Source: Marinobacter szutsaonensis (GTDB taxonomy: Bacteria > Pseudomonadota > Gammaproteobacteria > Pseudomonadales > Oleiphilaceae). Taken from it: a stretch of 64,000 nucleotides of DNA. The position numbers were made by a program, and so were the translations under genes. This document shows, piece by piece, positions 1 through 64,000 of this stretch (position 1 is its first letter; every line of letters starts with the position of its first letter). The notes beneath the pieces are model-generated. The model saw only the letters and a program-made list of their open reading frames with translations, did not search any database and was not told the DNA's origin. The stretch covers positions 558,001 through 622,000 of the forward strand of contig NZ_BAAAFC010000002.1 of the NCBI RefSeq assembly GCF_039523335.1, read 5' to 3'.

Positions 1-1
1 G

Positions 2-730
2 CTCACCCTGTTCCCGTTCGAGGCCCATTTCTACGAAGAGCACAATGTGCCCGTGGCCTTCGTGGGCCATCCACTGGCCGACAGGATTCCGCTGGAGCCG
101 AATACCGGCAAAGCCCGCGAGCAGCTCGGGCTGGACCAAAATGCCCCGTTACTGGCGGTTCTGCCGGGCAGCCGGGCAGGGGAGGTGGAACGCCTGGGTA
201 ATCTGTTCCTGGAAGCCGCCCGCTGGCTGCAGGAACGCCGCCCGGATATCCAGCTGGTGATTCCCTGCGTGAACCGGGATCGGGAGAAACAGGTTCAGGC
301 CCTGGTGGAATCCCTGGAGGTAAAACTGCCGGTTACCATCGTGCGCGGCCAATCCCGGGAAGTGATGGCCGCCTCCGATGTGGTCCTGCTCGCCTCCGGC
401 ACTGCCACCCTCGAAGCCATGTTGCTCAAGAAGCCCATGGTGGTCGGCTACCGCCTGAGCAACATGAGCTATGCGCTGCTTTCCCGCCTGGTGAAAGTGC
501 CCCACGTTGCACTGCCGAATTTGCTGGCAAAAGAAGCTCTGGTGCCGGAACTGCTCCAGAACGACGCCACGGCGGAATCCCTGGGCGCGGCCGTGCTGGA
601 GCGAATGGAGAACCTGGAAGAACGGGAGCGGCTGCAGAAAGCCTTTACCGAGCTGCATCTGTCCCTGCGCCAGAATGCGGATGAAAAGGCGGCAGAGGCC
701 GTCTCCGGGTTGCTGGAGGAGAGAGCCTAA
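2..730 (+). CDS. lpxB: Lipid-A-disaccharide synthase LpxB, 3' part
   Basis: Glycosyltransferase family 19 enzyme that joins UDP-diacylglucosamine and lipid X to form lipid A disaccharide at the inner membrane. The gene is cut by the window edge, and only the C-terminal 242 residues are visible. The frame is open from base 2 and begins [18 protein letters not shown], followed by the family motif FVGHPLAD and the nucleotide-sugar-binding stretch [16 protein letters not shown] at 47 is internal and not the real start. The stop shares one base with the start of rnhB (TAATG, 728-732), so the two are translationally linked, as in many gammaproteobacteria. Confidence 0.95.
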
Positions 731-1410
731 TGGCGAAGGTAGAATTACCTCCTTTCGAATGCCGCTACCAGGGTCGTTTATTGGCCGGCGTCGATGAGGT
801 CGGCCGTGGCCCCCTGATTGGCGCAGTGGTCACTGCCGCTGTCATCCTGGACCCCGACAAACCCATTGCCGGCCTGGCCGATTCGAAAAAACTCACCGAG
901 AAAAAACGCCTCGCCCTGTACGAGGAAATCATCGACAAAGCCGCCGCCTGGAGTCTGGGCCGCTGCGAGGCAACCGAGATCGACCGGCTCAACATCTACC
1001 AGGCCACCATGCTCGCCATGGAACGGGCCGTCGCCGGGCTGGCCATCCCGCCCGAATACGTGCTGGTGGACGGCAACCGCTGCCCCAAATGGCACTGGCC
1101 GTCAGAACCCGTGATCAAGGGCGACAACCGCGTCGCCGAAATCAGTGCCGCGTCGATTCTTGCCAAGGTTACCCGTGACCGGGAAATGGAGGAGCTCGAA
1201 GAACGCTACCCCGGCTACGAACTGGGCAAGCACAAAGGCTACCCTACACCGGTGCATCTCGAGGCTCTGAGACGACTCGGTGCAACCGCGGAACACCGCC
1301 GCTCCTTCCGGCCTGTACAGGAAGTGATCGATACCGTTGGCTTCTACAAAGCCCCGAATGAAGCGCCCGCCGAGGAACTCATCTTCCCCACGGATTTGTT
1401 CGAAAATTAA
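730..1410 (+). CDS. rnhB: Ribonuclease HII
   Basis: Cleaves the RNA strand of RNA-DNA hybrids and removes single ribonucleotides from DNA. At 226 residues it is slightly longer than the usual 200 or so. The four acidic catalytic residues are visible: D22 and E23 in DEVGRG, D114 in LVDGN, and D132 in KGDNRV. DSKKL (51-55) and [13 protein letters not shown] (138-150) are further family motifs. The ATG overlaps the lpxB stop by one base. The C-terminal 25 residues after the RRSFRPV motif look like a non-conserved tail. Confidence 0.97.
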
Positions 1411-1413
1411 CAA

Positions 1414-1442
1414 TTGACAGGCTGGCTCCCGGTCCTTAATAT
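1414..1442 (+). promoter_or_regulatory. Sigma-70 promoter of the initiator tRNA gene
   Basis: A perfect -35 TTGACA (1414-1419) is separated by exactly 17 bases from TAATAT (1437-1442). A GC-rich stretch (ACGCGCCACG) follows the -10, as expected for stringently controlled stable-RNA promoters. It lies about 48 bases upstream of the mature tRNA 5' end. This is the clearest promoter in the window. Confidence 0.85.
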
Positions 1443-1489
1443 ACGCGCCACGTTGATCGGGGCCAGCCCCGAAAGACAACCAGTTTTGA

Positions 1490-1566
<77 letters not shown>

Positions 1567-1570
1567 AATA

Positions 1571-1600
1571 AAAAAGGTCAGCTTTTGCTGGCCTTTTTTT
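1571..1600 (+). terminator. Rho-independent terminator after tRNA-fMet
   Basis: The stem GGTCAGC / GCTGGCC (one G-T pair) has a short T-rich loop, is flanked by A5 upstream and is followed directly by seven T. It sits five bases after the tRNA CCA end. Confidence 0.85.
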
Positions 1601-1667
1601 CGTTTTGGGCCAGGGAACAATCCACAGCGGCAAGATTATTACCCTGAGTGCTTGGTTGAGGGATTAG

Positions 1668-2573
1668 ATGAACTCAGTGTCGGGATCTGGTGTCTTCCTG
1701 CTGTCCGCAGCGCTTTCAGCCATCTTCATGGGCACCATCGGCGCCATTTCATTTTACGCAGGCGTGGGTGCCGAGACCGTAACCTTCTATCGCCTCTTCA
1801 TCGGCGCTCTCCTGGTGGCGGTGTACCTGCTGGCAACCCGGCAACACAGCAAAATCCTGGTTTGGCCCGGCGCGAAGGTCCTGGTGACCGGCGCATTCCT
1901 CGCCGGTTTCGTGATGTTCTACATACTGGCAATGGGCTACACCAGCATGGCCAACGCCGTGATGGTGATGTACCTGGCGCCAGTAACGGCTTCTGTGATT
2001 GCACATTTCTTCCTGGGTGAACGCCTCACCACAGCCAGTGTCGGGTTGATTGCCTTGGCGTTACTTGGTTTCGCCATGATGATGGAGTTCAACTTCAATC
2101 TGAGTGGGCGAGCCGAGGAGGCGATCGGCCTTGCGTATGCGCTATGCGCCATGCTGTGCTACGCGGCCTTCATGCTGACCAATCGTATGATCGACGATCG
2201 GGTACACGTGGTAACCCGAAGCGGCTATCAGATGCTGGCCGGAGCCCTGTGCATGTTGCCACTCATGCTGCTCGAGGGTGAGGCAGTGGCCTCTGTGCAG
2301 TGGGGATGGTTAATCGCTGCCGGTGTGGTTCCCGGATTCCTGGCCATCATGCTGGCCGTCATCGCCCTCCGATCATTGCCGGCGGCTACCTTTGGTACTC
2401 TGGCTTATCTGGAGCCGATTACCGTTGTTGCACTTGCCTGGGTTTTGTTTGATCAGACCCTGAACAGTCTTCAGCTCGCCGGCTGTGCGTTGATTGTTCT
2501 GGCGGGTATTGCCCAGGCCTTGTTGCTTAACAGGCAACCCGCCTCCCGAAAGATTGTTCCGATAGCCTCGTGA
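1668..2573 (+). CDS. DMT-superfamily (EamA) permease
   Basis: A 301-residue inner-membrane protein with about ten hydrophobic segments in two EamA repeats. The second repeat starts near residue 155 (AIGLAYALCAMLCYAAFMLTNR). The segment LPAATFGTLAYLEPITVVALAW near the C-terminus is typical of drug/metabolite transporters, which export amino acids, metabolites or drugs. The substrate cannot be read from the sequence. It stands alone, with about 65 bases between the tRNA terminator and the ATG and a 220-base gap downstream. Confidence 0.85.
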   Translation: MNSVSGSGVFLLSAALSAIFMGTIGAISFYAGVGAETVTFYRLFIGALLVAVYLLATRQHSKILVWPGAKVLVTGAFLAGFVMFYILAMGYTSMANAVMVMYLAPVTASVIAHFFLGERLTTASVGLIALALLGFAMMMEFNFNLSGRAEEAIGLAYALCAMLCYAAFMLTNRMIDDRVHVVTRSGYQMLAGALCMLPLMLLEGEAVASVQWGWLIAAGVVPGFLAIMLAVIALRSLPAATFGTLAYLEPITVVALAWVLFDQTLNSLQLAGCALIVLAGIAQALLLNRQPASRKIVPIAS

Positions 2574-2795
2574 ACAGGTTTCACTGCAACCCGATTGAAT
2601 CTTTTATCCCACATGGCTTTTCCTGCCAAGCGGCTCTCTAGACGGGTGATCATCCTGGTCATTGACATCGGCGAGGCATCCCCGGAGTCATGAACGTCTT
2701 TCCGGACAGTGCTGGCCTCGTCGGCCATTGTATGCCTCCCTCGCTCGGACGATGATTTCGGACGTCGACGAATCAACAACCATCAGGGTGATGCC

Positions 2796-4127
2796 ATGCC
2801 CCAATCGCCCTTTGCTCAACCTCTGAAACTCCCCTGTGGCGCCCTTCTGCCCAACCGGATCGCTAAGACTGCGATGACCGAAGGGCTGTCGGATGATCAT
2901 TTGCACGCCACTTCGCGCCACGAAACATTCTACCGCCGCTGGTCCGATGGCGGAGCAGGGCTGCTGATCACCGGCAACGTCATGATCGATCACCGTGTGT
3001 TGGAGCGGCCAGGCAACGTGGCCATCGATCCTGCGCCGGCGGAGGGCGAGCCGGAGGGGATGACGCAATTACGGGCCTGGGCCAAAGCCGGTACCCGCAA
3101 TGGCAACCATTTGTGGATGCAGATCTCCCATGCCGGTCGCCAGTCGCCGCGCTATGTCACCTCCCAGCCGGAGGGGCCTTCGGCGGTTCAGCTGTCCCTG
3201 ATGGGCAACTATGGCCGCCCGCGGGCGTTGACGGAGCCGGAGATCCTCGATTTTATCCAGCGTTTTGCCAACGTTGCCCGGATTGCCAAGGAGGCGGGTT
3301 TCACGGGCGTTCAGGTGCATGGGGCTCACGGCTATCTGTTGTCGTCGTTTCTTTCGCCAGTGACCAACCATCGGACGGATCGCTGGGGTGGGTCACTGGA
3401 GAACCGGGCCCGTTTCCTGCTCGAGGTGGTTCGGGCGACTCGCGCGGCGGTGGGGGCGGACTTTCCGGTCGCGGTCAAACTCAACTCCGATGACTTCCGC
3501 AAGGGCGGCTTCACCCTCGATGAGTGCGTGAACGTGGTGCGCTGGCTCAACGAGGAGGGGATTGATCTGCTGGAGGTGTCCGGCGGCACCTACGAGCAGC
3601 CCCGGTTGCTCGGCTACAGCGGTGATGCGGAAACCGCGAGCGAGGGGCCAGCCCTGCGGGAAAGCACCCGCAAGCGTGAGGCCTATTTCCTGGATTATGC
3701 TCAGAAGATTCGTGAAGTCTGCGATTGCCCACTGATGGTCACCGGTGGTTTCCGCACGCGGACGTTTATGGAAGAGGTGGTCGCCAACGGGGAGACCGAT
3801 GTGATTGGCCTGGGCCGCCCGCTCTGCACAGATCCGGATACGCCCAAAGATCTGATTGAGGGGCGCATCGACAAGACCGTCTGCCACGAGGATCATATCA
3901 AGCTCGCCCAGACCGGCTTGCTCTCGCCCGCCAGTCCGCTGATGCCGCTCAAGGTGATTAATGTGCTGGGTGGTCAGGCCTGGTACTACCAGCAGATCTT
4001 CCGGCTGGCAGATGGCGAGGAGGCCGATCCGGATCTGGGGATCCTGAAGGCCGTTGGTGCCTATCTGAAGGATGAGCTCAGCCGGGCCCGGCGGGTGAAA
4101 AGAGCCCGCCGTCGGCGTGGCGTTTAA
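2796..4127 (+). CDS. Old Yellow Enzyme family NADH:flavin oxidoreductase
   Basis: FMN-dependent ene-reductase or 2,4-dienoyl-CoA-reductase-like TIM-barrel protein of 443 residues. Diagnostic motifs are NRIAKTAMTEG near the N-terminus, WMQISHAGRQ, HGAHGYLLSSFLSP followed by NHRTDRWGGSLENRARF, and the phosphate-binding segment MVTGGFRTR with GLGRPLCTDP. I chose the ATG at 2796, which follows CAGGGTGA. An in-frame extension to 2709 encodes non-conserved sequence. It lacks the C-terminal FAD/NAD domains of true FadH, so it is a single-domain oxidoreductase. The C-terminus is very Arg/Lys-rich. The physiological substrate is unknown. Confidence 0.85.
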   Translation: MPQSPFAQPLKLPCGALLPNRIAKTAMTEGLSDDHLHATSRHETFYRRWSDGGAGLLITGNVMIDHRVLERPGNVAIDPAPAEGEPEGMTQLRAWAKAGTRNGNHLWMQISHAGRQSPRYVTSQPEGPSAVQLSLMGNYGRPRALTEPEILDFIQRFANVARIAKEAGFTGVQVHGAHGYLLSSFLSPVTNHRTDRWGGSLENRARFLLEVVRATRAAVGADFPVAVKLNSDDFRKGGFTLDECVNVVRWLNEEGIDLLEVSGGTYEQPRLLGYSGDAETASEGPALRESTRKREAYFLDYAQKIREVCDCPLMVTGGFRTRTFMEEVVANGETDVIGLGRPLCTDPDTPKDLIEGRIDKTVCHEDHIKLAQTGLLSPASPLMPLKVINVLGGQAWYYQQIFRLADGEEADPDLGILKAVGAYLKDELSRARRVKRARRRRGV

Positions 4128-4265
4128 CATCCAGACCTTAGAACTCAGCGCCAACATTCTACTCGGGCGGAACGTTTCAGGCTCTGGTTTCGGATTCCCC
4201 GTGTCTCGTTAATCCGGCATTTGTGGTAAATTCCGCCGCCCGTTCAATCCTTTCAACCGGAGCCT

Positions 4266-5492
4266 ATGATGTCCAGCGGGCAAACCACGTTCTTTCGTCC
4301 CTTTCTGCAGTTGGGCCTGATCCCCCAAATCATGATCGGCATCATTGCCGGGGTAGTACTGGCAATCCTTTCACCTGAAACCGCCAAATCATTTTCGCTA
4401 CTCGGTCAGTTGTTTATTTCAGCACTCAAGGCCGTCGCGCCCATCCTTGTGTTTGTGCTGGTGGCAGCCGCTATCGCGGCCCATGAAAAAGGTCAGCCAA
4501 CGCATATCCGCGGCGTACTGGTGCTATACGTTGTTGGTACGCTCATCGCTGCACTGGTCGCGGTTGTTGCCAGCTTTCTATTCCCGACGGAGCTGACGCT
4601 GGATCTGCCGGAAGTCAGTGGTGAGCCATCCGGGAGCATCACCGAAATCCTGAGAGGCCTGTTACTCAGCATGGTGGCCAACCCGGTAACTGCGTTAATG
4701 GAGGGCAACTTTATTGCCATTCTGGCCTGGGCTGTGGGGCTCGGCTTCATGCTTCGCCAGGCCAGTGATGCCACCAGCAAGGTGTTGAAAGACCTGTCAG
4801 ACGCGATTTCCGATATTGTCCATATTGTGATTCGCTTTGCCCCTCTCGGTATTCTGGGGCTGGTCGCCAACACATTGGCCGAGACCGGCATTGGCGCCTT
4901 GCTGGAGTATGGTCAGCTTCTGGGCGTAATCGTGGGTTGTATGCTGTTCGTGGCGCTGGTGACCAACCCGCTGATTGTTTTCCTGAAAACCCGCCAGAAT
5001 CCTTTCCCGCTGGTTTTTGCCTGCCTTCGGGGCAGCGCCGTCACAGCCTTCTTTACCCGCAGTTCTGCCGCCAATATCCCGGTTAACATGGAGCTGTGCG
5101 AGCAATTGGAGCTGGACCCGGATACCTACTCCATTTCTATTCCGCTGGGTGCGACCATCAACATGGCTGGCGCGGCCATCACCATTTCTGTGATCACCCT
5201 TGCCGCGGCGAATACCCTCGGCATCCCCGTGGATTTCGCTACAGCCATGTTGCTGTGCGTGGTGTCAGCTGTTGCAGCTTGCGGGGTGTCAGGCGTTGCG
5301 GGCGGGTCGTTGCTGTTGATTCCGCTCGCCACCAGCCTGTTCGGTATTTCAACCGAAGTGGCCATGCAGGTGGTGGCCATCGGCTTTGTGATCAGCGTGG
5401 TTCAGGATTCCACGGAAACCGCCCTGAACTCATCCACCGATGTTTTGTTCACCGCAGCCGCCTGCCGTGCGGCTGAGCGAAATGAGGGGTAA
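4266..5492 (+). CDS. sstT: Sodium:serine/threonine symporter, SstT type
   Basis: A 408-residue dicarboxylate/amino-acid:cation symporter (DAACS family) in the inner membrane. The hairpin-loop region [20 protein letters not shown] and the TM7 motif [12 protein letters not shown], followed by [16 protein letters not shown], match SstT, which takes up serine and threonine with Na+. The length fits the family (about 400-415). The gene ends seven bases before the shikimate-kinase-like gene, whose Shine-Dalgarno GAGGGG lies inside the sstT end, so the two form an operon. Confidence 0.88.
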
Positions 5493-5499
5493 TCAGTCG

Positions 5500-5997
5500 A
5501 TGGCTCGAAACCTGGTCTTCATCGGTATGCCCGGCAGCGGCAAAAGCACCGTCGGAGTGCTGGTCGCGAAGCGACTGGGGCTGGGCTTCTTGGATACCGA
5601 CCTGCTCATCCAGCAGGAAGCGGGACGCACACTGCAGGAGATCGTGGACGAGGACGGCTACCAGGCGTTACGTAAGATCGAGGAGCAGGTATTGCTGAAC
5701 CTGACCGTCGAGAACCACGTGATCGGTACCGGCGGTAGTGCGGTATACAGTGATGTCGCCATGCGCCAACTGAAAAGCAACGGAACCGTGGTTTTCCTAA
5801 ATATCCCGCTGGACGTGGTGATCGAACGTATTGGCGACTACAGCCTGCGGGGCATTTCGCGCCGACCGGATCAGTCGCTGGCCGAGTTGTTTGACGAGCG
5901 TTTTGCGCTGTATTCCCGTTATGCAGATGTAACGGTGAAGGGGGCTGGCCTCACTCACGATGAGGTGTGTGAGGCGGTGCTTTCAGCGGTGAGTTAA
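5500..5997 (+). CDS. Shikimate kinase-like P-loop kinase
   Basis: A 165-residue protein of the shikimate kinase fold. Visible are Walker A GMPGSGKS (9-16), DTD (32-34), R58 in the ALRKIEEQ helix, R117 in the lid, and R134 in DERFALYSRYAD, at or near the AroK positions. The shikimate-contacting glycine triplet reads GTGGS (76-80) instead of TGGGS, and the lid has RRPDQSL instead of RPLL. No aroB follows; in gammaproteobacteria the housekeeping aroK is usually next to aroB. It may therefore be a second kinase or have a shifted substrate. The start at 5500 has a good ribosome site (GAGGGG) and is preferred to the in-frame ATG at 5440 inside sstT. Confidence 0.75.
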   Translation: MARNLVFIGMPGSGKSTVGVLVAKRLGLGFLDTDLLIQQEAGRTLQEIVDEDGYQALRKIEEQVLLNLTVENHVIGTGGSAVYSDVAMRQLKSNGTVVFLNIPLDVVIERIGDYSLRGISRRPDQSLAELFDERFALYSRYADVTVKGAGLTHDEVCEAVLSAVS

Positions 5998-6008
5998 GAA
6001 ATGAGGAG

Positions 6009-6755
6009 CTACATCGCGCGCGCAAACACCTTGAACGGCAACGCCTTGATCACGTAGCTCAGCGGCGTCCACGGCCACCAGGGCACGTAGGCGCGGCGTT
6101 TTTCCTTTTCGATGGCGCTGACCAGCGCGGCCACACCCGTCTCCAGATCCACCCGGAAGGGGGCGTTTTTGGTGTTGCGGTTGATGTCGGTGAGGATGTA
6201 GCCGGGCATGATGTTGGTCACCCGAATCGGCGTGCCTTCGGTGTCCAGCTGCAGGCCTTCGGCCAGGGAGGCTACGGCGGCTTTGGTGGCGGCGTAGACG
6301 TTCATGGCGCCCCGGAAGCCGCGCACGCCACTGACGGAGGACATCAGCACCAGGTGGCCCGAGTTCTGGGCCCGGAAGATCTCCATGGCCGCCTCGCACT
6401 GGGCAATCGCGGCGACGAAGTTGGTCTCGGCGGCCTGGCGGTTGGAGGCGAAGTGGCCCTGACCAATGCCGTGACTACTGGCCATGCCGGCGTTGACCAC
6501 GATGCGGTCGAGGCTGCCCAGCTCGTCTTTGAAGCTCTGAAATACCTCCGGTACCCGATCGTAATCGCACACGTCCAGAGCCTGGATGACCACGCTAATA
6601 TTCGGGTAGCTTGTGGTCAGCTCGTGCTGGAGCGCTTCCAGGTTCTCCACGCGCCGGGCACACAGGGCCAGGTTGCAACCTTTGGCGGCCCACGCCCGGG
6701 CCATGCCCATGCCCAAGCCACTACTGGCTCCGGTAATCAGGATGTTACGTCGCAT
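6009..6755 (-). CDS. Short-chain dehydrogenase/reductase
   Basis: Classical NAD(P)-dependent SDR of 248 residues. TGASSGLG (8-15) binds the cofactor, CARR at 32-35 after the second strand suggests NADP preference, NAG is at 88-90, and the catalytic set is S140, Y154 and K158 (YAATK). The C-terminus is hydrophobic (PWWPWTPLSYVIKALPF), a membrane-leaning tail seen in SDRs acting on lipids. The substrate is unknown. Transcribed towards the kinase gene; the neighbouring NYN gene is upstream on the same strand, 27 bases away. Confidence 0.85.
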   Translation of the reverse strand: MRRNILITGASSGLGMGMARAWAAKGCNLALCARRVENLEALQHELTTSYPNISVVIQALDVCDYDRVPEVFQSFKDELGSLDRIVVNAGMASSHGIGQGHFASNRQAAETNFVAAIAQCEAAMEIFRAQNSGHLVLMSSVSGVRGFRGAMNVYAATKAAVASLAEGLQLDTEGTPIRVTNIMPGYILTDINRNTKNAPFRVDLETGVAALVSAIEKEKRRAYVPWWPWTPLSYVIKALPFKVFARAM

Positions 6756-6782
6756 TCTTCCTTCCTTATTGTTGGCACCGGC

Positions 6783-7520
6783 CTAACCGGGGCTCTTTAT
6801 GTAAACCACATTCTTCTCTCCGACCCGGATCTCGAACAGCTCACTGGCCTTGATCAGGTCGCTCAGTTTCTTGTAACCGTAGTTCACCGGGGAAAATGAG
6901 CTGTTGTTGGAGATGTATTGGCCCACCTTGCCAAGGTGCGCCCAGCCATCGTCATCGGCGGTTTGCTCAACGGCGGTGCGCAGGGTTCTGACTAACACGG
7001 AGTCACCGCGCAATTGGTTGCGTCCCCACTTTTTCTGGGACCGCGCCGGCTCAGCACCACTTTCACCTTCCGCTTCGTCAGCCTCCTCCCGGAGGTTTTC
7101 GGTGTAGATGAACTGCGAGCAGGCATTCACGAAAGGCAGGGGTGTTTTACGCTCGCCAAAACCGAATACGGGCAAGCCCGCTTCCAGGATGCGCATGACC
7201 AGAGGCGTGAAGTCGCTGTCACTGGTCATCAGGGCGAAGGCATCCACATTCCCGCTGTAGAGCAGGTCCATCGCGTCGATGATCATCGAGGCGTCGGTGG
7301 CGTTCTTGCCGGTGGTATAGGCGAACTGTTGGATGGGGCGGATGGCATTGGGGTGGAGTTTCTCGATCCAGCCCCCCAGCTGCGGGCCGTTCCAGTTGCC
7401 GTGGGCGTGCCGGATGTTCACGGCACCGTACTTGGCCAGTTCCTGGAGTACGCCTTCGATGGCCTGGTGGCTGACGTTGTCGCAGTCGATCAACAGGGCA
7501 ATTCGGTAGTTGGAGCTCAT
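6783..7520 (-). CDS. NYN-domain (LabA/DUF88-like) protein with C-terminal OST-HTH/LOTUS domain
   Basis: A 245-residue cytoplasmic protein. The N-terminal half is a PIN-like NYN nuclease domain: IDCDN (D12, D14), the TDASMIIDAMDLL helix, and MTSDSDFTPLV with conserved aspartates. After a charged linker (about 145-170), residues 175-243 form a winged-helix LOTUS domain (WAHLGKVGQYISNNSSFSP, then YGYKKLSDLIKA), a fold known to bind RNA or RNA helicases. Metal-dependent RNA cleavage or RNA turnover is the likely role, but no target is known. It shares a strand with the downstream SDR gene. Confidence 0.85.
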   Translation of the reverse strand: MSSNYRIALLIDCDNVSHQAIEGVLQELAKYGAVNIRHAHGNWNGPQLGGWIEKLHPNAIRPIQQFAYTTGKNATDASMIIDAMDLLYSGNVDAFALMTSDSDFTPLVMRILEAGLPVFGFGERKTPLPFVNACSQFIYTENLREEADEAEGESGAEPARSQKKWGRNQLRGDSVLVRTLRTAVEQTADDDGWAHLGKVGQYISNNSSFSPVNYGYKKLSDLIKASELFEIRVGEKNVVYIKSPG

Positions 7521-7826
7521 CTTCCTTGAGGTTTCCTTTTGGTTGGGAGCGGAACAGGCAAGTAAATCAATTAACTGATGTTGCCAATTTTTACAAAGTT
7601 GGCCTTCAACTTTGCACCAGAGTTGATCATTATTCCATTCATAACAGATGTAACTTTCTCAAAGCGACAACGGATGTCTGCTCTCCTGAAAACATCCCTC
7701 CTCAAAAACCGTCGCTGCAGTATCCCGAAGCGGGGAAATGTGCCGTGCGTTTTGCGCGTCACTAACAAGGGCGCCTCTTATTTGCGCCCGAAAGGAACAA
7801 CCAAAAAAATGAAAAAGGAGCTAGTG
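7521..7826. other. Divergent intergenic region
   Basis: About 306 bases between the divergent NYN gene and the lipoprotein gene. It is more AT-rich than its surroundings and must carry both promoters, but no convincing -35/-10 pair stands out. The only clear structure is the inverted repeat GGGCGC(7769-7774)...GCGCCC(7784-7789) with a 9-base loop, 38 bases before the lipoprotein ATG. Short open frames crossing the region look non-coding. Confidence 0.5.
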
Positions 7827-8825
7827 ATGAAGTTCAATTCCAGGGTTTTGACCGGCGTGGCCTTTGCCGCAACAGGTGTGCTGGCTGGATGCGGCGGCGG
7901 GGGAGGCGGTAGCGGTGATTCCGAAACCTCGGCGTTGCAGCTCGATCCGTCCGGTTACGGCGATCGAGCTGCGTCTGTCCGCACATTGAGCGATCTGGAC
8001 AATGCGACGGTCATGTACGACGACGTTGCCGCTATCGAGAGTTTCATGTCCGACGTTGAGCTTGCACTTGGCACCACGGGCATGACCGCGATGGCCGTTA
8101 CTGCGGACCAGTACTGTTCGGAGGCAAACGGTAATTTGAAGATTACCGAGGAGTTCACCGCCACTCGCGACTATTCCGAATACCAGTTTGATAATTGTGT
8201 CGTTCAGTATTATCAGGAGTACCTCCTGCTGGACGGAACCATGGCGGCGGAAGCCACTTATACCGATAACGGCAACGGCATCACGCTGACTGAGTCCTAC
8301 GACGTCTCGGGCAAACTGGGCGTGGATGAGATGCCCGTGGGCATTGTCGGTCGCCAGAGTATCTCGGTCTCCGGCACCAGTCAGTCAGATCTGAATGCAA
8401 CGATTTCCACGCCTTCGCTGGAGTATCTCTATGGCGACCAGTATGTGGCGCTGCGCAACTCCCAGATCAACATGACAATCCGGGGTGAAACTCTGACCCT
8501 GACGATGAACAGCCAGCTTGTCGGTTCGGCGATCGACGGCTATCTCAGCATCACCACCCCCACCAAAATCACTGCGAACATTTATGAGACCTGCCCGAGC
8601 TCCGGTCATATGAAGATTGCCGGTGATGGCGAGATCGACGTCCGCTACGGTGCCACCACCCTGCAGCCGGGCCCGGCGATGGAAGTGATCCTGAACGACA
8701 GCACGGTCGAGTACTACGATACCTGTGATGCCGCCGGTACGCCGTTCCTGGATGCGGGTTTGACAGGTGCTTTGTCGGACCCGGCCGTGACCGCCGATAA
8801 AACAGTGGCCTTGCCAGCCCAGTAG
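7827..8825 (+). CDS. Hypothetical lipoprotein, beta-rich
   Basis: A 332-residue protein I do not recognise. The N-terminus is a lipoprotein signal peptide with lipobox LAGC (C22), followed by a Gly-rich linker (GGGGGGSGD). The mature part is rich in Thr, Ser, Tyr and Asp, looks beta-stranded, and has four further cysteines (in QYCS, DNCV, ETCP, DTCD) that could make two disulfides in the periplasm or outside the outer membrane. The start is chosen because AAGGAG lies 6 bases before the ATG at 7827. An in-frame ATG at 7809 would add six residues, and an extension to 7578 is not plausible. It stands as a single gene. Confidence 0.75.
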   Translation: MKFNSRVLTGVAFAATGVLAGCGGGGGGSGDSETSALQLDPSGYGDRAASVRTLSDLDNATVMYDDVAAIESFMSDVELALGTTGMTAMAVTADQYCSEANGNLKITEEFTATRDYSEYQFDNCVVQYYQEYLLLDGTMAAEATYTDNGNGITLTESYDVSGKLGVDEMPVGIVGRQSISVSGTSQSDLNATISTPSLEYLYGDQYVALRNSQINMTIRGETLTLTMNSQLVGSAIDGYLSITTPTKITANIYETCPSSGHMKIAGDGEIDVRYGATTLQPGPAMEVILNDSTVEYYDTCDAAGTPFLDAGLTGALSDPAVTADKTVALPAQ

Positions 8826-8839
8826 TAAGAACTGGCCCG

Positions 8840-8863
8840 GCCACACTCCGCCCGGGGTGTGGC
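8840..8863 (+). terminator. Possible terminator hairpin after the lipoprotein gene
   Basis: GCCACAC (8840-8846) and GTGTGGC (8857-8863) form a GC-rich stem 15 bases after the lipoprotein stop. There is no proper T-run, so it may only stabilise the mRNA 3' end. Confidence 0.4.
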
Positions 8864-8934
8864 TGCCACTTTGACAAGACATAGCGCGCCCGCATCCGTA
8901 CATTAGGGAGAATAAGAGGGAGGCACGGAAGTCT

Positions 8935-10347
8935 ATGTCGCATCCATACCGCTATCAGCTGGGCACTCGGACCTGGTCGTTCAGGAACCTGGGTGACGTT
9001 CTGGCCAAGGCAACGCCCGCCCGATCCGGCGATCGGCTCGCCGGTGTGGCCGCCTCCAGTGCGGAAGAGCGCGTGGTGGCCCAGATGTGTCTGGCCGACA
9101 TCCCGCTCAAGCGGTTCTTGAATGAAGCACTGGTGCCTTACGAGTCCGACGAAATCACTCGGCTGATTCTGGACGAGCACGATGCCGGCGCCTTTGCAGC
9201 GGTTTCACACCTGACGGTGGGGGACTTCAGGAACTGGTTGTTGAGCGACCATGCAACGCCGGAGGTGCTGAAGGCTCTGCGCCCGGGCCTGACGCCGGAA
9301 ATGGTGGCGGCGGTGTCCAAGCTGATGCGCAATCAGGATCTGATACTGGTTGCCCGTAAATGCGAAATCGCCACCGGCTTCCGGAATACCATCGGCCTGC
9401 CCGGGCATCTCTCAACGCGCCTGCAACCCAATCACCCGACGGACGATGTGGCCGGTATCGCCGCCAGCATTCTGGATGGTCTGCTATATGGCAACGGCGA
9501 CGCGGTCATCGGCATCAATCCCGCCACCGACAACGTCAGCCAGTCGATCAAGTTGATGCAACTGGTGGACGAAGTCATCCAGAAATACCAGATCCCCACA
9601 CAATCCTGTGTGCTGACCCACGTCACCAACACCCTGGAGGCCATCGAGCAGGGGGCGCCGGTGGATCTGGTGTTCCAGTCCATTGGCGGGACGGAGGCCA
9701 CGAACCGAAGCTTCGGCTTTGATCTTGCCACCCTCAGAGAGGCCCATGATGCGGCATTGTCCCTTAATCGTGGCACGGTCGGTAAGAACGTCATGTACTT
9801 TGAGACCGGACAGGGTAGCTCGCTTTCGGCCAATGCCCATCATGGCCTGGACCAGCAGACCTGTGAGGTTCGCGCCTACGCAGTTGCCCGAAAGTTCAAT
9901 CCGCTGCTGGTGAACACAGTAGTCGGGTTCATCGGGCCGGAATACCTGTTCGACGGCAAGGAAATCATCCGTGCCGGGCTTGAGGATCACTTCTGCGGCA
10001 AGTTGCTCGGCCTGCCCATGGGCTGCGACATCTGCTACACCAACCATGCCGAGGCGGATCAGAACGATATGGATAACCTGCTGACGCTGCTGGGCGTGGC
10101 AGGCTGCACCTTCATCATGGGGATTCCGGGCTCGGATGACATCATGCTGAACTACCAGACCACGTCCTTCCATGATGCTCTCTATGCACGCCGGGTACTG
10201 GGCCTCCGGCCGGCGCCGGAGTTCGAACAGTGGCTGACCCGGATGGGTATCTTTCAAGATGCGGAGCGTTTTGAGCCCAGCGCCGCGCTGCCCGATGCCT
10301 TCGGCCCGGCACTGAGAGCCATAGCGGGGAGGGCGGATCATGAGTGA
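8935..10347 (+). CDS. eutB: Ethanolamine ammonia-lyase large subunit
   Basis: Adenosylcobalamin-dependent enzyme subunit that, with EutC, splits ethanolamine into acetaldehyde and ammonia. At 470 residues it has the family's normal length. Family stretches include LMRNQDLILVARKCEI, GLPGHLSTRLQPNHPTDD, FQSIGGTEATNRSFG and YFETGQGSSLSANAHHG, and the C-terminal PMGCDICYTNHAEADQND. The EutC start overlaps the stop by 8 bases (ATGAGTGA). No eutA reactivase, eutE/eutG, microcompartment or transporter gene is adjacent. The enzyme is therefore presumably cytosolic and used for nitrogen or carbon from ethanolamine released from phospholipids. Confidence 0.96.
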   Translation: MSHPYRYQLGTRTWSFRNLGDVLAKATPARSGDRLAGVAASSAEERVVAQMCLADIPLKRFLNEALVPYESDEITRLILDEHDAGAFAAVSHLTVGDFRNWLLSDHATPEVLKALRPGLTPEMVAAVSKLMRNQDLILVARKCEIATGFRNTIGLPGHLSTRLQPNHPTDDVAGIAASILDGLLYGNGDAVIGINPATDNVSQSIKLMQLVDEVIQKYQIPTQSCVLTHVTNTLEAIEQGAPVDLVFQSIGGTEATNRSFGFDLATLREAHDAALSLNRGTVGKNVMYFETGQGSSLSANAHHGLDQQTCEVRAYAVARKFNPLLVNTVVGFIGPEYLFDGKEIIRAGLEDHFCGKLLGLPMGCDICYTNHAEADQNDMDNLLTLLGVAGCTFIMGIPGSDDIMLNYQTTSFHDALYARRVLGLRPAPEFEQWLTRMGIFQDAERFEPSAALPDAFGPALRAIAGRADHE

Positions 10348-11170
10348 GAAACGTCCACTGGTACACCAGAACCCCTGGCGAAAGCTGAGGCAGTTTACTG
10401 ATGCCCGTATCGGTTTGGGCCGGGCCGGTATCAGCCTACCCACGCAAGAGCTTTTGCAATTCCAACTGGCCCATGCCCAGGCGATTGATGCGGTCCATTG
10501 CCCGCTGGACGTGTCAAAACTTCAGGCCGACCTGGTGGCCGCCGGGGTTACGAGTCGGCATGAGGAGGTTCTGACCCTGAAGAGCCAGGCTCCGGACCGC
10601 GCGACATATCTGCAAAGGCCTGACCTGGGGCGGATATTGTCCCGGCCGTCCGGGGAGCTTCTCTCAGATCGGGTTCCCGCTGAGGGAGAAGGGCCCGACC
10701 TGGCCATCGTGATTGTCGACGGCTTGTCATCCTGGGCGGTTCAGACCAATGCGGCCCCCATGGTGGCCCAGCTGACGGCCGACCTGGAAGCGGACAAGGG
10801 CGAGTGGTGCTTGGCGCCGTTGACCATTGTTGAACAAGGGCGTGTCGCTATTGGTGACGATATCGGCTCGATTCTGCGGGCGCGAGCGGTGCTCGTGCTC
10901 ATTGGAGAGCGGCCCGGACTGAGCTCACCGGACAGCCTCGGTGCCTATCTGACCTGGGGGCCGCGCCCCGGCCGCCATGACGCCGACCGCAATTGTATTT
11001 CAAATATCCGTCCCGCGGGACTCAGTTATTCCAACGCCAGCCAACGACTCCTCTATCTGATTCGGGAGGCCTTTCGGAGACAACTCTCCGGAGTGGCGCT
11101 CAAGGACCGGACGGAAGAGGTGGTGATTGATTCAAAGAGCGAAAGTAAAAACTTCCTTACCAGGAGTTGA
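10340..11170 (+). CDS. eutC: Ethanolamine ammonia-lyase small subunit
   Basis: A 276-residue partner of EutB that contributes to the B12-binding site. Visible motifs are DARIGLGRAGISLPTQELLQFQLAHAQA cut across residues 14-41, IVIVDGLSSWAVQ, GDDIGSILRARAVLVLIGERPGLSSPDSLGAYLTW in parts, and NCISNIRPAGLSY near the C-terminus. It is translationally coupled to eutB by the 8-base overlap. Length is within the usual range for free-standing EutC. Confidence 0.95.
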   Translation: MSEKRPLVHQNPWRKLRQFTDARIGLGRAGISLPTQELLQFQLAHAQAIDAVHCPLDVSKLQADLVAAGVTSRHEEVLTLKSQAPDRATYLQRPDLGRILSRPSGELLSDRVPAEGEGPDLAIVIVDGLSSWAVQTNAAPMVAQLTADLEADKGEWCLAPLTIVEQGRVAIGDDIGSILRARAVLVLIGERPGLSSPDSLGAYLTWGPRPGRHDADRNCISNIRPAGLSYSNASQRLLYLIREAFRRQLSGVALKDRTEEVVIDSKSESKNFLTRS

Positions 11171-11453
11171 CGCCTGAGGGAGGCTAATGGCGTCAGATCC
11201 CCGAACAGATCAATTGCCGGTAGAACTCGTCTGAACCTTACGATTTGGCAAGAAATTGCCCGCTCAGCCTTTCCAAATTTCTCAAACTTTCCCACGTAAC
11301 TTCCTGCCACCCCGCAACCTTGCGATTTTTACTTACCTGAACCTGTCTAAAAATTGACAATTTCGTAACTGGCCGAGCGACATTCTTAATCACCATAATG
11401 CCGGCGTTTTGTAAAATTCTGTCAAATCGTCGAAAAAGTGGTGTTAGATATAT
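11171..11453. other. AT-rich intergenic region with promoter-like elements
   Basis: 283 bases between eutC and the small lipoprotein gene. Contains a consensus TTGACA at 11354-11359 but no -10 at the right distance. CATAAT (11394-11399) could be a -10; it runs straight into AATGCCGGCGTTTT (11397-11410), a 14-base string that recurs upstream of the acyl-CoA reductase gene. No open frame or terminator is convincing. Confidence 0.4.
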
Positions 11454-11876
11454 ATGAAAAGCGTCATTAAAACGTCAGGGTCAGTAATGGCCGCAGCTTT
11501 TTTGGGCGCGTTGCTCACAGGCTGTGGTGGGGGGTCTTCCTCTTCTGAAACGTCGTCCCAGGGTGCAATCGGAGACGGCAGCGGCAAGACCGTTGAGGGC
11601 AGCAAGGCGCTGCTGAGCTGGACTGCGCCTTCCACCCGTGTAAACGGTGACGGCATCTCCATGGGTGAGCTGGACAGCTATGTTATTCGTTACGGCCAGG
11701 ATGCCAATAATCTCACCGAGCGGGTGGTGATTGGTGATGCCGCCGAGGATGCCACCATGTCTTACACCGTCGGTGGCCTGGGCCAGGGTACCTGGTATTT
11801 CTCCATCCAGGTTCAGGACACCAGTGGCCTGATGAGTGCTCCTTCTGCGGTTGTCAGTAAAACCATCCAGTCCTGA
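11454..11876 (+). CDS. Small lipoprotein with fibronectin type III-like domain
   Basis: A 140-residue protein. It has a lipoprotein signal peptide with lipobox LTGC (C24), then a Gly/Ser linker (GGGSSSSETSSQ). Residues about 50-138 look like one fibronectin type III domain: ALLSWTAPSTRVNGD, YVIRYGQDANNLT, GGLGQGTWYFSIQVQD and SAPSAVVSKTI. It is therefore a tethered surface or periplasmic binding module. The start lies in a T/A-rich stretch without a strong ribosome site. Convergent with the histidine kinase gene. Function unknown. Confidence 0.8.
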   Translation: MKSVIKTSGSVMAAAFLGALLTGCGGGSSSSETSSQGAIGDGSGKTVEGSKALLSWTAPSTRVNGDGISMGELDSYVIRYGQDANNLTERVVIGDAAEDATMSYTVGGLGQGTWYFSIQVQDTSGLMSAPSAVVSKTIQS

Positions 11877-11911
11877 TCCATCCGCATCGCCCGTGCCTGA
11901 AGTGTGCAGTC

Positions 11912-13804
11912 TCAGGCCAGCGGGTCGGCCATCGGTAGCTTCAGGGTGAACGAGGTGCCCTCTCCGGGAGTCGAAGCGACCGAAATCTCTCCCCGATGTT
12001 TTTCCACCACTGTCTTCACGAATGACAGTCCCAGCCCCGCGCCGTGAATGCCGGCCAGCTCGCTGCTTTTCTGGCGCATGAAGCGGTCAAACAGGTAGGG
12101 CAGTTCCTGCTGATCAATACCGGTGCCTTCATCGGTTACCGTCAGGCAGGCCTGGTGCCCGGCACGGAATACCTGCACGTTAATGGTCGAGCCGGGTGGG
12201 CTGTACTGTACGGCGTTGGTCATCAGGTTGATCACGGCCCGTTCCAGCAACTCCGCATTACCTCGCAGCCAGAGATCCTCGGTGCCTTGCAGGGAGAACT
12301 CGATGTGTTTCTCGGCAGCCTGTTCGCTGACGCTGTCCCGTGCGTTCTCGGCAATGGCCAGGAATTCACACTCGTAGAACCGGGTCTCGGTCAGCTGTTC
12401 GGCACGGGCCAGCTGCACGAACTCCTCGGCCAGGTTGTAGCTGCGCCGGGCCAGCTTGCCCAGCTGTTCCAGTTGTGCCGGTTCGATGTTGGAAGGATCC
12501 CGCTTCAGCTGCTCGATCAGGGCGAGCTGGGACACCAGTGGCGAGCGCACATCGTGGGAGATGAAGTCGATAGCCTCCCGGTGTTGCCGTTGTTGCTCCC
12601 GCAATTCGGAGATGTCCGAGATGTTGGCGATGATGCCGTGTTGGTCCGTGTCCGGCAGAGCAAACGGTGCAAAGTGGATCAGGAAGTCCTTGTCTTGGAT
12701 GCGCAGGTCCACCGTCCGGCTCTGCTGCATGGTCAGGGTTTCCGAGATGGTTTCATGCCAGGGCGGAATTTCCCGGGGGTCGTGGCCTTCCAGGAGGCGG
12801 GCCAGGGGCATGCCATCCAGGCTCGGCATGGGGTCACCGAACCATTCCTCGATGTGGCCGTTGGCGAAGCGGATAGCGCCGAGCTCGTCCGTCACGATGA
12901 TGCCATCGGGCATGTGCTCGAAGCTGCGGCGGATGAACTGTTGCATCCGGTTCATGCGCTCGGTTGCCGTGCGCAGCCGTTCTATGCGCGCAGAAATGTT
13001 TTCCCGGATCTCGGAATGATCGGCAACGGGAGGCGCTTCTTCCAGCCGCAGGCGCCTGAGGTAGCGCTGAATCGCCTCCCGGCCCAGGTCGTTGGGCATG
13101 GTAAAGCCCAGTGTGTATCGGGTGTCGCCACGGTCAAGCCGGATCCAGCTTACCCGGGGCTGATGCAGCCACTGCCCGGTGGTCAGGGAGTCGGGGATAT
13201 CCGCCATGGTGAGATTGCGGGCGGAGAGAATGCCCTGCCCGTCGGTCAGTAACCAGCCCTCGGGCTGGAACAGTACACGGAAGTAGTTCAGCAACTGGGC
13301 CGGATGGTTCCGGGAAGGTGCCTGGAGGTTGACCCTCGGGCTGGTGACCAGTCTGTCCAGCTGCTGGTTGAGAAATCGGTTTGCGGTGGCCAGGCGAAGG
13401 CCACTGGAGACCGGGAAGGCGATCAGGGGAATCAGTATGGCGTTCGCCACGGGGATCCAGACTCCGGCACCGAACAGTACCACCATGCATATCGCGGTGG
13501 CGGACCCTGCGATGGCAATACAGGTAAACAAGGTGCGGCTCGGGCGAATCCGGGGTAGCAGTACCGAAACCAGCACCAGCACCATCAGGCTCAGCAACGC
13601 GCCGGCCCAAGTGGGAGCCTCCCGGATAAACAGGGCCTTGCTTTGTTCCGGGAAGGCCAGCTGGCTGCTGGAGAGCGCGGTTTCCAGTAGCCCCTGGTCA
13701 AGAATTTTGGGCAGGACTGACAGTTGAATCAGCAGCAGTATCGCGAGCAGAATCAGACCCAGGTTCCACGGAGTCGTTCGGATGATTGGCAAGTCCCGGC
13801 TCAT
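11912..13804 (-). CDS. Membrane histidine kinase with PAS domain (CHASE2-type architecture without CHASE2)
   Basis: Sensor kinase of 630 residues. There is one hydrophobic segment at about 13-31, then only some 35 residues before a cluster of three more (about 66-84, 91-112, 117-135). A linker follows, then a PAS domain (about 292-395, SFEHMPDGIIVTDELG), HisKA with phospho-acceptor H417 in DFISHDVRSPL, and a HATPase with NLMTNAVQYSPPG, DEGTGI and GAGLGLSFVK. The TM/short loop/three-TM pattern resembles CHASE2 sensor kinases whose extracytoplasmic domain has been lost. It is the last gene of an operon with a FecR-domain protein and an OmpR-type regulator, its likely partners. The input signal is unknown. 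Confidence 0.88.
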   Translation of the reverse strand: MSRDLPIIRTTPWNLGLILLAILLLIQLSVLPKILDQGLLETALSSSQLAFPEQSKALFIREAPTWAGALLSLMVLVLVSVLLPRIRPSRTLFTCIAIAGSATAICMVVLFGAGVWIPVANAILIPLIAFPVSSGLRLATANRFLNQQLDRLVTSPRVNLQAPSRNHPAQLLNYFRVLFQPEGWLLTDGQGILSARNLTMADIPDSLTTGQWLHQPRVSWIRLDRGDTRYTLGFTMPNDLGREAIQRYLRRLRLEEAPPVADHSEIRENISARIERLRTATERMNRMQQFIRRSFEHMPDGIIVTDELGAIRFANGHIEEWFGDPMPSLDGMPLARLLEGHDPREIPPWHETISETLTMQQSRTVDLRIQDKDFLIHFAPFALPDTDQHGIIANISDISELREQQRQHREAIDFISHDVRSPLVSQLALIEQLKRDPSNIEPAQLEQLGKLARRSYNLAEEFVQLARAEQLTETRFYECEFLAIAENARDSVSEQAAEKHIEFSLQGTEDLWLRGNAELLERAVINLMTNAVQYSPPGSTINVQVFRAGHQACLTVTDEGTGIDQQELPYLFDRFMRQKSSELAGIHGAGLGLSFVKTVVEKHRGEISVASTPGEGTSFTLKLPMADPLA

Positions 13805-13912
13805 GCGCCCTGCTGTCGGTGGTGGTCGTTCAAGGTATTGTTCCAGAAAGAACTCTCAGCCGGACAAAATACCGTTTTCAGGGACGAGTTCCAAGGTTTC
13901 GATCGTATTGTT

Positions 13913-15115
13913 CTAGCCGCGATTGCCGCGGTCGGGAAGCGACGTAACCTGTTCACCGGAAACATCGCCCGAATTGCCAGGATTGGCGATGCGGTTGGGA
14001 TAGACGGTGAGAGCCCGGGCTTCGGTCGCCGCCACCGACTTTCCGCCGGCTTCGGTCACTACGCGCCAGTAATACAGGCCCGGTTCAAGGGGCCGTGAGG
14101 GCAGGGCCTGGGTCTCGGGCGCCCACTCGCTGGTGGCAATAACGTTCCGGAAGTTCCTGTCACTGGCGACCTCCACTCTGGCGATTTCGTTCTCGCCATT
14201 GAGCTGCCAGCGGAATTCGGGCATGTCGTCGTTGGCGCTGGCACCCGGGGCGGGGTAGGACAGGGTGGCGGTTTGTGCCTGCAGTCGGACTTCCATCGGA
14301 ACGGTGGCGGGCATGCCTGCCAGGCCGCTGGCGTCCAGAGCTGCGATTTGGATCTGGTAGCCGCCGTTGTCCAGCAGGCCGACATCAAACCGGTTGCCGC
14401 TAACTTCACGACTGCCGATCCATTCGCCGCTGGCGGTCTCGAAGATGTCGAGCCGGTAGCCGGACGCATCCTCGCCTTGCCAGGTCACTTCGAGTGGAAG
14501 CGTTGATACCACCTCTGGCAAGGGGGTGATGTCGGGAGCATCCGGCAGCTGCCGGATGGTAACCCCGGTGTGTCCATCGGTGCCGACGCTGGCCCGGTAC
14601 CCGGCCGGAATCCGCTGGGCTTTACCCGGAGCTCCGAAATCCACCATGCCCTCGGTAACCCGGACCAAAGTTGACTCGGCATAAGCCTGAACGGTGAAGG
14701 TCGAGTGCTGCGTCAAGGCTACGGCGGTTGCCGTCTCGATGTACACGGGAAGGGGATTCCAGTCGCCGGAGTGTGCCCGGGCATGAACCTTACCTTCGAT
14801 CAGCCGTACCCGGGGTGAGCTGTCGGTTGCCAGTTCGACAATCTGCAGGCGTGTGCGCGGGAACAGGCGCAGTTCGACGTCTTCGTTCAGCTGGATCGTG
14901 GCAGTGCCCGCGCCGGATACAATTTCGTCGCCGGCCCGGAGGGAGGTTCCCCCGTTCAGCGGTACCGAGCGTTCGGACTGACTGGGCAGAAGCTGCACGC
15001 TTGCCGTGGTGTAGGACACCCGGGTCGTTTCCGCCGCGCTGTATGTCGCTGCCGTTGCCAGCGAAGCTGTCAAGGCAAGCAGTGTCAGGGTGCGGCGGAG
15101 CAGGGTGTCACTCAT
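13913..15115 (-). CDS. Periplasmic FecR-domain protein
   Basis: A 400-residue exported protein with a signal peptide (about 1-28, LLALTASLATAATYSAAE). Residues about 60-160 form a FecR domain (LRAGDEIVSGAGTATIQL, VRLIEGKVHARA, TVQAYAESTLVRVTEGMVDF). The rest contains two Ig/fibronectin-like repeats (VTWQGEDASGYRLDIFETAS and FRWQLNGENEIARVEVASD), a common layout in FecR proteins encoded beside CHASE2 sensors. It overlaps the regulator gene by 8 bases and precedes the kinase gene. It probably feeds an envelope signal to the kinase; this is inferred from position. Confidence 0.85.
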   Translation of the reverse strand: MSDTLLRRTLTLLALTASLATAATYSAAETTRVSYTTASVQLLPSQSERSVPLNGGTSLRAGDEIVSGAGTATIQLNEDVELRLFPRTRLQIVELATDSSPRVRLIEGKVHARAHSGDWNPLPVYIETATAVALTQHSTFTVQAYAESTLVRVTEGMVDFGAPGKAQRIPAGYRASVGTDGHTGVTIRQLPDAPDITPLPEVVSTLPLEVTWQGEDASGYRLDIFETASGEWIGSREVSGNRFDVGLLDNGGYQIQIAALDASGLAGMPATVPMEVRLQAQTATLSYPAPGASANDDMPEFRWQLNGENEIARVEVASDRNFRNVIATSEWAPETQALPSRPLEPGLYYWRVVTEAGGKSVAATEARALTVYPNRIANPGNSGDVSGEQVTSLPDRGNRG

Positions 15116-15836
15116 TGGCTGCCAGGGGTCTGTCCAGTTCGTCGTTGTCCAGGGCTTTCATGGACTCAAGCCGGTAGCCCCGCTGGTAGATCGTCTTGAT
15201 CCGGAAGCCGTTCTCCGGGTTCAGGCCCAGGCGGCGGCGCAGACGGCTCATGTGAGTATCCACCGTGCGGGTGTTGATGTCACGGGCCAGGCCCCAGACG
15301 CGCTCAAGCAGCATTTCCCGGGTCAGCAGGCGGCCCTGGTTCTGGAACAGGAACAGGGTCAGGTCAAAGTCCTTGTCCGTGAGGGTCAGCTCCTCACCGT
15401 GCAGGGAGATGGAGCGCTGCTGGGTGTTGATCTCGAACGGCCCGTACACCAGGACTTCTTTCTCGTTGTCCGGGTTGGTGCGGCGGGCCAGCGCGTTGAT
15501 CCGGGCGGACAGCTCCGCAGCACGGGGAGGTTTGGCCAGGTAATCGTCGGCTCCGGCATCCAGCGCCCGAACGATGTCGGATTCGCTGTCACGCTGGGTC
15601 AGAAAGATGACCGGGATAGGCCAGTTCAGCTGCGCCCGAACACTCTCCAGCACATCGATGCCCGTCATGTCGGGGATCTGCCAGTCCAGGATCAGCAGGT
15701 CGTAACTGCGGTGCAATACGGCACTCAGAAAGCTCTGGCCGGTCGGAAAGCTGTCGCAGTGGTGCCCACGTTCGGCCAGGATGTTCTGCACGTTCTGCGC
15801 CTGTTCGTGTTCGTCTTCAAGCAGAGCAATGCGCAT
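15108..15836 (-). CDS. OmpR/PhoB-family response regulator
   Basis: DNA-binding regulator of 242 residues. The receiver domain (1-115) has the acidic pocket E7, D8 and the phospho-acceptor D51 in LLILDWQIPD, with T79 and K102 equivalents in FLTQRD and YLAKPP. The C-terminal winged helix (about 135-230) carries LTDKDFDLTLFLFQNQGRLLTR and RTVDTHMSRLRRRLG. First gene of the operon with the FecR protein and the histidine kinase, so all three likely act together. Confidence 0.92.
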   Translation of the reverse strand: MRIALLEDEHEQAQNVQNILAERGHHCDSFPTGQSFLSAVLHRSYDLLILDWQIPDMTGIDVLESVRAQLNWPIPVIFLTQRDSESDIVRALDAGADDYLAKPPRAAELSARINALARRTNPDNEKEVLVYGPFEINTQQRSISLHGEELTLTDKDFDLTLFLFQNQGRLLTREMLLERVWGLARDINTRTVDTHMSRLRRRLGLNPENGFRIKTIYQRGYRLESMKALDNDELDRPLAANE

Positions 15837-15898
15837 GGTGATGTTCTCCCTTCGATATCAACCGATTATGGCAAAAAGCAAGGGTCGGTTCAGTATCG

Positions 15899-18073
15899 TT
15901 ATGTATTATTGCGTAAACCCAATGCGGGTTTGCCGTTGTCATCGTCGACTGTTTGCCGGCAGCCCGGGAAATTGCTGCAGCCCCAGAACCAGCCTTTCTT
16001 GCCTTTGCGCCGCACCAGGGGCGAAAAGCAGTGGGGGCAGGGGATGGGCTTCTGGCCGGTGCCATCGGCCGGGGCGTTGTCCTCGATCGGTCGGGTGCCC
16101 TTGCAGTCCGGGTAGCGGGTGCAGGCGTGGAAACGGCCGAACTTGCCTTCCCGCTCCACCATCGGAGCCCGGCATTTGGGGCAGTGTATTGCCTGACCGG
16201 CTCTTTCGGATTCTGGCTCCGGGCGGGCCTTGCCCTGGGGCCGATTCATGAGCTCCCGGATTTCCTGCTTGAGGGTATCGAGGAATTTGCGCGGGTCATC
16301 CTCGCCCCGGCGAATGCCTTCCAGCGTCGCTTCCCAGACTGCCGTGCGATCCGGCTTGCTGACGGATTCCGGGAGTGCCTCGATCAGGGTCTTGCCCTTG
16401 GCGGTGGCCCGGATGTGTCGCCCTTCCCGGAACAGGTAGTCGCGCTTGAACAGGGTTTCGATGATGGCCGCGCGGGTGGCCTCGGTACCCAGACCATCGG
16501 TTTCCCGCAGGGTCTTGCGCAACTCCGCATCGCTGACAAACCTGGCGATGTTGGTCATCGCCGAGAGCAGGGTGGCGTCGGTGAAATACTGTGGTGGCTG
16601 GGTCTTGCGCTCGGTGACCGTTGCCGCGTCACAGTGCACCGGTTCATTCTTCTCCAGCCGGGGCAGCGGTGCTTTCTGGGGTTCCTGGCGCTGTTCCCGC
16701 AGTTTCAGTTCCAGGTTCTTCCAGCCCGGCTCCAGGATGGCGGTTTCCGTGGCCCGGAACCGGTGGTCCGCGACCCGGACGGTCAGCCGGCCTTCCCGGT
16801 GGATGGCGTCCGGGGCAAACTGCATCAGGTAGAAGCGGCTGATCAGGCCGTAGATATTCTCTTCGGCCTGGGTCAGCTTGCCATTGGGAGAGGGCCGGTT
16901 GGTGGGGATGATCGCGTGGTGCGCATCCACCTGTTTGTCGTTCCAGGCCGCGCTCTTGCGGTCAAAGTCGGCTTGCTCGCAGTGGCTGGCAAGCGCCGGT
17001 GCCACCCGGGAAATGGCCTGCACCACCTGCTGGCGCTGGCCGAAATGTTCCTCCGGCAGGTAGCGGCAATCGGACCGGGGGTAGGTGATCAGCTGGTGCC
17101 GTTCGTACAGGTTCTGGGCAGTGTCCAGAACGTCTTTCGCGCCCATGCGGAACAGGCGGCCGGCCTCGATCTGCAGGGCAGAAAGGGAGAGCGGCAACGG
17201 CGGCGCTTCGGGCCGGTCCCGGAAGCGGGATTCGACGATGGTGCCCGGTCGGTCCTGGACGCTGGCGGCGATTTGCTCGGCCACCTCCCGGTCCATCAGG
17301 CGGTTTTCTTCGTCCAGGTAATCCTGGAATTGCTCGTCCGGCAGCCAGCGGGCGTTGAAGGGTTTCGGGTCAACACCTTCTTCGTGGGCCCGGAACTGCC
17401 CTTCGATGCGGAAGTAGGGCTTCGGCTCGAAGTTTTCGATGGTGTTGTCCCGCTCCACCACCAGGCCCAATACCGGGGTCTGTACCCGCCCCACGGAATA
17501 GACGCCCTGTTCGCCCTGTTGCTGGTAGCTGAGGGTGTAGAAGCGGGTGAGGTTGATGCCATAGAGCCAGTCGGCTCGTTGCCGTGCCAGGGCGGAGTGG
17601 GACAGGCGACGGAATTCGCGGTTGTCCCGGGTGCTGCGGATGGCTTTGGCGACCGCCGAGGGCGTGAGGTCGTTGATCAGCAGCCGCTGTATGGGCGCCT
17701 GGGTGCCCACGTAGCGCAGCACTTCGTCCACCAGGAGCTGGCCCTCGCGGTCCGGGTCGCCGGCATGGACGATGGAATCGGCCTGGCGAATGAGGGATTC
17801 GAGGACTTTCAGTTGCTGGCGGACGCTGTCCTTGGGGGTTACTTCCCAGCGTTCCGGGAACAGGGGCAGGTCTTCGGCCCGCCATTTTTTCCACACCGGG
17901 TTGTAGCGCGCGGGTTCTGCAGGTTCCAGCAAGTGGCCGATACACCAGCTCACCGTGGCCGCGTCTTCGCCCTGGCCACAGCGGATCCAGCCCTGGCCTT
18001 TCTGGTGTGGGCCGGGGAGGGCGGCGGCGATGGCGCGGGCGAGGCTGGGTTTTTCGGCTATGTAGAGGTGCAT
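15899..18073 (-). CDS. topB: DNA topoisomerase III
   Basis: Type IA topoisomerase of 724 residues that decatenates DNA through single-strand passage. The TOPRIM domain has E7 in IAEKPS and DPDREG (106-111). The active-site tyrosine is Y331 in LITYPRSD. The C-terminus adds two four-cysteine zinc ribbons (CPKCRAPM...CTRYPDCKG and CPHCFSPL...CSNFPGCRQ), making it longer than the E. coli enzyme (about 650). A long open frame on the opposite strand is a composition artefact. Divergent from the BolA gene. Confidence 0.96.
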   Translation of the reverse strand: MHLYIAEKPSLARAIAAALPGPHQKGQGWIRCGQGEDAATVSWCIGHLLEPAEPARYNPVWKKWRAEDLPLFPERWEVTPKDSVRQQLKVLESLIRQADSIVHAGDPDREGQLLVDEVLRYVGTQAPIQRLLINDLTPSAVAKAIRSTRDNREFRRLSHSALARQRADWLYGINLTRFYTLSYQQQGEQGVYSVGRVQTPVLGLVVERDNTIENFEPKPYFRIEGQFRAHEEGVDPKPFNARWLPDEQFQDYLDEENRLMDREVAEQIAASVQDRPGTIVESRFRDRPEAPPLPLSLSALQIEAGRLFRMGAKDVLDTAQNLYERHQLITYPRSDCRYLPEEHFGQRQQVVQAISRVAPALASHCEQADFDRKSAAWNDKQVDAHHAIIPTNRPSPNGKLTQAEENIYGLISRFYLMQFAPDAIHREGRLTVRVADHRFRATETAILEPGWKNLELKLREQRQEPQKAPLPRLEKNEPVHCDAATVTERKTQPPQYFTDATLLSAMTNIARFVSDAELRKTLRETDGLGTEATRAAIIETLFKRDYLFREGRHIRATAKGKTLIEALPESVSKPDRTAVWEATLEGIRRGEDDPRKFLDTLKQEIRELMNRPQGKARPEPESERAGQAIHCPKCRAPMVEREGKFGRFHACTRYPDCKGTRPIEDNAPADGTGQKPIPCPHCFSPLVRRKGKKGWFWGCSNFPGCRQTVDDDNGKPALGLRNNT

Positions 18074-18195
18074 GGCTTTTGGTGTTTGCTGATTGGCGAG
18101 GGAATGTGGCTGTTTGGGGCGTTGGTGTCAAGGCTCTCGATTCGTGTAGTAGACTGTCCTCAATTCCCCGACGAAAAGCAGCTGGAGCGCTTTTG

Positions 18196-18552
18196 ATGAA
18201 AGTACAGAATGCCATTGAGTCCAAACTGAAGGATGCATTCGATGCAAACATCCTTCAGGTGGAAAACGAGAGCCACATGCACAGTGTGCCGCCGAATTCG
18301 GAGACCCATTTCAAGGTGACCCTGGTGTCGCCGGCATTTGAGGGGCAGATGAAGGTGAAGCGGCACCAGACTATCTATAAGGTGCTGGCGGACGAGTTGG
18401 CGGGGCCGGTGCATGCGTTGGCGCTGCATCTATATACGCCGGAGGAGTGGGAGGCCAGTGGCCACGCCACACCGGATTCACCGAACTGTATGGGCGGGTC
18501 GAAGGGCGATCCGGCCATGGCGATGAAAACCGGTCAGGGAGAAGGTTCATGA
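18196..18552 (+). CDS. BolA-family protein
   Basis: A 118-residue BolA-fold protein. The family helix-strand signature is visible: NESHMHSVPPNSETHFKV, SPAFEGQMKVKRHQ and VHALALHLYTPEEW. BolA proteins bind monothiol glutaredoxins and [2Fe-2S] clusters, and some act as transcription regulators. The ATG at 18196 follows GGAG by 8 bases; an upstream in-frame extension runs back over the topB start and is not real. The stop overlaps the yciO-type start (ATGA). Confidence 0.92.
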   Translation: MKVQNAIESKLKDAFDANILQVENESHMHSVPPNSETHFKVTLVSPAFEGQMKVKRHQTIYKVLADELAGPVHALALHLYTPEEWEASGHATPDSPNCMGGSKGDPAMAMKTGQGEGS

Positions 18553-19172
18553 GTCAGTTTTTCCAGATTCATCCGGAAACGCCCCAGAAGCGTCTGATCA
18601 ACCAGGCGGTGGAGATCCTTCGGCGGGGTGGGGTGATTGTTTACCCCACGGATTCGGCTTACGCCATTGGCTGCCATCTGGGTGACAAGCAGGCGGCGGA
18701 TCGGATCAAGCGGATTCGTAAGCTGGATGACAAGCACAACTTTACCCTGGTGTGCCGGGATCTTTCGGACATCGGCGTTTACGCCAAGGTGGACAACACC
18801 CAGTATCGGCTGTTGAAGAATTTCACGCCGGGGCCGTACACCTTCATCCTGGATGCCACCAGTGAAGTACCGCGCCGGTTGATGCATCCCAAACGTCGCT
18901 CGATCGGGGTCCGGGTGCCGGATAATGCCATTGTGCAGGAGCTGCTCGGGGAGCTGGGCGAGCCGATCATGAGCAGTACTCTGATTTTGCCCGGTGAAAC
19001 CGAGCCCATGACCGATCCGGAGGAGATCCGGGATGTGCTGGGACATGAGCTGGATCTGATTATTGACGGCGGTTTCTGTGGCATGGAAGCCACCACGGTG
19101 GTGAATTTCACCGGGGAGGTGCCGGAGGTGACCCGGGTAGGCAAGGGCGATCCCGAGCCGTTCCAGGTCTGA
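18549..19172 (+). CDS. yciO: YciO/Sua5/YrdC-family protein
   Basis: A 207-residue protein of the YrdC-like fold that binds RNA and nucleotides. Motifs are GGVIVYPTDSAYAIGC, KRIRKLDDKHNFTLVC, GPYTFILDA and RSIGVRVPDN. It resembles the E. coli YciO branch rather than TsaC; the YrdC-type K/R site is present, but its role in tRNA threonylcarbamoylation is less clear than for TsaC/Sua5. The start is set by the ATGA overlap with the BolA gene. Confidence 0.88.
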   Translation: MSQFFQIHPETPQKRLINQAVEILRRGGVIVYPTDSAYAIGCHLGDKQAADRIKRIRKLDDKHNFTLVCRDLSDIGVYAKVDNTQYRLLKNFTPGPYTFILDATSEVPRRLMHPKRRSIGVRVPDNAIVQELLGELGEPIMSSTLILPGETEPMTDPEEIRDVLGHELDLIIDGGFCGMEATTVVNFTGEVPEVTRVGKGDPEPFQV

Positions 19173-19195
19173 TCCGGCGTCTTTTAGACAGATCG

Positions 19196-19215
19196 CGGGG
19201 CTGGTTTCAGCCCCG
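19196..19215. terminator. Possible bidirectional hairpin between yciO and the MBL hydrolase gene
   Basis: CGGGGCTG and CAGCCCCG form a perfect 8-bp stem with a 4-base loop, between two convergent genes. The MBL stop codon lies in the loop. There is no T-run, so intrinsic termination is uncertain. Confidence 0.4.
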
Positions 19216-19854
19216 GTGATCGGAGACGAACGGGTTGCTGGCGCGCTCCTGGCCGAAGGTGGACATGGGTCCGTGGCCGGGGATGAATGAGACCTGGTCT
19301 CCAAGCGGGAACAGCTTTTCCCGGATGGACCGGATCAGGGTGTTGTGATCGCCCTTGGGGAAGTCGGTGCGGCCGATGGAACCCTGGAACAGCACGTCGC
19401 CCACCAGTGCCAGTCCGGATTCCCGGTGGAAGAACACCACGTGCCCCGGTGTGTGGCCCGGGCAGTGCAGTACTTCCAGGGTCTGGTTGCCAACGCTCAC
19501 TTCATCACCATCTTCCAGCCAGCGATCCGGCGTGAAGACTTCCGGCGCCGGGAATCCGAACATCTGAGCCTGCTGGGGCAGGCCCTGGATCCAGAAATTG
19601 TCTTCCTTATGGGGGCCTTCGATCGGCAAGTCCAATGCCTTCGCCAGTTCGGCGGTGCCGCCGGCATGATCGATATGGGCGTGGGTCAACAGGATCTTTT
19701 CCACCGTCACGCCCTCCTCCCGGACTGCGGCGCGAATCCTGTCCAGGTCGCCACCGGGATCCACCACCGCCGCTTTGCGGGTCTCCTCGCACCAGATCAG
19801 TGAGCAGTTTTGCTGGAATGGCGTGACGGGAATGATTCTGTATTTCAGGGACAT
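19207..19854 (-). CDS. Metallo-beta-lactamase-fold hydrolase (GloB-like)
   Basis: A 215-residue cytoplasmic hydrolase. The dinuclear metal site is seen in [24 protein letters not shown] and PGHGP. The length and [11 protein letters not shown] start match the YcbL/GloB2 type II glyoxalase-like group, which hydrolyses S-lactoylglutathione, rather than full-length GloB (about 250) with its C-terminal helical domain. Convergent with yciO, divergent from the Mks operon. Confidence 0.88.
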
Positions 19855-19964
19855 ACCTTTTCTCGGATGGTGTCGGGGATTGGTAATCGGGTTATGGTAA
19901 CGGTATTCGGGCCGGCGCTCGAGTTTTCAAGATGTCGGACCAGGGTTCTCACGAAAAACCATAG

Positions 19965-20756
19965 GTGTTCAGGTTGAAGCATTATCTGGAGAAGATCCGG
20001 CGGGGGCAGCCGATCAACTACGAAGCCTTTCTTCGCAAACTACCGGAGGATATACGCCGGAAGCACCGGGATATTTTCAGGCCGGAAAAGGTGTCCGGTA
20101 ACGGCTGGGTGGTTCACATTCTGGTCCCGTCGGTCTTTGCGGAGCTTGAACAGTCTTCGGCGGCTCCGGTCAGCCGTGCCCATGCGGCGGAGCAGGGTGA
20201 TTCCCACCGGCACGGAACTGGCCACAGCTTCCTCCTGGTGTATCGGAAGGGACTGGCATCGGATCGTCCGGATACGGTGGTGGTATCCGAGTCCGGGGCA
20301 GACTGTGGCTTCCCGTTGAAATCCTCGGCGATGGTCATAGAAAACGAGGAGAATTTTTTCGAGTATCGGAGAATGCTGGCCTTTGCCTCTGCCTGTGAAA
20401 ATGCCAGCCTTGGCCTGGAAAACTGCGATGTGGTCCTTGGTGGTGGGAACCGGATTACTCGAAGGGCCTGCATGGCCTGGTTGAACCAGTATCAGCGGGT
20501 TTATTGCGCTTTTGATTACGATGCTGGCGGCCTGCAGATGTTTGCGACCATGGCGGATTACCTTGGTGAGAAGGCGGGCTTTGTGCAGCCGCGGAGTCTG
20601 GAGAGTTGGTTGCCGAAATTTCGTAAGGTCCCCGGGAACACCGAGCGATTTACCCGCGCCATCCGGTTGGCAGAGAATCTGGGTTTTTCATCGTTGGCCA
20701 CAGCGTTTCGGGAGACGGGCAAATTCATGGAGCAGGAGATGATTCTGGATGACTGA
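19965..20756 (+). CDS. mksG: MksG/JetD-like TOPRIM nuclease subunit (short form)
   Basis: A 263-residue protein whose C-terminal half is a TOPRIM (DUF2220-type) domain: VIENEENFF (124-132, putative catalytic E126), the turn GGGNRITRRA (159-168) and FDYDAGG (D184, D186). MksG/JetD is the DNA-cleaving subunit of Wadjet/MksBEFG plasmid-defence condensins, and this reading rests on the motifs plus the three condensin genes that follow. It is shorter than the roughly 380-400 residues I expect for JetD, so the N-terminal arm is reduced. A TAG lies directly upstream in frame, so the start is the GTG at 19965, or a TTG at 19974. It overlaps mksB by 8 bases. Confidence 0.8.
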   Translation: MFRLKHYLEKIRRGQPINYEAFLRKLPEDIRRKHRDIFRPEKVSGNGWVVHILVPSVFAELEQSSAAPVSRAHAAEQGDSHRHGTGHSFLLVYRKGLASDRPDTVVVSESGADCGFPLKSSAMVIENEENFFEYRRMLAFASACENASLGLENCDVVLGGGNRITRRACMAWLNQYQRVYCAFDYDAGGLQMFATMADYLGEKAGFVQPRSLESWLPKFRKVPGNTERFTRAIRLAENLGFSSLATAFRETGKFMEQEMILDD

Positions 20757-23691
20757 CCAGCAGGAGAGTAGTAACACATTCCGGTTCGGCATTCGCCGCC
20801 TGGTGCTGGTGGATTCGGCGGGCTTCTGCTATGTCGAAATTCCCGTGGATAACCACGCCCTGATTCTCGGGCCGGGTAACCTGGGCAAGTCCAGCCTGCT
20901 CAATTCCCTGCGACTGTTCCTGTTACCGGAGAACAATTTCAAGAACAGCCGCAACAAGTTTGCGTTCCGCAACGCCAGTGCCGGGAGTTTCTACACGAAC
21001 GAGGAGAGCTACCAGCACTATTTCCCGAGTCAGTTCAGCTTCCTGATTATGGAGGCGGAGAATCCAGCAGGCGTGCACTGCCAGATTCTGTATCGGGAGA
21101 ACAGCAGCCAGCTGAGTTATGGGCGCGCGTTCGTGCCCGTGCCCTATGAACAGCTGCGCCCCTTGTTCTGGAATGGGGAGGATCCCGATGGCATTGGCCA
21201 GGCAGTGCCCGAGTTGTCGTTCAGCCGCCTGTCCGAGGCGCTGAAAAAGCTGTCCCGGGACACGGTTTTTACCAGCGATCCGGGCAAGCTCAAATCCATG
21301 CTCTACAACAGCGAACTGATGACCGGCGATGCCGTGCGCTATTCGGTCCTGCCCCTCGGGGAATCGGATGAGCGCCGGGTGCAGTCACTGCGCACACTGA
21401 TTCTGTTGTTGTTCGAGATGAAGGCCGATGACCGGGCCATGGCCAATGCCGTGGCCAGTATCATCGAGGCCGACAAGAAATTCGCCGACGACGCGTTCGA
21501 CTTCAATATCGACCAGTTCCTCGACAGGCACGAACAACTCAAACAGCAGCAGGCGCAACTGAATCGCATCGAGAAGGAGCGTCCCCGCTTCGAGAAGCTC
21601 AGTCGGGATTACGAGCACTACCAGAACCTGTTACGCAGCCAGCAGGATTTTGCCGCGTTCCGGGAGGGACTTGCCGACGCCCTGCGGGACATTGGTGAGC
21701 AGCGAACCGGCGCGGTCCGGGCTTACAACGAGCAGAATGAAACCCTCAAGCATGTCATGCAGAACCTTAAAAAGCTGGATCAGGATACCAGTGGTCTGAA
21801 GGGAGAAATCCGGGCTGCCGACAGAAACCTGAAGCGCGCGGAGCAGGACCGCTCGGATGGCGAGCTGCTGCTGTCCCAGTATGGTGATATGACCGTGCAG
21901 GAGATTGGCGAAATCCTTCGGGAAGAGCTGGAGCGGAAGCGAAGCCATCTGAATGCACTGAAAAGTGCCGCCCAGGCCGAGATTCGCCTGGCCAAACTTG
22001 CCGAAGAGATCGAAAAGCTGGAGGTCAGGCTAGCGAGCCTGACCGAGAAGGAAAGCAAGCAGCAGTGGCAACTGCAGAATCAGCTGGATGAGTCCGTGGT
22101 GGCGCCGTTGAGAGCGGTTGATGCCAGGTTGGTGATGGCCAGCCCCGGCCGGGATCTTGATGAAGCCACGCGAAAAGCGATTGAAGCCTTCTCGGTGCTG
22201 TTCGAGCAGAGGGAATCCCGCTTTGACTGGTTTGATGTGGAGTATCCGGCGCAGCCGGTGCGGCAACAGGATTTCGCCGGTGACCGAAGGCTGCTTGAGG
22301 GCGAGAAGCGTGGCCTTGAAAAGGAGCGGGCGGAGCTGGCGGACACCGCCAACCACGAGCAGGATCGCCCGCAGCTGATTGCCCGCACGGAAAAGGAAAT
22401 CAAGGCGATCGAAAAGGATCTGGATACTCTGGCCCGTTACCCCGCTGCAGCCACCACGCTCAGGGATGCCTCCCAGGAGAAGGAAGCGGCTGAAGAGGCG
22501 TTGGCGAAACTGGAAGAGCAGGGCCGCCTGGAGCAGGAAAAACTGGAGGCGCTCCAGAATAAAGTGGCGAAGGCCCGGAGTGAAAAGGAGCGCATTGAGG
22601 AACGGGAGAAGGAGCTGGCGCAACTGAACCGCAGCGTGGGTACAGTGGAGCATCGTTTCCAGCACCTGAAAGCGGCAACCGCCGACCAGCCGCTGGCTAT
22701 GGATCAGGTTTCCGTCGCCGCCTTTGATGACCTGCAGAACCAGCTGGACGAGCTGGAGGAGCTGCGGCGGAATATCCTCGATCACCTCCGGCAGTTTGTC
22801 TATCAGGGCATCTATGAGGACGCCGATGGCGAGCTGCAGAAGGACAGCCCGTCCTCGTCGGTGATTCGCGGCGTGTTCAAGAGTCTGTCCGATCTGTTTG
22901 CCGCGCTGGCCGAGCAGTGGACCGTGCTGGAGGGGCAGATCAGTATTCACAATGAAACCGTTGCCAGCTATCGCCAGGCCCTGAAAACCAACCACGAGCA
23001 CATTGCCCGGTTCGAAGCCCAGCTGAACCGTGAACTTGAGGGCGTTCGCATCAACGATCTGGTGGAAATCCGGGTGGATATCCACACCGACCCGAAATTC
23101 CGCAACCTGGTGGAAGAAGCCAACAACATCGACCCCTACGGCAACCAGCTGCAGTCCGATGCCTTCTACGACCGGCTGCGGGTCTTTGTGGCGGATTTCT
23201 TTGGCGAGCAGGGTGGCAGCAAGCGCCTGACCATGGACAGGGTCATTACCGGTATCTCCTACCGAACCCGAAAGGAAAACGCCACCAGCCTCGACAGTAA
23301 AGGCCAGTCGACCTCCACCACGGCGCTGATTAACCTGGAGCTGGTGTACCGGCTGCTCCGGCGCGTCCTGTACCCGGGTGTCCAGCTTTCCTTTCCTTTG
23401 GTGCTGGACGAGCTGGCCAGTGTCGATATCAGCCAGATGCCAGCGTTACTGGACCGGCTTGGCAAGCAGGGTTTCAATCTGTTCTCCGCAGCGACTCACA
23501 GCGCCAGTGCCGAGATGATCTATCTGATTGGCCGGCACCTGGAGGTGGGCCAGATGCGCACCGCCCGGCCCTACAGTCCGCAACGGACGCTGGTGTTCTG
23601 GGGCGGGGCCGAAGGTTTTACCGGTGGCGAGTCCGTAAGCCACTGGGTGGATCAGTCCCAGAGCAGTTTGCTGGAGCCGACGGATGAGTAA
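20749..23691 (+). CDS. mksB: MksB/JetC-like condensin ATPase
   Basis: SMC-like protein of 980 residues, the motor of a MukBEF-type condensin. Walker A is GPGNLGKSS (41-49). Long charged heptad regions (about 265-430 and 510-640) form coiled coils around a hinge-like middle. The C-terminal head has an ABC-signature-like KGQSTST (about 850) and Walker B FPLVLDELASVD (about 882). MukB is about 1480 residues, so the short arms point to the Mks/Wadjet class, which recognises and extrudes plasmid DNA. Overlaps of 8 bases on both sides couple it to mksG and mksF. Confidence 0.88.
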   Translation: MTDQQESSNTFRFGIRRLVLVDSAGFCYVEIPVDNHALILGPGNLGKSSLLNSLRLFLLPENNFKNSRNKFAFRNASAGSFYTNEESYQHYFPSQFSFLIMEAENPAGVHCQILYRENSSQLSYGRAFVPVPYEQLRPLFWNGEDPDGIGQAVPELSFSRLSEALKKLSRDTVFTSDPGKLKSMLYNSELMTGDAVRYSVLPLGESDERRVQSLRTLILLLFEMKADDRAMANAVASIIEADKKFADDAFDFNIDQFLDRHEQLKQQQAQLNRIEKERPRFEKLSRDYEHYQNLLRSQQDFAAFREGLADALRDIGEQRTGAVRAYNEQNETLKHVMQNLKKLDQDTSGLKGEIRAADRNLKRAEQDRSDGELLLSQYGDMTVQEIGEILREELERKRSHLNALKSAAQAEIRLAKLAEEIEKLEVRLASLTEKESKQQWQLQNQLDESVVAPLRAVDARLVMASPGRDLDEATRKAIEAFSVLFEQRESRFDWFDVEYPAQPVRQQDFAGDRRLLEGEKRGLEKERAELADTANHEQDRPQLIARTEKEIKAIEKDLDTLARYPAAATTLRDASQEKEAAEEALAKLEEQGRLEQEKLEALQNKVAKARSEKERIEEREKELAQLNRSVGTVEHRFQHLKAATADQPLAMDQVSVAAFDDLQNQLDELEELRRNILDHLRQFVYQGIYEDADGELQKDSPSSSVIRGVFKSLSDLFAALAEQWTVLEGQISIHNETVASYRQALKTNHEHIARFEAQLNRELEGVRINDLVEIRVDIHTDPKFRNLVEEANNIDPYGNQLQSDAFYDRLRVFVADFFGEQGGSKRLTMDRVITGISYRTRKENATSLDSKGQSTSTTALINLELVYRLLRRVLYPGVQLSFPLVLDELASVDISQMPALLDRLGKQGFNLFSAATHSASAEMIYLIGRHLEVGQMRTARPYSPQRTLVFWGGAEGFTGGESVSHWVDQSQSSLLEPTDE

Positions 23692-25108
23692 GCGCTTCAG
23701 TACCCTGGATACCACGCGGTTACTGTTCGAGCATCCGCGGATCCTGTTTCGGTTGATTGAACGCATGGACCGTCTGGAGGCCCGTTATGTGCGCGAGGCG
23801 GACCTGATCTCCGAGGTGATGGATTATTCGAAAACCCTCGCGAGGGCTGATCGGGAGCGGGTACGGCTGGCCCTGAGCACTGATAACCTGTTCCGGACCG
23901 GATTGGTGATCGACATCATCAAGGCCGAGGGCGAGCGTCGGCTGGTGCTCCAGGACGCGTTGATCAATCTGATGCGGGCCTGCAATGCGTCCCTGTACCA
24001 GGAGCTCACGGATGCCCGGTTGCGGGGACATCTGGTGACGCTCCGGGATGTCCGGGACCGGCTCGAAACCAGCAGTTTCAGCCAGACCGATCCCGACTTC
24101 ACCGAGCTGCGGGACGACCTGAACGAGCGGGTCAGTCAGCTCATCGGTCTGCTTCGCCAGAATGTGTTGCGGATGCAGACCATCAGTGCCCAGCTGGCGG
24201 ATATGTCCGGCGATGCCAGTCGGGTGCCGGAGAGATTCCTGGAGTTCCGGCAGAATCTGTTCGAGCAGATCGTCACCTTGTATGACCGCCACATCAAGCC
24301 CACGCTGGTCTTCCTGAATCCGGACACCCGCCTGCCAGATGGCACCAACCTGTTCGAAACCCTGGAGGCCATGGTCAGACTGCTGGAACAGAACGGGGAC
24401 CACAGTCTCGCAGACCAGCTATTCCGTTCCTCGATCAGTCTGAATGCCCTGTATAAGCCGATCCAGGCCGTGGCGCAGGAAGTGGAGCATTTCCTGCGAA
24501 AGACCCGTCGGGGCATGGTCCAGTACAACGCCATGGAGCATTTCTTCGGCAAGTTGCGGGAACTGAAAGGGGAAACCGAAACCCTGAGCCTGCGCCGCAA
24601 ATGGCTGGAAGGTGGCCATTTTGCCCGCGGAACCGGCTTTCTCCTGGGGCTCCGGGCCCAGTCCCGGCCCAAGCACTACGCGTTTGGCGGCTCCCCCAGT
24701 TATTACCAGTTGCTGTTCAGTGAGCTGGACCTGCGCCTTGCTGATCTGAAACGCAGTGCCGAGGTCCCGGTGTTGCAGGAGCTGGAAGGGAGCAGTCGAG
24801 CCGCCAGGGTGGATGTGCAGCGTATCAACCAGCTCTATCAATGGCTGGAAAGCCTGGAGTTGCGCCCCACCAATGATCTGGTCCGGGAACTGCACGGGCG
24901 CCTGGACGGCTTCATAGAGGGTTATCGCTTCCCGGATTTGCTGGCGGCTCTGAACCGGCTGGTGAACACTCCCCCCGAGGGATTTCACGTGGTGACAACC
25001 AACCGCTTCCGGACGCTCGCTCCGGTTGAGGAAGGAGATAGCCCGTCAGAGCAGTTTGTTTACCGGAAGCGGCGACTGGAACCATCAACAGAGGCAACCC
25101 ATGACTGA
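23684..25108 (+). CDS. mksF: MksF/JetA-like kleisin subunit
   Basis: A 474-residue mainly helical protein, called as the kleisin that links the MksB heads. Position between mksB and mksE, length, and the N-terminal helical region (FEHPRILFRLIERMDRLEARYV cut across 15-36, then DNLFRTGLVIDI) agree with MksF/JetA. The C-terminal part (YQLLFSELDLRLADLKRSAE) would contact the ATPase cap. There are no enzyme motifs, as expected. The identity is inferred from gene context and overall character rather than from a strong motif. Confidence 0.8.
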   Translation: MSKRFSTLDTTRLLFEHPRILFRLIERMDRLEARYVREADLISEVMDYSKTLARADRERVRLALSTDNLFRTGLVIDIIKAEGERRLVLQDALINLMRACNASLYQELTDARLRGHLVTLRDVRDRLETSSFSQTDPDFTELRDDLNERVSQLIGLLRQNVLRMQTISAQLADMSGDASRVPERFLEFRQNLFEQIVTLYDRHIKPTLVFLNPDTRLPDGTNLFETLEAMVRLLEQNGDHSLADQLFRSSISLNALYKPIQAVAQEVEHFLRKTRRGMVQYNAMEHFFGKLRELKGETETLSLRRKWLEGGHFARGTGFLLGLRAQSRPKHYAFGGSPSYYQLLFSELDLRLADLKRSAEVPVLQELEGSSRAARVDVQRINQLYQWLESLELRPTNDLVRELHGRLDGFIEGYRFPDLLAALNRLVNTPPEGFHVVTTNRFRTLAPVEEGDSPSEQFVYRKRRLEPSTEATHD

Positions 25109-25709
25109 TGTAACCGATAGGCCACAGGCCACCGAAAGCACCAGCAGCTTCGAGGCTATTCTTCCGTCGCAGAGTGCGGCGGTATACCGGGAATTCCAGG
25201 CTGGCCGGGTGATCGTGCGCGAGGTATGGGACGCCAACCGGTCCGAGCTGGTTGCCAACCCGCTCTACAACCTTGTTTACAACCATCTCTCGCACTTCCG
25301 TACCCTCTACGAGCATCTGGGCAGTGAGCTGGTATTTAACGAATCCGGCAGTTTCTTCTACCTGAAAGAAAGCAGCGACGATGAATCGGAAGAACACGAT
25401 GAGCATGCCTTTCGGGTCCAGGTGGTTTTGCTGCTCATTGGCCGCTATTTCGCCCGCAGTGGCCGGGACCTTGATTACCTGGGCCGGCCGGATGCCGGCC
25501 TCAAGGACGATGATCTGAGTGCCCTGCAGGAGGATGAGGAGTACCGGGAAATCTTGCGTGCCGCCCGTTTTGAAAAGGGCCTCGCCGAGGCCCTGGACTA
25601 CCTCGACAAACGAAACCTGGTGTTCAAGGCCGGGGCGGGCCGTTATTTCCTCAGTTCGGCAGGTATGTACTTTCTGACAGAGCTGGTGAGGGAATACGAA
25701 AACGGCTGA
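25101..25709 (+). CDS. mksE: MksE/JetB-like accessory subunit
   Basis: A 202-residue acidic protein that fits the winged-helix MksE/JetB subunit, which binds the kleisin and DNA. Typical features are the YNHLSHFRTLYEHLG helix, LIGRYFARSGRDLDYL, and a C-terminal LDYLDKRNLVFKAGAGRYFLSSAG winged-helix part. I chose the ATG at 25101, which overlaps the mksF stop by 8 bases (ATGACTGA). A longer frame back to 25026 lies wholly inside mksF. It is the last gene of the operon and ends 6 bases from the convergent diguanylate cyclase gene. Confidence 0.8.
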   Translation: MTDVTDRPQATESTSSFEAILPSQSAAVYREFQAGRVIVREVWDANRSELVANPLYNLVYNHLSHFRTLYEHLGSELVFNESGSFFYLKESSDDESEEHDEHAFRVQVVLLLIGRYFARSGRDLDYLGRPDAGLKDDDLSALQEDEEYREILRAARFEKGLAEALDYLDKRNLVFKAGAGRYFLSSAGMYFLTELVREYENG

Positions 25710-25715
25710 GGTGTC

Positions 25716-27212
25716 TCAGGCAAAGCTGACACCGCCGCGCCCGGAGGCCTTGGCCCGGTACATTGCGGCATCGGAGGCCTGCAGGAGTTCTGTGACCGTA
25801 GTGCCGTTGTCCGGGTAGATGGCCACGCCCACAGAAGCGCCCACCTGCACGGCGTCGTCTTCGATCCGGAACGGTTGCGCTGCCACGGAGGTAATCTTCT
25901 GGGCAATCACGCCGGCATCATCGGTGTTGGCCAGGGGGGCGGTAATGACCAGGAACTCGTCACCGCCATGGCGCCCGACCACATCCTCCTCCCGGATGCA
26001 TCCACTCAGCCGTTTGCCGATGACCCTCAGCAGCTCATCCCCGGCCTGGTGGCCGTACCGGTCGTTGACTGGCTTGAAATGGTCCAGGTCGATAAACATC
26101 AGGGCAAAGCGGCTGTTTTCCCTGTCCGCGCGGTTGACGGCCTGCCCCAGCAATGTGAGTAATGCCGCCCGGTTTGGCAGGCCCGTCAACAGATCGTGGT
26201 CGGCCTGCCGGCGAATCTGGCTCTGCGCCAGCTGGAGTTCCCTGTTGGACCTGGCAAGCTCGGAGGCCTGTTGGGCCATCCTCCGCAATACCGGCCTGAG
26301 GGATCGCCACACCAGCAGGCCGGCCAGGAGAGAAAGTGCCAGAGTGAGCAGGACACTGAAAACAATGTCCCGGATAACCGTGCCGAAGATTTCATTGGTT
26401 TCTGCCCACACATGCACTTCCCAGTCATAGCCGGGCAGGGGGCGTAGGAAAGACATCACCCGGGTGCCATCTTCCAGTGTGGCTCGGAAGGACGCCCCGT
26501 CCTCGCTGATTTGCACGTTCAGTTGATTCGCCTGGCACGGGTCTGCCGCGGTCATGACAAACTGACCTGTGGTCTGGTCAATGGTGATTCGTTTGGTACG
26601 GTCGCTGTCGAGCAGGCAGATCTGTGAGTTGTCCGGACCCAGGAAAAGGCTCCGGAGCGATTCCAGGCTGAACAACAGCAGGTCAAAACCTACCACCTGG
26701 CCTGCCGAGGTAATCGGACTGGCGACATGGAGCATCGGAGGGCTTGTCGCTCCGCTGGCCAGCGGGTAAGTCAGAATGTCGAGTTTCTCCCGGAAGGGGA
26801 GCCGGGCAGGTAATTCGTCCGCCATTGGACCGATGCGCAGCAATTCCGAGCCGTCTGCATCGTAGCGAAGGATCGCTTCGAGATTGATCAGGCCCTCGGC
26901 TGCGTCCTCAAGGCGTGGCCGGGTGAAATTCACCAGTTCCGTGCGTGTGATTTCGCCGGTGTGATATTGGCCCAGCCTTCTGGCCAGTTCCGAGCGGCTG
27001 GCGGTTTGCGTGGCGAGATTGCGGTGATGGTCAAAGGCGGCCCGGATGCTGGCGGCCTCGGCATCGGCGAAGTTGGCAGCGGAGAGTTCGGCCCGGGAGT
27101 GGATCTGGTTGATCAGGGGCGTGGCCACAATGGTGGCGACCAGAATGCCCGTGAGTACAACAGCGACGACGGCTGTGATGATAATATGGCGTTTATGTTC
27201 AGTGATATCCAT
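25716..27212 (-). CDS. Membrane diguanylate cyclase (sensor-GGDEF)
   Basis: A 498-residue enzyme that makes cyclic di-GMP. It has a TM segment at about 10-32, a periplasmic sensor of about 250 residues (Cache-like character, two cysteines), a second TM near 287-310, a short coiled coil, and a GGDEF domain. Catalysis-relevant sites are intact: FIDLDHFKPVNDRYGHQAGD and the GGDEF box near 414. A product-inhibition site RxxD (REED) sits exactly five residues before GGDEF. I chose the start MDITEHKRH at 27212; an upstream in-frame ATG at 27278 adds non-conserved residues. Confidence 0.92.
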   Translation of the reverse strand: MDITEHKRHIIITAVVAVVLTGILVATIVATPLINQIHSRAELSAANFADAEAASIRAAFDHHRNLATQTASRSELARRLGQYHTGEITRTELVNFTRPRLEDAAEGLINLEAILRYDADGSELLRIGPMADELPARLPFREKLDILTYPLASGATSPPMLHVASPITSAGQVVGFDLLLFSLESLRSLFLGPDNSQICLLDSDRTKRITIDQTTGQFVMTAADPCQANQLNVQISEDGASFRATLEDGTRVMSFLRPLPGYDWEVHVWAETNEIFGTVIRDIVFSVLLTLALSLLAGLLVWRSLRPVLRRMAQQASELARSNRELQLAQSQIRRQADHDLLTGLPNRAALLTLLGQAVNRADRENSRFALMFIDLDHFKPVNDRYGHQAGDELLRVIGKRLSGCIREEDVVGRHGGDEFLVITAPLANTDDAGVIAQKITSVAAQPFRIEDDAVQVGASVGVAIYPDNGTTVTELLQASDAAMYRAKASGRGGVSFA

Positions 27213-27399
27213 CGATAGCCGCGCCGGGAAAAACTGTTGCAATAAGTGACATATTATAACCGATTTTTCTGTCCGCAAGGATGGTTAGCCAAAGGCCCAA
27301 TGGAGAGTTGGCCGGGCCGCCCATGCTGGATACTTTCCGTGTAGACTGAGCTCTCGGTTACCGTGAGTGGTATCAAAGTATTCACCCGATGGAGAGAAC

Positions 27400-28062
27400 A
27401 TGAAAGCATTGCAGACCCTGCAAATCGAAACCGGCGAAGATCCCCGCGTGGTTGTCATCTGGCTTCACGGTCTGGGCGCCAGTGGCCACGATTTCGAGCC
27501 GGTGGTACCGGAACTCGCGTTTGCCAGGGAGCAGGCTGTCCGGTTCATTTTCCCCCACGCGCCGGAGCTGCCGGTGACGATAAATGGCGGCATGGTGATG
27601 CCTGCCTGGTACGACATTCTCGCCATGGATATCGACCGGAAAGTGGACACGCCCCAGCTAAAGGCCTCTGCAGATGCGGTTGCCCAGCTGATCGAGCAGG
27701 AACTGGAGAGGGGCATTGCCAGTGAAAACATACTGATTGGCGGCTTCTCCCAGGGTGGCGCGGTAGCCTATGAGCTGGCGCTGAGCTACCCGAAAAAGCT
27801 GGGTGGGCTGTTCGTGCTCTCCACCTATTTTGCGACGGCCGACAGTATCCAGCTGGCGGAGATCAACCGCGACATCCCGGTGTTTGTCGGTCACGGCAGT
27901 TACGATCCGATCGTCCCGGAATCACTGGGGCAAGCTGCTACGGGAACATTGCAAGAGCTGGGTTTCGAGCCCGAATACCATCGTTATCCCATGGAGCACA
28001 GCCTCTGCCTGGAAGAGGTCAGGGATCTGGACCGCTTTCTTGGTCGCTGTCTCGGGCAATAA
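27400..28062 (+). CDS. Carboxylesterase/phospholipase, alpha/beta-hydrolase (EstB-like)
   Basis: A 220-residue serine hydrolase of the dienelactone-hydrolase-like carboxylesterase II group. HGLGASGHDFEPVVPEL forms the oxyanion region. The nucleophile is the serine of GGFSQGGAV. The acid and base of the triad lie in SYDPIVPES and PMEHSLC. Likely acts on short acyl esters in the cytoplasm. The ATG at 27400 follows GGAGAG by 4 bases; a longer frame from 27367 is less likely. Confidence 0.9.
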   Translation: MKALQTLQIETGEDPRVVVIWLHGLGASGHDFEPVVPELAFAREQAVRFIFPHAPELPVTINGGMVMPAWYDILAMDIDRKVDTPQLKASADAVAQLIEQELERGIASENILIGGFSQGGAVAYELALSYPKKLGGLFVLSTYFATADSIQLAEINRDIPVFVGHGSYDPIVPESLGQAATGTLQELGFEPEYHRYPMEHSLCLEEVRDLDRFLGRCLGQ

Positions 28063-28097
28063 GAGCGGACTGCGAACCGGCAGCCCGCGCCTCTGCG

Positions 28098-28676
28098 TTA
28101 TTTCGTGGATGGCTGATAGGTCACCACGAAAGCGCCTCGCAGGTCTCCCTCGGAGAAGCCGGTGGCCTGGTCATCGGGATACAGCTCGGCCAGTTTGGCT
28201 TTGACGTTCGGATTAATGTTTTTGCCATGACAGCCCAGGCACAGTTCCTGGGTCGGAATGGCGCTCATGTACTGGAACGTCGGCTGTCCGGATGCCTCCG
28301 AGACCTGCCACACTTCCACCGGCTTGCCGTTCTTTACCGGTTGCTTGTCCATCGCCAGCAGTTGCAGCTTCTGCCACTCGGTGGGAGCGTTGTCCGGATT
28401 GCGGACCTTGAGGCTGGTGCGGCTGATGGTCCATTCCTCGCTGCTGTTGTTGGCGGCGATTTCAGGCGCCACGGTATTGCAGACTCCGATACCGTTGGTG
28501 AGTCCGCCCTCCTTGATGGCTGCCTGGAGGGCCTGTTTCAACGAGCCGCCAAAGGCTTGTACCTTCGCGCGGGCCTCGGTGACCAATTCTTCAGACGAAT
28601 GCGCCGGGGTTTCGGCGAGGACGGGCACGGAAAGCATCGATAACAGCGCAGCCGCCGTGATAATTTGTTTGGCCAT
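28098..28676 (-). CDS. Periplasmic c-type haem-binding DUF3365 (Tll0287-like) protein
   Basis: A 192-residue exported protein with a signal peptide ending near LSVPVLAETPA. DUF3365 character is seen in IGVCNTVAPEIAANN and WTISRTSLKVRNPDNAPTEWQ. A single CXXCH motif, CLGCH, is at about 146-150 near the C-terminus, so one covalently bound haem is expected. Related proteins are PAS-like haem sensors or redox proteins. The start MAKQII at 28676 is preferred because the signal peptide begins there, and AGGGAGGATT lies just upstream. It is monocistronic, so its partner is unknown. Confidence 0.85.
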   Translation of the reverse strand: MAKQIITAAALLSMLSVPVLAETPAHSSEELVTEARAKVQAFGGSLKQALQAAIKEGGLTNGIGVCNTVAPEIAANNSSEEWTISRTSLKVRNPDNAPTEWQKLQLLAMDKQPVKNGKPVEVWQVSEASGQPTFQYMSAIPTQELCLGCHGKNINPNVKAKLAELYPDDQATGFSEGDLRGAFVVTYQPSTK

Positions 28677-28794
28677 TGAAAATCCTCCCTGTTGATGTGG
28701 CATAAGTATATAACATGATTCTAGCCGACAACTTGAGCCAGAGCAGGGCTGCGACAATTTGTCGTCCTATACTGAATGAAAACAGGAGTTTGCT

Positions 28795-29097
28795 ATGAAA
28801 ACCCTTTTACAGGTTGATTTTCCCTTTAGCGGACCGTTTGGCGAAGAAATGGCCAATGCCATGAAAGACCTGGCCGAGTCCATAGCGCAAGAGCCGGGGT
28901 TTATCTGGAAAGTATGGACCGAAAATCCGGAAGCCCAGGAAGCCGGTGGCATCTATCTATTCGAGGATGAAGCCAGTGCCCGTGCCTACCTGAAAAAGCA
29001 TACCGAGCGGCTGAAGGGGTTCGGGATTCCCCAGGTGAATGGCAAGGTCTTTCAGGTGAACGAAGCCCTGTCGGCAATTGATAACGGGCCGGTGTAG
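28795..29097 (+). CDS. YdhR-family putative monooxygenase
   Basis: A 100-residue ferredoxin-like alpha/beta-barrel protein of the YdhR family: [51 protein letters not shown]. Family members are small dimeric proteins proposed to oxidise aromatic substrates, without proven in vivo function. It stands alone between a DUF3365 gene and a tRNA gene. Confidence 0.9.
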
Positions 29098-29165
29098 GGG
29101 ATTGAGTAAGGGCTTTGAGAGTTTGGGCGATCCAGGAAAGGCGCGCCTTCTGAATCTATGGAAAG

Positions 29166-29242
29166 TGGTACCCCCGGCAGGACTCGAACCTGCTACCTTC
29201 CCCTTAGGAGGGGGACGCTCTATCCAGATGAGCTACGGGGGC
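29166..29242 (-). tRNA. tRNA-Arg (CCT)
   Basis: 77 bases on the minus strand with an encoded CCA (TGG at 29166-29168 on the plus strand). The anticodon loop reads CTCCTAA, anticodon CCT for AGG codons. Acceptor arms GCCCCCG and CGGGGGT pair with one G-T wobble at 1-72. The T-loop GGTTCGAATCC is canonical. No integrase or duplicated 3' end is seen nearby, so it is not an obvious attachment site. Confidence 0.95.
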
Positions 29243-29329
29243 AAATCTGCGAGAAGGCCGGTATGATAGCGGGCGAAAGCTTGTGGCTCAAGGTGTTGGC
29301 GTGCTGAGTGGTCTTCCGGGAGTGTTATT

Positions 29330-30037
29330 TTGTCCGAGCCGTTCTCGTTAAGTGTGATCGTTCCGGTGTGGCAAGAGGCCGGAGCCATCGTCGAAACCCT
29401 GCAGGCGCTTGGGCCGTTGCGCAAGGCTGGCCATGAGGTGATCGTGGTGGACGCCGGCAGTCCGGATCGGACCGCTGAGCTTGCCCGCCCGTGGTGTGAC
29501 CGGGTGGCGGTATCCGGCATGGGCCGGGCGGTGCAGATGAATGCCGGTGCTGCCGTGGCTGCGGGCAATGTGTTGCTGTTCCTCCACGCTGACACCCGGT
29601 TGCCAGGATCGGCCCTTGTCGAGCTTGAGAAATTCTCCAGGAGCCGGTGTGGCTGGGGCCGCTTCGATGTGGCCCTGAGTGCCCGCCGCCCGATCTTTCG
29701 GGTTATCGCCTGGTTCATGAACCGTCGGTCCCGCCTCACTGGAATCTGCACCGGCGATCAGGCCATGTTTGTGCGTCGGGCTGTGTTCGAGGCCCTGGGC
29801 GGGTTCCGCGAGATCCCTCTGATGGAAGATGTGGAGTTTTCCCGCAGGTTGCGCCTGGTGTCCCGCCCCTGGTGCATCGCCGATCCGGTGGTCACCGACA
29901 GCCGGCGCTGGGAACAGAATGGCCCCTGGCGTACTATTCTGCTGATGTGGCGGTTGCGTTGGCGTTACTGGCGTGGCGAATCGCCGGAATCCCTGGCGCA
30001 GGCCTATCGATCGGATATCCGAAATGCCTCAGAGTAA
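29330..30037 (+). CDS. Family-2 glycosyltransferase (TIGR04283-like)
   Basis: A 235-residue GT2-fold protein. It has SVIVPVWQEAGAI, VVDAGSPDRT, the variant DXD-containing LLFLHADTRLP, CTGDQAMFVRRAVF and the acceptor-site acidic pair LMEDVEFSRRL. It belongs to the small single-domain group often paired with a TIGR04282 nucleotidyltransferase-like protein, which is exactly the next gene (14-base overlap). The start is TTG at 29330 after a GGGAGTG ribosome site. The sugar substrate is unknown. Confidence 0.85.
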   Translation: MSEPFSLSVIVPVWQEAGAIVETLQALGPLRKAGHEVIVVDAGSPDRTAELARPWCDRVAVSGMGRAVQMNAGAAVAAGNVLLFLHADTRLPGSALVELEKFSRSRCGWGRFDVALSARRPIFRVIAWFMNRRSRLTGICTGDQAMFVRRAVFEALGGFREIPLMEDVEFSRRLRLVSRPWCIADPVVTDSRRWEQNGPWRTILLMWRLRWRYWRGESPESLAQAYRSDIRNASE

Positions 30038-30656
30038 TCCTCCCTCCGCTGTCTTTCTCCAGTTTGCCAAGTGGCCCGAAGCGGGCAAGGTCAAGACCCG
30101 GCTGATGCCGGAATTGGGCCCGGTCGGCGCCCTCGAGGCCCACATCCGTCTGACCCTGAAGGTGCTCGATAACCTGTGCGCCACCGGTTACCCGGTGGAG
30201 TTCTGGTGGGATCGGGAGGTGGACGAACCAACCGGCGAGGCCTTGCCCATTCTCGAAGAGGTGGAAGGCGCGGGCCTGATTCAGATGGTGCAGCAGGGCA
30301 GCAGTCTCGGTGAACGAATGGAGGCGGCGCTGGGCCAATCCTTACAAGAGTATGACCGGGCCCTGATTGTTGGCAGTGATTGCCCGTCGGTGGATCCTGA
30401 TTATGCCCGGCATGCAGTGGCGTCCCTGGCGGATCATGACGTGGTACTCGGTCCCTCCGACGATGGCGGATATGTGCTGATTGGTGCCTCCCGGGTTGTG
30501 GAGGGCATGCTGGATGATATCGAGTGGGGCACCCCACAAGTGCTGAATCAGACGTGCGAGCGGCTCAAAAAAGCGGGGCTCAGCTATTTCCTGCTGGAGC
30601 CCCGCTGGGATGTGGACGAGCCCGAGGACTGGGCCCGTTTTCTCGGTAGTCGCTGA
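30024..30656 (+). CDS. TIGR04282-type nucleotide-sugar/glycosyltransferase-like protein
   Basis: A 210-residue protein of the DUF2064 group with an A-type glycosyltransferase fold: FAKWPEAGKVKTRL (phosphate-binding start), IVGSDCPSVDP (DXD-like), GPSDDGGYVLIGAS and WDVDEPEDW at the end. Its start lies inside the preceding glycosyltransferase gene, so they are co-translated and probably act in one step of glycolipid or carbohydrate synthesis. The exact reaction is unproven. Convergent with the protease gene 5 bases away. Confidence 0.85.
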   Translation: MPQSNPPSAVFLQFAKWPEAGKVKTRLMPELGPVGALEAHIRLTLKVLDNLCATGYPVEFWWDREVDEPTGEALPILEEVEGAGLIQMVQQGSSLGERMEAALGQSLQEYDRALIVGSDCPSVDPDYARHAVASLADHDVVLGPSDDGGYVLIGASRVVEGMLDDIEWGTPQVLNQTCERLKKAGLSYFLLEPRWDVDEPEDWARFLGSR

Positions 30657-30661
30657 GTCGG

Positions 30662-33499
30662 TCAGCTCGCCGGCACCGGCGGTAATTCGGTGAGTGTGCC
30701 CAGGGCCCGATCGGCCTCCAGACCATTGCCACCGGTGACTACCCGCAGTGCCTGGTCTCTTTCCAGCACGGATTTGCGGAAGGTATCCAGAAGGTCCTGC
30801 CTGGTGACGTTCCTCACCGCCTCGGCAAGCTGCTCTCTCGAGTTGAAGGTTTCCATGCCTCGGTCGATTTCCCGCCAGTAGCGGCCAGAGATATCCCCCA
30901 ACTGCCGATCCTGTTCCAGCAACTTGCTGATCACGGCCTGTTTCTCCTGGCTCAGGCGTTCTTCGGTCAAGCCGGACAGTACACTCTCAAAGCCTTCCGA
31001 AAACTCCCGCACCGCCCGATCAATCTCGCTTTGTGATGCGGAGGGCGACTGCACCACGAAGCCCAGGGCCGGGGTTTCCAGCATTTCGAACGGGGTGGCG
31101 TACACGATGTATCCGAGCTGGCGGTTGGTGCGGATTTCCTCGTAGAACGGGCTACTGATGATCTGGCCCAGCAGTCGATAGCGGGCGCGCTCCTCGAAGC
31201 TTGTGTTATCCCCCTGCATGTAGAGGGTGTAACCCGTGTCCGGGTGGTCCACTGCCAGGGACACTTCGGTTTCTTCTTCGGGCAGCTGGCGCACCTGGCT
31301 GCGGGGGACTTCGGCAAGCCGGCTTTTGTCCAGCACGATGGCTTCCACCTGCCTTGCCAGGTTCAGGGCGTAGGCTTCGGTGACATTACCGTGGGCGAGC
31401 ATGACCGGATCAACCTCGGTCAGCAGGTTGCGGGCAAAGGAGCGCAGCTCGTCCAGGGTAATCTGCCGGGCAGCGGCCAGTTTTTCATCGCTGCTCCAGG
31501 CGCCTTCGATCAGGGCGGTCTGGACAAACTCGGAGGTCTGTTCGACCGGGCGGTCCTTGGCCTGGTTCTGGAGGTTGTCGATCAGGTTCTGCCGGGCAAT
31601 CCGGAATCGCTGTTCGGTCAGCAGCGGATCACCCACCTGGAGCAGAATCCGGTTCAGCAGGTTATGGAGTTTGTCGTTGTAGCCGCCCACACGAATGGTG
31701 ATGCCACGCAGGTGGGAGTAGACGCTGTAATCCAGGCCCGCAAGGCTGGCGGCATAGGAGGAAGCGTTCAGATTGCTGTTGACCGCATCCACCAGTACCT
31801 GGGTGAGCACGGCACTACGCGCACTGGCCCGGGCGGCAGGCGTGCGCAGGCTGACGAAAACGTTGGCTTTGGGCGTGCCGAACCGGGTATCCCGGGCAAA
31901 CCAGGTTTCGATTCCGTCCTGGCTGCCCAGCTGGACCGGGTAGGCCATGGTATCGCCGGGAACCAGTCCAAGGTTCTCCGGAACAAAGGGATTGGGCTGA
32001 GGCAGTGCAAGTTGGGCTACCAGCTGTTCCGGCGCGCCGGTGGTGATATCGGAGGACGACAGCTCGGTCATTTGCCAGGCGGCGTCGTACCACCGGGTGG
32101 TGTTGGGTTTGCCAAGTTCCGGCTCCGGAGCCAGTACGAAAACCATCAGGTTGTCGGGAGTCAGCCGGTCCAGAATGTCGCGGTACTGCTCAGGTGCATA
32201 GCTCTCGATCAGCCAGGGGGCACTGAGGATGTCTTCGGCGGGATAGTGCTGGAGCTGGCCAGCCAGGCGCATGGCCTCATGCAGTGGCTCGCCCTGTTCC
32301 CGGAAGCGGAAGTCGATGGTGGCTAGCTGCTGCATTTCCTGGAACCGGTTCTCGCCGATGCCGGAATCGCGGATCCGCTCGATGTAGTTGAATACCAGAG
32401 GAAGGATCTCGTCCTGACGCTCCAGGCCCTCGGGGGTCAGCGCCATGCTGATTTCCAGCGTCGCGTTGTCGCCGGTGTCCATGCCCAGCCCGGCAGAGAG
32501 GCTGTCGGCCAGTCCCGCGCGCTTGAGCACATCGAACAGGCTGCCGGGGCCCTCATGACCCAGCAGGTTGGCGATATAGCTCGCCGGTTTGGTCCGGTAG
32601 TTTTCCTGCTGGGAGGGAATCGGGAAGCTCAGGGTCAGGCGGCGGACATCCTTGATGGCGTCCGCAGTGACCTTGGCCGGCAGGTCCTCGGCCCGGAACA
32701 TCGGTTCCGGGTGCTTTTTCTGCTCAAGGTTGCGGTTTTCGATGGCGCTGAATCGCTCCCGCACCATGGTTTCAAGCTGATCCAGTGTCTGCGGACCATA
32801 GACCGAAAGCGTCATCAGGTTGGCGGAGTAATGGTTTTCCCAGAACTCAATCAGGTCCGGTCGTAGGGGGTTGTCTTCGGTATTCTCCAGTGTGCTCAGG
32901 TTGCCTACGGCGAATTGGCTGAACGCGTGGTTCGGGTTACTCACCGCCTTCTTCACGGAATAGAACCGCCGGCCGTCTTCTTTCTGCTTGGCACTGAATT
33001 CCGAGTGCACCGCATTACGCTCCCGGTCCACCAGCTCCGGAGTAAAAAGCGGAGCAGAGAACTGCTGGGCGAAACGGTCGAGCGCGGGCTCCAGGTGCTT
33101 TGCCTGCACGTCGAAGAAATAGTTGGTGTCCTGGAAGGCCGTGAAGGCATTGTGACTGCCGCCATGGCTCTTGATGAACTGCTGGTATTCGCCGGGCTCC
33201 GGGTATTTCTCGGTGCCCAGGAACAGCATATGCTCCAGGAAGTGGGAGAGGCCTTCGCGCCCCTTCGGGTCATCTCCGCTACCCACGGCGACGTTCAGCG
33301 ATGCGGCCGCCTTGTCCGCTTCCGGGTCGGAAACCAGGATCGCCCTGAGGCCGTTGTCCAGTTCCAGATACCGGTACTGGTTATCGTCGTTCGGGCTCTT
33401 GCGGATGTCCCCGGTGGCCAGTGCCAGGCTGCTCAGAAGCAGCAATGCCAGACAGGAGAGCACTTGAGCAAATTGGCGGATCGACTTTCCGTGGGTCAT
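30662..33499 (-). CDS. Pitrilysin-type M16 zinc protease, periplasmic
   Basis: A 945-residue insulinase-family peptidase with a signal peptide (about 1-29, SCLALLLLSSLALATG). The inverted zinc motif is HFLEH (H86, E89, H90), and a third ligand glutamate lies in NAVHSEFSAK. The four-domain length fits pitrilysin (Ptr, about 960). The C-terminal part carries the SPFYEEIRTNRQLGYIVY segment seen in peptide binding. It probably degrades small polypeptides in the periplasm. The small hypothetical gene upstream (33531-33830) is 31 bases away on the same strand. Confidence 0.93.
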   Translation of the reverse strand: MTHGKSIRQFAQVLSCLALLLLSSLALATGDIRKSPNDDNQYRYLELDNGLRAILVSDPEADKAAASLNVAVGSGDDPKGREGLSHFLEHMLFLGTEKYPEPGEYQQFIKSHGGSHNAFTAFQDTNYFFDVQAKHLEPALDRFAQQFSAPLFTPELVDRERNAVHSEFSAKQKEDGRRFYSVKKAVSNPNHAFSQFAVGNLSTLENTEDNPLRPDLIEFWENHYSANLMTLSVYGPQTLDQLETMVRERFSAIENRNLEQKKHPEPMFRAEDLPAKVTADAIKDVRRLTLSFPIPSQQENYRTKPASYIANLLGHEGPGSLFDVLKRAGLADSLSAGLGMDTGDNATLEISMALTPEGLERQDEILPLVFNYIERIRDSGIGENRFQEMQQLATIDFRFREQGEPLHEAMRLAGQLQHYPAEDILSAPWLIESYAPEQYRDILDRLTPDNLMVFVLAPEPELGKPNTTRWYDAAWQMTELSSSDITTGAPEQLVAQLALPQPNPFVPENLGLVPGDTMAYPVQLGSQDGIETWFARDTRFGTPKANVFVSLRTPAARASARSAVLTQVLVDAVNSNLNASSYAASLAGLDYSVYSHLRGITIRVGGYNDKLHNLLNRILLQVGDPLLTEQRFRIARQNLIDNLQNQAKDRPVEQTSEFVQTALIEGAWSSDEKLAAARQITLDELRSFARNLLTEVDPVMLAHGNVTEAYALNLARQVEAIVLDKSRLAEVPRSQVRQLPEEETEVSLAVDHPDTGYTLYMQGDNTSFEERARYRLLGQIISSPFYEEIRTNRQLGYIVYATPFEMLETPALGFVVQSPSASQSEIDRAVREFSEGFESVLSGLTEERLSQEKQAVISKLLEQDRQLGDISGRYWREIDRGMETFNSREQLAEAVRNVTRQDLLDTFRKSVLERDQALRVVTGGNGLEADRALGTLTELPPVPAS

Positions 33500-33530
33500 A
33501 GGGCCTCTGCGGTCTGTGAATAAGGTTGAT

Positions 33531-33830
33531 TCAGTGCATCAGGGCGTTGCGGGTCGCCTCTGGCTGCTGGTCCAGGGTTTTACGTGCCAGATCGGCCGCT
33601 TTCTCACTGTCCAGCTGACCCGATGCAATCCGCTCAAGCACGGTGGCCATGATGGCGACGGACTGGCGGTACTCGGAGAATTCAGCCTGGAAGGCCTGAT
33701 CAATGGCCTCGTACACCGCCTGGATTTTTTCTTCCCGGGAGCCGGAGTTGGCGGCGGTATCGTTGATGGCCTTCAGGCATGCCCGGGCGATGGCGATGTA
33801 GCGTTCAGTGTTCGGGTTGTCTTTTTGCAT
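33531..33830 (-). CDS. Hypothetical small helical protein
   Basis: A 99-residue protein, not recognised. It is mainly helical and charged, starts MQKDNPNTERYIAIARACLK, and has no signal peptide, cysteine or transmembrane segment. The frame continues upstream to 33992, but that part is unlike a coding N-terminus; the ATG at 33830 gives a sensible protein. It lies just upstream of the protease gene and could share its transcript. Function unknown. Confidence 0.6.
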   Translation of the reverse strand: MQKDNPNTERYIAIARACLKAINDTAANSGSREEKIQAVYEAIDQAFQAEFSEYRQSVAIMATVLERIASGQLDSEKAADLARKTLDQQPEATRNALMH

Positions 33831-34038
33831 AGATGTGGTTTTCAGGGAACCTTGTTGACTGTGACATGAAATGACGCCGGAAAGCGCAATAAGTTCCTGA
33901 TTATGGCATTGCCGGCCAAGTGTTTCATGGCTTTCTGTGACGGGATTTTCAAGGCCGGCAATTCGGGCGCCCTGTGCTAGTCTCAGAGGCAATGTGTCGG
34001 AAAAGTCGCCAGGCCCAGCGCAGGGTCTGTCCGGTAAT

Positions 34039-34087
34039 TAGAGTAATGGCTCTATAGAAAACAATAGCTTAAAGAGTAAATGCTCTA
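34039..34087. promoter_or_regulatory. Tandem dyad-symmetric boxes, candidate operator
   Basis: Box 1 TAGAGTAATGGCTCTA (34039-34054) and box 2 AAGAGTAAATGCTCTA (34072-34087) share AGAGTAA..GCTCTA and are each inverted repeats with TAGAG/CTCTA-type arms. Their starts are 33 bases apart, about three helical turns, so both would face the same side of the DNA. They lie upstream of the possible -10 at 34120. Binding protein unknown. Confidence 0.55.
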
Positions 34088-34096
34088 AAAAAGTTC

Positions 34097-34125
34097 GATA
34101 CATGAACGTTGCAATTAAGTACAAT
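34097..34125 (+). promoter_or_regulatory. Possible promoter of the acyl-CoA reductase gene
   Basis: TACAAT (34120-34125) is a good -10. A -35 at 17 bases is weak (GATACA, 34097-34102), which would suit an activated promoter given the tandem boxes just upstream. The -10 runs into AATGCCGGCGTTTT. Confidence 0.4.
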
Positions 34126-34212
34126 GCCGGCGTTTTCGGGTGACTACGACTTTAGTCGAATGATGCCCGGCATGGATAGACAAAAACAGAGCAACAGGCA
34201 GGGTGGAATTTA

Positions 34213-36198
34213 ATGAACTACTTCCTTACTGGTGGTACCGGATTTATTGGTCGTTTTCTCGTTGAGAAGCTTCTGGCGCGGGGCGGCACCGTTCACGTAC
34301 TGGTGCGCGAACAAAGCCAGGACAAGCTCCAGAAACTCCGGGAGCGCTGGGGTGCGGATGAAACTCAGGTCAAGGCGGTAATCGGTGACCTGACCCGCCC
34401 GAATCTGGGTATCGACGCCGATGCGATGGCTGCCCTCAAGGGCAATATCGATCATTTCTTCCACCTTGCCGCCGTCTACGACATGGGGGCGGATGAGGAG
34501 AGCCAGCAGGCGACCAATATCGAAGGTACCCGTGCCGCGGTCCAGGCCGCCGAGGCCATGGGTGCGAAGCACTTCCACCACGTTTCCTCCATTGCAGCGG
34601 CGGGTCTGTTCAAGGGCACCTTCCGCGAGGACATGTTCGAGGAAGCGGAAAAACTCGATCATCCCTATCTGCTCACCAAGCACGAGTCCGAAAAGGTGGT
34701 GCGGGAAGAGTGCAAGGTTCCGTTCCGCATTTACCGTCCGGGCATGGTCATCGGCCACTCCAAAACCGGTGAAATGGACAAGGTGGATGGCCCCTATTAC
34801 TTCTTCAAGATGATCCAGAAGATCCGCCACGCGCTGCCCCAGTGGGTGCCGACCATCGGCATCGAGGGCGGTCGCCTGAACATTGTGCCGGTGGATTTCG
34901 TGGCCGATGCGCTGGATCACATCGCCCACCTCGAGGGTGAAGACGGTAACTGTTTCCACCTGGTGGATTCCGATCCCTACAAGGTTGGCGAGATTCTCAA
35001 TATTTTCAGCGAGGCCGGCCACGCTCCGAAGATGGGCATGCGTATCGATTCCCGGATGTTCGGCTTCATCCCGCCGTTTATCCGCCAGAGCGTCAAGAAC
35101 CTGCCGCCGGTGAAGCGCATTACCAGCGCGTTGCTGGATGACATGGGCATTCCGCCGTCGGTGATGTCATTCATCAATTATCCCACCCGCTTTGACGCCC
35201 GCGAGACCGAACGGGTGCTGAAGGGCACCGGTATCGAGGTGCCGCGCCTGCCGGACTACGCTCCGGTGATCTGGGATTACTGGGAGCGGAATCTGGATCC
35301 GGACCTGTTCAAGGATCGCACCCTCAAGGGTACGGTCGAGGGCCGGGTCTGTGTGGTCACCGGTGCAACCTCCGGGATCGGTCTGGCGACTGCCCAGAAG
35401 CTGGCGGATGCCGGTGCCATCCTGGTCATCGGTGCCCGCAAGCCGGAGCGGCTGAAGGAAGTGGCGGCGGAGCTGGAATCCCGCGGTGCCAGCGTGCATG
35501 CCTACCAGTGCGATTTCTCGGACATGGACGCCTGTGACGAGTTCATCAAGACCGTGCTGGATAACCACGGCCACGTGGATGTACTGGTGAACAACGCCGG
35601 CCGCTCCATCCGCCGGTCCCTGGATCTGTCCTTCGACCGTTTCCACGATTTCGAGCGTACCATGCAGCTGAATTACTTCGGCTCCGTCCGGCTGATCATG
35701 GGCTTTGCCCCGAGCATGCTGGAGCGTCGTCGTGGCCATGTGGTGAATATTTCTTCCATCGGGGTGCTCACCAACGCACCGCGGTTCTCGGCCTATGTGG
35801 CGTCCAAATCGGCCCTGGATGCGTTCAGTCGCTGTGCGGCGGCGGAGTGGTCGGATCGCAACGTGACCTTCACCACCATCAACATGCCGCTGGTGAAAAC
35901 GCCGATGATTGCCCCTACCAAGATCTATGATCAGGTGCCGACCCTGACCCCGGACGAGGCGGCAGACATGGTGGCCGAGGCAATCGTCTACCGACCCAAG
36001 CGCATTGCCACCCGCCTGGGTATCTTCGCCCAGGTGCTGCATGCCCTGGCGCCGAAGATGGGCGAGATCATCATGAACACCGGTTACCGGATGTTCCCGG
36101 ACTCACCGGCCGCCGCCGGCAGCAAATCCGGCGAGAAGCCGAAAGTATCCTCCGAGCAGGTGGCCTTTGCGGCGATCATGCGGGGTATCTACTGGTAA
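34213..36198 (+). CDS. Alcohol-forming fatty acyl-CoA reductase (MaFAR type)
   Basis: A 661-residue two-domain enzyme that reduces long-chain fatty acyl-CoA to fatty alcohol with NADPH, the first step of wax ester synthesis. The N-terminal domain has an extended-SDR fold, GTGFIG (8-13) and YLLTK (Y152, K156). The C-terminal domain is a classical SDR with TGATSGIG (about 382-389) and YVASK (Y528, K532), like the Acinetobacter Acr1 acyl-CoA reductase. I recognise the sequence from start to end as the homologue of the characterised M. aquaeolei VT8 enzyme, with scattered substitutions. It stands alone between its own regulatory region and a strong terminator. Confidence 0.93.
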   Translation: MNYFLTGGTGFIGRFLVEKLLARGGTVHVLVREQSQDKLQKLRERWGADETQVKAVIGDLTRPNLGIDADAMAALKGNIDHFFHLAAVYDMGADEESQQATNIEGTRAAVQAAEAMGAKHFHHVSSIAAAGLFKGTFREDMFEEAEKLDHPYLLTKHESEKVVREECKVPFRIYRPGMVIGHSKTGEMDKVDGPYYFFKMIQKIRHALPQWVPTIGIEGGRLNIVPVDFVADALDHIAHLEGEDGNCFHLVDSDPYKVGEILNIFSEAGHAPKMGMRIDSRMFGFIPPFIRQSVKNLPPVKRITSALLDDMGIPPSVMSFINYPTRFDARETERVLKGTGIEVPRLPDYAPVIWDYWERNLDPDLFKDRTLKGTVEGRVCVVTGATSGIGLATAQKLADAGAILVIGARKPERLKEVAAELESRGASVHAYQCDFSDMDACDEFIKTVLDNHGHVDVLVNNAGRSIRRSLDLSFDRFHDFERTMQLNYFGSVRLIMGFAPSMLERRRGHVVNISSIGVLTNAPRFSAYVASKSALDAFSRCAAAEWSDRNVTFTTINMPLVKTPMIAPTKIYDQVPTLTPDEAADMVAEAIVYRPKRIATRLGIFAQVLHALAPKMGEIIMNTGYRMFPDSPAAAGSKSGEKPKVSSEQVAFAAIMRGIYW

Positions 36199-36214
36199 CG
36201 GTGGTCACGCAGGC

Positions 36215-36246
36215 ATTAAAAAACCCGCTTCGGCGGGTTTTTTAAT
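36215..36246. terminator. Bidirectional rho-independent terminator
   Basis: A perfect 14-bp inverted repeat with a TTCG tetraloop: ATTAAAAAACCCGC then GCGGGTTTTTTAAT. The core GC stem is flanked by A6 and T6, so it can stop transcription of both the acyl-CoA reductase (+) and the RNase T gene (-). Confidence 0.95.
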
Positions 36247-36255
36247 GGGCGTTGA

Positions 36256-36912
36256 TTATTGCTCGGGGATCTCCACCGGAGGCGGCGGGAAACCACCCAG
36301 TTCCTTCCAGCGATTGACGATGCCACAGAAAAGGTCGGCGGTTTTTTCCGCATCGTAGGCGGCGGAATGGGCTTCCTTGTTGCTGAACGGGATGCCAGCC
36401 AGTTTGCAGGCCTGGGCCAGCACAGTATGGCCATAGGCCAGACCCGCCAGGGTCGCGGTATCGAACGTGGAGAACGGGTGGAACGGGTTGCGCTTGATGT
36501 CGGCGCGCATGGCGGCGGCGAACACGAAGTTGTGGTCGAAGGTGGCGTTGTGGCCCACCAGTACCGCCCGCTTGCAGTCATGGGTCTTCACCGCCTTGCG
36601 GATCGGGCTGAAGATCTCGCTCAGGCCCTCACGCTCGGGCACCGCTTCCCGCTCCGGATTCCAGGGGTCGATGCCGGTAAAGTCCAGGGCAGACTGTTCC
36701 AGGTTGGCGCCTTCGAACGGGTCGATCTGCTGCACGTGGGTCTCACCCCGGCGCAGCCAGCCGTCGTCGTCCATGGTCAGCAGAACGGCTGCCACTTCCA
36801 GCAGGGCATCCCGCTCGGGGTTGAAGCCGGCGGTCTCTACATCAACCACCACGGGCAGAAAGCCCCGGAAGCGTTTGGACATGGGATGCGGTTCTTTGTT
36901 TTCTTCTGTCAC
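36256..36912 (-). CDS. rnt: Ribonuclease T
   Basis: DEDDh 3'-5' exoribonuclease of 218 residues that trims tRNA and other stable RNA 3' ends. The motifs are VVDVETAGFNPERD (Exo I), GHNATFDHNF (Exo II) and EAHSAAYDAEKTA (Exo III, DEDDh histidine). RNase T-specific segments include KRNPFHPFSTFDTATLAGLA. I chose a GTG start at 36912 because CGGAG lies 5 bases upstream and the N-terminus then has the same length before RFRGF as E. coli Rnt. The ATG at 36882 is an alternative. Upstream is pyrC, on the same strand. Confidence 0.93.
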   Translation of the reverse strand: MTEENKEPHPMSKRFRGFLPVVVDVETAGFNPERDALLEVAAVLLTMDDDGWLRRGETHVQQIDPFEGANLEQSALDFTGIDPWNPEREAVPEREGLSEIFSPIRKAVKTHDCKRAVLVGHNATFDHNFVFAAAMRADIKRNPFHPFSTFDTATLAGLAYGHTVLAQACKLAGIPFSNKEAHSAAYDAEKTADLFCGIVNRWKELGGFPPPPVEIPEQ

Positions 36913-36955
36913 TCGAACTCCGGTTGTCGACAGTGTGTGTACTCGGCGTAACAAC

Positions 36956-37987
36956 TTACGCCAGTTGCCAGTTAACGGTTTCACCGGCTTTCAGGGGCAC
37001 AATGGAGCCATCTGCCAGGGGCAGTTGCTCGGGCATGGTCCAGGGCTTGCGCACCAGGGTGATGGAGTCCTGGTTGCGGGGCAGGCCGTAGAAGTCGGCG
37101 CCGTTATGGCTGGCGAAGGCCTCGAACTTGTCCAGAATGCCCAGTTCCTCGAAGATTTCCGCGTACAGGCCAATGGCACCGAAGGCGGAGTAGCAGCCGG
37201 CACAGCCGCAGGCGGCTTCTTTCTTGTCCCTGGCGTGGGGAGCGGAGTCGGTGCCGAGGAAGAAGCGCTTGTCGCCGCTGGCCACCGCGTCCCGCAGGGC
37301 CTGCTGGTGCAGGTTTCGCTTCAGGATCGGCAGGCAGTACAGGTGAGGGCGGATGCCGCCAACCAGCATGTGGTTGCGGTTGTACATCAGGTGCTGCGGC
37401 GTCAGTGTCGCGCCGAGGTTGCCGCCCTTGTAGTCACGGACAAAATTTGCGGAATCGGCGGTGGTGATGTGTTCGAGAACCACCTTCAGGCCCGGGAATG
37501 CCTCGAGTGTCGGTGCCAGCACCCGCTCCAGGAATACTTTTTCCCGGTCGAAGATATCGATGTCGGCATCGGTGACCTCGCCGTGCACCAGTAAGAGCAT
37601 GCCGCAATCCGCCATGGCTTCAAGCACGGGGTAGATATTGCGGATGTCCTTCACTCCGGAAGCGGAATTGGTGGTTGCCCCGGCCGGATAGAGTTTGGCG
37701 GCGATGACGCCGGCGGCCTTGGCCTCCCGGATCATCTCGGGCGTGGTGGCTTCGGTCAGGTACAGGGTCATCAGTGGTTCGAAACCGGTACCGTTGGCGG
37801 CTGCCAGGATGCGTTCGCGGTAGGCGGTTGCGTCGGCTGCGGTGACCACGGGCGGCACCAGGTTGGGCATGATGATGGCACGGCCGAAACAGGCGGCAGT
37901 GGCCGGGACCACGTCCTTGAGGATATCCCCGTCGCGGACGTGCAGATGCCAGTCGTCCGGGCGGGTGATGGTCAGCTGTTCTGTCAT
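36956..37987 (-). CDS. pyrC: Dihydroorotase
   Basis: Zinc amidohydrolase of 343 residues that cyclises carbamoyl-aspartate to dihydroorotate in pyrimidine synthesis. It has the PyrC type II start [14 protein letters not shown] (metal histidines), the carboxylated-lysine region [25 protein letters not shown] and the C-terminal GTDSAPH. The length equals E. coli PyrC (about 348). It precedes rnt on the minus strand. Confidence 0.96.
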
Positions 37988-38074
37988 GGATGTTTTCCGG
38001 GAGGCCTGAAAATTTGCCGAATTATATCAGAAGGTGAACAGGGTTGTTGCTCACCCTCCCGGAGAACCGTTCGA

Positions 38075-39001
38075 TCAGTAGATGGAGTCCAACACTTCCA
38101 GGTGTGCGGCCACACTCTCGGCCAGGGCCTTGAGGTGGTAGCCGCCCTCCAGGGTGGAGATGATGCGGTCGTTGGAATAGTCGTTGGCGACGCTGGTGAT
38201 CATTTCGGTGAGCCAGCGGAAGTCCTCGGTCTCCAGGTTCAGTTCGGCCATCGGGTCCAGCTTGTGGGCGTCGAAACCGGCGGAGATCAGGATGACCTGC
38301 GGTTTGAAGTCCTGCAGTTTCTTCAGCCACGCGGCCTCTACCGTTTTCCGGTACTCCGCTGATGAACAGCCTGCCTCGATCGGGGCGTTGACGATGTTCG
38401 GTGCCTGTCGATGCACGTGGGAGTGGGGATAGAACGGATGCTGGAAACTGGAACACATGAGAATGCGCTCGTCACCACCGACGATGTCCGCAGTGCCGTT
38501 GCCCTGGTGCACATCGAAATCCACGATTGCCACCCGGTCCAGGTGGTGGAAGTTCAGTGCCCGCATCGCGGCCAGTGCGATGTTGTTGTAGAAGCAGAAC
38601 CCCATGGATTTGGCCCGCTCGGCATGGTGGCCGGGTGGGCGGGCGCAGACAAAGGCGTTGGTTACCTGGCTGCTCATCACCATGTCCACCGCCTGGACAT
38701 TGGCACCGGCGGCCAGGCGGGCGGCCCGCAGGGTATCGGGCATCATCGCGGTGTCCGGGTCGGTAAAGACGCGGCCCCGGGTCGGCTCCATCAGTTCCAG
38801 CTGCTGCAGGTACTTTTCCGGGTGCACGGCCAGCAGTTGATCACGGGTAATCTCTTCGGGACGGACCCAGTCCAGATCCTGCTCCAGGTGGGTGTCTGCA
38901 AGGTACGCCAGGATCGTGGAGATTCGCTCAGGGCATTCCGGATGGTCCGGCCCCATGTTGTGTTTCATGCAGTCGTCGTGGGAAAAGAATGCCGTGGTCA
39001 T
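38075..39001 (-). CDS. Histone-deacetylase-family (AcuC/HdaH-like) deacetylase
   Basis: A 308-residue zinc amidohydrolase of the HDAC superfamily. The signature segments are HPECPERI near the start, RPPGHHAERAKSMGFCFYNN cut at 20 (active-site HH), VDFDVHQGNGT (metal ligands), ISAGFDAHKLDP and TLEGGYHL. Family members remove acetyl from lysine, polyamines or acetylated amides. It is divergently placed next to a Pat-type lysine acetyltransferase gene, which favours a role in protein deacetylation; acetylpolyamine hydrolysis is an alternative. Confidence 0.9.
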   Translation of the reverse strand: MTTAFFSHDDCMKHNMGPDHPECPERISTILAYLADTHLEQDLDWVRPEEITRDQLLAVHPEKYLQQLELMEPTRGRVFTDPDTAMMPDTLRAARLAAGANVQAVDMVMSSQVTNAFVCARPPGHHAERAKSMGFCFYNNIALAAMRALNFHHLDRVAIVDFDVHQGNGTADIVGGDERILMCSSFQHPFYPHSHVHRQAPNIVNAPIEAGCSSAEYRKTVEAAWLKKLQDFKPQVILISAGFDAHKLDPMAELNLETEDFRWLTEMITSVANDYSNDRIISTLEGGYHLKALAESVAAHLEVLDSIY

Positions 39002-39101
39002 ACGTCTCTCAGTGTCCCGGATATGCTTGTATTTTCATCAATGTTATCAGGGAAAACCGCAGTCCGTCGTATTTCTTTGGTCTTATAGGAGTGATAGCCG
39101 T

Positions 39102-39129
39102 TTTACATCAATACCGGAAGGCCTAAGAT
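39102..39129 (+). promoter_or_regulatory. Possible promoter of the acetyltransferase gene
   Basis: TTTACA (39102-39107), 16-base spacer, TAAGAT (39124-39129). It is plausible for sigma-70 but not strong, and lies 83 bases before the start codon in the 210-base divergent region. Confidence 0.4.
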
Positions 39130-39211
39130 AAGGTGTACACAGATAAGTAACCTGTTTTATTGACGTTATCACCTGAACCGGCCCGGCGGGGGCTGGTCTG
39201 AGGAGACCGCC

Positions 39212-41965
39212 TTGAGCACCCGTTACCTGGAAAGTCTTTTCAACCCCAGCTCCATTGTCGTGATCGGTGCCTCCGAGCGCGCCGACAACCTGGGTGGTAT
39301 GGTCCTGCGGAACCTTCTCGGTGGCGGCTATCCCACGGAAAAGCTGCTGGTGATCAACCAGAGTGGCTACGACAACGTCCACGGCGTGCCTTGCGTGCCC
39401 AAGGTGGCGAAGATGGACTTCTCGCCGGACCTTGCCATTATCTGTACCCCGCCCGATACCGTCGCGAAAGCCATCAAACGCCTGGGCGAGGCTGGGGTTC
39501 GAACCGCCATCGTGATGACCGGTGGTATGTCCCGGACCCACAGTAAGACCGGGCAGCCGCTGATGTACTCTGTGCGTGAAGCCGCCAAGGAGACCGGCAT
39601 CCGTGTGCTGGGGCCGAACACCATCGGCCTGATGGTACCGGCCCGGAGCCTGAACGCCACGTACGCCCACATGGGCGCCATTCCCGGGCGGGTGGCCTTT
39701 GTGGGCCAGAGCGGCACTATTGCCAGTTCGGTACTGGACTGGGCCTTTGCCCGGGGCGTGGGGTTTTCCTATTTCCTGACCCTGGGCGATGGTATGGACA
39801 TCGATCACGACGACCTGATCGATTACCTGGCCCAGGACACCCAGACCCGCGCCATCCTGCTGCACATCGAGAACGTCCCCAACCCCCGGCGCTTCATGTC
39901 GGCGGTGCGGGTGGCGTCCCGTACCAAACCGGTGATCGCAGTGAAGTCCGGCCGGGTGCCCGAATCCGAATGGTTCCATCATGAATTGCCTGCCGGCCTC
40001 AAACGCAGTGATCCTATCTACGATGCCATGCTGCAGCGGGCCGGTGTGCTGCGGGTGGATGGCCTGGGGCAGATGTTCGACGCCCTGGAAACCCTGACCC
40101 GCATGCGCCCGTTGCGCCGGGAGTCCCTGGCGATCATGGCCAACGGGGTCGGCCCGGGGGTGCTGGCGGTGGACCGGCTGGCGGACCTGGGCGGCGAGCT
40201 GGCGGAGCTGTCGGAGCAGAGTATTGAAGCCCTGGCCGAACTGTTGCCCCCGTACTGGACCCGCAAGAACCCCATCGACCTGAACTACGATGCCTCTCCC
40301 GAGCTTTACGCCCAGGCCATCAAGATCCTGGCCAAGGATCCGGAAGTGGCCAATGTGCTGGTGATGTACGCGCCCAGTCTGACCGAGGACAGCCTGCAGA
40401 TCGCCGATGCCGTGGTGCAGGCCTCGAAGGGCACACGCCTGAACGTGTTCACCTGTTGGCTCGGCCAGAGCACGGTGATGGAGTCGCGGGAGGAATTCTA
40501 CCGGGCTGGGATACCGTCCTTCTTCAATCCGGAGAAGGCGGTGATGGCGTTCATGCAGCATGTCCGGCACCAGCGCGTGCAGCGTCTGCTGACCGAGACC
40601 CCGGAGTCTTTCACCGACCATTTCGCCGACCGGACCCGGCCCCGCCGCCTCGTGGCCAATGCCCTGCGTTCAGGGCGGAAGCATCTCTCCAACCGGGAAG
40701 CCCGGGACGTCATCCGAGATTACGGCATCAATACCATCGACACCATTTACTGCGACGACATCGAGGAGGTGCTGGAAGCCTTCGCGGTGGAGCGCCGGCC
40801 GGTGGACATTACCATTGTGCATGAGCAGGCCTGCCACCCGTTCCTGGACCTGAGCCCGACCCAGCGCCGCTACAAGGGCACGGTGAAGAAGCTTAACAGC
40901 GAGGCGGCGATCATGGATTCCTGCCGCTTCCTGATGGAGGAATACCAGGAGCATTTCCCGAACAGTGGATTCCTGGGTTTTGCGGTCCAGCGCTCCTACC
41001 AGCATGTGGGCGGGGTGGAATTCAGCGTGGGCATTACCCGGGATTCCGAGTTCGGGCCGCTGGTGGTGTGCGGGGCCTCGGGCGCCCAGATCAATGTGAT
41101 GACCGACCGCCAGATTGCGCTGCCGCCGCTGAACATGGTGCTGGCCCGTGAGCTGCTGCGGCGCACCTACATGTACAAGCTCCTGAAGGAGCACAGCCTC
41201 AAGCCGGAGGAGGACATCCGGGCGGTGTCCGAAACCCTGGTGACCCTGTCCCAGATCGTGATCGATATTCCCGAGATCAAGGGGCTGGAGATCTCGCCGC
41301 TGCTGTTCAATGAGAGCGGGGCGGTGGCGGTCAACATCGCCATCAATCTCGATGACACACCGACCAGACCGATTATCCAGCCCTATCCCCGGGAGCTGGA
41401 GGAGTGGATTGTGCTGCCCAAATCCGGCCGCCGGGTCATCATCCGGCCGGTGCTGGCGGAGGATGAGCCGGCGCACCGGGAGTTTCATGAGCACCAGTCG
41501 CCGGAATCGATCCGCTACCGGTTCTTCCAGTACCGCAAGCACTTCTCCCGGGAAGACGTGGCCCAGATGGTGCAGATCGACTACGACCGGGAGATGGTGT
41601 TCATCGCCAATGCGCCCCGGGAAGATGGCGAAGGCGAGGAAACCCTGGGCACCGTGCGTACCTGGACCGACGCCGACAACCTGCGCTGCGAGTTTGCGGT
41701 GATGGTGGATGACAAGATGAAGGGCGAAGGGTTGGGCGTGGCGCTGATGCAGAAGATGATCGATTACTGCCGGGCCCGCGGCACCGTGGAGATGATCGGC
41801 AACGTGCTGCCGGATAACCGGCCGATGCTGCAGCTGGCGGAGCATCTCGGTTTCGAGATCAAGTACAACACCGAGGAAGAGGTGATGGATCTTCGGCTGG
41901 TGCTGAACGAGCCGGAGAAGGATTGGCAGAAGGAGCGGCTGAAGAAGCGCGGGGCGCATTTGTAG
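39212..41965 (+). CDS. Pat-type protein acetyltransferase (acyl-CoA synthetase-like plus GNAT)
   Basis: A 917-residue protein in the order CoA-binding domain (IVVIGASERADN, about 15-26), succinyl-CoA-ligase-like domains (GQSGTIASSVLDWA, MANGVGPGVLAVD), an ATP-grasp region (about 480-700) and a GNAT domain (about 740-890, EFAVMVDDKMKGEGLGVALM). This is the layout of Pat/PatZ (YfiQ), which acetylates lysines such as that of acetyl-CoA synthetase. The NDP-forming synthetase part is usually inactive in Pat. Start is TTG at 39212 after AGGAGA. It is divergent from an HDAC-family gene and its end is followed by a cluster of palindromes. Confidence 0.9.
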   Translation: MSTRYLESLFNPSSIVVIGASERADNLGGMVLRNLLGGGYPTEKLLVINQSGYDNVHGVPCVPKVAKMDFSPDLAIICTPPDTVAKAIKRLGEAGVRTAIVMTGGMSRTHSKTGQPLMYSVREAAKETGIRVLGPNTIGLMVPARSLNATYAHMGAIPGRVAFVGQSGTIASSVLDWAFARGVGFSYFLTLGDGMDIDHDDLIDYLAQDTQTRAILLHIENVPNPRRFMSAVRVASRTKPVIAVKSGRVPESEWFHHELPAGLKRSDPIYDAMLQRAGVLRVDGLGQMFDALETLTRMRPLRRESLAIMANGVGPGVLAVDRLADLGGELAELSEQSIEALAELLPPYWTRKNPIDLNYDASPELYAQAIKILAKDPEVANVLVMYAPSLTEDSLQIADAVVQASKGTRLNVFTCWLGQSTVMESREEFYRAGIPSFFNPEKAVMAFMQHVRHQRVQRLLTETPESFTDHFADRTRPRRLVANALRSGRKHLSNREARDVIRDYGINTIDTIYCDDIEEVLEAFAVERRPVDITIVHEQACHPFLDLSPTQRRYKGTVKKLNSEAAIMDSCRFLMEEYQEHFPNSGFLGFAVQRSYQHVGGVEFSVGITRDSEFGPLVVCGASGAQINVMTDRQIALPPLNMVLARELLRRTYMYKLLKEHSLKPEEDIRAVSETLVTLSQIVIDIPEIKGLEISPLLFNESGAVAVNIAINLDDTPTRPIIQPYPRELEEWIVLPKSGRRVIIRPVLAEDEPAHREFHEHQSPESIRYRFFQYRKHFSREDVAQMVQIDYDREMVFIANAPREDGEGEETLGTVRTWTDADNLRCEFAVMVDDKMKGEGLGVALMQKMIDYCRARGTVEMIGNVLPDNRPMLQLAEHLGFEIKYNTEEEVMDLRLVLNEPEKDWQKERLKKRGAHL

Positions 41966-41982
41966 CCGGGGGCCGCCAAGAT

Positions 41983-42012
41983 GGGGTCAGAAGAACGAGT
42001 TCTTCAGACCCC
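41983..42012. repeat. GGGGTCAG palindrome, copy 1
   Basis: GGGGTCAGAAGAAC - GA - GTTCTTCAGACCCC: 14-base arms with one mismatch. It is the first of three related elements between the convergent acetyltransferase and rdgC genes. Confidence 0.85.
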
Positions 42013-42045
42013 TGTGCCGAAGTTCGCTTACAGCACAGGGGTCTG
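42005..42045. repeat. Inverted repeat joining copies 1 and 2
   Basis: CAGACCCCTGTGC (42005-42017) and GCACAGGGGTCTG (42033-42045) are perfect 13-base inverted arms around a 15-base loop. They use the inner arms of copies 1 and 2, so this stem is an alternative to those two hairpins and the three can form a cloverleaf-like structure only in part at once. Confidence 0.8.
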
Positions 42046-42067
42046 ATGAAAGCCTTCATCTGACCCC
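42038..42067. repeat. GGGGTCTG/GGGGTCAG palindrome, copy 2
   Basis: GGGGTCTGATGAA - AGCC - TTCATCTGACCCC: 13-base arms with one mismatch, 4-base loop. The core differs from copies 1 and 3 (GATGAA instead of GAAGAAC). Confidence 0.85.
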
Positions 42068-42108
42068 AACTTCAAGTTCACGTCTGCCTCAGAGGTTTCG
42101 TCCAAGAC

Positions 42109-42138
42109 GGGGTCAGAAGAACGAGTTCTTCTGACCCC
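42109..42138. repeat. GGGGTCAG palindrome, copy 3
   Basis: GGGGTCAGAAGAAC - GA - GTTCTTCTGACCCC: perfect 14-base arms with a GA centre, ending 4 bases before the rdgC stop region. Its first 16 bases are identical to copy 1, and both copies are preceded by CCAAGA. It probably also ends rdgC transcription. Confidence 0.9.
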
Positions 42139-42142
42139 ATTT

Positions 42143-43069
42143 TCACTCTTCGACAATCGCCGAGCGGTCTTCGCCGCCGAGCGCTTCCAGCAACCCAGGA
42201 ATCATCCGCGACAGCTCCAGTGTCATCAGGCTGAAGGCGGCGTCAAACTTGGCCACGGCATCATCGGCGTCAACGTCATCCAGCTGCTCCTGCAGGGTCT
42301 CGCCGAACTTGAGGCGGCGGATGCCCAGTTCTTCGTCCAGCACGAAGGAGACGTTGTCGTCCCAGGTCACGGCAAGCTTGGTGACCTGCATGCCGGCCTC
42401 CAGGTGGTTGCGGATTTCGTCGGCTTTCAGGTCGAGTCCCTTGCAGCGCACCACGCCGCCGTCTTCGGAGGGATCTTTCAGCTCACACTCGCTGCCCAGG
42501 GCAATGCTCGCCGGCAGGTCGATGGATTCGTTCAGCCAGCCGGTAAAAGTGAAAGCCGGTGACTGCTCGACCGCCGGCGGGCGCACCGGCAGGGAACCCA
42601 GGCTCTTGCGCAGGGTCGAGGCCAGATCCTCCGCCTGCTTGGCAGAGCCGGCATCCACCACCAGAACACCGTCCTGGGGTGCCAGGTAGGCGTAGCAACG
42701 ACGGTTCTTGGAAAAGGCCTGGGGCAGCATTTCCAGCATCACCTGTTCCTTGATTTCGTCTTTTTCCTTGCGGCGGACCTTACGACCCTGCTCGATCTCG
42801 ATAGCCTCGGCCCGCTCTTCCACGGCTTCCTTCACCACCGGGCCCGGCAGGATCTTCTCTTCCTTGCGCAGGGAGATCAGGTGATAGCCGTTGGCGCTGT
42901 GCACCAATTGCTCACCATGCTTGCCCAACGGTGCCACCCAGCCCTGCCGGCTGGTTTCCTGGGGGCCGCAGGGTTTGAAGGCGTCGGCCTGGAGCTTCTC
43001 TTCCAGCTCTTCCGGGGAAATATCGAACGGCTTGGTGAAACGGAATACACGGGCATTACGAAACCACAT
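42143..43069 (-). CDS. rdgC: Recombination-associated protein RdgC
   Basis: A 308-residue ring-forming DNA-binding protein that limits RecA loading. It starts MWFRNARVFRFTKPFDIS, with RQGWVAPLGKHGEQLVH, RKEKDEIKEQVMLEMLPQAF and the C-terminal AVTWDDNVSFVLDEELGIRRL typical of RdgC. Length matches the family (about 300-305). Downstream on the same strand is the palindrome cluster; upstream is a small DUF2788 gene. Confidence 0.96.
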   Translation of the reverse strand: MWFRNARVFRFTKPFDISPEELEEKLQADAFKPCGPQETSRQGWVAPLGKHGEQLVHSANGYHLISLRKEEKILPGPVVKEAVEERAEAIEIEQGRKVRRKEKDEIKEQVMLEMLPQAFSKNRRCYAYLAPQDGVLVVDAGSAKQAEDLASTLRKSLGSLPVRPPAVEQSPAFTFTGWLNESIDLPASIALGSECELKDPSEDGGVVRCKGLDLKADEIRNHLEAGMQVTKLAVTWDDNVSFVLDEELGIRRLKFGETLQEQLDDVDADDAVAKFDAAFSLMTLELSRMIPGLLEALGGEDRSAIVEE

Positions 43070-43170
43070 CAGGTTCGGTCCTTGCTCTTGATTTTAATCG
43101 GTGATGGTTCGAAAAGGGGGAAAGGATGATACGGCCACCGGGCGGCGGCCGTAAAGTGACGGGTATCACG

Positions 43171-43371
43171 CTATATTTGCATGATCTCGACCAGCACCGT
43201 CTTGACGATAAAACCGACCACGCCGGCGCCAAGTACGGTAAACAGGGCAATGGTACCAAACTTGCCAGCCTGGGATTTCTTGGCAAGGTCCCAGACGATG
43301 AAACCCATCCAGATAATCAGGCCGGTCAGAAACACCAGCATGGCGATCTGGGAAAAGACTGCTTCGTTCAT
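43171..43371 (-). CDS. Small inner-membrane protein, DUF2788-like
   Basis: A 66-residue protein with two predicted membrane helices: AMLVFLTGLIIWMGFIVWDL and a C-terminal IALFTVLGAGVVGFIVKTVL. A short hydrophilic turn (AKKSQAGKFGT) lies between. Such proteins are annotated DUF2788 in pseudomonads. Function unknown. The start MNEAVFSQ at 43371 is preferred to ATG 43389 because the extra residues are atypical. Confidence 0.8.
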   Translation of the reverse strand: MNEAVFSQIAMLVFLTGLIIWMGFIVWDLAKKSQAGKFGTIALFTVLGAGVVGFIVKTVLVEIMQI

Positions 43372-43395
43372 TGATGACTCCGATAACAACTGAAA

Positions 43396-44166
43396 TTACT
43401 GTTCGTCGCGCAGGAAAACCCAGTTGTTCTTGTCGGACTGGTCTTCGCTGAAATAGTAGCCTTCGAGGTTGAAACCCTTCAGGTCGTCGGCCTGGGTGAT
43501 GCGGTTCTGGATTGCATAGCGGCACATCAGGCCGCGGGCTTTCTTGGCGTAGAAACTGATCATCTTGTACTGGCCGTTCTTCCAGTCCTTGAACTGGGGC
43601 GTAACCAGCCGGCCATCGAGATCTTTCTTCTTCACACTCTTGAAGTATTCGTTGGACGCCAGGTTCACCAGTACGCCGTCATCCTCGGCCAGCAGGCGAT
43701 TGATCTCCTCGGTGATCTTGTTGCCCCAGAAGGCATAGAGATCCTTGCCACGTTTGTTTTCGAACCTGGTGCCCATCTCCAGCCGGTAGGGCTGCATCAG
43801 GTCCAGCGGCCGCAGGATGCCATACAAGCCGGAGAGCATGCGCAGGTGTTCCTGGGCGAAGGCAAAGTCCTCCTCGCTGAAGCTCTCGGCGTCCAGTCCG
43901 GTATACACGTCACCCTTGAACGCCAGCACGGCCTGCCGGGCATTTTCTGGGGTGAACGGCGTGTGCCAGGTGCGGAACCGCTCGGCGTTGAGCTGGCCCA
44001 GCTTGTCGCTGATGCTCATCAGGTTGCTGACCTGGTGTGGCTCCAGTTCCTTGAGCTGGTCAATCAGTTCGCAGGCATCGTCCAGGAAGTCCGGCTGGGT
44101 ATAGCTTTCCGTTGCCAGCGGGCTCTCGTAGTCCAACGTCTTGGCAGGGGAGATAACCATCAACAT
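43396..44166 (-). CDS. yaaA: Peroxide stress protein YaaA
   Basis: A 256-residue DUF328 protein. Hallmarks are [17 protein letters not shown], the [19 protein letters not shown] segment, and [15 protein letters not shown]. coli YaaA lowers free iron and protects DNA from peroxide, and its cavity binds DNA-like substrates. Second in the minus-strand series after the glutaredoxin-like gene, 12 bases away. Confidence 0.96.
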
Positions 44167-44178
44167 GTCAGGAAATCC

Positions 44179-44412
44179 TCATTGCAGAAAGGTCAGTAAC
44201 TGGTCCCTGGTAAACGGCCAGTCCAGCTCCGCACCGGTGTCGTTACGGCGCAGCACCGGAATGCGGGTACCGTAACGCTCTACCAGCTCTTCAGACTGGG
44301 CAATGTCCACCACGTCCACCGGAATCGGTTCCGGCATCGGCGTGTTCACCAGCAGGGCTTCCGCCAGTTCGCACAGGTGGCACTCGGAGGTGGTGTAAAA
44401 GTAAAGTTCCAT
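44179..44412 (-). CDS. Glutaredoxin-family small protein
   Basis: A 77-residue thioredoxin-fold protein with a CXXC motif CHLC (C11-C14) in the FYTTSECHLCELAEALL start, cis-Pro region TRIPVLRRNDTG, and a C-terminal DQLLTFLQ helix. The DUF836 type, found beside yaaA and yciK, with unknown partners. Its ATG shares one base with the yciK stop region. Confidence 0.88.
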   Translation of the reverse strand: MELYFYTTSECHLCELAEALLVNTPMPEPIPVDVVDIAQSEELVERYGTRIPVLRRNDTGAELDWPFTRDQLLTFLQ

Positions 44413-45164
44413 TATTTTTTGGGCTGCGCGTCCAGTTGTTGGCCGTTGACGCCCTGACTGTCCTTGCCCATCAGGTACAGGTAAATGGGCATCAGGTCTT
44501 CCGGCGCCGGGTTTTGCTGCGGGTTTTCCGCGGGGTAGGCTTTGGCGCGCATATTGGTCCGGGTGGCACCCGGGTTCAGGCTGTTGACGCGGATGTTGTG
44601 GCGCTCGTCGTCCAGCTCATCGGCCAGCAGCTGGCTCAGACCCTCAACGGCGAACTTGGAGACGGCGTAGGCGCCCCAGTAGGCCTTGGCCTTCCGGCCC
44701 ACGCCGGAAGAGGTGAAAACCACCGAGGCGTCATCGGATTTGCGGAGCAGGGGAATCATCGCACGGCTCAGCAGGAACGGCGCCGTGGCGTTCACGTGCA
44801 TCACCTTATTCCACATTTCCGGATCGTACAGTTCGACCGGGCTCCGGTTGCCGAGGATAGCGGCGTTATGGAGCAAGCCATCGAGACGACCAAAATTGTC
44901 CTCTATGGTCATCGCCAGCTCTTCGTATTCCTTCACCGCAGCACCCTCGAAATTCATCGGGACGATGGCTGGCTTGGGGTGGCCGGCGGCTTCAATTTCG
45001 TCGTAGACCTCTTCAAGTTTCGACACGGTCCGACCCAACAGTATGACGGTGGCGCCGTGGGCAGCATAGGCTTTGGCGGCAGCGCGTCCGATTCCGCTGC
45101 CGGCACCCGTCACCATCACGATGCGGTCCTGCAGAAGATCGGCGGGTGCTTGGTAATCTTGCAT
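44412..45164 (-). CDS. yciK: YciK-family short-chain oxidoreductase
   Basis: A 250-residue SDR. TGAGSGIGRAAAKAYA binds the nucleotide, ILLGRT follows the second strand, NAA(I) is in HNAAILGN, and the active Ser-Tyr-Lys includes SSGVGRKAKAYWGAYAVSK (YAVSK). The name comes from resemblance to E. coli YciK and from the pseudomonad order ubiG-mupP-yciK. Substrate unknown. Confidence 0.9.
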   Translation of the reverse strand: MQDYQAPADLLQDRIVMVTGAGSGIGRAAAKAYAAHGATVILLGRTVSKLEEVYDEIEAAGHPKPAIVPMNFEGAAVKEYEELAMTIEDNFGRLDGLLHNAAILGNRSPVELYDPEMWNKVMHVNATAPFLLSRAMIPLLRKSDDASVVFTSSGVGRKAKAYWGAYAVSKFAVEGLSQLLADELDDERHNIRVNSLNPGATRTNMRAKAYPAENPQQNPAPEDLMPIYLYLMGKDSQGVNGQQLDAQPKK

Positions 45165-45225
45165 AACCTGTCTCCGTTTCAGGTTGTTGCCGGTCTGTAT
45201 GCCGGATACGGATTCATTTGAGGCG

Positions 45226-45891
45226 CTATTGTAACAGCTTTGCCAGATCGCTGACGGTATTGGCTATGAGGTCGGCTTGCCATAAATCAACCGTTTCCGG
45301 CTCCTCGATGTAACCGTAACGTACGGCAATGGTTCGCATACCGGCATTACGACCAGCCTCGATATCCCGCTCATGGTCGCCCACGTAAATGGCGGTTTCC
45401 GGCTGTGCTCCAATTTGCGTACAGGCCAGGAACAGGGCTTCCGGATGGGGTTTGCGCTGGGCTACATGGTCCGGACACACCACCGCGGCGCAGCGTTGGG
45501 CCAGGCCCAGGGCTTCCACCAGGGGAGCGGCAAAGCGCACCGGCTTGTTGGTGACAATGCCCCAGGGAATGTCCCTCTCTTCGAGGCTCCGCAGGAGTTC
45601 ATCCATCCCCTCGAACAGGGTGGTCTCGACTGCGACGCCGGCTTCGTAGAGGTCCAGGAAGGCGGTGTGCTTTTCGGTGTAATCCGGATGCTCCGATTCC
45701 AGGCCGAAGCCCACCCGTATCATGGCCCGGGCGCCGTTGGAGACGGAACGTCGGATCTGCTCCGGCGGCAGTGGCGCGAGACCGTGTTGTTCCCGCAACT
45801 GGTTCAGGCAGCGGATGAAATCCGGCGCGGTATCGATCAGGGTGCCGTCGAGATCGAACAACACCACGGAAGGCTTTGGATCAGTCGTCAC
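45226..45891 (-). CDS. mupP: N-acetylmuramic acid 6-phosphate phosphatase MupP
   Basis: A 221-residue HAD hydrolase: [15 protein letters not shown] (motif I), VTNKPVRFA (II), and [15 protein letters not shown] (IV). On sequence alone it would be named phosphoglycolate phosphatase. The ubiG-mupP-yciK order is that of Pseudomonas, where this gene encodes MupP of the peptidoglycan recycling bypass to UDP-MurNAc. The ATG lies within the ubiG end (11-base overlap), so the two are coupled. Confidence 0.85.
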
Positions 45892-46597
45892 GGGAATCCC
45901 TGGCGTGCATGAGGTAGTTCACGTCCACGTCCCGGCCGAGTTTGTAGACCTTGGTGATCGGGTTGTAGGTCATGCCGGTCAGTTCCTGGACTTCCAGGCC
46001 GGCGTGGCGCAGGTGGTCGGACATTTCCGAGGGGCGAATGAACTTCTTCCACTCGTGGGTGCCCTTGGGCAGCATGTTCAGCACATACTCGGCGCCAACG
46101 ATGGCAAACAGGAAAGACTTCGGGTTCCGGTTGATGGTGGACACGAACAGGTGCCCGCCTGGCTTGAGCATGGCAGCGCAGGCCCGGATCACCGAGGCCG
46201 GGTCCGGCACGTGTTCGAGCATCTCCAGGCAGGTGACCACGTCATACTGTCCGGCCTGGTCCGCGTCACGGGCCAGGTCTTCGACCGTGGTTTGCCGGTA
46301 GTCCACCTGGATGCCGCTTTCCAGGCCGTGGAGTTTGGCCACGGACAGCGGCGCTTCGCCCATGTCGATACCGGTGACGTGGGCCCCGCGCTGGGCCATG
46401 CCTTCGGACAGCAGGCCGCCGCCACAACCTACGTCCAGCACCTTCTTGCCGGCGAGGGAGACCCGCTCGTCGATGTAGTTCAGACGCAGCGGGTTGATGT
46501 CGTGCAGCGGCTTGAACTCGCTGGAGGGATCCCACCAGCGACTGGCCAGGGCCTCGAATTTGGCAATTTCATTCCGGTCTACGTTCTGATTGGTCAT
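45881..46597 (-). CDS. ubiG: Ubiquinone O-methyltransferase UbiG
   Basis: A 238-residue SAM-dependent O-methyltransferase of ubiquinone synthesis. It has [19 protein letters not shown] at the N-terminus, the SAM motif [34 protein letters not shown] and a C-terminal [20 protein letters not shown], all diagnostic for UbiG. It precedes mupP and follows mtaD. Confidence 0.97.
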
Positions 46598-46630
46598 GTT
46601 GGTCTCTGCCTGGAAATCGTCTGAATTCGG

Positions 46631-47974
46631 TTATTGGGCCTGATATTGCCGGATACGGTCACGCCAGTCATTGACCCTTAGCATGAGGTCGGCCACATCG
46701 ATCCGGGTCAGTTTGCCTTCCTGTAACTGAGGTACGCCGTGAATCCAGCTATGGCTTACTGCCCGGGCGTGGTTGCTGTAAACGAGATGGGAGGCCGGGT
46801 CGTAGACCGGCTGCAGGAACGGATCGCTGAGGTCGATGGCAATGATGTCCGCCAGTTTGCCGGGTACCAGGGAGCCCAGATCGTGTTCGCGGCCGAGGGC
46901 CCGTGCACCATTGATGGTGGCCATGGCCAGGGCCTGGTGGGCGGACAGGGCCGCGGCATCACCGGCGACAGCCTTGGCGACCATGGCGGCGCTGCGGAGT
47001 TCGCCGAACAGGTCCAGATCGTTGTTGCTGGCCGCGCCGTCGGTGCCGATGGCGACATTGATGCCGTGGTCCATGAGCTTCTGCACCGGGCAGAAACCGC
47101 TGGCGAGCTTCAGATTGGATTCGGGGCAGTGAATGATATGGGCCCCGCTGGTGGTCAGCCGTTCGATGTCGGAATCATCGATTTGGGTCATATGCACGCA
47201 TTGGGTGTCCGGTCCGAGTAGGCCTTTCTCCTCGATGCGCGCTGTCGGCCGCTGGCCGAATTTCTCGACGGCATCAGTCACTTCAAAGGCGGTCTCGTGC
47301 AGATGAATCTGGATCCGGGCGCCAGTGGCCTCCGACAGTGCCACCGCGTCGCCCAGGGGGCCGTCGGAAACAGTGTAAGGCGCGTGGGGGCCGATGGCGG
47401 GCGTGATGTATTCGTCGTCCTTCCAGGCCTCGATCAGATCCGCCCCCTTTCGCAGGTACTCCTCTGGCCCCGAGCCCCAGGCCGTGGGGAAGTCGATCAG
47501 CGGGAAACACACCTGCGCCCGCATGCCCACATCGTGGGCGGCCTGGGCCACGATTTCCGGGAAGAAGTACATATCGGAGAAGGTGGTGGTGCCTGTCCGC
47601 AGCATCTCGGCCATGGCCAGTTGGGTGCCGTCGGCGATGAATTGCTCGCCAATGAACTGGTGCTCTGCCGGCCAGATGTAATCGTTCAGCCAGGTCATCA
47701 GGGGCAGGTCGTCGGCCATGCCCCGGAACAGGGACATGGCGGCGTGGCCGTGCATGTTGATCAGGCCGGGCATGACCACGTGATCGGGCAGATCAATGGT
47801 TTCCCTGGTCCGGTAATCACGGTCCGCCTCGTCCTGAGGGAGCAGGGCCAGGATTCGGGAGCCCTGAAGGATGAGGGCGTGGTTCTCCAGGATGACGCCG
47901 GCGGGTTCGATGGGAATCACCCATCTGGCATTGATTCGGATATCGGCCGCGGTGGTGATGGTTTCTGCCGTCAT
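46631..47974 (-). CDS. mtaD: Methylthioadenosine/S-adenosylhomocysteine deaminase
   Basis: A 447-residue amidohydrolase. The metal histidines are in NMHGHAAMSLFRG, and catalysis-relevant segments are GIGPHAPYT-like (PHAPYTVSDG), HLHE, HCPESNLKLASG and GTDGAASNNDLDL. It is positioned as in Pseudomonas aeruginosa, where MtaD deaminates 5'-methylthioadenosine to methylthioinosine for the methionine salvage pathway; mtnA is divergent across a 211-base gap. No mtnP/mtip gene is visible here. Confidence 0.93.
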   Translation of the reverse strand: MTAETITTAADIRINARWVIPIEPAGVILENHALILQGSRILALLPQDEADRDYRTRETIDLPDHVVMPGLINMHGHAAMSLFRGMADDLPLMTWLNDYIWPAEHQFIGEQFIADGTQLAMAEMLRTGTTTFSDMYFFPEIVAQAAHDVGMRAQVCFPLIDFPTAWGSGPEEYLRKGADLIEAWKDDEYITPAIGPHAPYTVSDGPLGDAVALSEATGARIQIHLHETAFEVTDAVEKFGQRPTARIEEKGLLGPDTQCVHMTQIDDSDIERLTTSGAHIIHCPESNLKLASGFCPVQKLMDHGINVAIGTDGAASNNDLDLFGELRSAAMVAKAVAGDAAALSAHQALAMATINGARALGREHDLGSLVPGKLADIIAIDLSDPFLQPVYDPASHLVYSNHARAVSHSWIHGVPQLQEGKLTRIDVADLMLRVNDWRDRIRQYQAQ

Positions 47975-48185
47975 TGACCTGCCTTACAGCGTTGGGCGCA
48001 GCCTGTGCGCTCCGGAATGAAATGTAGCCCGAAAGTATAACCAGTGGCTGCGGCAAGGACTACCCGGGGGCTTGTTTAATGCGATGGTTGGTACCAACTT
48101 GGATAGAGGGGCAAGATTTTCGGAGTGCTTCCCCGGCTATCACCGCTATACTGCGGGCTTTTGAAGGACTGACACGGAGACGTTT

Positions 48186-49247
48186 ATGGCGAATGAATTC
48201 CGTCCGGATGAACGCAACATCGGTACCGTGGCCATGCGCTGGCACGGGCACTCCCTGGAATTACTGGATCAGCGGTTGCTGCCAACGGAGGAACACTGGA
48301 TTACCTCGGAAGGCGCTTCGGGCGTTGCCCAGTGTATCCGGGACATGGTGGTCCGGGGCGCCCCGGCGATCGGTATCAGCGCCGCCTACGGCGTTGCCCT
48401 GGCAGCTCGTCATGCAGGTGGCGGCGACTGGAAGGCGGAGATCCGGCAGGCCATCCGCGAGCTGGCGGAATCCCGGCCGACAGCGGTGAACCTGTTCTGG
48501 GCGTTGCAGCGGATGGAGAGGGTGTTCCACGAGTGCCATTCCCTGGATGAGGCCGTCAAACGCCTGGCCGCAGAGGCCCAAAGCATCCACGAGGAAGACC
48601 TGGAAGCCAATTTCGCCATGGCGGATCATGCCCTGGAATTCATGAACCCGGACAAGCCGATATCGGTGCTGACCCACTGCAATACCGGGGCTCTGGCCAC
48701 CGGTGGCTATGGCACTGCCCTGGGCGTCATCCGCCGGCTGCACGAGAAAAAGCTGCTCCGGAGTGTTTATGCCGATGAAACCCGGCCCTGGTTGCAGGGT
48801 AGCCGGCTGACAGCATGGGAGCTGTCTCGGGATGGCATTCCGGTGACCCTCAATGCCGACGGGGCAGCTGCTGCCATCCTGGCCAGCGGCAAGGTGAAAT
48901 GGATCGTGGTGGGCGCAGACCGGATTACCGCCAACGGTGACGTCGCCAACAAGATTGGTACATACAGCCTCGCGGTATTGGCCCGCCACCACAAGGTCGG
49001 ATTCATGGTGGTGGCGCCTTCCAGTACGGTAGATATGTCCCTGGCTTCCGGCCGCGATATTCCTATCGAGGAGCGGGACGGCACCGAAGTGCGAGAGATA
49101 CGGGGCATTCCGTTGGCGCCGCCGGGTGTGCAGGTATTCAATCCGGTGTTTGATGTGACGCCGGCCAGTCTGATCGACGCCATCGTTACCGAGAAAGGCG
49201 TCATCCACAATCCCAACATCACCGGGATGCGTGCCTTATTTGGTTGA
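48186..49247 (+). CDS. mtnA: Methylthioribose-1-phosphate isomerase
   Basis: A 353-residue isomerase of the eIF2B-like fold that turns methylthioribose-1-P into methylthioribulose-1-P. The family motifs are [37 protein letters not shown] (catalytic Cys), [17 protein letters not shown] and [17 protein letters not shown] (catalytic Asp). The promoter may include TATACT at 48147-48152. The last 12 bases overlap the convergent XRE gene. Works with MtaD in purine-linked methionine salvage. Confidence 0.96.
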
Positions 49248-49976
49248 GGTGTCGTCCTTGCCCTCGTAGTGGGCTTTCAGTCTACGGACTTCCTGCTCCT
49301 GTTCCTCCACGAAGTGCAGGGACATCTCGAAGCTCTGGCGGGTGAATTCCAGTACCCGCCGGAAGCCTTCATCGGACAGGTTCCGGGCGTCATCGTGGCG
49401 CCGGAAGATATTGATGAATTCCCGCTCCCGTTCAAACTGCAGTGGCAGTCTGCCCACACCCCAATCGTTCAGTATCTTCCAGACTTCCGGGTTGTAGTTC
49501 CGGGTGGTGCGCATGATAAAGGGAATAGGATCGTTGCGGGCGATCAGTGCCGCCAGTCGCAGGATCAGTTCGAAGGAGAGGGTGGACGTGCCGTTCTCGA
49601 TGGCCTCGAGCACCGATTTGTCCTTGAGATTGAGCGCCTCGCTCATCTCAGTCAGCGTAAGCCCTGCCACCTCCCGGATATCCTTCAGCGACTGGCCGGC
49701 GATCAGCATGGCTCGTAGCTGCTCCTGGGAGTTGATCAGGGCGCGACCGAATCGCAGTGAGGTATCGGTGGCCCGGGCACCGAAGCGAAGGGCAGAGCCG
49801 GTAAGCTGGTAGATCCGGTCCACCAGACCCTCCGGGGCTTTTTCCGGTGCGCCGGAGGTCTCGATGGCCTCCACTTTCTCCATGGATTTCATGGCGTGGA
49901 GGGCGTCCAGCAGCATGTCGCGAATTTCCCTCGCATTCTGCTGGCTGATTTTCGACTCTTCCTTCCTGGAGGTCAT
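49236..49976 (-). CDS. XRE-family transcription regulator
   Basis: A 246-residue cytoplasmic protein. Residues about 90-155 form a lambda-repressor-like [23 protein letters not shown], then [20 protein letters not shown] and [11 protein letters not shown]. The N-terminal 75 residues and a C-terminal helical, highly charged part ([20 protein letters not shown]) are not recognised. It sits 17 bases downstream of prc on the same strand and overlaps the mtnA end by 12 bases. Targets unknown. Confidence 0.82.
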
Positions 49977-49993
49977 AAAAACGGGCCGTTGGT

Positions 49994-52165
49994 TTACTGG
50001 GCCGGTGCCTGGACCGCAAAGTGCCGGCGCTGCAGGATAGAAGCCATCTGTTGGTCCAGCTCCAGCATGTCCGCCATGATGTGGCCGCCTTCCCGGATCA
50101 CGAAGTCCAGTTCCTCATCGGTGGTATCCAGATCGGCAGCCTGGGCATCCTGCCAGTCCTCCAGGGCCTCCAGGGAGTCGAAAGGTTCTTCACCGCGCAG
50201 CTCCCGGCGGGCGTTGGCAATGGTCAGACGGGTACGCTCGATCTGTTCGTGCTGGGTCTTGCGTTCGTCGAAGTTCAGGCTGACGGTTTCCAGTTGCCGC
50301 TGCTTTTCAAGGAATTCAATTTCCCGCTGGAGCAGCTTGAACTCGGGGTTGGTGTCGAACCGGGATTCGTGGCGTTTACGCAGTTCACCGATGATCCCGC
50401 TGAAATCAAAATAGCGGGTATGGGGGACCGCCTCGATCTGATCCCAGGGCAGAGCATGGTCCAGGGCGTCTTCGCCGATCCGGGTCTTGTCGACCCGGGA
50501 AGGGATCTCGATATCGGGGATCACGCCCTTGTGCTGGGTCGAGCCGCCGGATACCCGATAGAACTTGGACTGGGTGATTTTCAGCTGACCGTGATTCAGC
50601 GGGCGAACCGCCTGCACGGTACCTTTACCAAAGGTCTGCGAGCCCACCACGAGCCCGCGGCCATAGTCCTGGATGGCGCCGGCGAAAATCTCCGATGCTG
50701 AGGCGCTCATGCGGTTGACCAGTACGACCAGCGGGCCGTCATAGGCAACCGAGGGATCCTCGTCGTTGAGAACCTGGACATCGTTGTTGGCGTTTCGGAT
50801 CTGCACTGTGGGGCCCTTGTCGATAAACAGGCCAACCAGGTCGTTGGCTTCGTGCAGCGCGCCACCGCCGTTGTTACGCAGGTCAACCACCAGGCCGTCG
50901 ACACCGTCTTCCTGCAGTTCCCCGATGAGTTTGCGTACATCCCGGGTGGTGCTCTTGTAGTTCGGATCGCCGGCCTGCATGGCCTGAAAATCGGCATAGA
51001 AGGTGGGGATGGTGATCACGCCCACCTTGTAATCCTCGCCGCCACGCTCAAGTTCGATCACATCCTTGCTGGCGCTTTGCTCCTCGAGTTTTACCTCGTC
51101 GCGCTTGATGGCGATGCTCTTGGTGACAGTTTCATCCGACGCGTTGGCGGGAATGACCTCCAGAGTTACTACAGAATCCCGGGGCCCGCGAATCAGGTCC
51201 ACCACTTCATCCAGGCGCCAGCCAATCACGTTAATGGTTTTCTCGCCTTCCTGACCAACGCCGACAATGCGGTCGGCCGGCTGCAGCTGGCCCTGCTTGG
51301 ATGCGGGCCCGCCGGGTACCAGGCGAACCACCTTGGTGAACTCGTTATCCGATTGCAGCACCGCGCCGATACCTTCGAGGGAGAGACTCATGTTGATGTT
51401 GAAGTTCTCGGAGGTCCGGGGAGAGAAATAGGAGGTGTGCGGGTCCCACATGCCGGTAAAGGCATTCATGTAGGCCTGGAAGGCATCCTCGCTGCGGGCC
51501 TGGTAGGCACGTTTGAGTTGGCCCTCGTAGCGCTGGCGCAGGTTCTCCTCGATCTCGTCATCCTCGGTGCCGTTCAGTCTCTGCGCCAGCACCGCATTCT
51601 TGATGCGCTTGACCCAGAGATTGTCCAGAGCGGCCTGGTCGGCTTCCCAGTCCGCCTCGGAACGGTCCAGCAGGATGGTTTCATTGGCGGAGAAATCCAG
51701 GTTTTCCAGCCCCTGATCGAGCGTATTTAGGGCGAACTGGAGGCGTTCGATAATGCGCTGCTGGACCAGGTTGTAGATATCAAAGCCCGGCTGCAACTGG
51801 CCGGTTTTCAGGGCGGAGCCAAGCTGGGATTTCACCCGGCCAAACCGCTGGATGTCCTGCTGGGTCAGGTAGATCTTCTGTCCATCGAGGTATTCCAGGT
51901 AAGCACTGAAAACGTCCCCGGAAAGTTCGTCACTGATGCCCAGGTCGCGGAAGTGGGTGAACTGCAGCTGGCGGGCAATCAGGATATTGGCCCGGGCCTG
52001 ATCAATGGTCGGGGCAACCGGCTCGTAGACCTTGGTGTCGTCCGGTTTAGCCTGGAGTCCGAGTGGCGTAGAGACCAGCAGTGCGATGGCAAGGGCACGG
52101 CAAAGACCTTTTCCTCGCCCAGTGAACGGACGGCTACGGGACATCATGTTTTCCGCGATGGTCAT
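49994..52165 (-). CDS. prc: Tail-specific carboxy-terminal processing protease Prc
   Basis: A 723-residue periplasmic S41A serine protease with an N-terminal signal anchor (ALAIALLVSTPLGLQA). The order is: N-terminal helical domain, PDZ (SLEGIGAVLQSDNEFTKVV, about 255-320), then the protease core with the catalytic Ser in SASEIFAG (about 489) and Lys in GSQTFGKG (about 514). A DUF3340 C-terminal domain follows. E. coli Prc is 682 residues and cleaves PBP3 and lipoprotein-related substrates; this form is slightly longer. An XRE gene follows 17 bases downstream. Confidence 0.96.
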   Translation of the reverse strand: MTIAENMMSRSRPFTGRGKGLCRALAIALLVSTPLGLQAKPDDTKVYEPVAPTIDQARANILIARQLQFTHFRDLGISDELSGDVFSAYLEYLDGQKIYLTQQDIQRFGRVKSQLGSALKTGQLQPGFDIYNLVQQRIIERLQFALNTLDQGLENLDFSANETILLDRSEADWEADQAALDNLWVKRIKNAVLAQRLNGTEDDEIEENLRQRYEGQLKRAYQARSEDAFQAYMNAFTGMWDPHTSYFSPRTSENFNINMSLSLEGIGAVLQSDNEFTKVVRLVPGGPASKQGQLQPADRIVGVGQEGEKTINVIGWRLDEVVDLIRGPRDSVVTLEVIPANASDETVTKSIAIKRDEVKLEEQSASKDVIELERGGEDYKVGVITIPTFYADFQAMQAGDPNYKSTTRDVRKLIGELQEDGVDGLVVDLRNNGGGALHEANDLVGLFIDKGPTVQIRNANNDVQVLNDEDPSVAYDGPLVVLVNRMSASASEIFAGAIQDYGRGLVVGSQTFGKGTVQAVRPLNHGQLKITQSKFYRVSGGSTQHKGVIPDIEIPSRVDKTRIGEDALDHALPWDQIEAVPHTRYFDFSGIIGELRKRHESRFDTNPEFKLLQREIEFLEKQRQLETVSLNFDERKTQHEQIERTRLTIANARRELRGEEPFDSLEALEDWQDAQAADLDTTDEELDFVIREGGHIMADMLELDQQMASILQRRHFAVQAPAQ

Positions 52166-52349
52166 AAATACTTACCTGACGGTGCTGGGTAATCGACGGC
52201 CAAATTTGGGCGGCCCCGAACCCGTGAGCGATAAATTTATTGTAGGCAAGCGCTATCCCCGTTGCCATAGGCAGGGAGTATCGGTTCGTGACAATCTGTC
52301 CATGAAATGGTCAGATTGGTAACGGGAGAGACAAAGAGAAAGATAAGGC

Positions 52350-52375
52350 GGCCGGCGGGCAAAGCCCCGCCGGCC
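52350..52375 (-). terminator. GC-rich hairpin after the fadB-like gene
   Basis: GGCCGGCGGG (52350-52359) and CCCGCCGGCC (52366-52375) form a perfect 10-bp stem with a 6-base loop, 9 bases after the fadB-like stop. A weak T-rich run (CCTTATCTTT on the minus strand) follows. Confidence 0.7.
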
Positions 52376-52383
52376 GGGCGGGA

Positions 52384-54534
52384 TCAGGCGAACTCTGTGT
52401 CGGTCTCGGCCTTCTCCACGAGCAGGCGCGGAGGCGCGAAACGCCCACCGAATTGCGATTCCAGCTCTTTGGCACGCTCGGTGAAGGCGCGCACGCCGTA
52501 CTGGTTGATGAACTGGATGGCGCCGCCGGTCCAGGGGGCATAGCCGATACCGAAGATGCTGCCGATGTTGGCATCCTCGACGGTTCTGAGCACACCTTCT
52601 TCCAGGCAGCGGACCGTCTCGATGGCCTGGATGAACAGGATTCGGTCCTTGAGGTCCTGCAGCGAGGTGGCGCGGGCTTTGTCCTGGTCCACGAACAGGT
52701 TCTCAAGCTCCGGCCAGAGGTACTTCTTGCCCTTGTCCGGGTATTGATAGAAGCCAGCGCCGGCTGCCTTACCCTTGCGGCCATGCTCGTTGACCATCGC
52801 ATCAATGATCGCCTCGGCGGGATGGGCGTTCCAGGCGCCGCCGGCGGCTTCGGTGTCTCTGCGGCTCTGATCCCGGATGTGCTGCATGAGTGTCATGCTG
52901 ACTTCGTCGGAAATGGCCAGCGGACCCACCGGCATGCCCGCGAGCACGCCCGCATTTTCAATGCTGGAGGGATGGATGCCTTCGCCGAGCATGGCAATGC
53001 CTTCTTTGACGAAAGTACCGAATACCCGGGAGGTGAAGAAACCGCGGCTGTCGTTCACCACAATCGGGATCTTGCCGATCTGCTGGACGTAGTCGAACGC
53101 CCGGGCCAGGGTCTCATCGGAGGTTTTCTCACCCACGATGATCTCCACCAGCTGCATCTTGTCCACCGGCGAGAAGAAATGCAGGCCGATGAAGTTATCG
53201 GGCTTGCCGGACGCTTCGGCCAGCTGGGTGATGGGAATGGTGGAGGTGTTGGAAGCGAAGATACCGTTGGCTACCATTTTCGGCTCCGCTTCCCGGGTTA
53301 CCTTGCCTTTCAGGTCGCTGTCCTCGAACACCGCCTCGATAATCAGATCGCAACCCTCAAGGTCGTCTGCAGAATCCGTTGGCTTGATCCGGTCCAGGAT
53401 GGCGGATTTCTGCTCATCGGTCATGCGGCCACGACTGACTTTCTTGTCCAGCAGTTGCTCTGAATAGCGTTTGCCGTTCTCCGCGTTTTCCACGGACACA
53501 TCCTTGAGCACAACGTCGACGCCTCGAACGGCGGTGGCATAGGCAATACCTGCCCCCATCATGCCCGCGCCCAGTACGCCCACCTTGCTGAAGGTTGCCC
53601 GGTCGACCCCGTCCGGGCGGCTGCCGCCTGCCTTGATGGCGTTGAGCTGGAACCAGAAGGTGCCCGTCATGTTCTTGGCGACCTGTCCCACCACCAGCTC
53701 AGTGAAGTAACGGGTCTCGATCAGGCTGCCGTTGTCGAAATCCACCTGCGCACCTTCCACGGCGGCCGACAGGATGCGTTCAGGTGCCGGGTAACAGCCC
53801 TTGGTTTTCTGCTTGAGCATGGCCGGGGCGATGGCGAGCTTCTGGGCCATGGCGGGGTGGTGCGGTGCACCGCCAGGGAATTTAAACCCCTTCTGGTCCC
53901 AGGGCTGCTGCTTTTCCGGATGCGCCTCGATGAATGCCCGGGCAGTGCTCAGCAGTTCCTCGGGGGCGCTGACCAGTTCATCCACGATGCCGGCGTTGAG
54001 GGCGGCTTTCGGGTTCACCTTCTTGCCCTCCATGAGGAAGGGGAAGGCGGCTTCCAGACCGATCATCCGGGGCAGTCGCTGGGTGCCACCGCCACCGGGC
54101 AGCAGGCCCAGGGTGACTTCCGGCAGGCCGAGCTGGATGCTGTCGTCATCCAGGGCAATGCGGTGATGGCAGGCCAGGGTGATTTCCAGGCCACCACCGA
54201 GAGCCGTACCGTTGATCGCCGCCACTACGGGTTTGCCGGTGGTTTCAAGGAAGCGAAGGTCGGCCTTCAGACCATTGACCATGTCTTCGAATTCCTGGGC
54301 CTGGTCCCGGGTGACACTGTGCAGTTCCTTGAGATCGCCGCCGGCGAAGAAGGTTTTCTTGGCCGAGGTGATGATAATGCCGCGGATGTTCTCAAGGTCT
54401 TCCTTAACCCGGCTGACGGTTTCGGACAGGCCGCTACGGAACTCCCCATTCATGGTGTTGGCGGACTGGTTCGGCATGTCGATAGTGAGGGTCAGGATCT
54501 GGTCTGAACCCAGGTCATACTTGATGGCACTCAT
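52384..54534 (-). CDS. Bifunctional enoyl-CoA hydratase/3-hydroxyacyl-CoA dehydrogenase (FadB/FadJ-like)
   Basis: A 716-residue beta-oxidation multienzyme. The crotonase half has AAINGTALGGGLEITLACHHR and LPEVTLGLLPGGGGTQRLPR (active acids). The dehydrogenase half starts GVLGAGMMGAGIAYATA (NAD) and contains GLHFFSPVDKMQLVEII (active His) and NDSRGFFTSRV. The start MSAIKYDLG at 54534 is preferred; the upstream frame to 54612 is inside the intergenic and thiolase end. The thiolase gene precedes it by about 29 bases, so they form an operon like fadAB. Confidence 0.93.
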   Translation of the reverse strand: MSAIKYDLGSDQILTLTIDMPNQSANTMNGEFRSGLSETVSRVKEDLENIRGIIITSAKKTFFAGGDLKELHSVTRDQAQEFEDMVNGLKADLRFLETTGKPVVAAINGTALGGGLEITLACHHRIALDDDSIQLGLPEVTLGLLPGGGGTQRLPRMIGLEAAFPFLMEGKKVNPKAALNAGIVDELVSAPEELLSTARAFIEAHPEKQQPWDQKGFKFPGGAPHHPAMAQKLAIAPAMLKQKTKGCYPAPERILSAAVEGAQVDFDNGSLIETRYFTELVVGQVAKNMTGTFWFQLNAIKAGGSRPDGVDRATFSKVGVLGAGMMGAGIAYATAVRGVDVVLKDVSVENAENGKRYSEQLLDKKVSRGRMTDEQKSAILDRIKPTDSADDLEGCDLIIEAVFEDSDLKGKVTREAEPKMVANGIFASNTSTIPITQLAEASGKPDNFIGLHFFSPVDKMQLVEIIVGEKTSDETLARAFDYVQQIGKIPIVVNDSRGFFTSRVFGTFVKEGIAMLGEGIHPSSIENAGVLAGMPVGPLAISDEVSMTLMQHIRDQSRRDTEAAGGAWNAHPAEAIIDAMVNEHGRKGKAAGAGFYQYPDKGKKYLWPELENLFVDQDKARATSLQDLKDRILFIQAIETVRCLEEGVLRTVEDANIGSIFGIGYAPWTGGAIQFINQYGVRAFTERAKELESQFGGRFAPPRLLVEKAETDTEFA

Positions 54535-54563
54535 GTTCGGTTCTCCTGTAATGGAACGTGGGT

Positions 54564-55772
54564 TCAAACGCGCTCGATGATGGTGGCAATGCCCATGCCG
54601 CCACCGACACATAGGGTGGCAAGGCCATAGCGCAGTTCGCGGCGCTCCAGCTCATCCAGCAGGGTGCCGAGGATGATGGCGCCGGTTGCACCCAGCGGGT
54701 GGCCCATGGCGATGGCGCCCCCGTTCACGTTCACTTTCTCGTCCGGAACCGAGAGTTCTCTCTGGAAGCGCATCACCACGGAGGCGAAGGCTTCATTCAC
54801 TTCAAAAAGGTCAATCTGGTCTGCGGTCATGCCGGCTTTTTCCAGCGCCTTGCGGGCCGCTGGGGCCGGGCCGGTCAGCATGATGGTCGGGTCGGTGCTG
54901 GTGACTGCGGTGGCGACGATACGGGCCCGTGGCGTCAGACCCATGGCCTTACCCTTGGCTTCGCTGCCGATGAGCATGGCGGTCGCGCCATCCACGATGC
55001 CGGAGGAGTTGCCCGCATGGTGGACGTGGTTGATCTTCTCCACGTAGTGGTATTTTTCGCGGGCAACGCCGTCAAAGCCCATTTCGCCCATCATCTGGAA
55101 GGAAGGCTTGAGCCCGGCCAGGGATTCCAGAGTGGTGTTGCCACGCACGTGTTCGTCGCGGTCCAGGATGACCACGCCGTTCTGGTCGGTGACGGGAATG
55201 ATGGATTTACTGAAATAGCCCTTTTCCCAGGCGTTGGCCGCTTTCTGCTGGGACCGGACGGCAAATCCGTCTACATCTTCCCGGCTGAAGCCTTCAATGG
55301 TGGCGATCAGGTCGGCCCCTATGCCCTGGGGCATGAAACCGGTATGCAGGTTGGTTTCCGGGTCAGTGGCCCAGGCGCCGCCGTCGGAACCCATGGGCAC
55401 GCGGGACATGGCTTCCACACCGCCGGCCACCACCATGTCCTCCCAGCCGGAGCGGACTTTCATGGCAGCAAGGTTTACGGCTTCCAGGCCCGAGGCACAG
55501 AAGCGGTTCAGGGTAACGCCAGCTACTTTTTCGTCCCAGTCCGCCGCGAGAGCGGCGGTCTTGGCAATGTCGGCGCCCTGGTCGCCGACTGCAGTGACGC
55601 AGCCCATGACGATGTCATCCACCTGGGCGGTGTCGAGGCTGTTGCGCTCCTGCAGGGACCGGAGCATTGAGGTCAGCAGGGTGATGGGTTTGACGCTGTG
55701 CAGCGAACCGTCTTTCTTGCCGCGGCCCCGGGGGGTGCGGACTGCGTCAAAGATATACGCCTCGGTGGTCAT
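54564..55772 (-). CDS. Acetyl-CoA C-acyltransferase (thiolase)
   Basis: A 402-residue thiolase. Nucleophile C92 lies in [16 protein letters not shown], the active histidine in [15 protein letters not shown], and the second cysteine in CVGGGMGIA near the C-terminus. Length is near FadA/FadI and AtoB forms. Co-operonic with the FadB-like gene, so the last step of beta-oxidation is likely, but polyhydroxyalkanoate or acetoacetyl-CoA use cannot be excluded. Confidence 0.94.
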
Positions 55773-55920
55773 TACCTTTCCTCTGATGGTTTTGTCGGAT
55801 TATCGTTATCAGTCGACTAACCATAGCCCCTGCGGGGCAGGGTGGGTAATGACGCGGGCTGCCAATCCCATTGGCGAAATTGCTCAGGACACCCTGGGTC
55901 AGCAGCGCCGCGGGGTTCGT

Positions 55921-58389
55921 TTATTGGTCGGTAACACCGGAAAGCGCGCTGTTCAGCCGTTCCGAGAGAGCGGTCTCCGGGTTGTCGTCAGACGGTTGCA
56001 GACACCATTGGGCAACCAGTTTTTCCAGCTCCGAGAGGCGGTCACCGGCTTGCTCGGTGTTGCCCATGCCCTCTGACAGGCGCTGGACCTGGATTTCCAT
56101 CCGGCGTTGCTGGTCTTCGGCCGGGGACTCCATACCTGAAAGAATTTCGGCACGAATCACCAGTTCCCGGTCTGAGAGACCGGCCTGGGTTGACGCCAGC
56201 GCTTGCCAATGGTCCGGAAGATCGGACGACGCCACACCGCCGTTACCACGGGCGCTGACCAGCTCCTGCCATTGACTGACCTTCTGCTGCAGAAGCTTGC
56301 TGTCCAGAGCCCGTTGGAACTCACCTTTGGCTGCCTGAACCCGCTCCTTTACATTCTGGGAGAGGGCGTTGCCCTTAATGTCCCGGAGCTTCGTCAGCGC
56401 ATCCTGAAGGGCCTCGGCGGAGCTTTCCGGGGTGACAGCGGCCAGTTGTGCGAGAAGCTCGGTGGCTTCGCGGTCGGCGGTTTCGGTGGCCTGCTGGCGG
56501 GCATCGCGTTGGGCGTCCCGGCGGGCAAAGATCTGGTCACAGGCTTTACGGAAGGCTTGCCAGAGTTTGCGGTCCTCGCGGTGGCGGGTGATACCGATGG
56601 CCTTCCATTCGGACTGCAGCGCCTTGGCCTCGTTCATCGCCTCCTGCAGCGGTTCCCGCTCGATCAGCGTCTCAGCTCTTTCAACGATGGCCTGTTTCAG
56701 GCCCTCATTCTTCCGGCGCTCTTCGTCGAGCGGTGATTCCAGACGCTTCAGCAGATCATCGAACCGTTTCTGCACCGGGCGGTTGTCACGGAATTCCACC
56801 GGCCAGGCGGCTTTCCACTCCTGCCGGGCGGTCTGGTGAATGCGCTCGGCGCCTTTCCAGTCGATCGTGGTCCAGTCGGCATTCTCGAGGAAGGTTTCCA
56901 GCTCGGCACAAATGGCCTGGCGTTTCTCCAGGTTGGCCTGCTTGAGCCCCGACTTCGCCTCGAAATAGGCTTTGCAGGGTTCGAAGGCGCGATCGGAGGC
57001 GTTCTTGAATCGGGTCCAAAGGGCCCGGTCGGAGGAGCCGCCCAGCTCACGCCATTCGCTCTGCAGTTCCTTGATCCGTTCGGCCTTCGCCTCCGGCTCC
57101 ATGGGTTGCTCGACGAGGTACTCCATCTGCTCGCACAGGGCTATCTGCTTGGGCTCGGTGGCAAAACCCTGCCAGTCGCTGAGCTCACGGAACTGGCCGG
57201 TGAGCAACTGCATCCTGGCCTGGAAAGGCTTGGCATGGCGCCGGTCCAGATCCCGGAACTGATTCTGTGCGGTCTTCAGGAGTTGCTTGGATTCCCTGAA
57301 CTGCTTGGCCTCCAGAGCGGACTCCAGCTTGTCCAGGGTGATTTTCAGGTTATCGACACGAGCCTTCTGGTCGCCGTGGTCCTCTTTCTGCGCAGGCTTT
57401 TCCGTGCGCTTGCCGGCCAGTTTGCGCACCGGCTCAAGCAGTGCTGGCTTCGGGAACCCCTCGGGCCAGTCGATCTCGCGGATCAGGGTCTTGGCCTGGT
57501 CCTGCTGTTCTGCGGTGACCGTCTCATCAGAATCCAGTGCCGCGGACAGTTCGCCGATGCGTTCACGCGTCTGGGTCAGTCGGCGCAGGGCCGACAGGTA
57601 GTTCCTCAGGGCCAGCATCGCCGACTCGTAAGTCTTTTGTTCCTGCCGGGACACGTCGGTATCCCGGGTGGCTTCCAGCCAACGGTTCTCCTGAGTTCTC
57701 TGGAGTGCGTCCAGGGAGGAGAGTGAGGGCAGGGAATCACCGGTCTGGGATTTGAGGTCTTCCAGGGTACTTGTGAGCAGTTCCAGGGTTTCCTCGCGCT
57801 GACGCAGTTGCTCCCCGTGACGCTTTTCTTCCTCGCGGGCTGCTTCCATCTCTTGCAGGCGCTCGCGGCAACGATGGGTGGCCTCGAGGAACTGCTGAAC
57901 CTGTTCCGCCGTTGCCTGGCTTTCCAGTTCCTTCCACTGGTTGGTCAGCGCTTCCAGGCGTGCCTGATAGAGCTTGGTGTCCTCGCTGCGGGCCTGCTCC
58001 TGTGCGTTATTGATCAGGGTCGTGATGGTGCGGGCAACGTTTTCCTGGCGTTCCATGTCCTGGCGGTGGGCCTGCAGCGCCTGCTTGACGGTCTGGTAGA
58101 CGCCCTTGTCCCGTCCTTTGGCCTGCTTCTGCACCTTTTGCAGTTGCTCGGCGTCGGTCAGACCCTTGGCGGCCGACAGGCGGATATCTGCGGTCACACC
58201 CTCCAGGGCGAGTTTTGCCAACTGCTCCTGTGATGGCGAACCCTGCAGTAATCCGAGCTGGCTCTCCCTCTGGTCGGCGCGCAAATCTTCCCGGGGTACC
58301 TGGGGCTGTTCGGGCACTTCCTTGCGGGGTTTTCCGGTCGTCTCAGATGACTTGCGGGATTTGAACAGTTTCTGGATGAATGCGGCCAT
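55921..58389 (-). CDS. DUF349-domain coiled-coil protein
   Basis: An 822-residue cytoplasmic protein with repeated DUF349 segments (for example ELQSEWRELGGSSDRALWTRF, LQSEWKAIGITRHREDRKLW, and GAERIHQTARQEWKAAW), each with a conserved Trp-rich helix. It is very rich in Glu, Gln, Lys and Arg, and largely helical. Family members are found across proteobacteria with unknown function. The start MAAFIQKLFKSRK at 58389 is preferred; the upstream part of the frame has no coding character. Divergent from recX. Confidence 0.85.
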   Translation of the reverse strand: MAAFIQKLFKSRKSSETTGKPRKEVPEQPQVPREDLRADQRESQLGLLQGSPSQEQLAKLALEGVTADIRLSAAKGLTDAEQLQKVQKQAKGRDKGVYQTVKQALQAHRQDMERQENVARTITTLINNAQEQARSEDTKLYQARLEALTNQWKELESQATAEQVQQFLEATHRCRERLQEMEAAREEEKRHGEQLRQREETLELLTSTLEDLKSQTGDSLPSLSSLDALQRTQENRWLEATRDTDVSRQEQKTYESAMLALRNYLSALRRLTQTRERIGELSAALDSDETVTAEQQDQAKTLIREIDWPEGFPKPALLEPVRKLAGKRTEKPAQKEDHGDQKARVDNLKITLDKLESALEAKQFRESKQLLKTAQNQFRDLDRRHAKPFQARMQLLTGQFRELSDWQGFATEPKQIALCEQMEYLVEQPMEPEAKAERIKELQSEWRELGGSSDRALWTRFKNASDRAFEPCKAYFEAKSGLKQANLEKRQAICAELETFLENADWTTIDWKGAERIHQTARQEWKAAWPVEFRDNRPVQKRFDDLLKRLESPLDEERRKNEGLKQAIVERAETLIEREPLQEAMNEAKALQSEWKAIGITRHREDRKLWQAFRKACDQIFARRDAQRDARQQATETADREATELLAQLAAVTPESSAEALQDALTKLRDIKGNALSQNVKERVQAAKGEFQRALDSKLLQQKVSQWQELVSARGNGGVASSDLPDHWQALASTQAGLSDRELVIRAEILSGMESPAEDQQRRMEIQVQRLSEGMGNTEQAGDRLSELEKLVAQWCLQPSDDNPETALSERLNSALSGVTDQ

Positions 58390-58577
58390 GAAGGTGTCCT
58401 TTGGGATTGAAACCAGTCCTCGGTGTCCGGCAAAGTGTGCCGTCACCGGCCATCGGCCCTGTCGAGCCGGGTACACGCATAACGCGAAGCCTGTTCAGGT
58501 TTTCACGGGCTCCGGGCTATGCTTTGAAAATCGGTGGCTAGTCTAGCGTTTTGGGTGCGCTCGCGGAAAGGGTCTGA

Positions 58578-59057
58578 ATGGCAAAACAGGAAAATCAGGA
58601 CGATCAGGAATACAAAGCACGGGCGGCCGCACTGAGATTGCTGGCTCGCCGTGAACACAGCCGTCTGGAGTTGTCCCTGAAACTCAGGCAGCGCCGCTTC
58701 GATAATGGTCTGATCGAGGAGGTGCTGGACGAATACGAGGAACAGGGGTGGCTTGATGACCACCGGTTTGCCGATGTCTATGCCCGCCAGAGAATGGATC
58801 TCGGTTACGGCCCGCTCAGGATTCTTGGCGAGCTGCAGCAACGGGGCGTTCACCATACGCCGGAGTGCCTCGATGCCATGACCGATGAGGGCTGGTGTGC
58901 GGTTGCCGTCAAGCTACGGGAGCGGCGGTTCGGCCTGTCAGACCTGGAGGACGACTGGGATACCAAGGTGAGACAGGCCAGATTCCTGAATCGCCGCGGG
59001 TTCTCGGCTTCCCAGGTTGAACGGGCCCTGGAGGCCCGCGAACTCCCGGAGGACTGA
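58578..59057 (+). CDS. recX: Regulatory protein RecX
   Basis: A 159-residue helical protein that caps RecA filaments. Repeats of three-helix modules: RLLARREHSRLELSLKLRQR, GWLDDHRFADVYARQRMDLG and FLNRRGFSASQVERALEA. Length is typical (150-165). recA itself is not adjacent, unlike in many pseudomonads. Convergent with mltF 13 bases away. Confidence 0.94.
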   Translation: MAKQENQDDQEYKARAAALRLLARREHSRLELSLKLRQRRFDNGLIEEVLDEYEEQGWLDDHRFADVYARQRMDLGYGPLRILGELQQRGVHHTPECLDAMTDEGWCAVAVKLRERRFGLSDLEDDWDTKVRQARFLNRRGFSASQVERALEARELPED

Positions 59058-59070
59058 CTTCCCGCAAGTC

Positions 59071-60591
59071 TCAGAGAGTCGGTGGGATCAGTCCCAGCTC
59101 TTTGGGCAGGCTGGCTCTGAGCGCGGAGGTTGCGGGCTCTTCCGGCGTCGTGGTGCCGGAATCGACGGAACCTGCCTCAGGCTCGATTCCCACGATCTGT
59201 GGTTCTTCCGGTTTCGCAGGAGGCGCCGGCGTTATCACCCTTGCGAGCACGTCGTAGTAGCGGCGGATATTCTGCACGTAGATCACCGGTTCCTGGCCGC
59301 GGGCAAAGCCGTATCGGGTCTTGGTGTAATACTCCTTCTGGGCCAGCAGTGGCAGGAATTCCTTGACGTCCATCCAGCGGTCCGGGTCCTTGCCGGCGCT
59401 CTCGGTCAGCCGTCGGGCGTCTTCCAGGTGGCCGAAGCCGACGTTGTAAGAGGCCAGTGCAAACCAGGTCCGGTCAGGTTCGGGGATCCTCTCCGGTATC
59501 TTGTCGTGGACCATCTGGAAGTACTTGGCACCGCCATGGATGCTTTCCTCCGCGTCCAGCCGGTTGTTGATGCCGACGTAGCTTGCCGTATTGCGGGTGA
59601 GCATCATCAGGCCGCGGACACCGGTAGGCGAGACCGCATTCGGCCGCCAGTGGGATTCCTGGTATCCGATGGCCGCGAGCAGTCGCCAATCCATATTGAA
59701 GTCCCGGGCATAGTCCCGGAACAGTTTCTCGTATTTCGGAAGGCGGTTTTCCACGTGGTGCATGAAAGTCCGGGCACCCACGTAGTTCAACCGGTCCAGG
59801 TGGCCGTAAAAGCGCTCGGACAGCTGTGCCAGAACACCGTCGTTCTGCAGGCGCTGAAGGAATTCTCCGGCCGCCTGAGCCAGGGTCCCGTCCTGTTTCT
59901 TCGGAAACAGCCACACCAATTCCCGCGGTTCGCCGAGACCGAAGGCCTCGTTCACGTGCGGGTAGAAAACGTGGTTAAGTTCGAGCTCGTTGGAGGACAC
60001 CACGGCAAACGGAAATTCGCCACTCTCAACCCGCGCCAGAACGCCGGGCGCATCGAGTCCCGGATGAACCTCCCAGGAAATGTCCCCAGCTGCGGGCGAG
60101 GTTTCCAACAGGTGCTCGTGATCGCTGTCGGCAACCAGGTGGAGGGTTTGCCCGGCGAGGGCTTCCAGGGATTCAGGATGCTCCATGTCCCGGTGATACA
60201 CCACCACGGACTGGGCCTGGATCCCGGTGGGAATGGCCTCGTACTTGTCCGCGAAGTCCGGCTGCAGAGACACGCCGGCCATGCCGATGTGGGCAAAGTT
60301 ACGCTCCAGTACCGACAGGACTTCCGTGTTGTCGTCGGCAACGCGGACCTTCAGTTCAACACCAATCTCGTCAGCGAACCGTTTTGCAAGCTCGTAGTCA
60401 TAGCCAGTTGCCCCTTCGCGGCCTTCGAAGTACATGGAGGGCGCTACCCGGGTAATGACGTGGAGAACACCTTCGTTCTGGATTTCCTGGACGGTACTCG
60501 GGCGCGAGCAACCCGTCAGAGCCAGGGTGGCTCCTAACAGAAATACAAAATGCGCCGGTACGGCGCCGAGGTGATTGAAAAATCTGGACAA
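59071..60591 (-). CDS. mltF: Membrane-bound lytic murein transglycosylase F
   Basis: A 506-residue lipoprotein with lipobox LTGC (C28). The N-terminal half is an ABC-transporter-like solute-binding (SBP_bac_3) domain (VLHVITRVAPSMYFEGREGA), which regulates activity by binding peptidoglycan peptides. The C-terminal half is an SLT domain with the catalytic Glu in AIGYQESHWRPNAVSPTGVR. MltF cleaves peptidoglycan at the outer membrane's inner face. Length fits the family (about 480-520). Divergent from purL. Confidence 0.96.
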   Translation of the reverse strand: MSRFFNHLGAVPAHFVFLLGATLALTGCSRPSTVQEIQNEGVLHVITRVAPSMYFEGREGATGYDYELAKRFADEIGVELKVRVADDNTEVLSVLERNFAHIGMAGVSLQPDFADKYEAIPTGIQAQSVVVYHRDMEHPESLEALAGQTLHLVADSDHEHLLETSPAAGDISWEVHPGLDAPGVLARVESGEFPFAVVSSNELELNHVFYPHVNEAFGLGEPRELVWLFPKKQDGTLAQAAGEFLQRLQNDGVLAQLSERFYGHLDRLNYVGARTFMHHVENRLPKYEKLFRDYARDFNMDWRLLAAIGYQESHWRPNAVSPTGVRGLMMLTRNTASYVGINNRLDAEESIHGGAKYFQMVHDKIPERIPEPDRTWFALASYNVGFGHLEDARRLTESAGKDPDRWMDVKEFLPLLAQKEYYTKTRYGFARGQEPVIYVQNIRRYYDVLARVITPAPPAKPEEPQIVGIEPEAGSVDSGTTTPEEPATSALRASLPKELGLIPPTL

Positions 60592-60870
60592 ATCCCTGGT
60601 CTCCGTTGCAGCTGTATCAGCCAGATACGCTCATAAAACCCGAGCGTATTCCTTTGTCATGCTGTGCGTAGCGTCCGATGCCACGTTAACCATGATCCCC
60701 GCCTCACCACGGATGGTCAATAAAATTGCTCAATTAATGTGCAAAATAATGTCAATTTTACAGTCCGGAATAACCGCAGCGGCGCTGTAACCTCGATGCG
60801 CTTTCAAGTATCATTGCGGCCTTTCAAATAGCACCGGACTTCCTCTTTTCGCGCGATACAGGTTGATATC
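60592..60870. other. Divergent mltF-purL intergenic region
   Basis: 279 bases. A possible purL -10 is TATCAT (60809-60814), followed by TGCGGCCTTT; its -35 is poor. No PurR-like operator, riboswitch or extra open frame is convincing. Confidence 0.4.
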
Positions 60871-63800
60871 ATGCTTGAACTTCGCGGCGCACCCGCGCTT
60901 TCGCCTTTCCGCTCCCGCAAACTGCATTCCCGAATTCAGGAGATTGTTCCTGAAGTCAAACATGTCTATGCAGAGTTCATGCACTTTGTGGACCTGGAGT
61001 TTGACCTCTCCGATTCCGAGCAGGCCATCCTCGACCGCCTCCTGGTCTACGGCCCCAGCGTTCCGGTAGAGGAGCCGGATGGTGTTCTGTTCCTGGTGGT
61101 ACCGAGGCCAGGCACCCTGTCTCCCTGGTCGAGCAAGGCGACCGACATCGCCCGCAACTGCGGGCTGCGTCAGATTCATCGCATCGAACGGGGCGTCGCC
61201 TTTTACATCCGGGCCACGAAGAAGCTTGGCCTGGATCAGCGTGAAAAGATCGCAGCGTTGCTGCATGACCGAATGACCCAGAAGGTTTTCCACGAGATGG
61301 GCGGTGCCGAACTGCTGTTCAGCCACGAAGAGCCCCGTACCCTGGGCCGCGTGCCGGTGCTGGCGGGTGGCCGTGACGCCCTGGTCAAAGCCAACCGCGA
61401 TCTGGGCCTGGCGCTGGCGGACGACGAGATCGATTACCTGGTGAAATCCTTTACCGATCTCCAGCGTGATCCGACCGACGTTGAGCTGATGATGTTCGCC
61501 CAGGCGAACTCCGAGCATTGCCGCCACAAGATCTTCAATGCGTCCTGGGATATCGATGGAGAAGGTCAGGAAAAGTCGCTGTTTGCGATGATCCGGAATA
61601 CCTATGAGATGAACAGCGAGGGCGTTCTGTCTGCCTACAAGGACAACGCTTCCGTCATCCGTGGCAGCCGTGGCGGCCGTTTCTTCCCGGATCCCGAGAC
61701 CGGTGTCTACGGTTACAACGAAGAAGACATCCACATCCTGATGAAGGTGGAGACCCACAACCACCCGACGGCTATCGCGCCGGCGGCGGGTTCTGCCACC
61801 GGTTCTGGTGGCGAGATCCGGGACGAGGGCGCCACCGGCCGTGGCTCCAAGCCGAAGGCGGGTCTGACCGGGTTCACTGTGTCCAACCTGAATCTGCCTG
61901 GCGATGCTCAACCCTGGGAGATCGGCTACGGCAAGCCTGACCGGATCGCCTCCGCGCTGGATATCATGATCGAGGGCCCGATTGGCGGCGCTTCGTTCAA
62001 CAACGAATTCGGCCGCCCGAACCTGGCGGGCTATTTCCGTACCTTCGAAGAGAAGGTACCGGGCCCGGCTGGCGAGGAAGTGCGTGGCTACCACAAGCCG
62101 ATCATGATCGCTGGCGGGCTCGGCAACATTCGCGAACAGCATGTGGAAAAGGGCAACATCCCGGTTGGCGCCAAGCTGATCGTACTCGGTGGCCCGTCGA
62201 TGCTGATCGGCCTGGGCGGTGGTGCTGCCTCGTCCATGGATTCCGGTTCGAGTAACGAGAACCTGGATTTTGCCTCGGTACAGCGGGACAACCCGGAAAT
62301 GGAGCGCCGCTGCCAGGAGGTGATTGATCGCTGCTGGCAGATGGGCGAGAAGAACCCGATCTGCTTCATCCACGATGTCGGCGCCGGCGGGCTCTCCAAT
62401 GCCATGCCTGAGTTGGTCAAGGACGGTGGCCGTGGCGGCAAATTCGAACTCCGTGACATCCCCAGTGATGAGCCGGGCATGTCGCCGCTGGAGATCTGGT
62501 GCAACGAGTCCCAGGAACGTTACGTGATGGCGGTTGCGCCGGAAAATCTGGATCTGTTTGACGCCCTGTGCCGACGCGAGCGTTGCCCTTACGCTGTCAT
62601 TGGCGAAGCCACCGAAGAGCATCACCTTGAGCTTGGCGATTCGTATTTCGACGACAAGCCGGTGGACCTGCCGATGGAAGTCCTTTTCGGCAAGCCGCCC
62701 CGCATGCACCGGAGCATCAGCCGTTCGTCGTTCACCAAACCGATTTTCGATTCCACCAAGATTGATGTGAACGATGCGATCCGCCGGGTACTGCGGTTGC
62801 CATCTGTAGGTTCCAAGAGCTTCCTGATCACCATCGGTGACCGGACCATTACCGGTCTGGTGGCTCGCGACCAGATGGTCGGTCCCTGGCAGGTGCCGGT
62901 GAGTGACGTGGCAGTCACTGCGAGTTCCTTCGACGTGCGCACCGGTGAAGCCATGGCCATGGGCGAGCGCACTCCGGTTGCGGTCATCGATGCACCGGCA
63001 TCCGGTCGCATGGCGGTGGGCGAGGTAATCACCAACCTGGCCGCGGCGCCGATCGCCAATCTTTCCGATATTCGCTTGTCCGCGAACTGGATGGCCGCAG
63101 CCGGCCACCCCGGTGAGGACGAAAACCTGTATGAAACCGTACGTGCGGTAGGCATGGAACTGTGCCCGGCGCTGGGTATCACCATCCCGGTTGGCAAGGA
63201 CTCCATGTCCATGAAAACCACCTGGGAAGAGGAGAGCGGTGAGCAGAAGAGTGTAACTGCGCCGCTTTCCCTGATCATCAGCGGTTTTGCGCCTGTGACC
63301 GACGTCGCCCGTACCCTGACGCCCGAACTGGCCACCGATGCCGGCGAAACCGACCTGATCCTGGTGGATCTGGCGGCCGGCCAGAACCGTCTGGGCGGCT
63401 CAGCCCTGGCACAGGTCTATCGCCATGTGGGTGCAGTGGCACCGGATCTGGATGACCCGGAAGACATCAAGGCGTTCTTCGCGGTCATTCAGGGCCTGAA
63501 CTCGGATGGCAAGCTGCTCGCCTACCACGACCGCTCTGATGGCGGCCTGTTCGTCACCCTGGCGGAAATGTGTTTTGCCGGTCGTACCGGTGTGGATATC
63601 AAGCTCGATGGCCTGGCTGAGGATGCCTCCCAGTTCGCCCGTGAACTGTTCAACGAGGAACTCGGGGCGGTCATCCAGGTTCGCCGCGAGGACACCGGGT
63701 TTGTACTCCAGCAGTTCTCCGGTGCCGGCCTGGGCGATCACACCAGTGTGATCGGTACCCTGAACGAGGACGACCGCCTGCGCCTGAGCTTTGAGGGCGA

Positions 63801-64000
63801 GAAGGTGGTGGACGAACCTCGCACTGAACTCCAGCGTCTTTGGGCGGAGACCAGTTACCGGATCCAGTCCCTCAGGGATAACGCCGACTGTGCCCGGGAA
63901 GAGTTCGATAACCTGCTGGATGCAGAGGACCCGGGTCTGCACGTTGACCTGAACTTTGACATCAACGAGGACGTTGCCGCGCCTTACATCAACACCGGTG
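60871..64000 (+). CDS. purL: Phosphoribosylformylglycinamidine synthase PurL, 5' part
   Basis: ATP- and glutamine-dependent enzyme of purine synthesis. 1,043 codons are visible before the window ends, against about 1,290-1,300 in full. The start [18 protein letters not shown] is typical. The catalytic region has [34 protein letters not shown] and [17 protein letters not shown]. The C-terminal glutamine amidotransferase domain lies beyond the window. The ATG at 60871 has a modest ribosome site (GGTT). No stop or frameshift is seen in the visible part. Confidence 0.97.

Follow-up and report, generated by a model that had tools for sequence, protein, structure and literature searches.

A divergent, nuclease-first Mks/Wadjet-like operon in Marinobacter and the repeated loss of its presumed nuclease gene

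Type I Wadjet systems restrict small circular plasmids, whereas the MksBEF complex of Pseudomonas aeruginosa acts on the chromosome and probably arose through loss of JetD; from comparison of far-apart families it has been proposed that MukBEF and MksBEF both arose from Wadjet, MksBEF by nuclease loss (PMC10586767). Wadjet type I/MksBEFG (JetABCD; C. glutamicum, P. aeruginosa PA14 and E. coli GF4-3) has four subunits encoded in one operon, in the order F-E-B-G (PMC10123090). In the open-access literature searched we found no paper naming both MksB and Marinobacter, and two that contain Wadjet and Marinobacter, with either word occurring just once in each.

The window analysed here, a 64,000-nucleotide stretch of a Marinobacter szutsaonensis contig, encodes what are probably the same four subunits in one operon in the order G-B-F-E. 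A sequence-only reading of this DNA had proposed that an Mks/Wadjet-like set is complete here and led by its nuclease gene, and both points are supported: G precedes B, F and E, and the four open reading frames are co-directional on the + strand with an 8-nt overlap at all three junctions. The features are as follows.

19911..25715, no strand assigned: presence/absence block (whole operon), missing in genomes G087 and G002
19891..19931, + strand: region upstream of G, presumed promoter, similar in relatives that have the operon at this chromosomal site
19974..20756, + strand: G, presumed nuclease of 260 aa (TTG start), a short TOPRIM protein resembling MksG/JetD
20734..20738, + strand: AGGAG, within G near its 3' end, ribosome-binding site for B
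20749..23691, + strand: B, MksB/JetC-like SMC ATPase, 980 aa, with Walker A at residues 41-49, signature at 849-858 and Walker B at 882-893
23684..25108, + strand: F, MksF/MukF/JetA-like kleisin, 474 aa
25101..25709, + strand: E, MksE KITE subunit (Pfam MksE PF21980), 202 aa, ATG start

Two of the four starts were moved. The G frame extends back to GTG 19965; its true start is most likely TTG 19974, since the product is 260 aa long in 80 of the 120 homologues listed and AGGTG lies just upstream. E starts at ATG 25101 rather than at 25026. Two homologues of G (P0066 and P0145) are 418 and 410 aa long, against the usual 260. The operon is flanked upstream by a divergent gene for a metallo-beta-lactamase-fold protein (labelled gloB) and downstream by a convergent GGDEF gene, and the operon block contains no mobility gene, as first described. 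A search of the window's genome returned a single match each for B and G. Because the four frames are conserved across dozens of genomes, the operon is far beyond chance.

The profile searches for Mks and Jet families that the sequence-only reading had called for supported E and left the other three subunits below threshold or unmatched. E matched Pfam MksE at 1.1e-22 (81.6 bits, cut-off 27), which provides the KITE subunit of an MksBEFG/Wadjet set, and scored far below requirement against the MksE equivalog model (18.5 of 400 bits). In the Pfam scan G reached 19.2 bits against JetD_C (cut-off 22), F had no credible family match, and the ATPase matches of B were sub-threshold only; matches of B to JetC/LmuB profiles were weak and mostly mid-protein. 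A 25% identical relative of B (L050) matched DUF3584 at 1.6e-5, also below cut-off. The NCBIfam search returned nothing above cut-off, and PDB sequence searches with single proteins and profiles returned no usable SMC-complex relative; B matched the ATPase end of GajA best (2.7e-4) and had a weak coiled-coil match to an SMC3 construct (0.25).

Fold comparison strongly supported a TOPRIM fold in G as in MksG (8b7f) and JetD (7til), in agreement with the relationship to JetD/MksG first suggested and with the TOPRIM domain characteristic of MksBEFG/Wadjet nucleases. F was fairly well supported as MukF-like, the fold expected of an MksF/JetA kleisin. In B, the Walker A, signature and Walker B motifs sit at the two ends of the protein, which has 980 residues compared with 1111 in C. 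glutamicum. G residues E126, N127, E128, D184, D186, E256 and E258 (counted from GTG 19965) are identical in 46/46 intact copies examined, and the ExE end resembles MksG E349/E351, a correspondence matched by pattern only. G differs from type I nucleases in its front part: about 80 residues precede the TOPRIM part, compared with about 215 in MksG, a Pfam scan run up to an E of 1 showed no N-terminal JetD domain, and G does not have the DUF3322 plus DUF2220 architecture with its N-terminal CAP/arm domain. It scores weakly in the PADLOC models used. Matches to topoisomerase VI-A/Spo11 cover only G residues 82-260, and there is no topoisomerase partner in the four-gene set.

G, F and E belong to the families that had been guessed and B probably does, though all are very divergent; the set is too distant from Wadjet type I for family models or PDB sequence search. 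The window set is complete and probably works as a short-nuclease Mks/Wadjet-like machine. It shares the MksE family (Pfam) with P. aeruginosa MksBEF but retains G, whereas MksBEF has no nuclease; some relatives described below likewise consist of B, F and E only. A second Mks-like set occurs elsewhere in Marinobacter (L053:5695-11655, L055 and L056, also reached in L054). It comprises a 144-145-aa protein, which we take to be PIN-like, then F-E-B, then a 303-aa protein with a DUF7281 match above cut-off, as scanned in L053 alone. It shares MksE with the window set (100 bits) and differs in having its presumed nuclease gene last and a B about 19% identical to the window's.

Comparison across 124 genomes of the genus found B at >=61% identity in 61; a 38% identical set occurs in one genome and a 26-28% set, as the only one, in four more; in five, the only match to B is one of 33% over 95 residues. 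The G-B-F-E order holds in all sets of this GBFE family complete enough to be judged, the 26-28% identical ones included, so the leading position of G characterises the lineage and is no oddity. The operon occupies two main sites, one beside gloB/GGDEF and one near presumed NADH:flavin oxidoreductase-like and CIA30-like genes, as well as several other sites. Two close relatives, G087 and G002, lack window positions 19911-25715 cleanly: 12 nt separates the matched flanks, and their nearest flanking genes are in the same order as, and 85-100% identical to, the window's. Inspection of these empty-site junctions by eye revealed no repeats or mobility genes. Given its presence in only 61/124 genomes, its multiple sites and the two clean absences, the block is accessory, and the earlier suggestion that it is a chromosomal standard is unsupported. 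ScpA was found in 123/124 genomes, so BFE is an extra condensin; Smc-ScpAB is likely the housekeeping condensin and Mks an accessory one. Both B and F are frameshifted in one further locus (L112, genome G102), whose assembly is a single contig with 94% completeness; this may be sequencing error.

Fifty-seven loci were compared for the state of their genes. Set aside were L013, L113 and L119 (contig ends, with a B frameshift also in L113), L112 (B and F frameshifts, G intact), the orphan G locus L049, the 38% identical L114 (G intact) and the distant sets L050-L052 and L115-L118. G is open and full-length in 42/57 loci and deleted or in scraps in 15/57, which therefore have the MksBEF-type composition (BFE without nuclease) that the window, with its intact G, does not. 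The nuclease is thus a separable, often discarded module, gone in about a quarter of relatives. Among the 42 G-bearing loci, F of L046 carries a nonsense codon and L091 runs off its contig; the F alignment was made without these two sequences. In the tree built from B and F, the G-less loci represent about 12 losses, counted by eye; support is only 39-78 for many of the internal nodes within one section of it. Two pairs (L087-L098 and L088-L094) join a G-less locus to a G-bearing sister with support 100, and three sister pairs are jointly G-less. The breakpoints of L031 and L086 almost coincide, yet L031's sister L032 retains G; this could reflect a deletion hot spot or an exchange of alleles, and the 12 losses could be 11.

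Ten of the 15 G-less loci retain a stretch, presumed to be the promoter region, that begins 250 nt before G (-250) and reaches at least to between -39 and -12 (L045 retains -215 into the first codons of G), and in these ten a matched G 3' end of 47-122 nt follows directly or after short G scraps. At the other five the upstream stretch is unmatched or present as a short piece only; L033 keeps only 21 nt of the end of G, and that of L109 is degenerate. AGGAG lies within 20 nt of the B start in 15/15 G-less loci and 37/42 G-bearing loci. Among the jointly G-less pairs, the deletion junction is identical in L034 and L097 (sister species G035 and G070), and L045 and L102 differ on their left sides and may or may not go back to a single loss. 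The loss in L108 and L109 is taken as shared because the operons have the same upstream gene and neither genome has a gloB match in a search at 1e-60. In both, the operon lies directly behind a presumed chemotaxis-receptor-like gene, as if one deletion had removed gloB and G. Assembly error was rejected as the cause of G loss, on account of the identical L034/L097 junction, completeness of 96-100% in the 15 genomes and junctions that differ between lineages.

Purifying selection on BFE is unchanged after G loss. By three-point estimates, the median tip omega of BFE is 0.049 in G-less loci (n=15) and 0.051 in G-bearing loci (n=40; L047 and L110 of the 42 have no tip estimate; Mann-Whitney p = 0.98). 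Pooled values are 0.067 and 0.060, respectively, or 0.051 and 0.054 when L108/L109 (0.10-0.12) and L046 are excluded. L046 (genome G012), with a premature stop at F codon 360 and an intact G, has the highest BFE tip omega estimated (0.25), and since this broken locus stands out, decay is detectable by omega. For B, the three G-less sister pairs have pairwise NG86 values of 0.052, 0.051 and 0.125, compared with 0.026-0.065 in twelve G-bearing pairs. In those twelve pairs G evolves faster than B, with values of 0.12-0.26 in eleven and saturation in the twelfth. The ATPase motifs of B are intact in 15/15 G-less loci.

By analogy with relatives that have been characterised, the SMC protein B, the kleisin F and the KITE subunit E would form a DNA-loop-extruding motor which, on running a small circular DNA to completion, would activate the TOPRIM nuclease G to cut it. 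Plasmid cleavage by the window set would follow from its likeness to type I relatives. As the whole function of the operon across the genus it is unlikely, because 15/57 loci keep the motor without the nuclease. Rep3 initiators, found in 11/124 genomes, were surveyed as a sign of plasmid content. Rep3-type replicons are not rarer with an intact set (5/42 genomes, against 3/15 G-less; p = 0.42); the remaining three genomes are G007 and G112, which have no set, and G026, which has a distant set only. Of the 12 contigs with a Rep3 match, 11 span 4.6 to 192 kb and may be fragments, and the twelfth is a 4.0-Mb contig of G026. The survey speaks neither for nor against plasmid exclusion.

The reading we favour, and hold to be somewhat probable, is that BFE has a nuclease-independent role besides plasmid cutting and that the nuclease is repeatedly shed. 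It draws on the loss of G in 15/57 loci, the sparing of the B start and the unchanged selection on BFE. The motor would also organise chromosomal or plasmid DNA, as reported for P. aeruginosa MksBEF, and G would add a costly, dispensable plasmid-cutting function. A more far-reaching version, in which a defence SMC complex repeatedly becomes a plain condensin within one genus (JetABCD to MksBEF), with the nuclease sometimes parked elsewhere, is a serious possibility but a tentative one.

Some G-less motors might instead work in trans with a nuclease encoded elsewhere, an orphan G or another TOPRIM protein, so that loss from the operon would be a rearrangement. Whole-genome searches found a G not adjoining an intact B in four genomes (G015, G070, G035 and G086), that is, in 4/15 G-less genomes versus 0/42 genomes where B adjoins an intact G (Fisher p = 0.0035). 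The orphans of G070 and G035 are close to genes that in other species border the complete operon at the second of its main sites; that these are the sister species with the shared deletion tells slightly against the reading we favour. G015 shows reciprocal loss: at L049 (G015:C16) an intact orphan G precedes remnants of B and F, and the other locus carries BFE with a dead G. Against a split system, 11/15 G-less genomes have no full-length homologue anywhere when searched with this G, and the G035 orphan is frameshifted and has lost its EQE end. We consider this explanation unlikely.

Pure plasmid defence, in which GBFE does nothing else and loci without G are dead remnants too recent to have decayed, seems to us about as unlikely. 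Defence systems are often gained and lost, and in keeping with this the whole block is missing in two close relatives and G evolves fast even when intact. Dead remnants sit poorly, however, with the state of the motor: B, F and E are open in 15/15 G-less loci, so that G loss does not look like a mere first step of decay, and the deletions spare the start of B in every case. Omega is unchanged overall, including in L034/L097, where the deletion is ancestral, and in L045/L102; it is doubled in the third G-less pair but still low.

That the operon is an ordinary MksBEF chromosome condensin carrying an inert TOPRIM passenger, with no plasmid cleavage, would suit a fast-evolving, dispensable G and the lack of a replicon deficit in G-bearing genomes, but is quite improbable given that the putative catalytic residues are invariant in all 46 intact copies, that G omega is well below 1 and that G is found only in genomes also having B, genomes of the genus without B giving no G match.

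If a nuclease-independent role of BFE together with conversion to a plain condensin is correct, a change that has until now been no more than a proposal for how MksBEF and MukBEF originated would be seen at species level. Nuclease loss recurs within one genus, and intact and G-less sister species form matched pairs in which the role of the motor without its nuclease is directly testable. The operon also presents a Wadjet-like nuclease of only 260 aa to which the PADLOC models used give little score, and it cautions that not every such operon should be equated with plasmid immunity.
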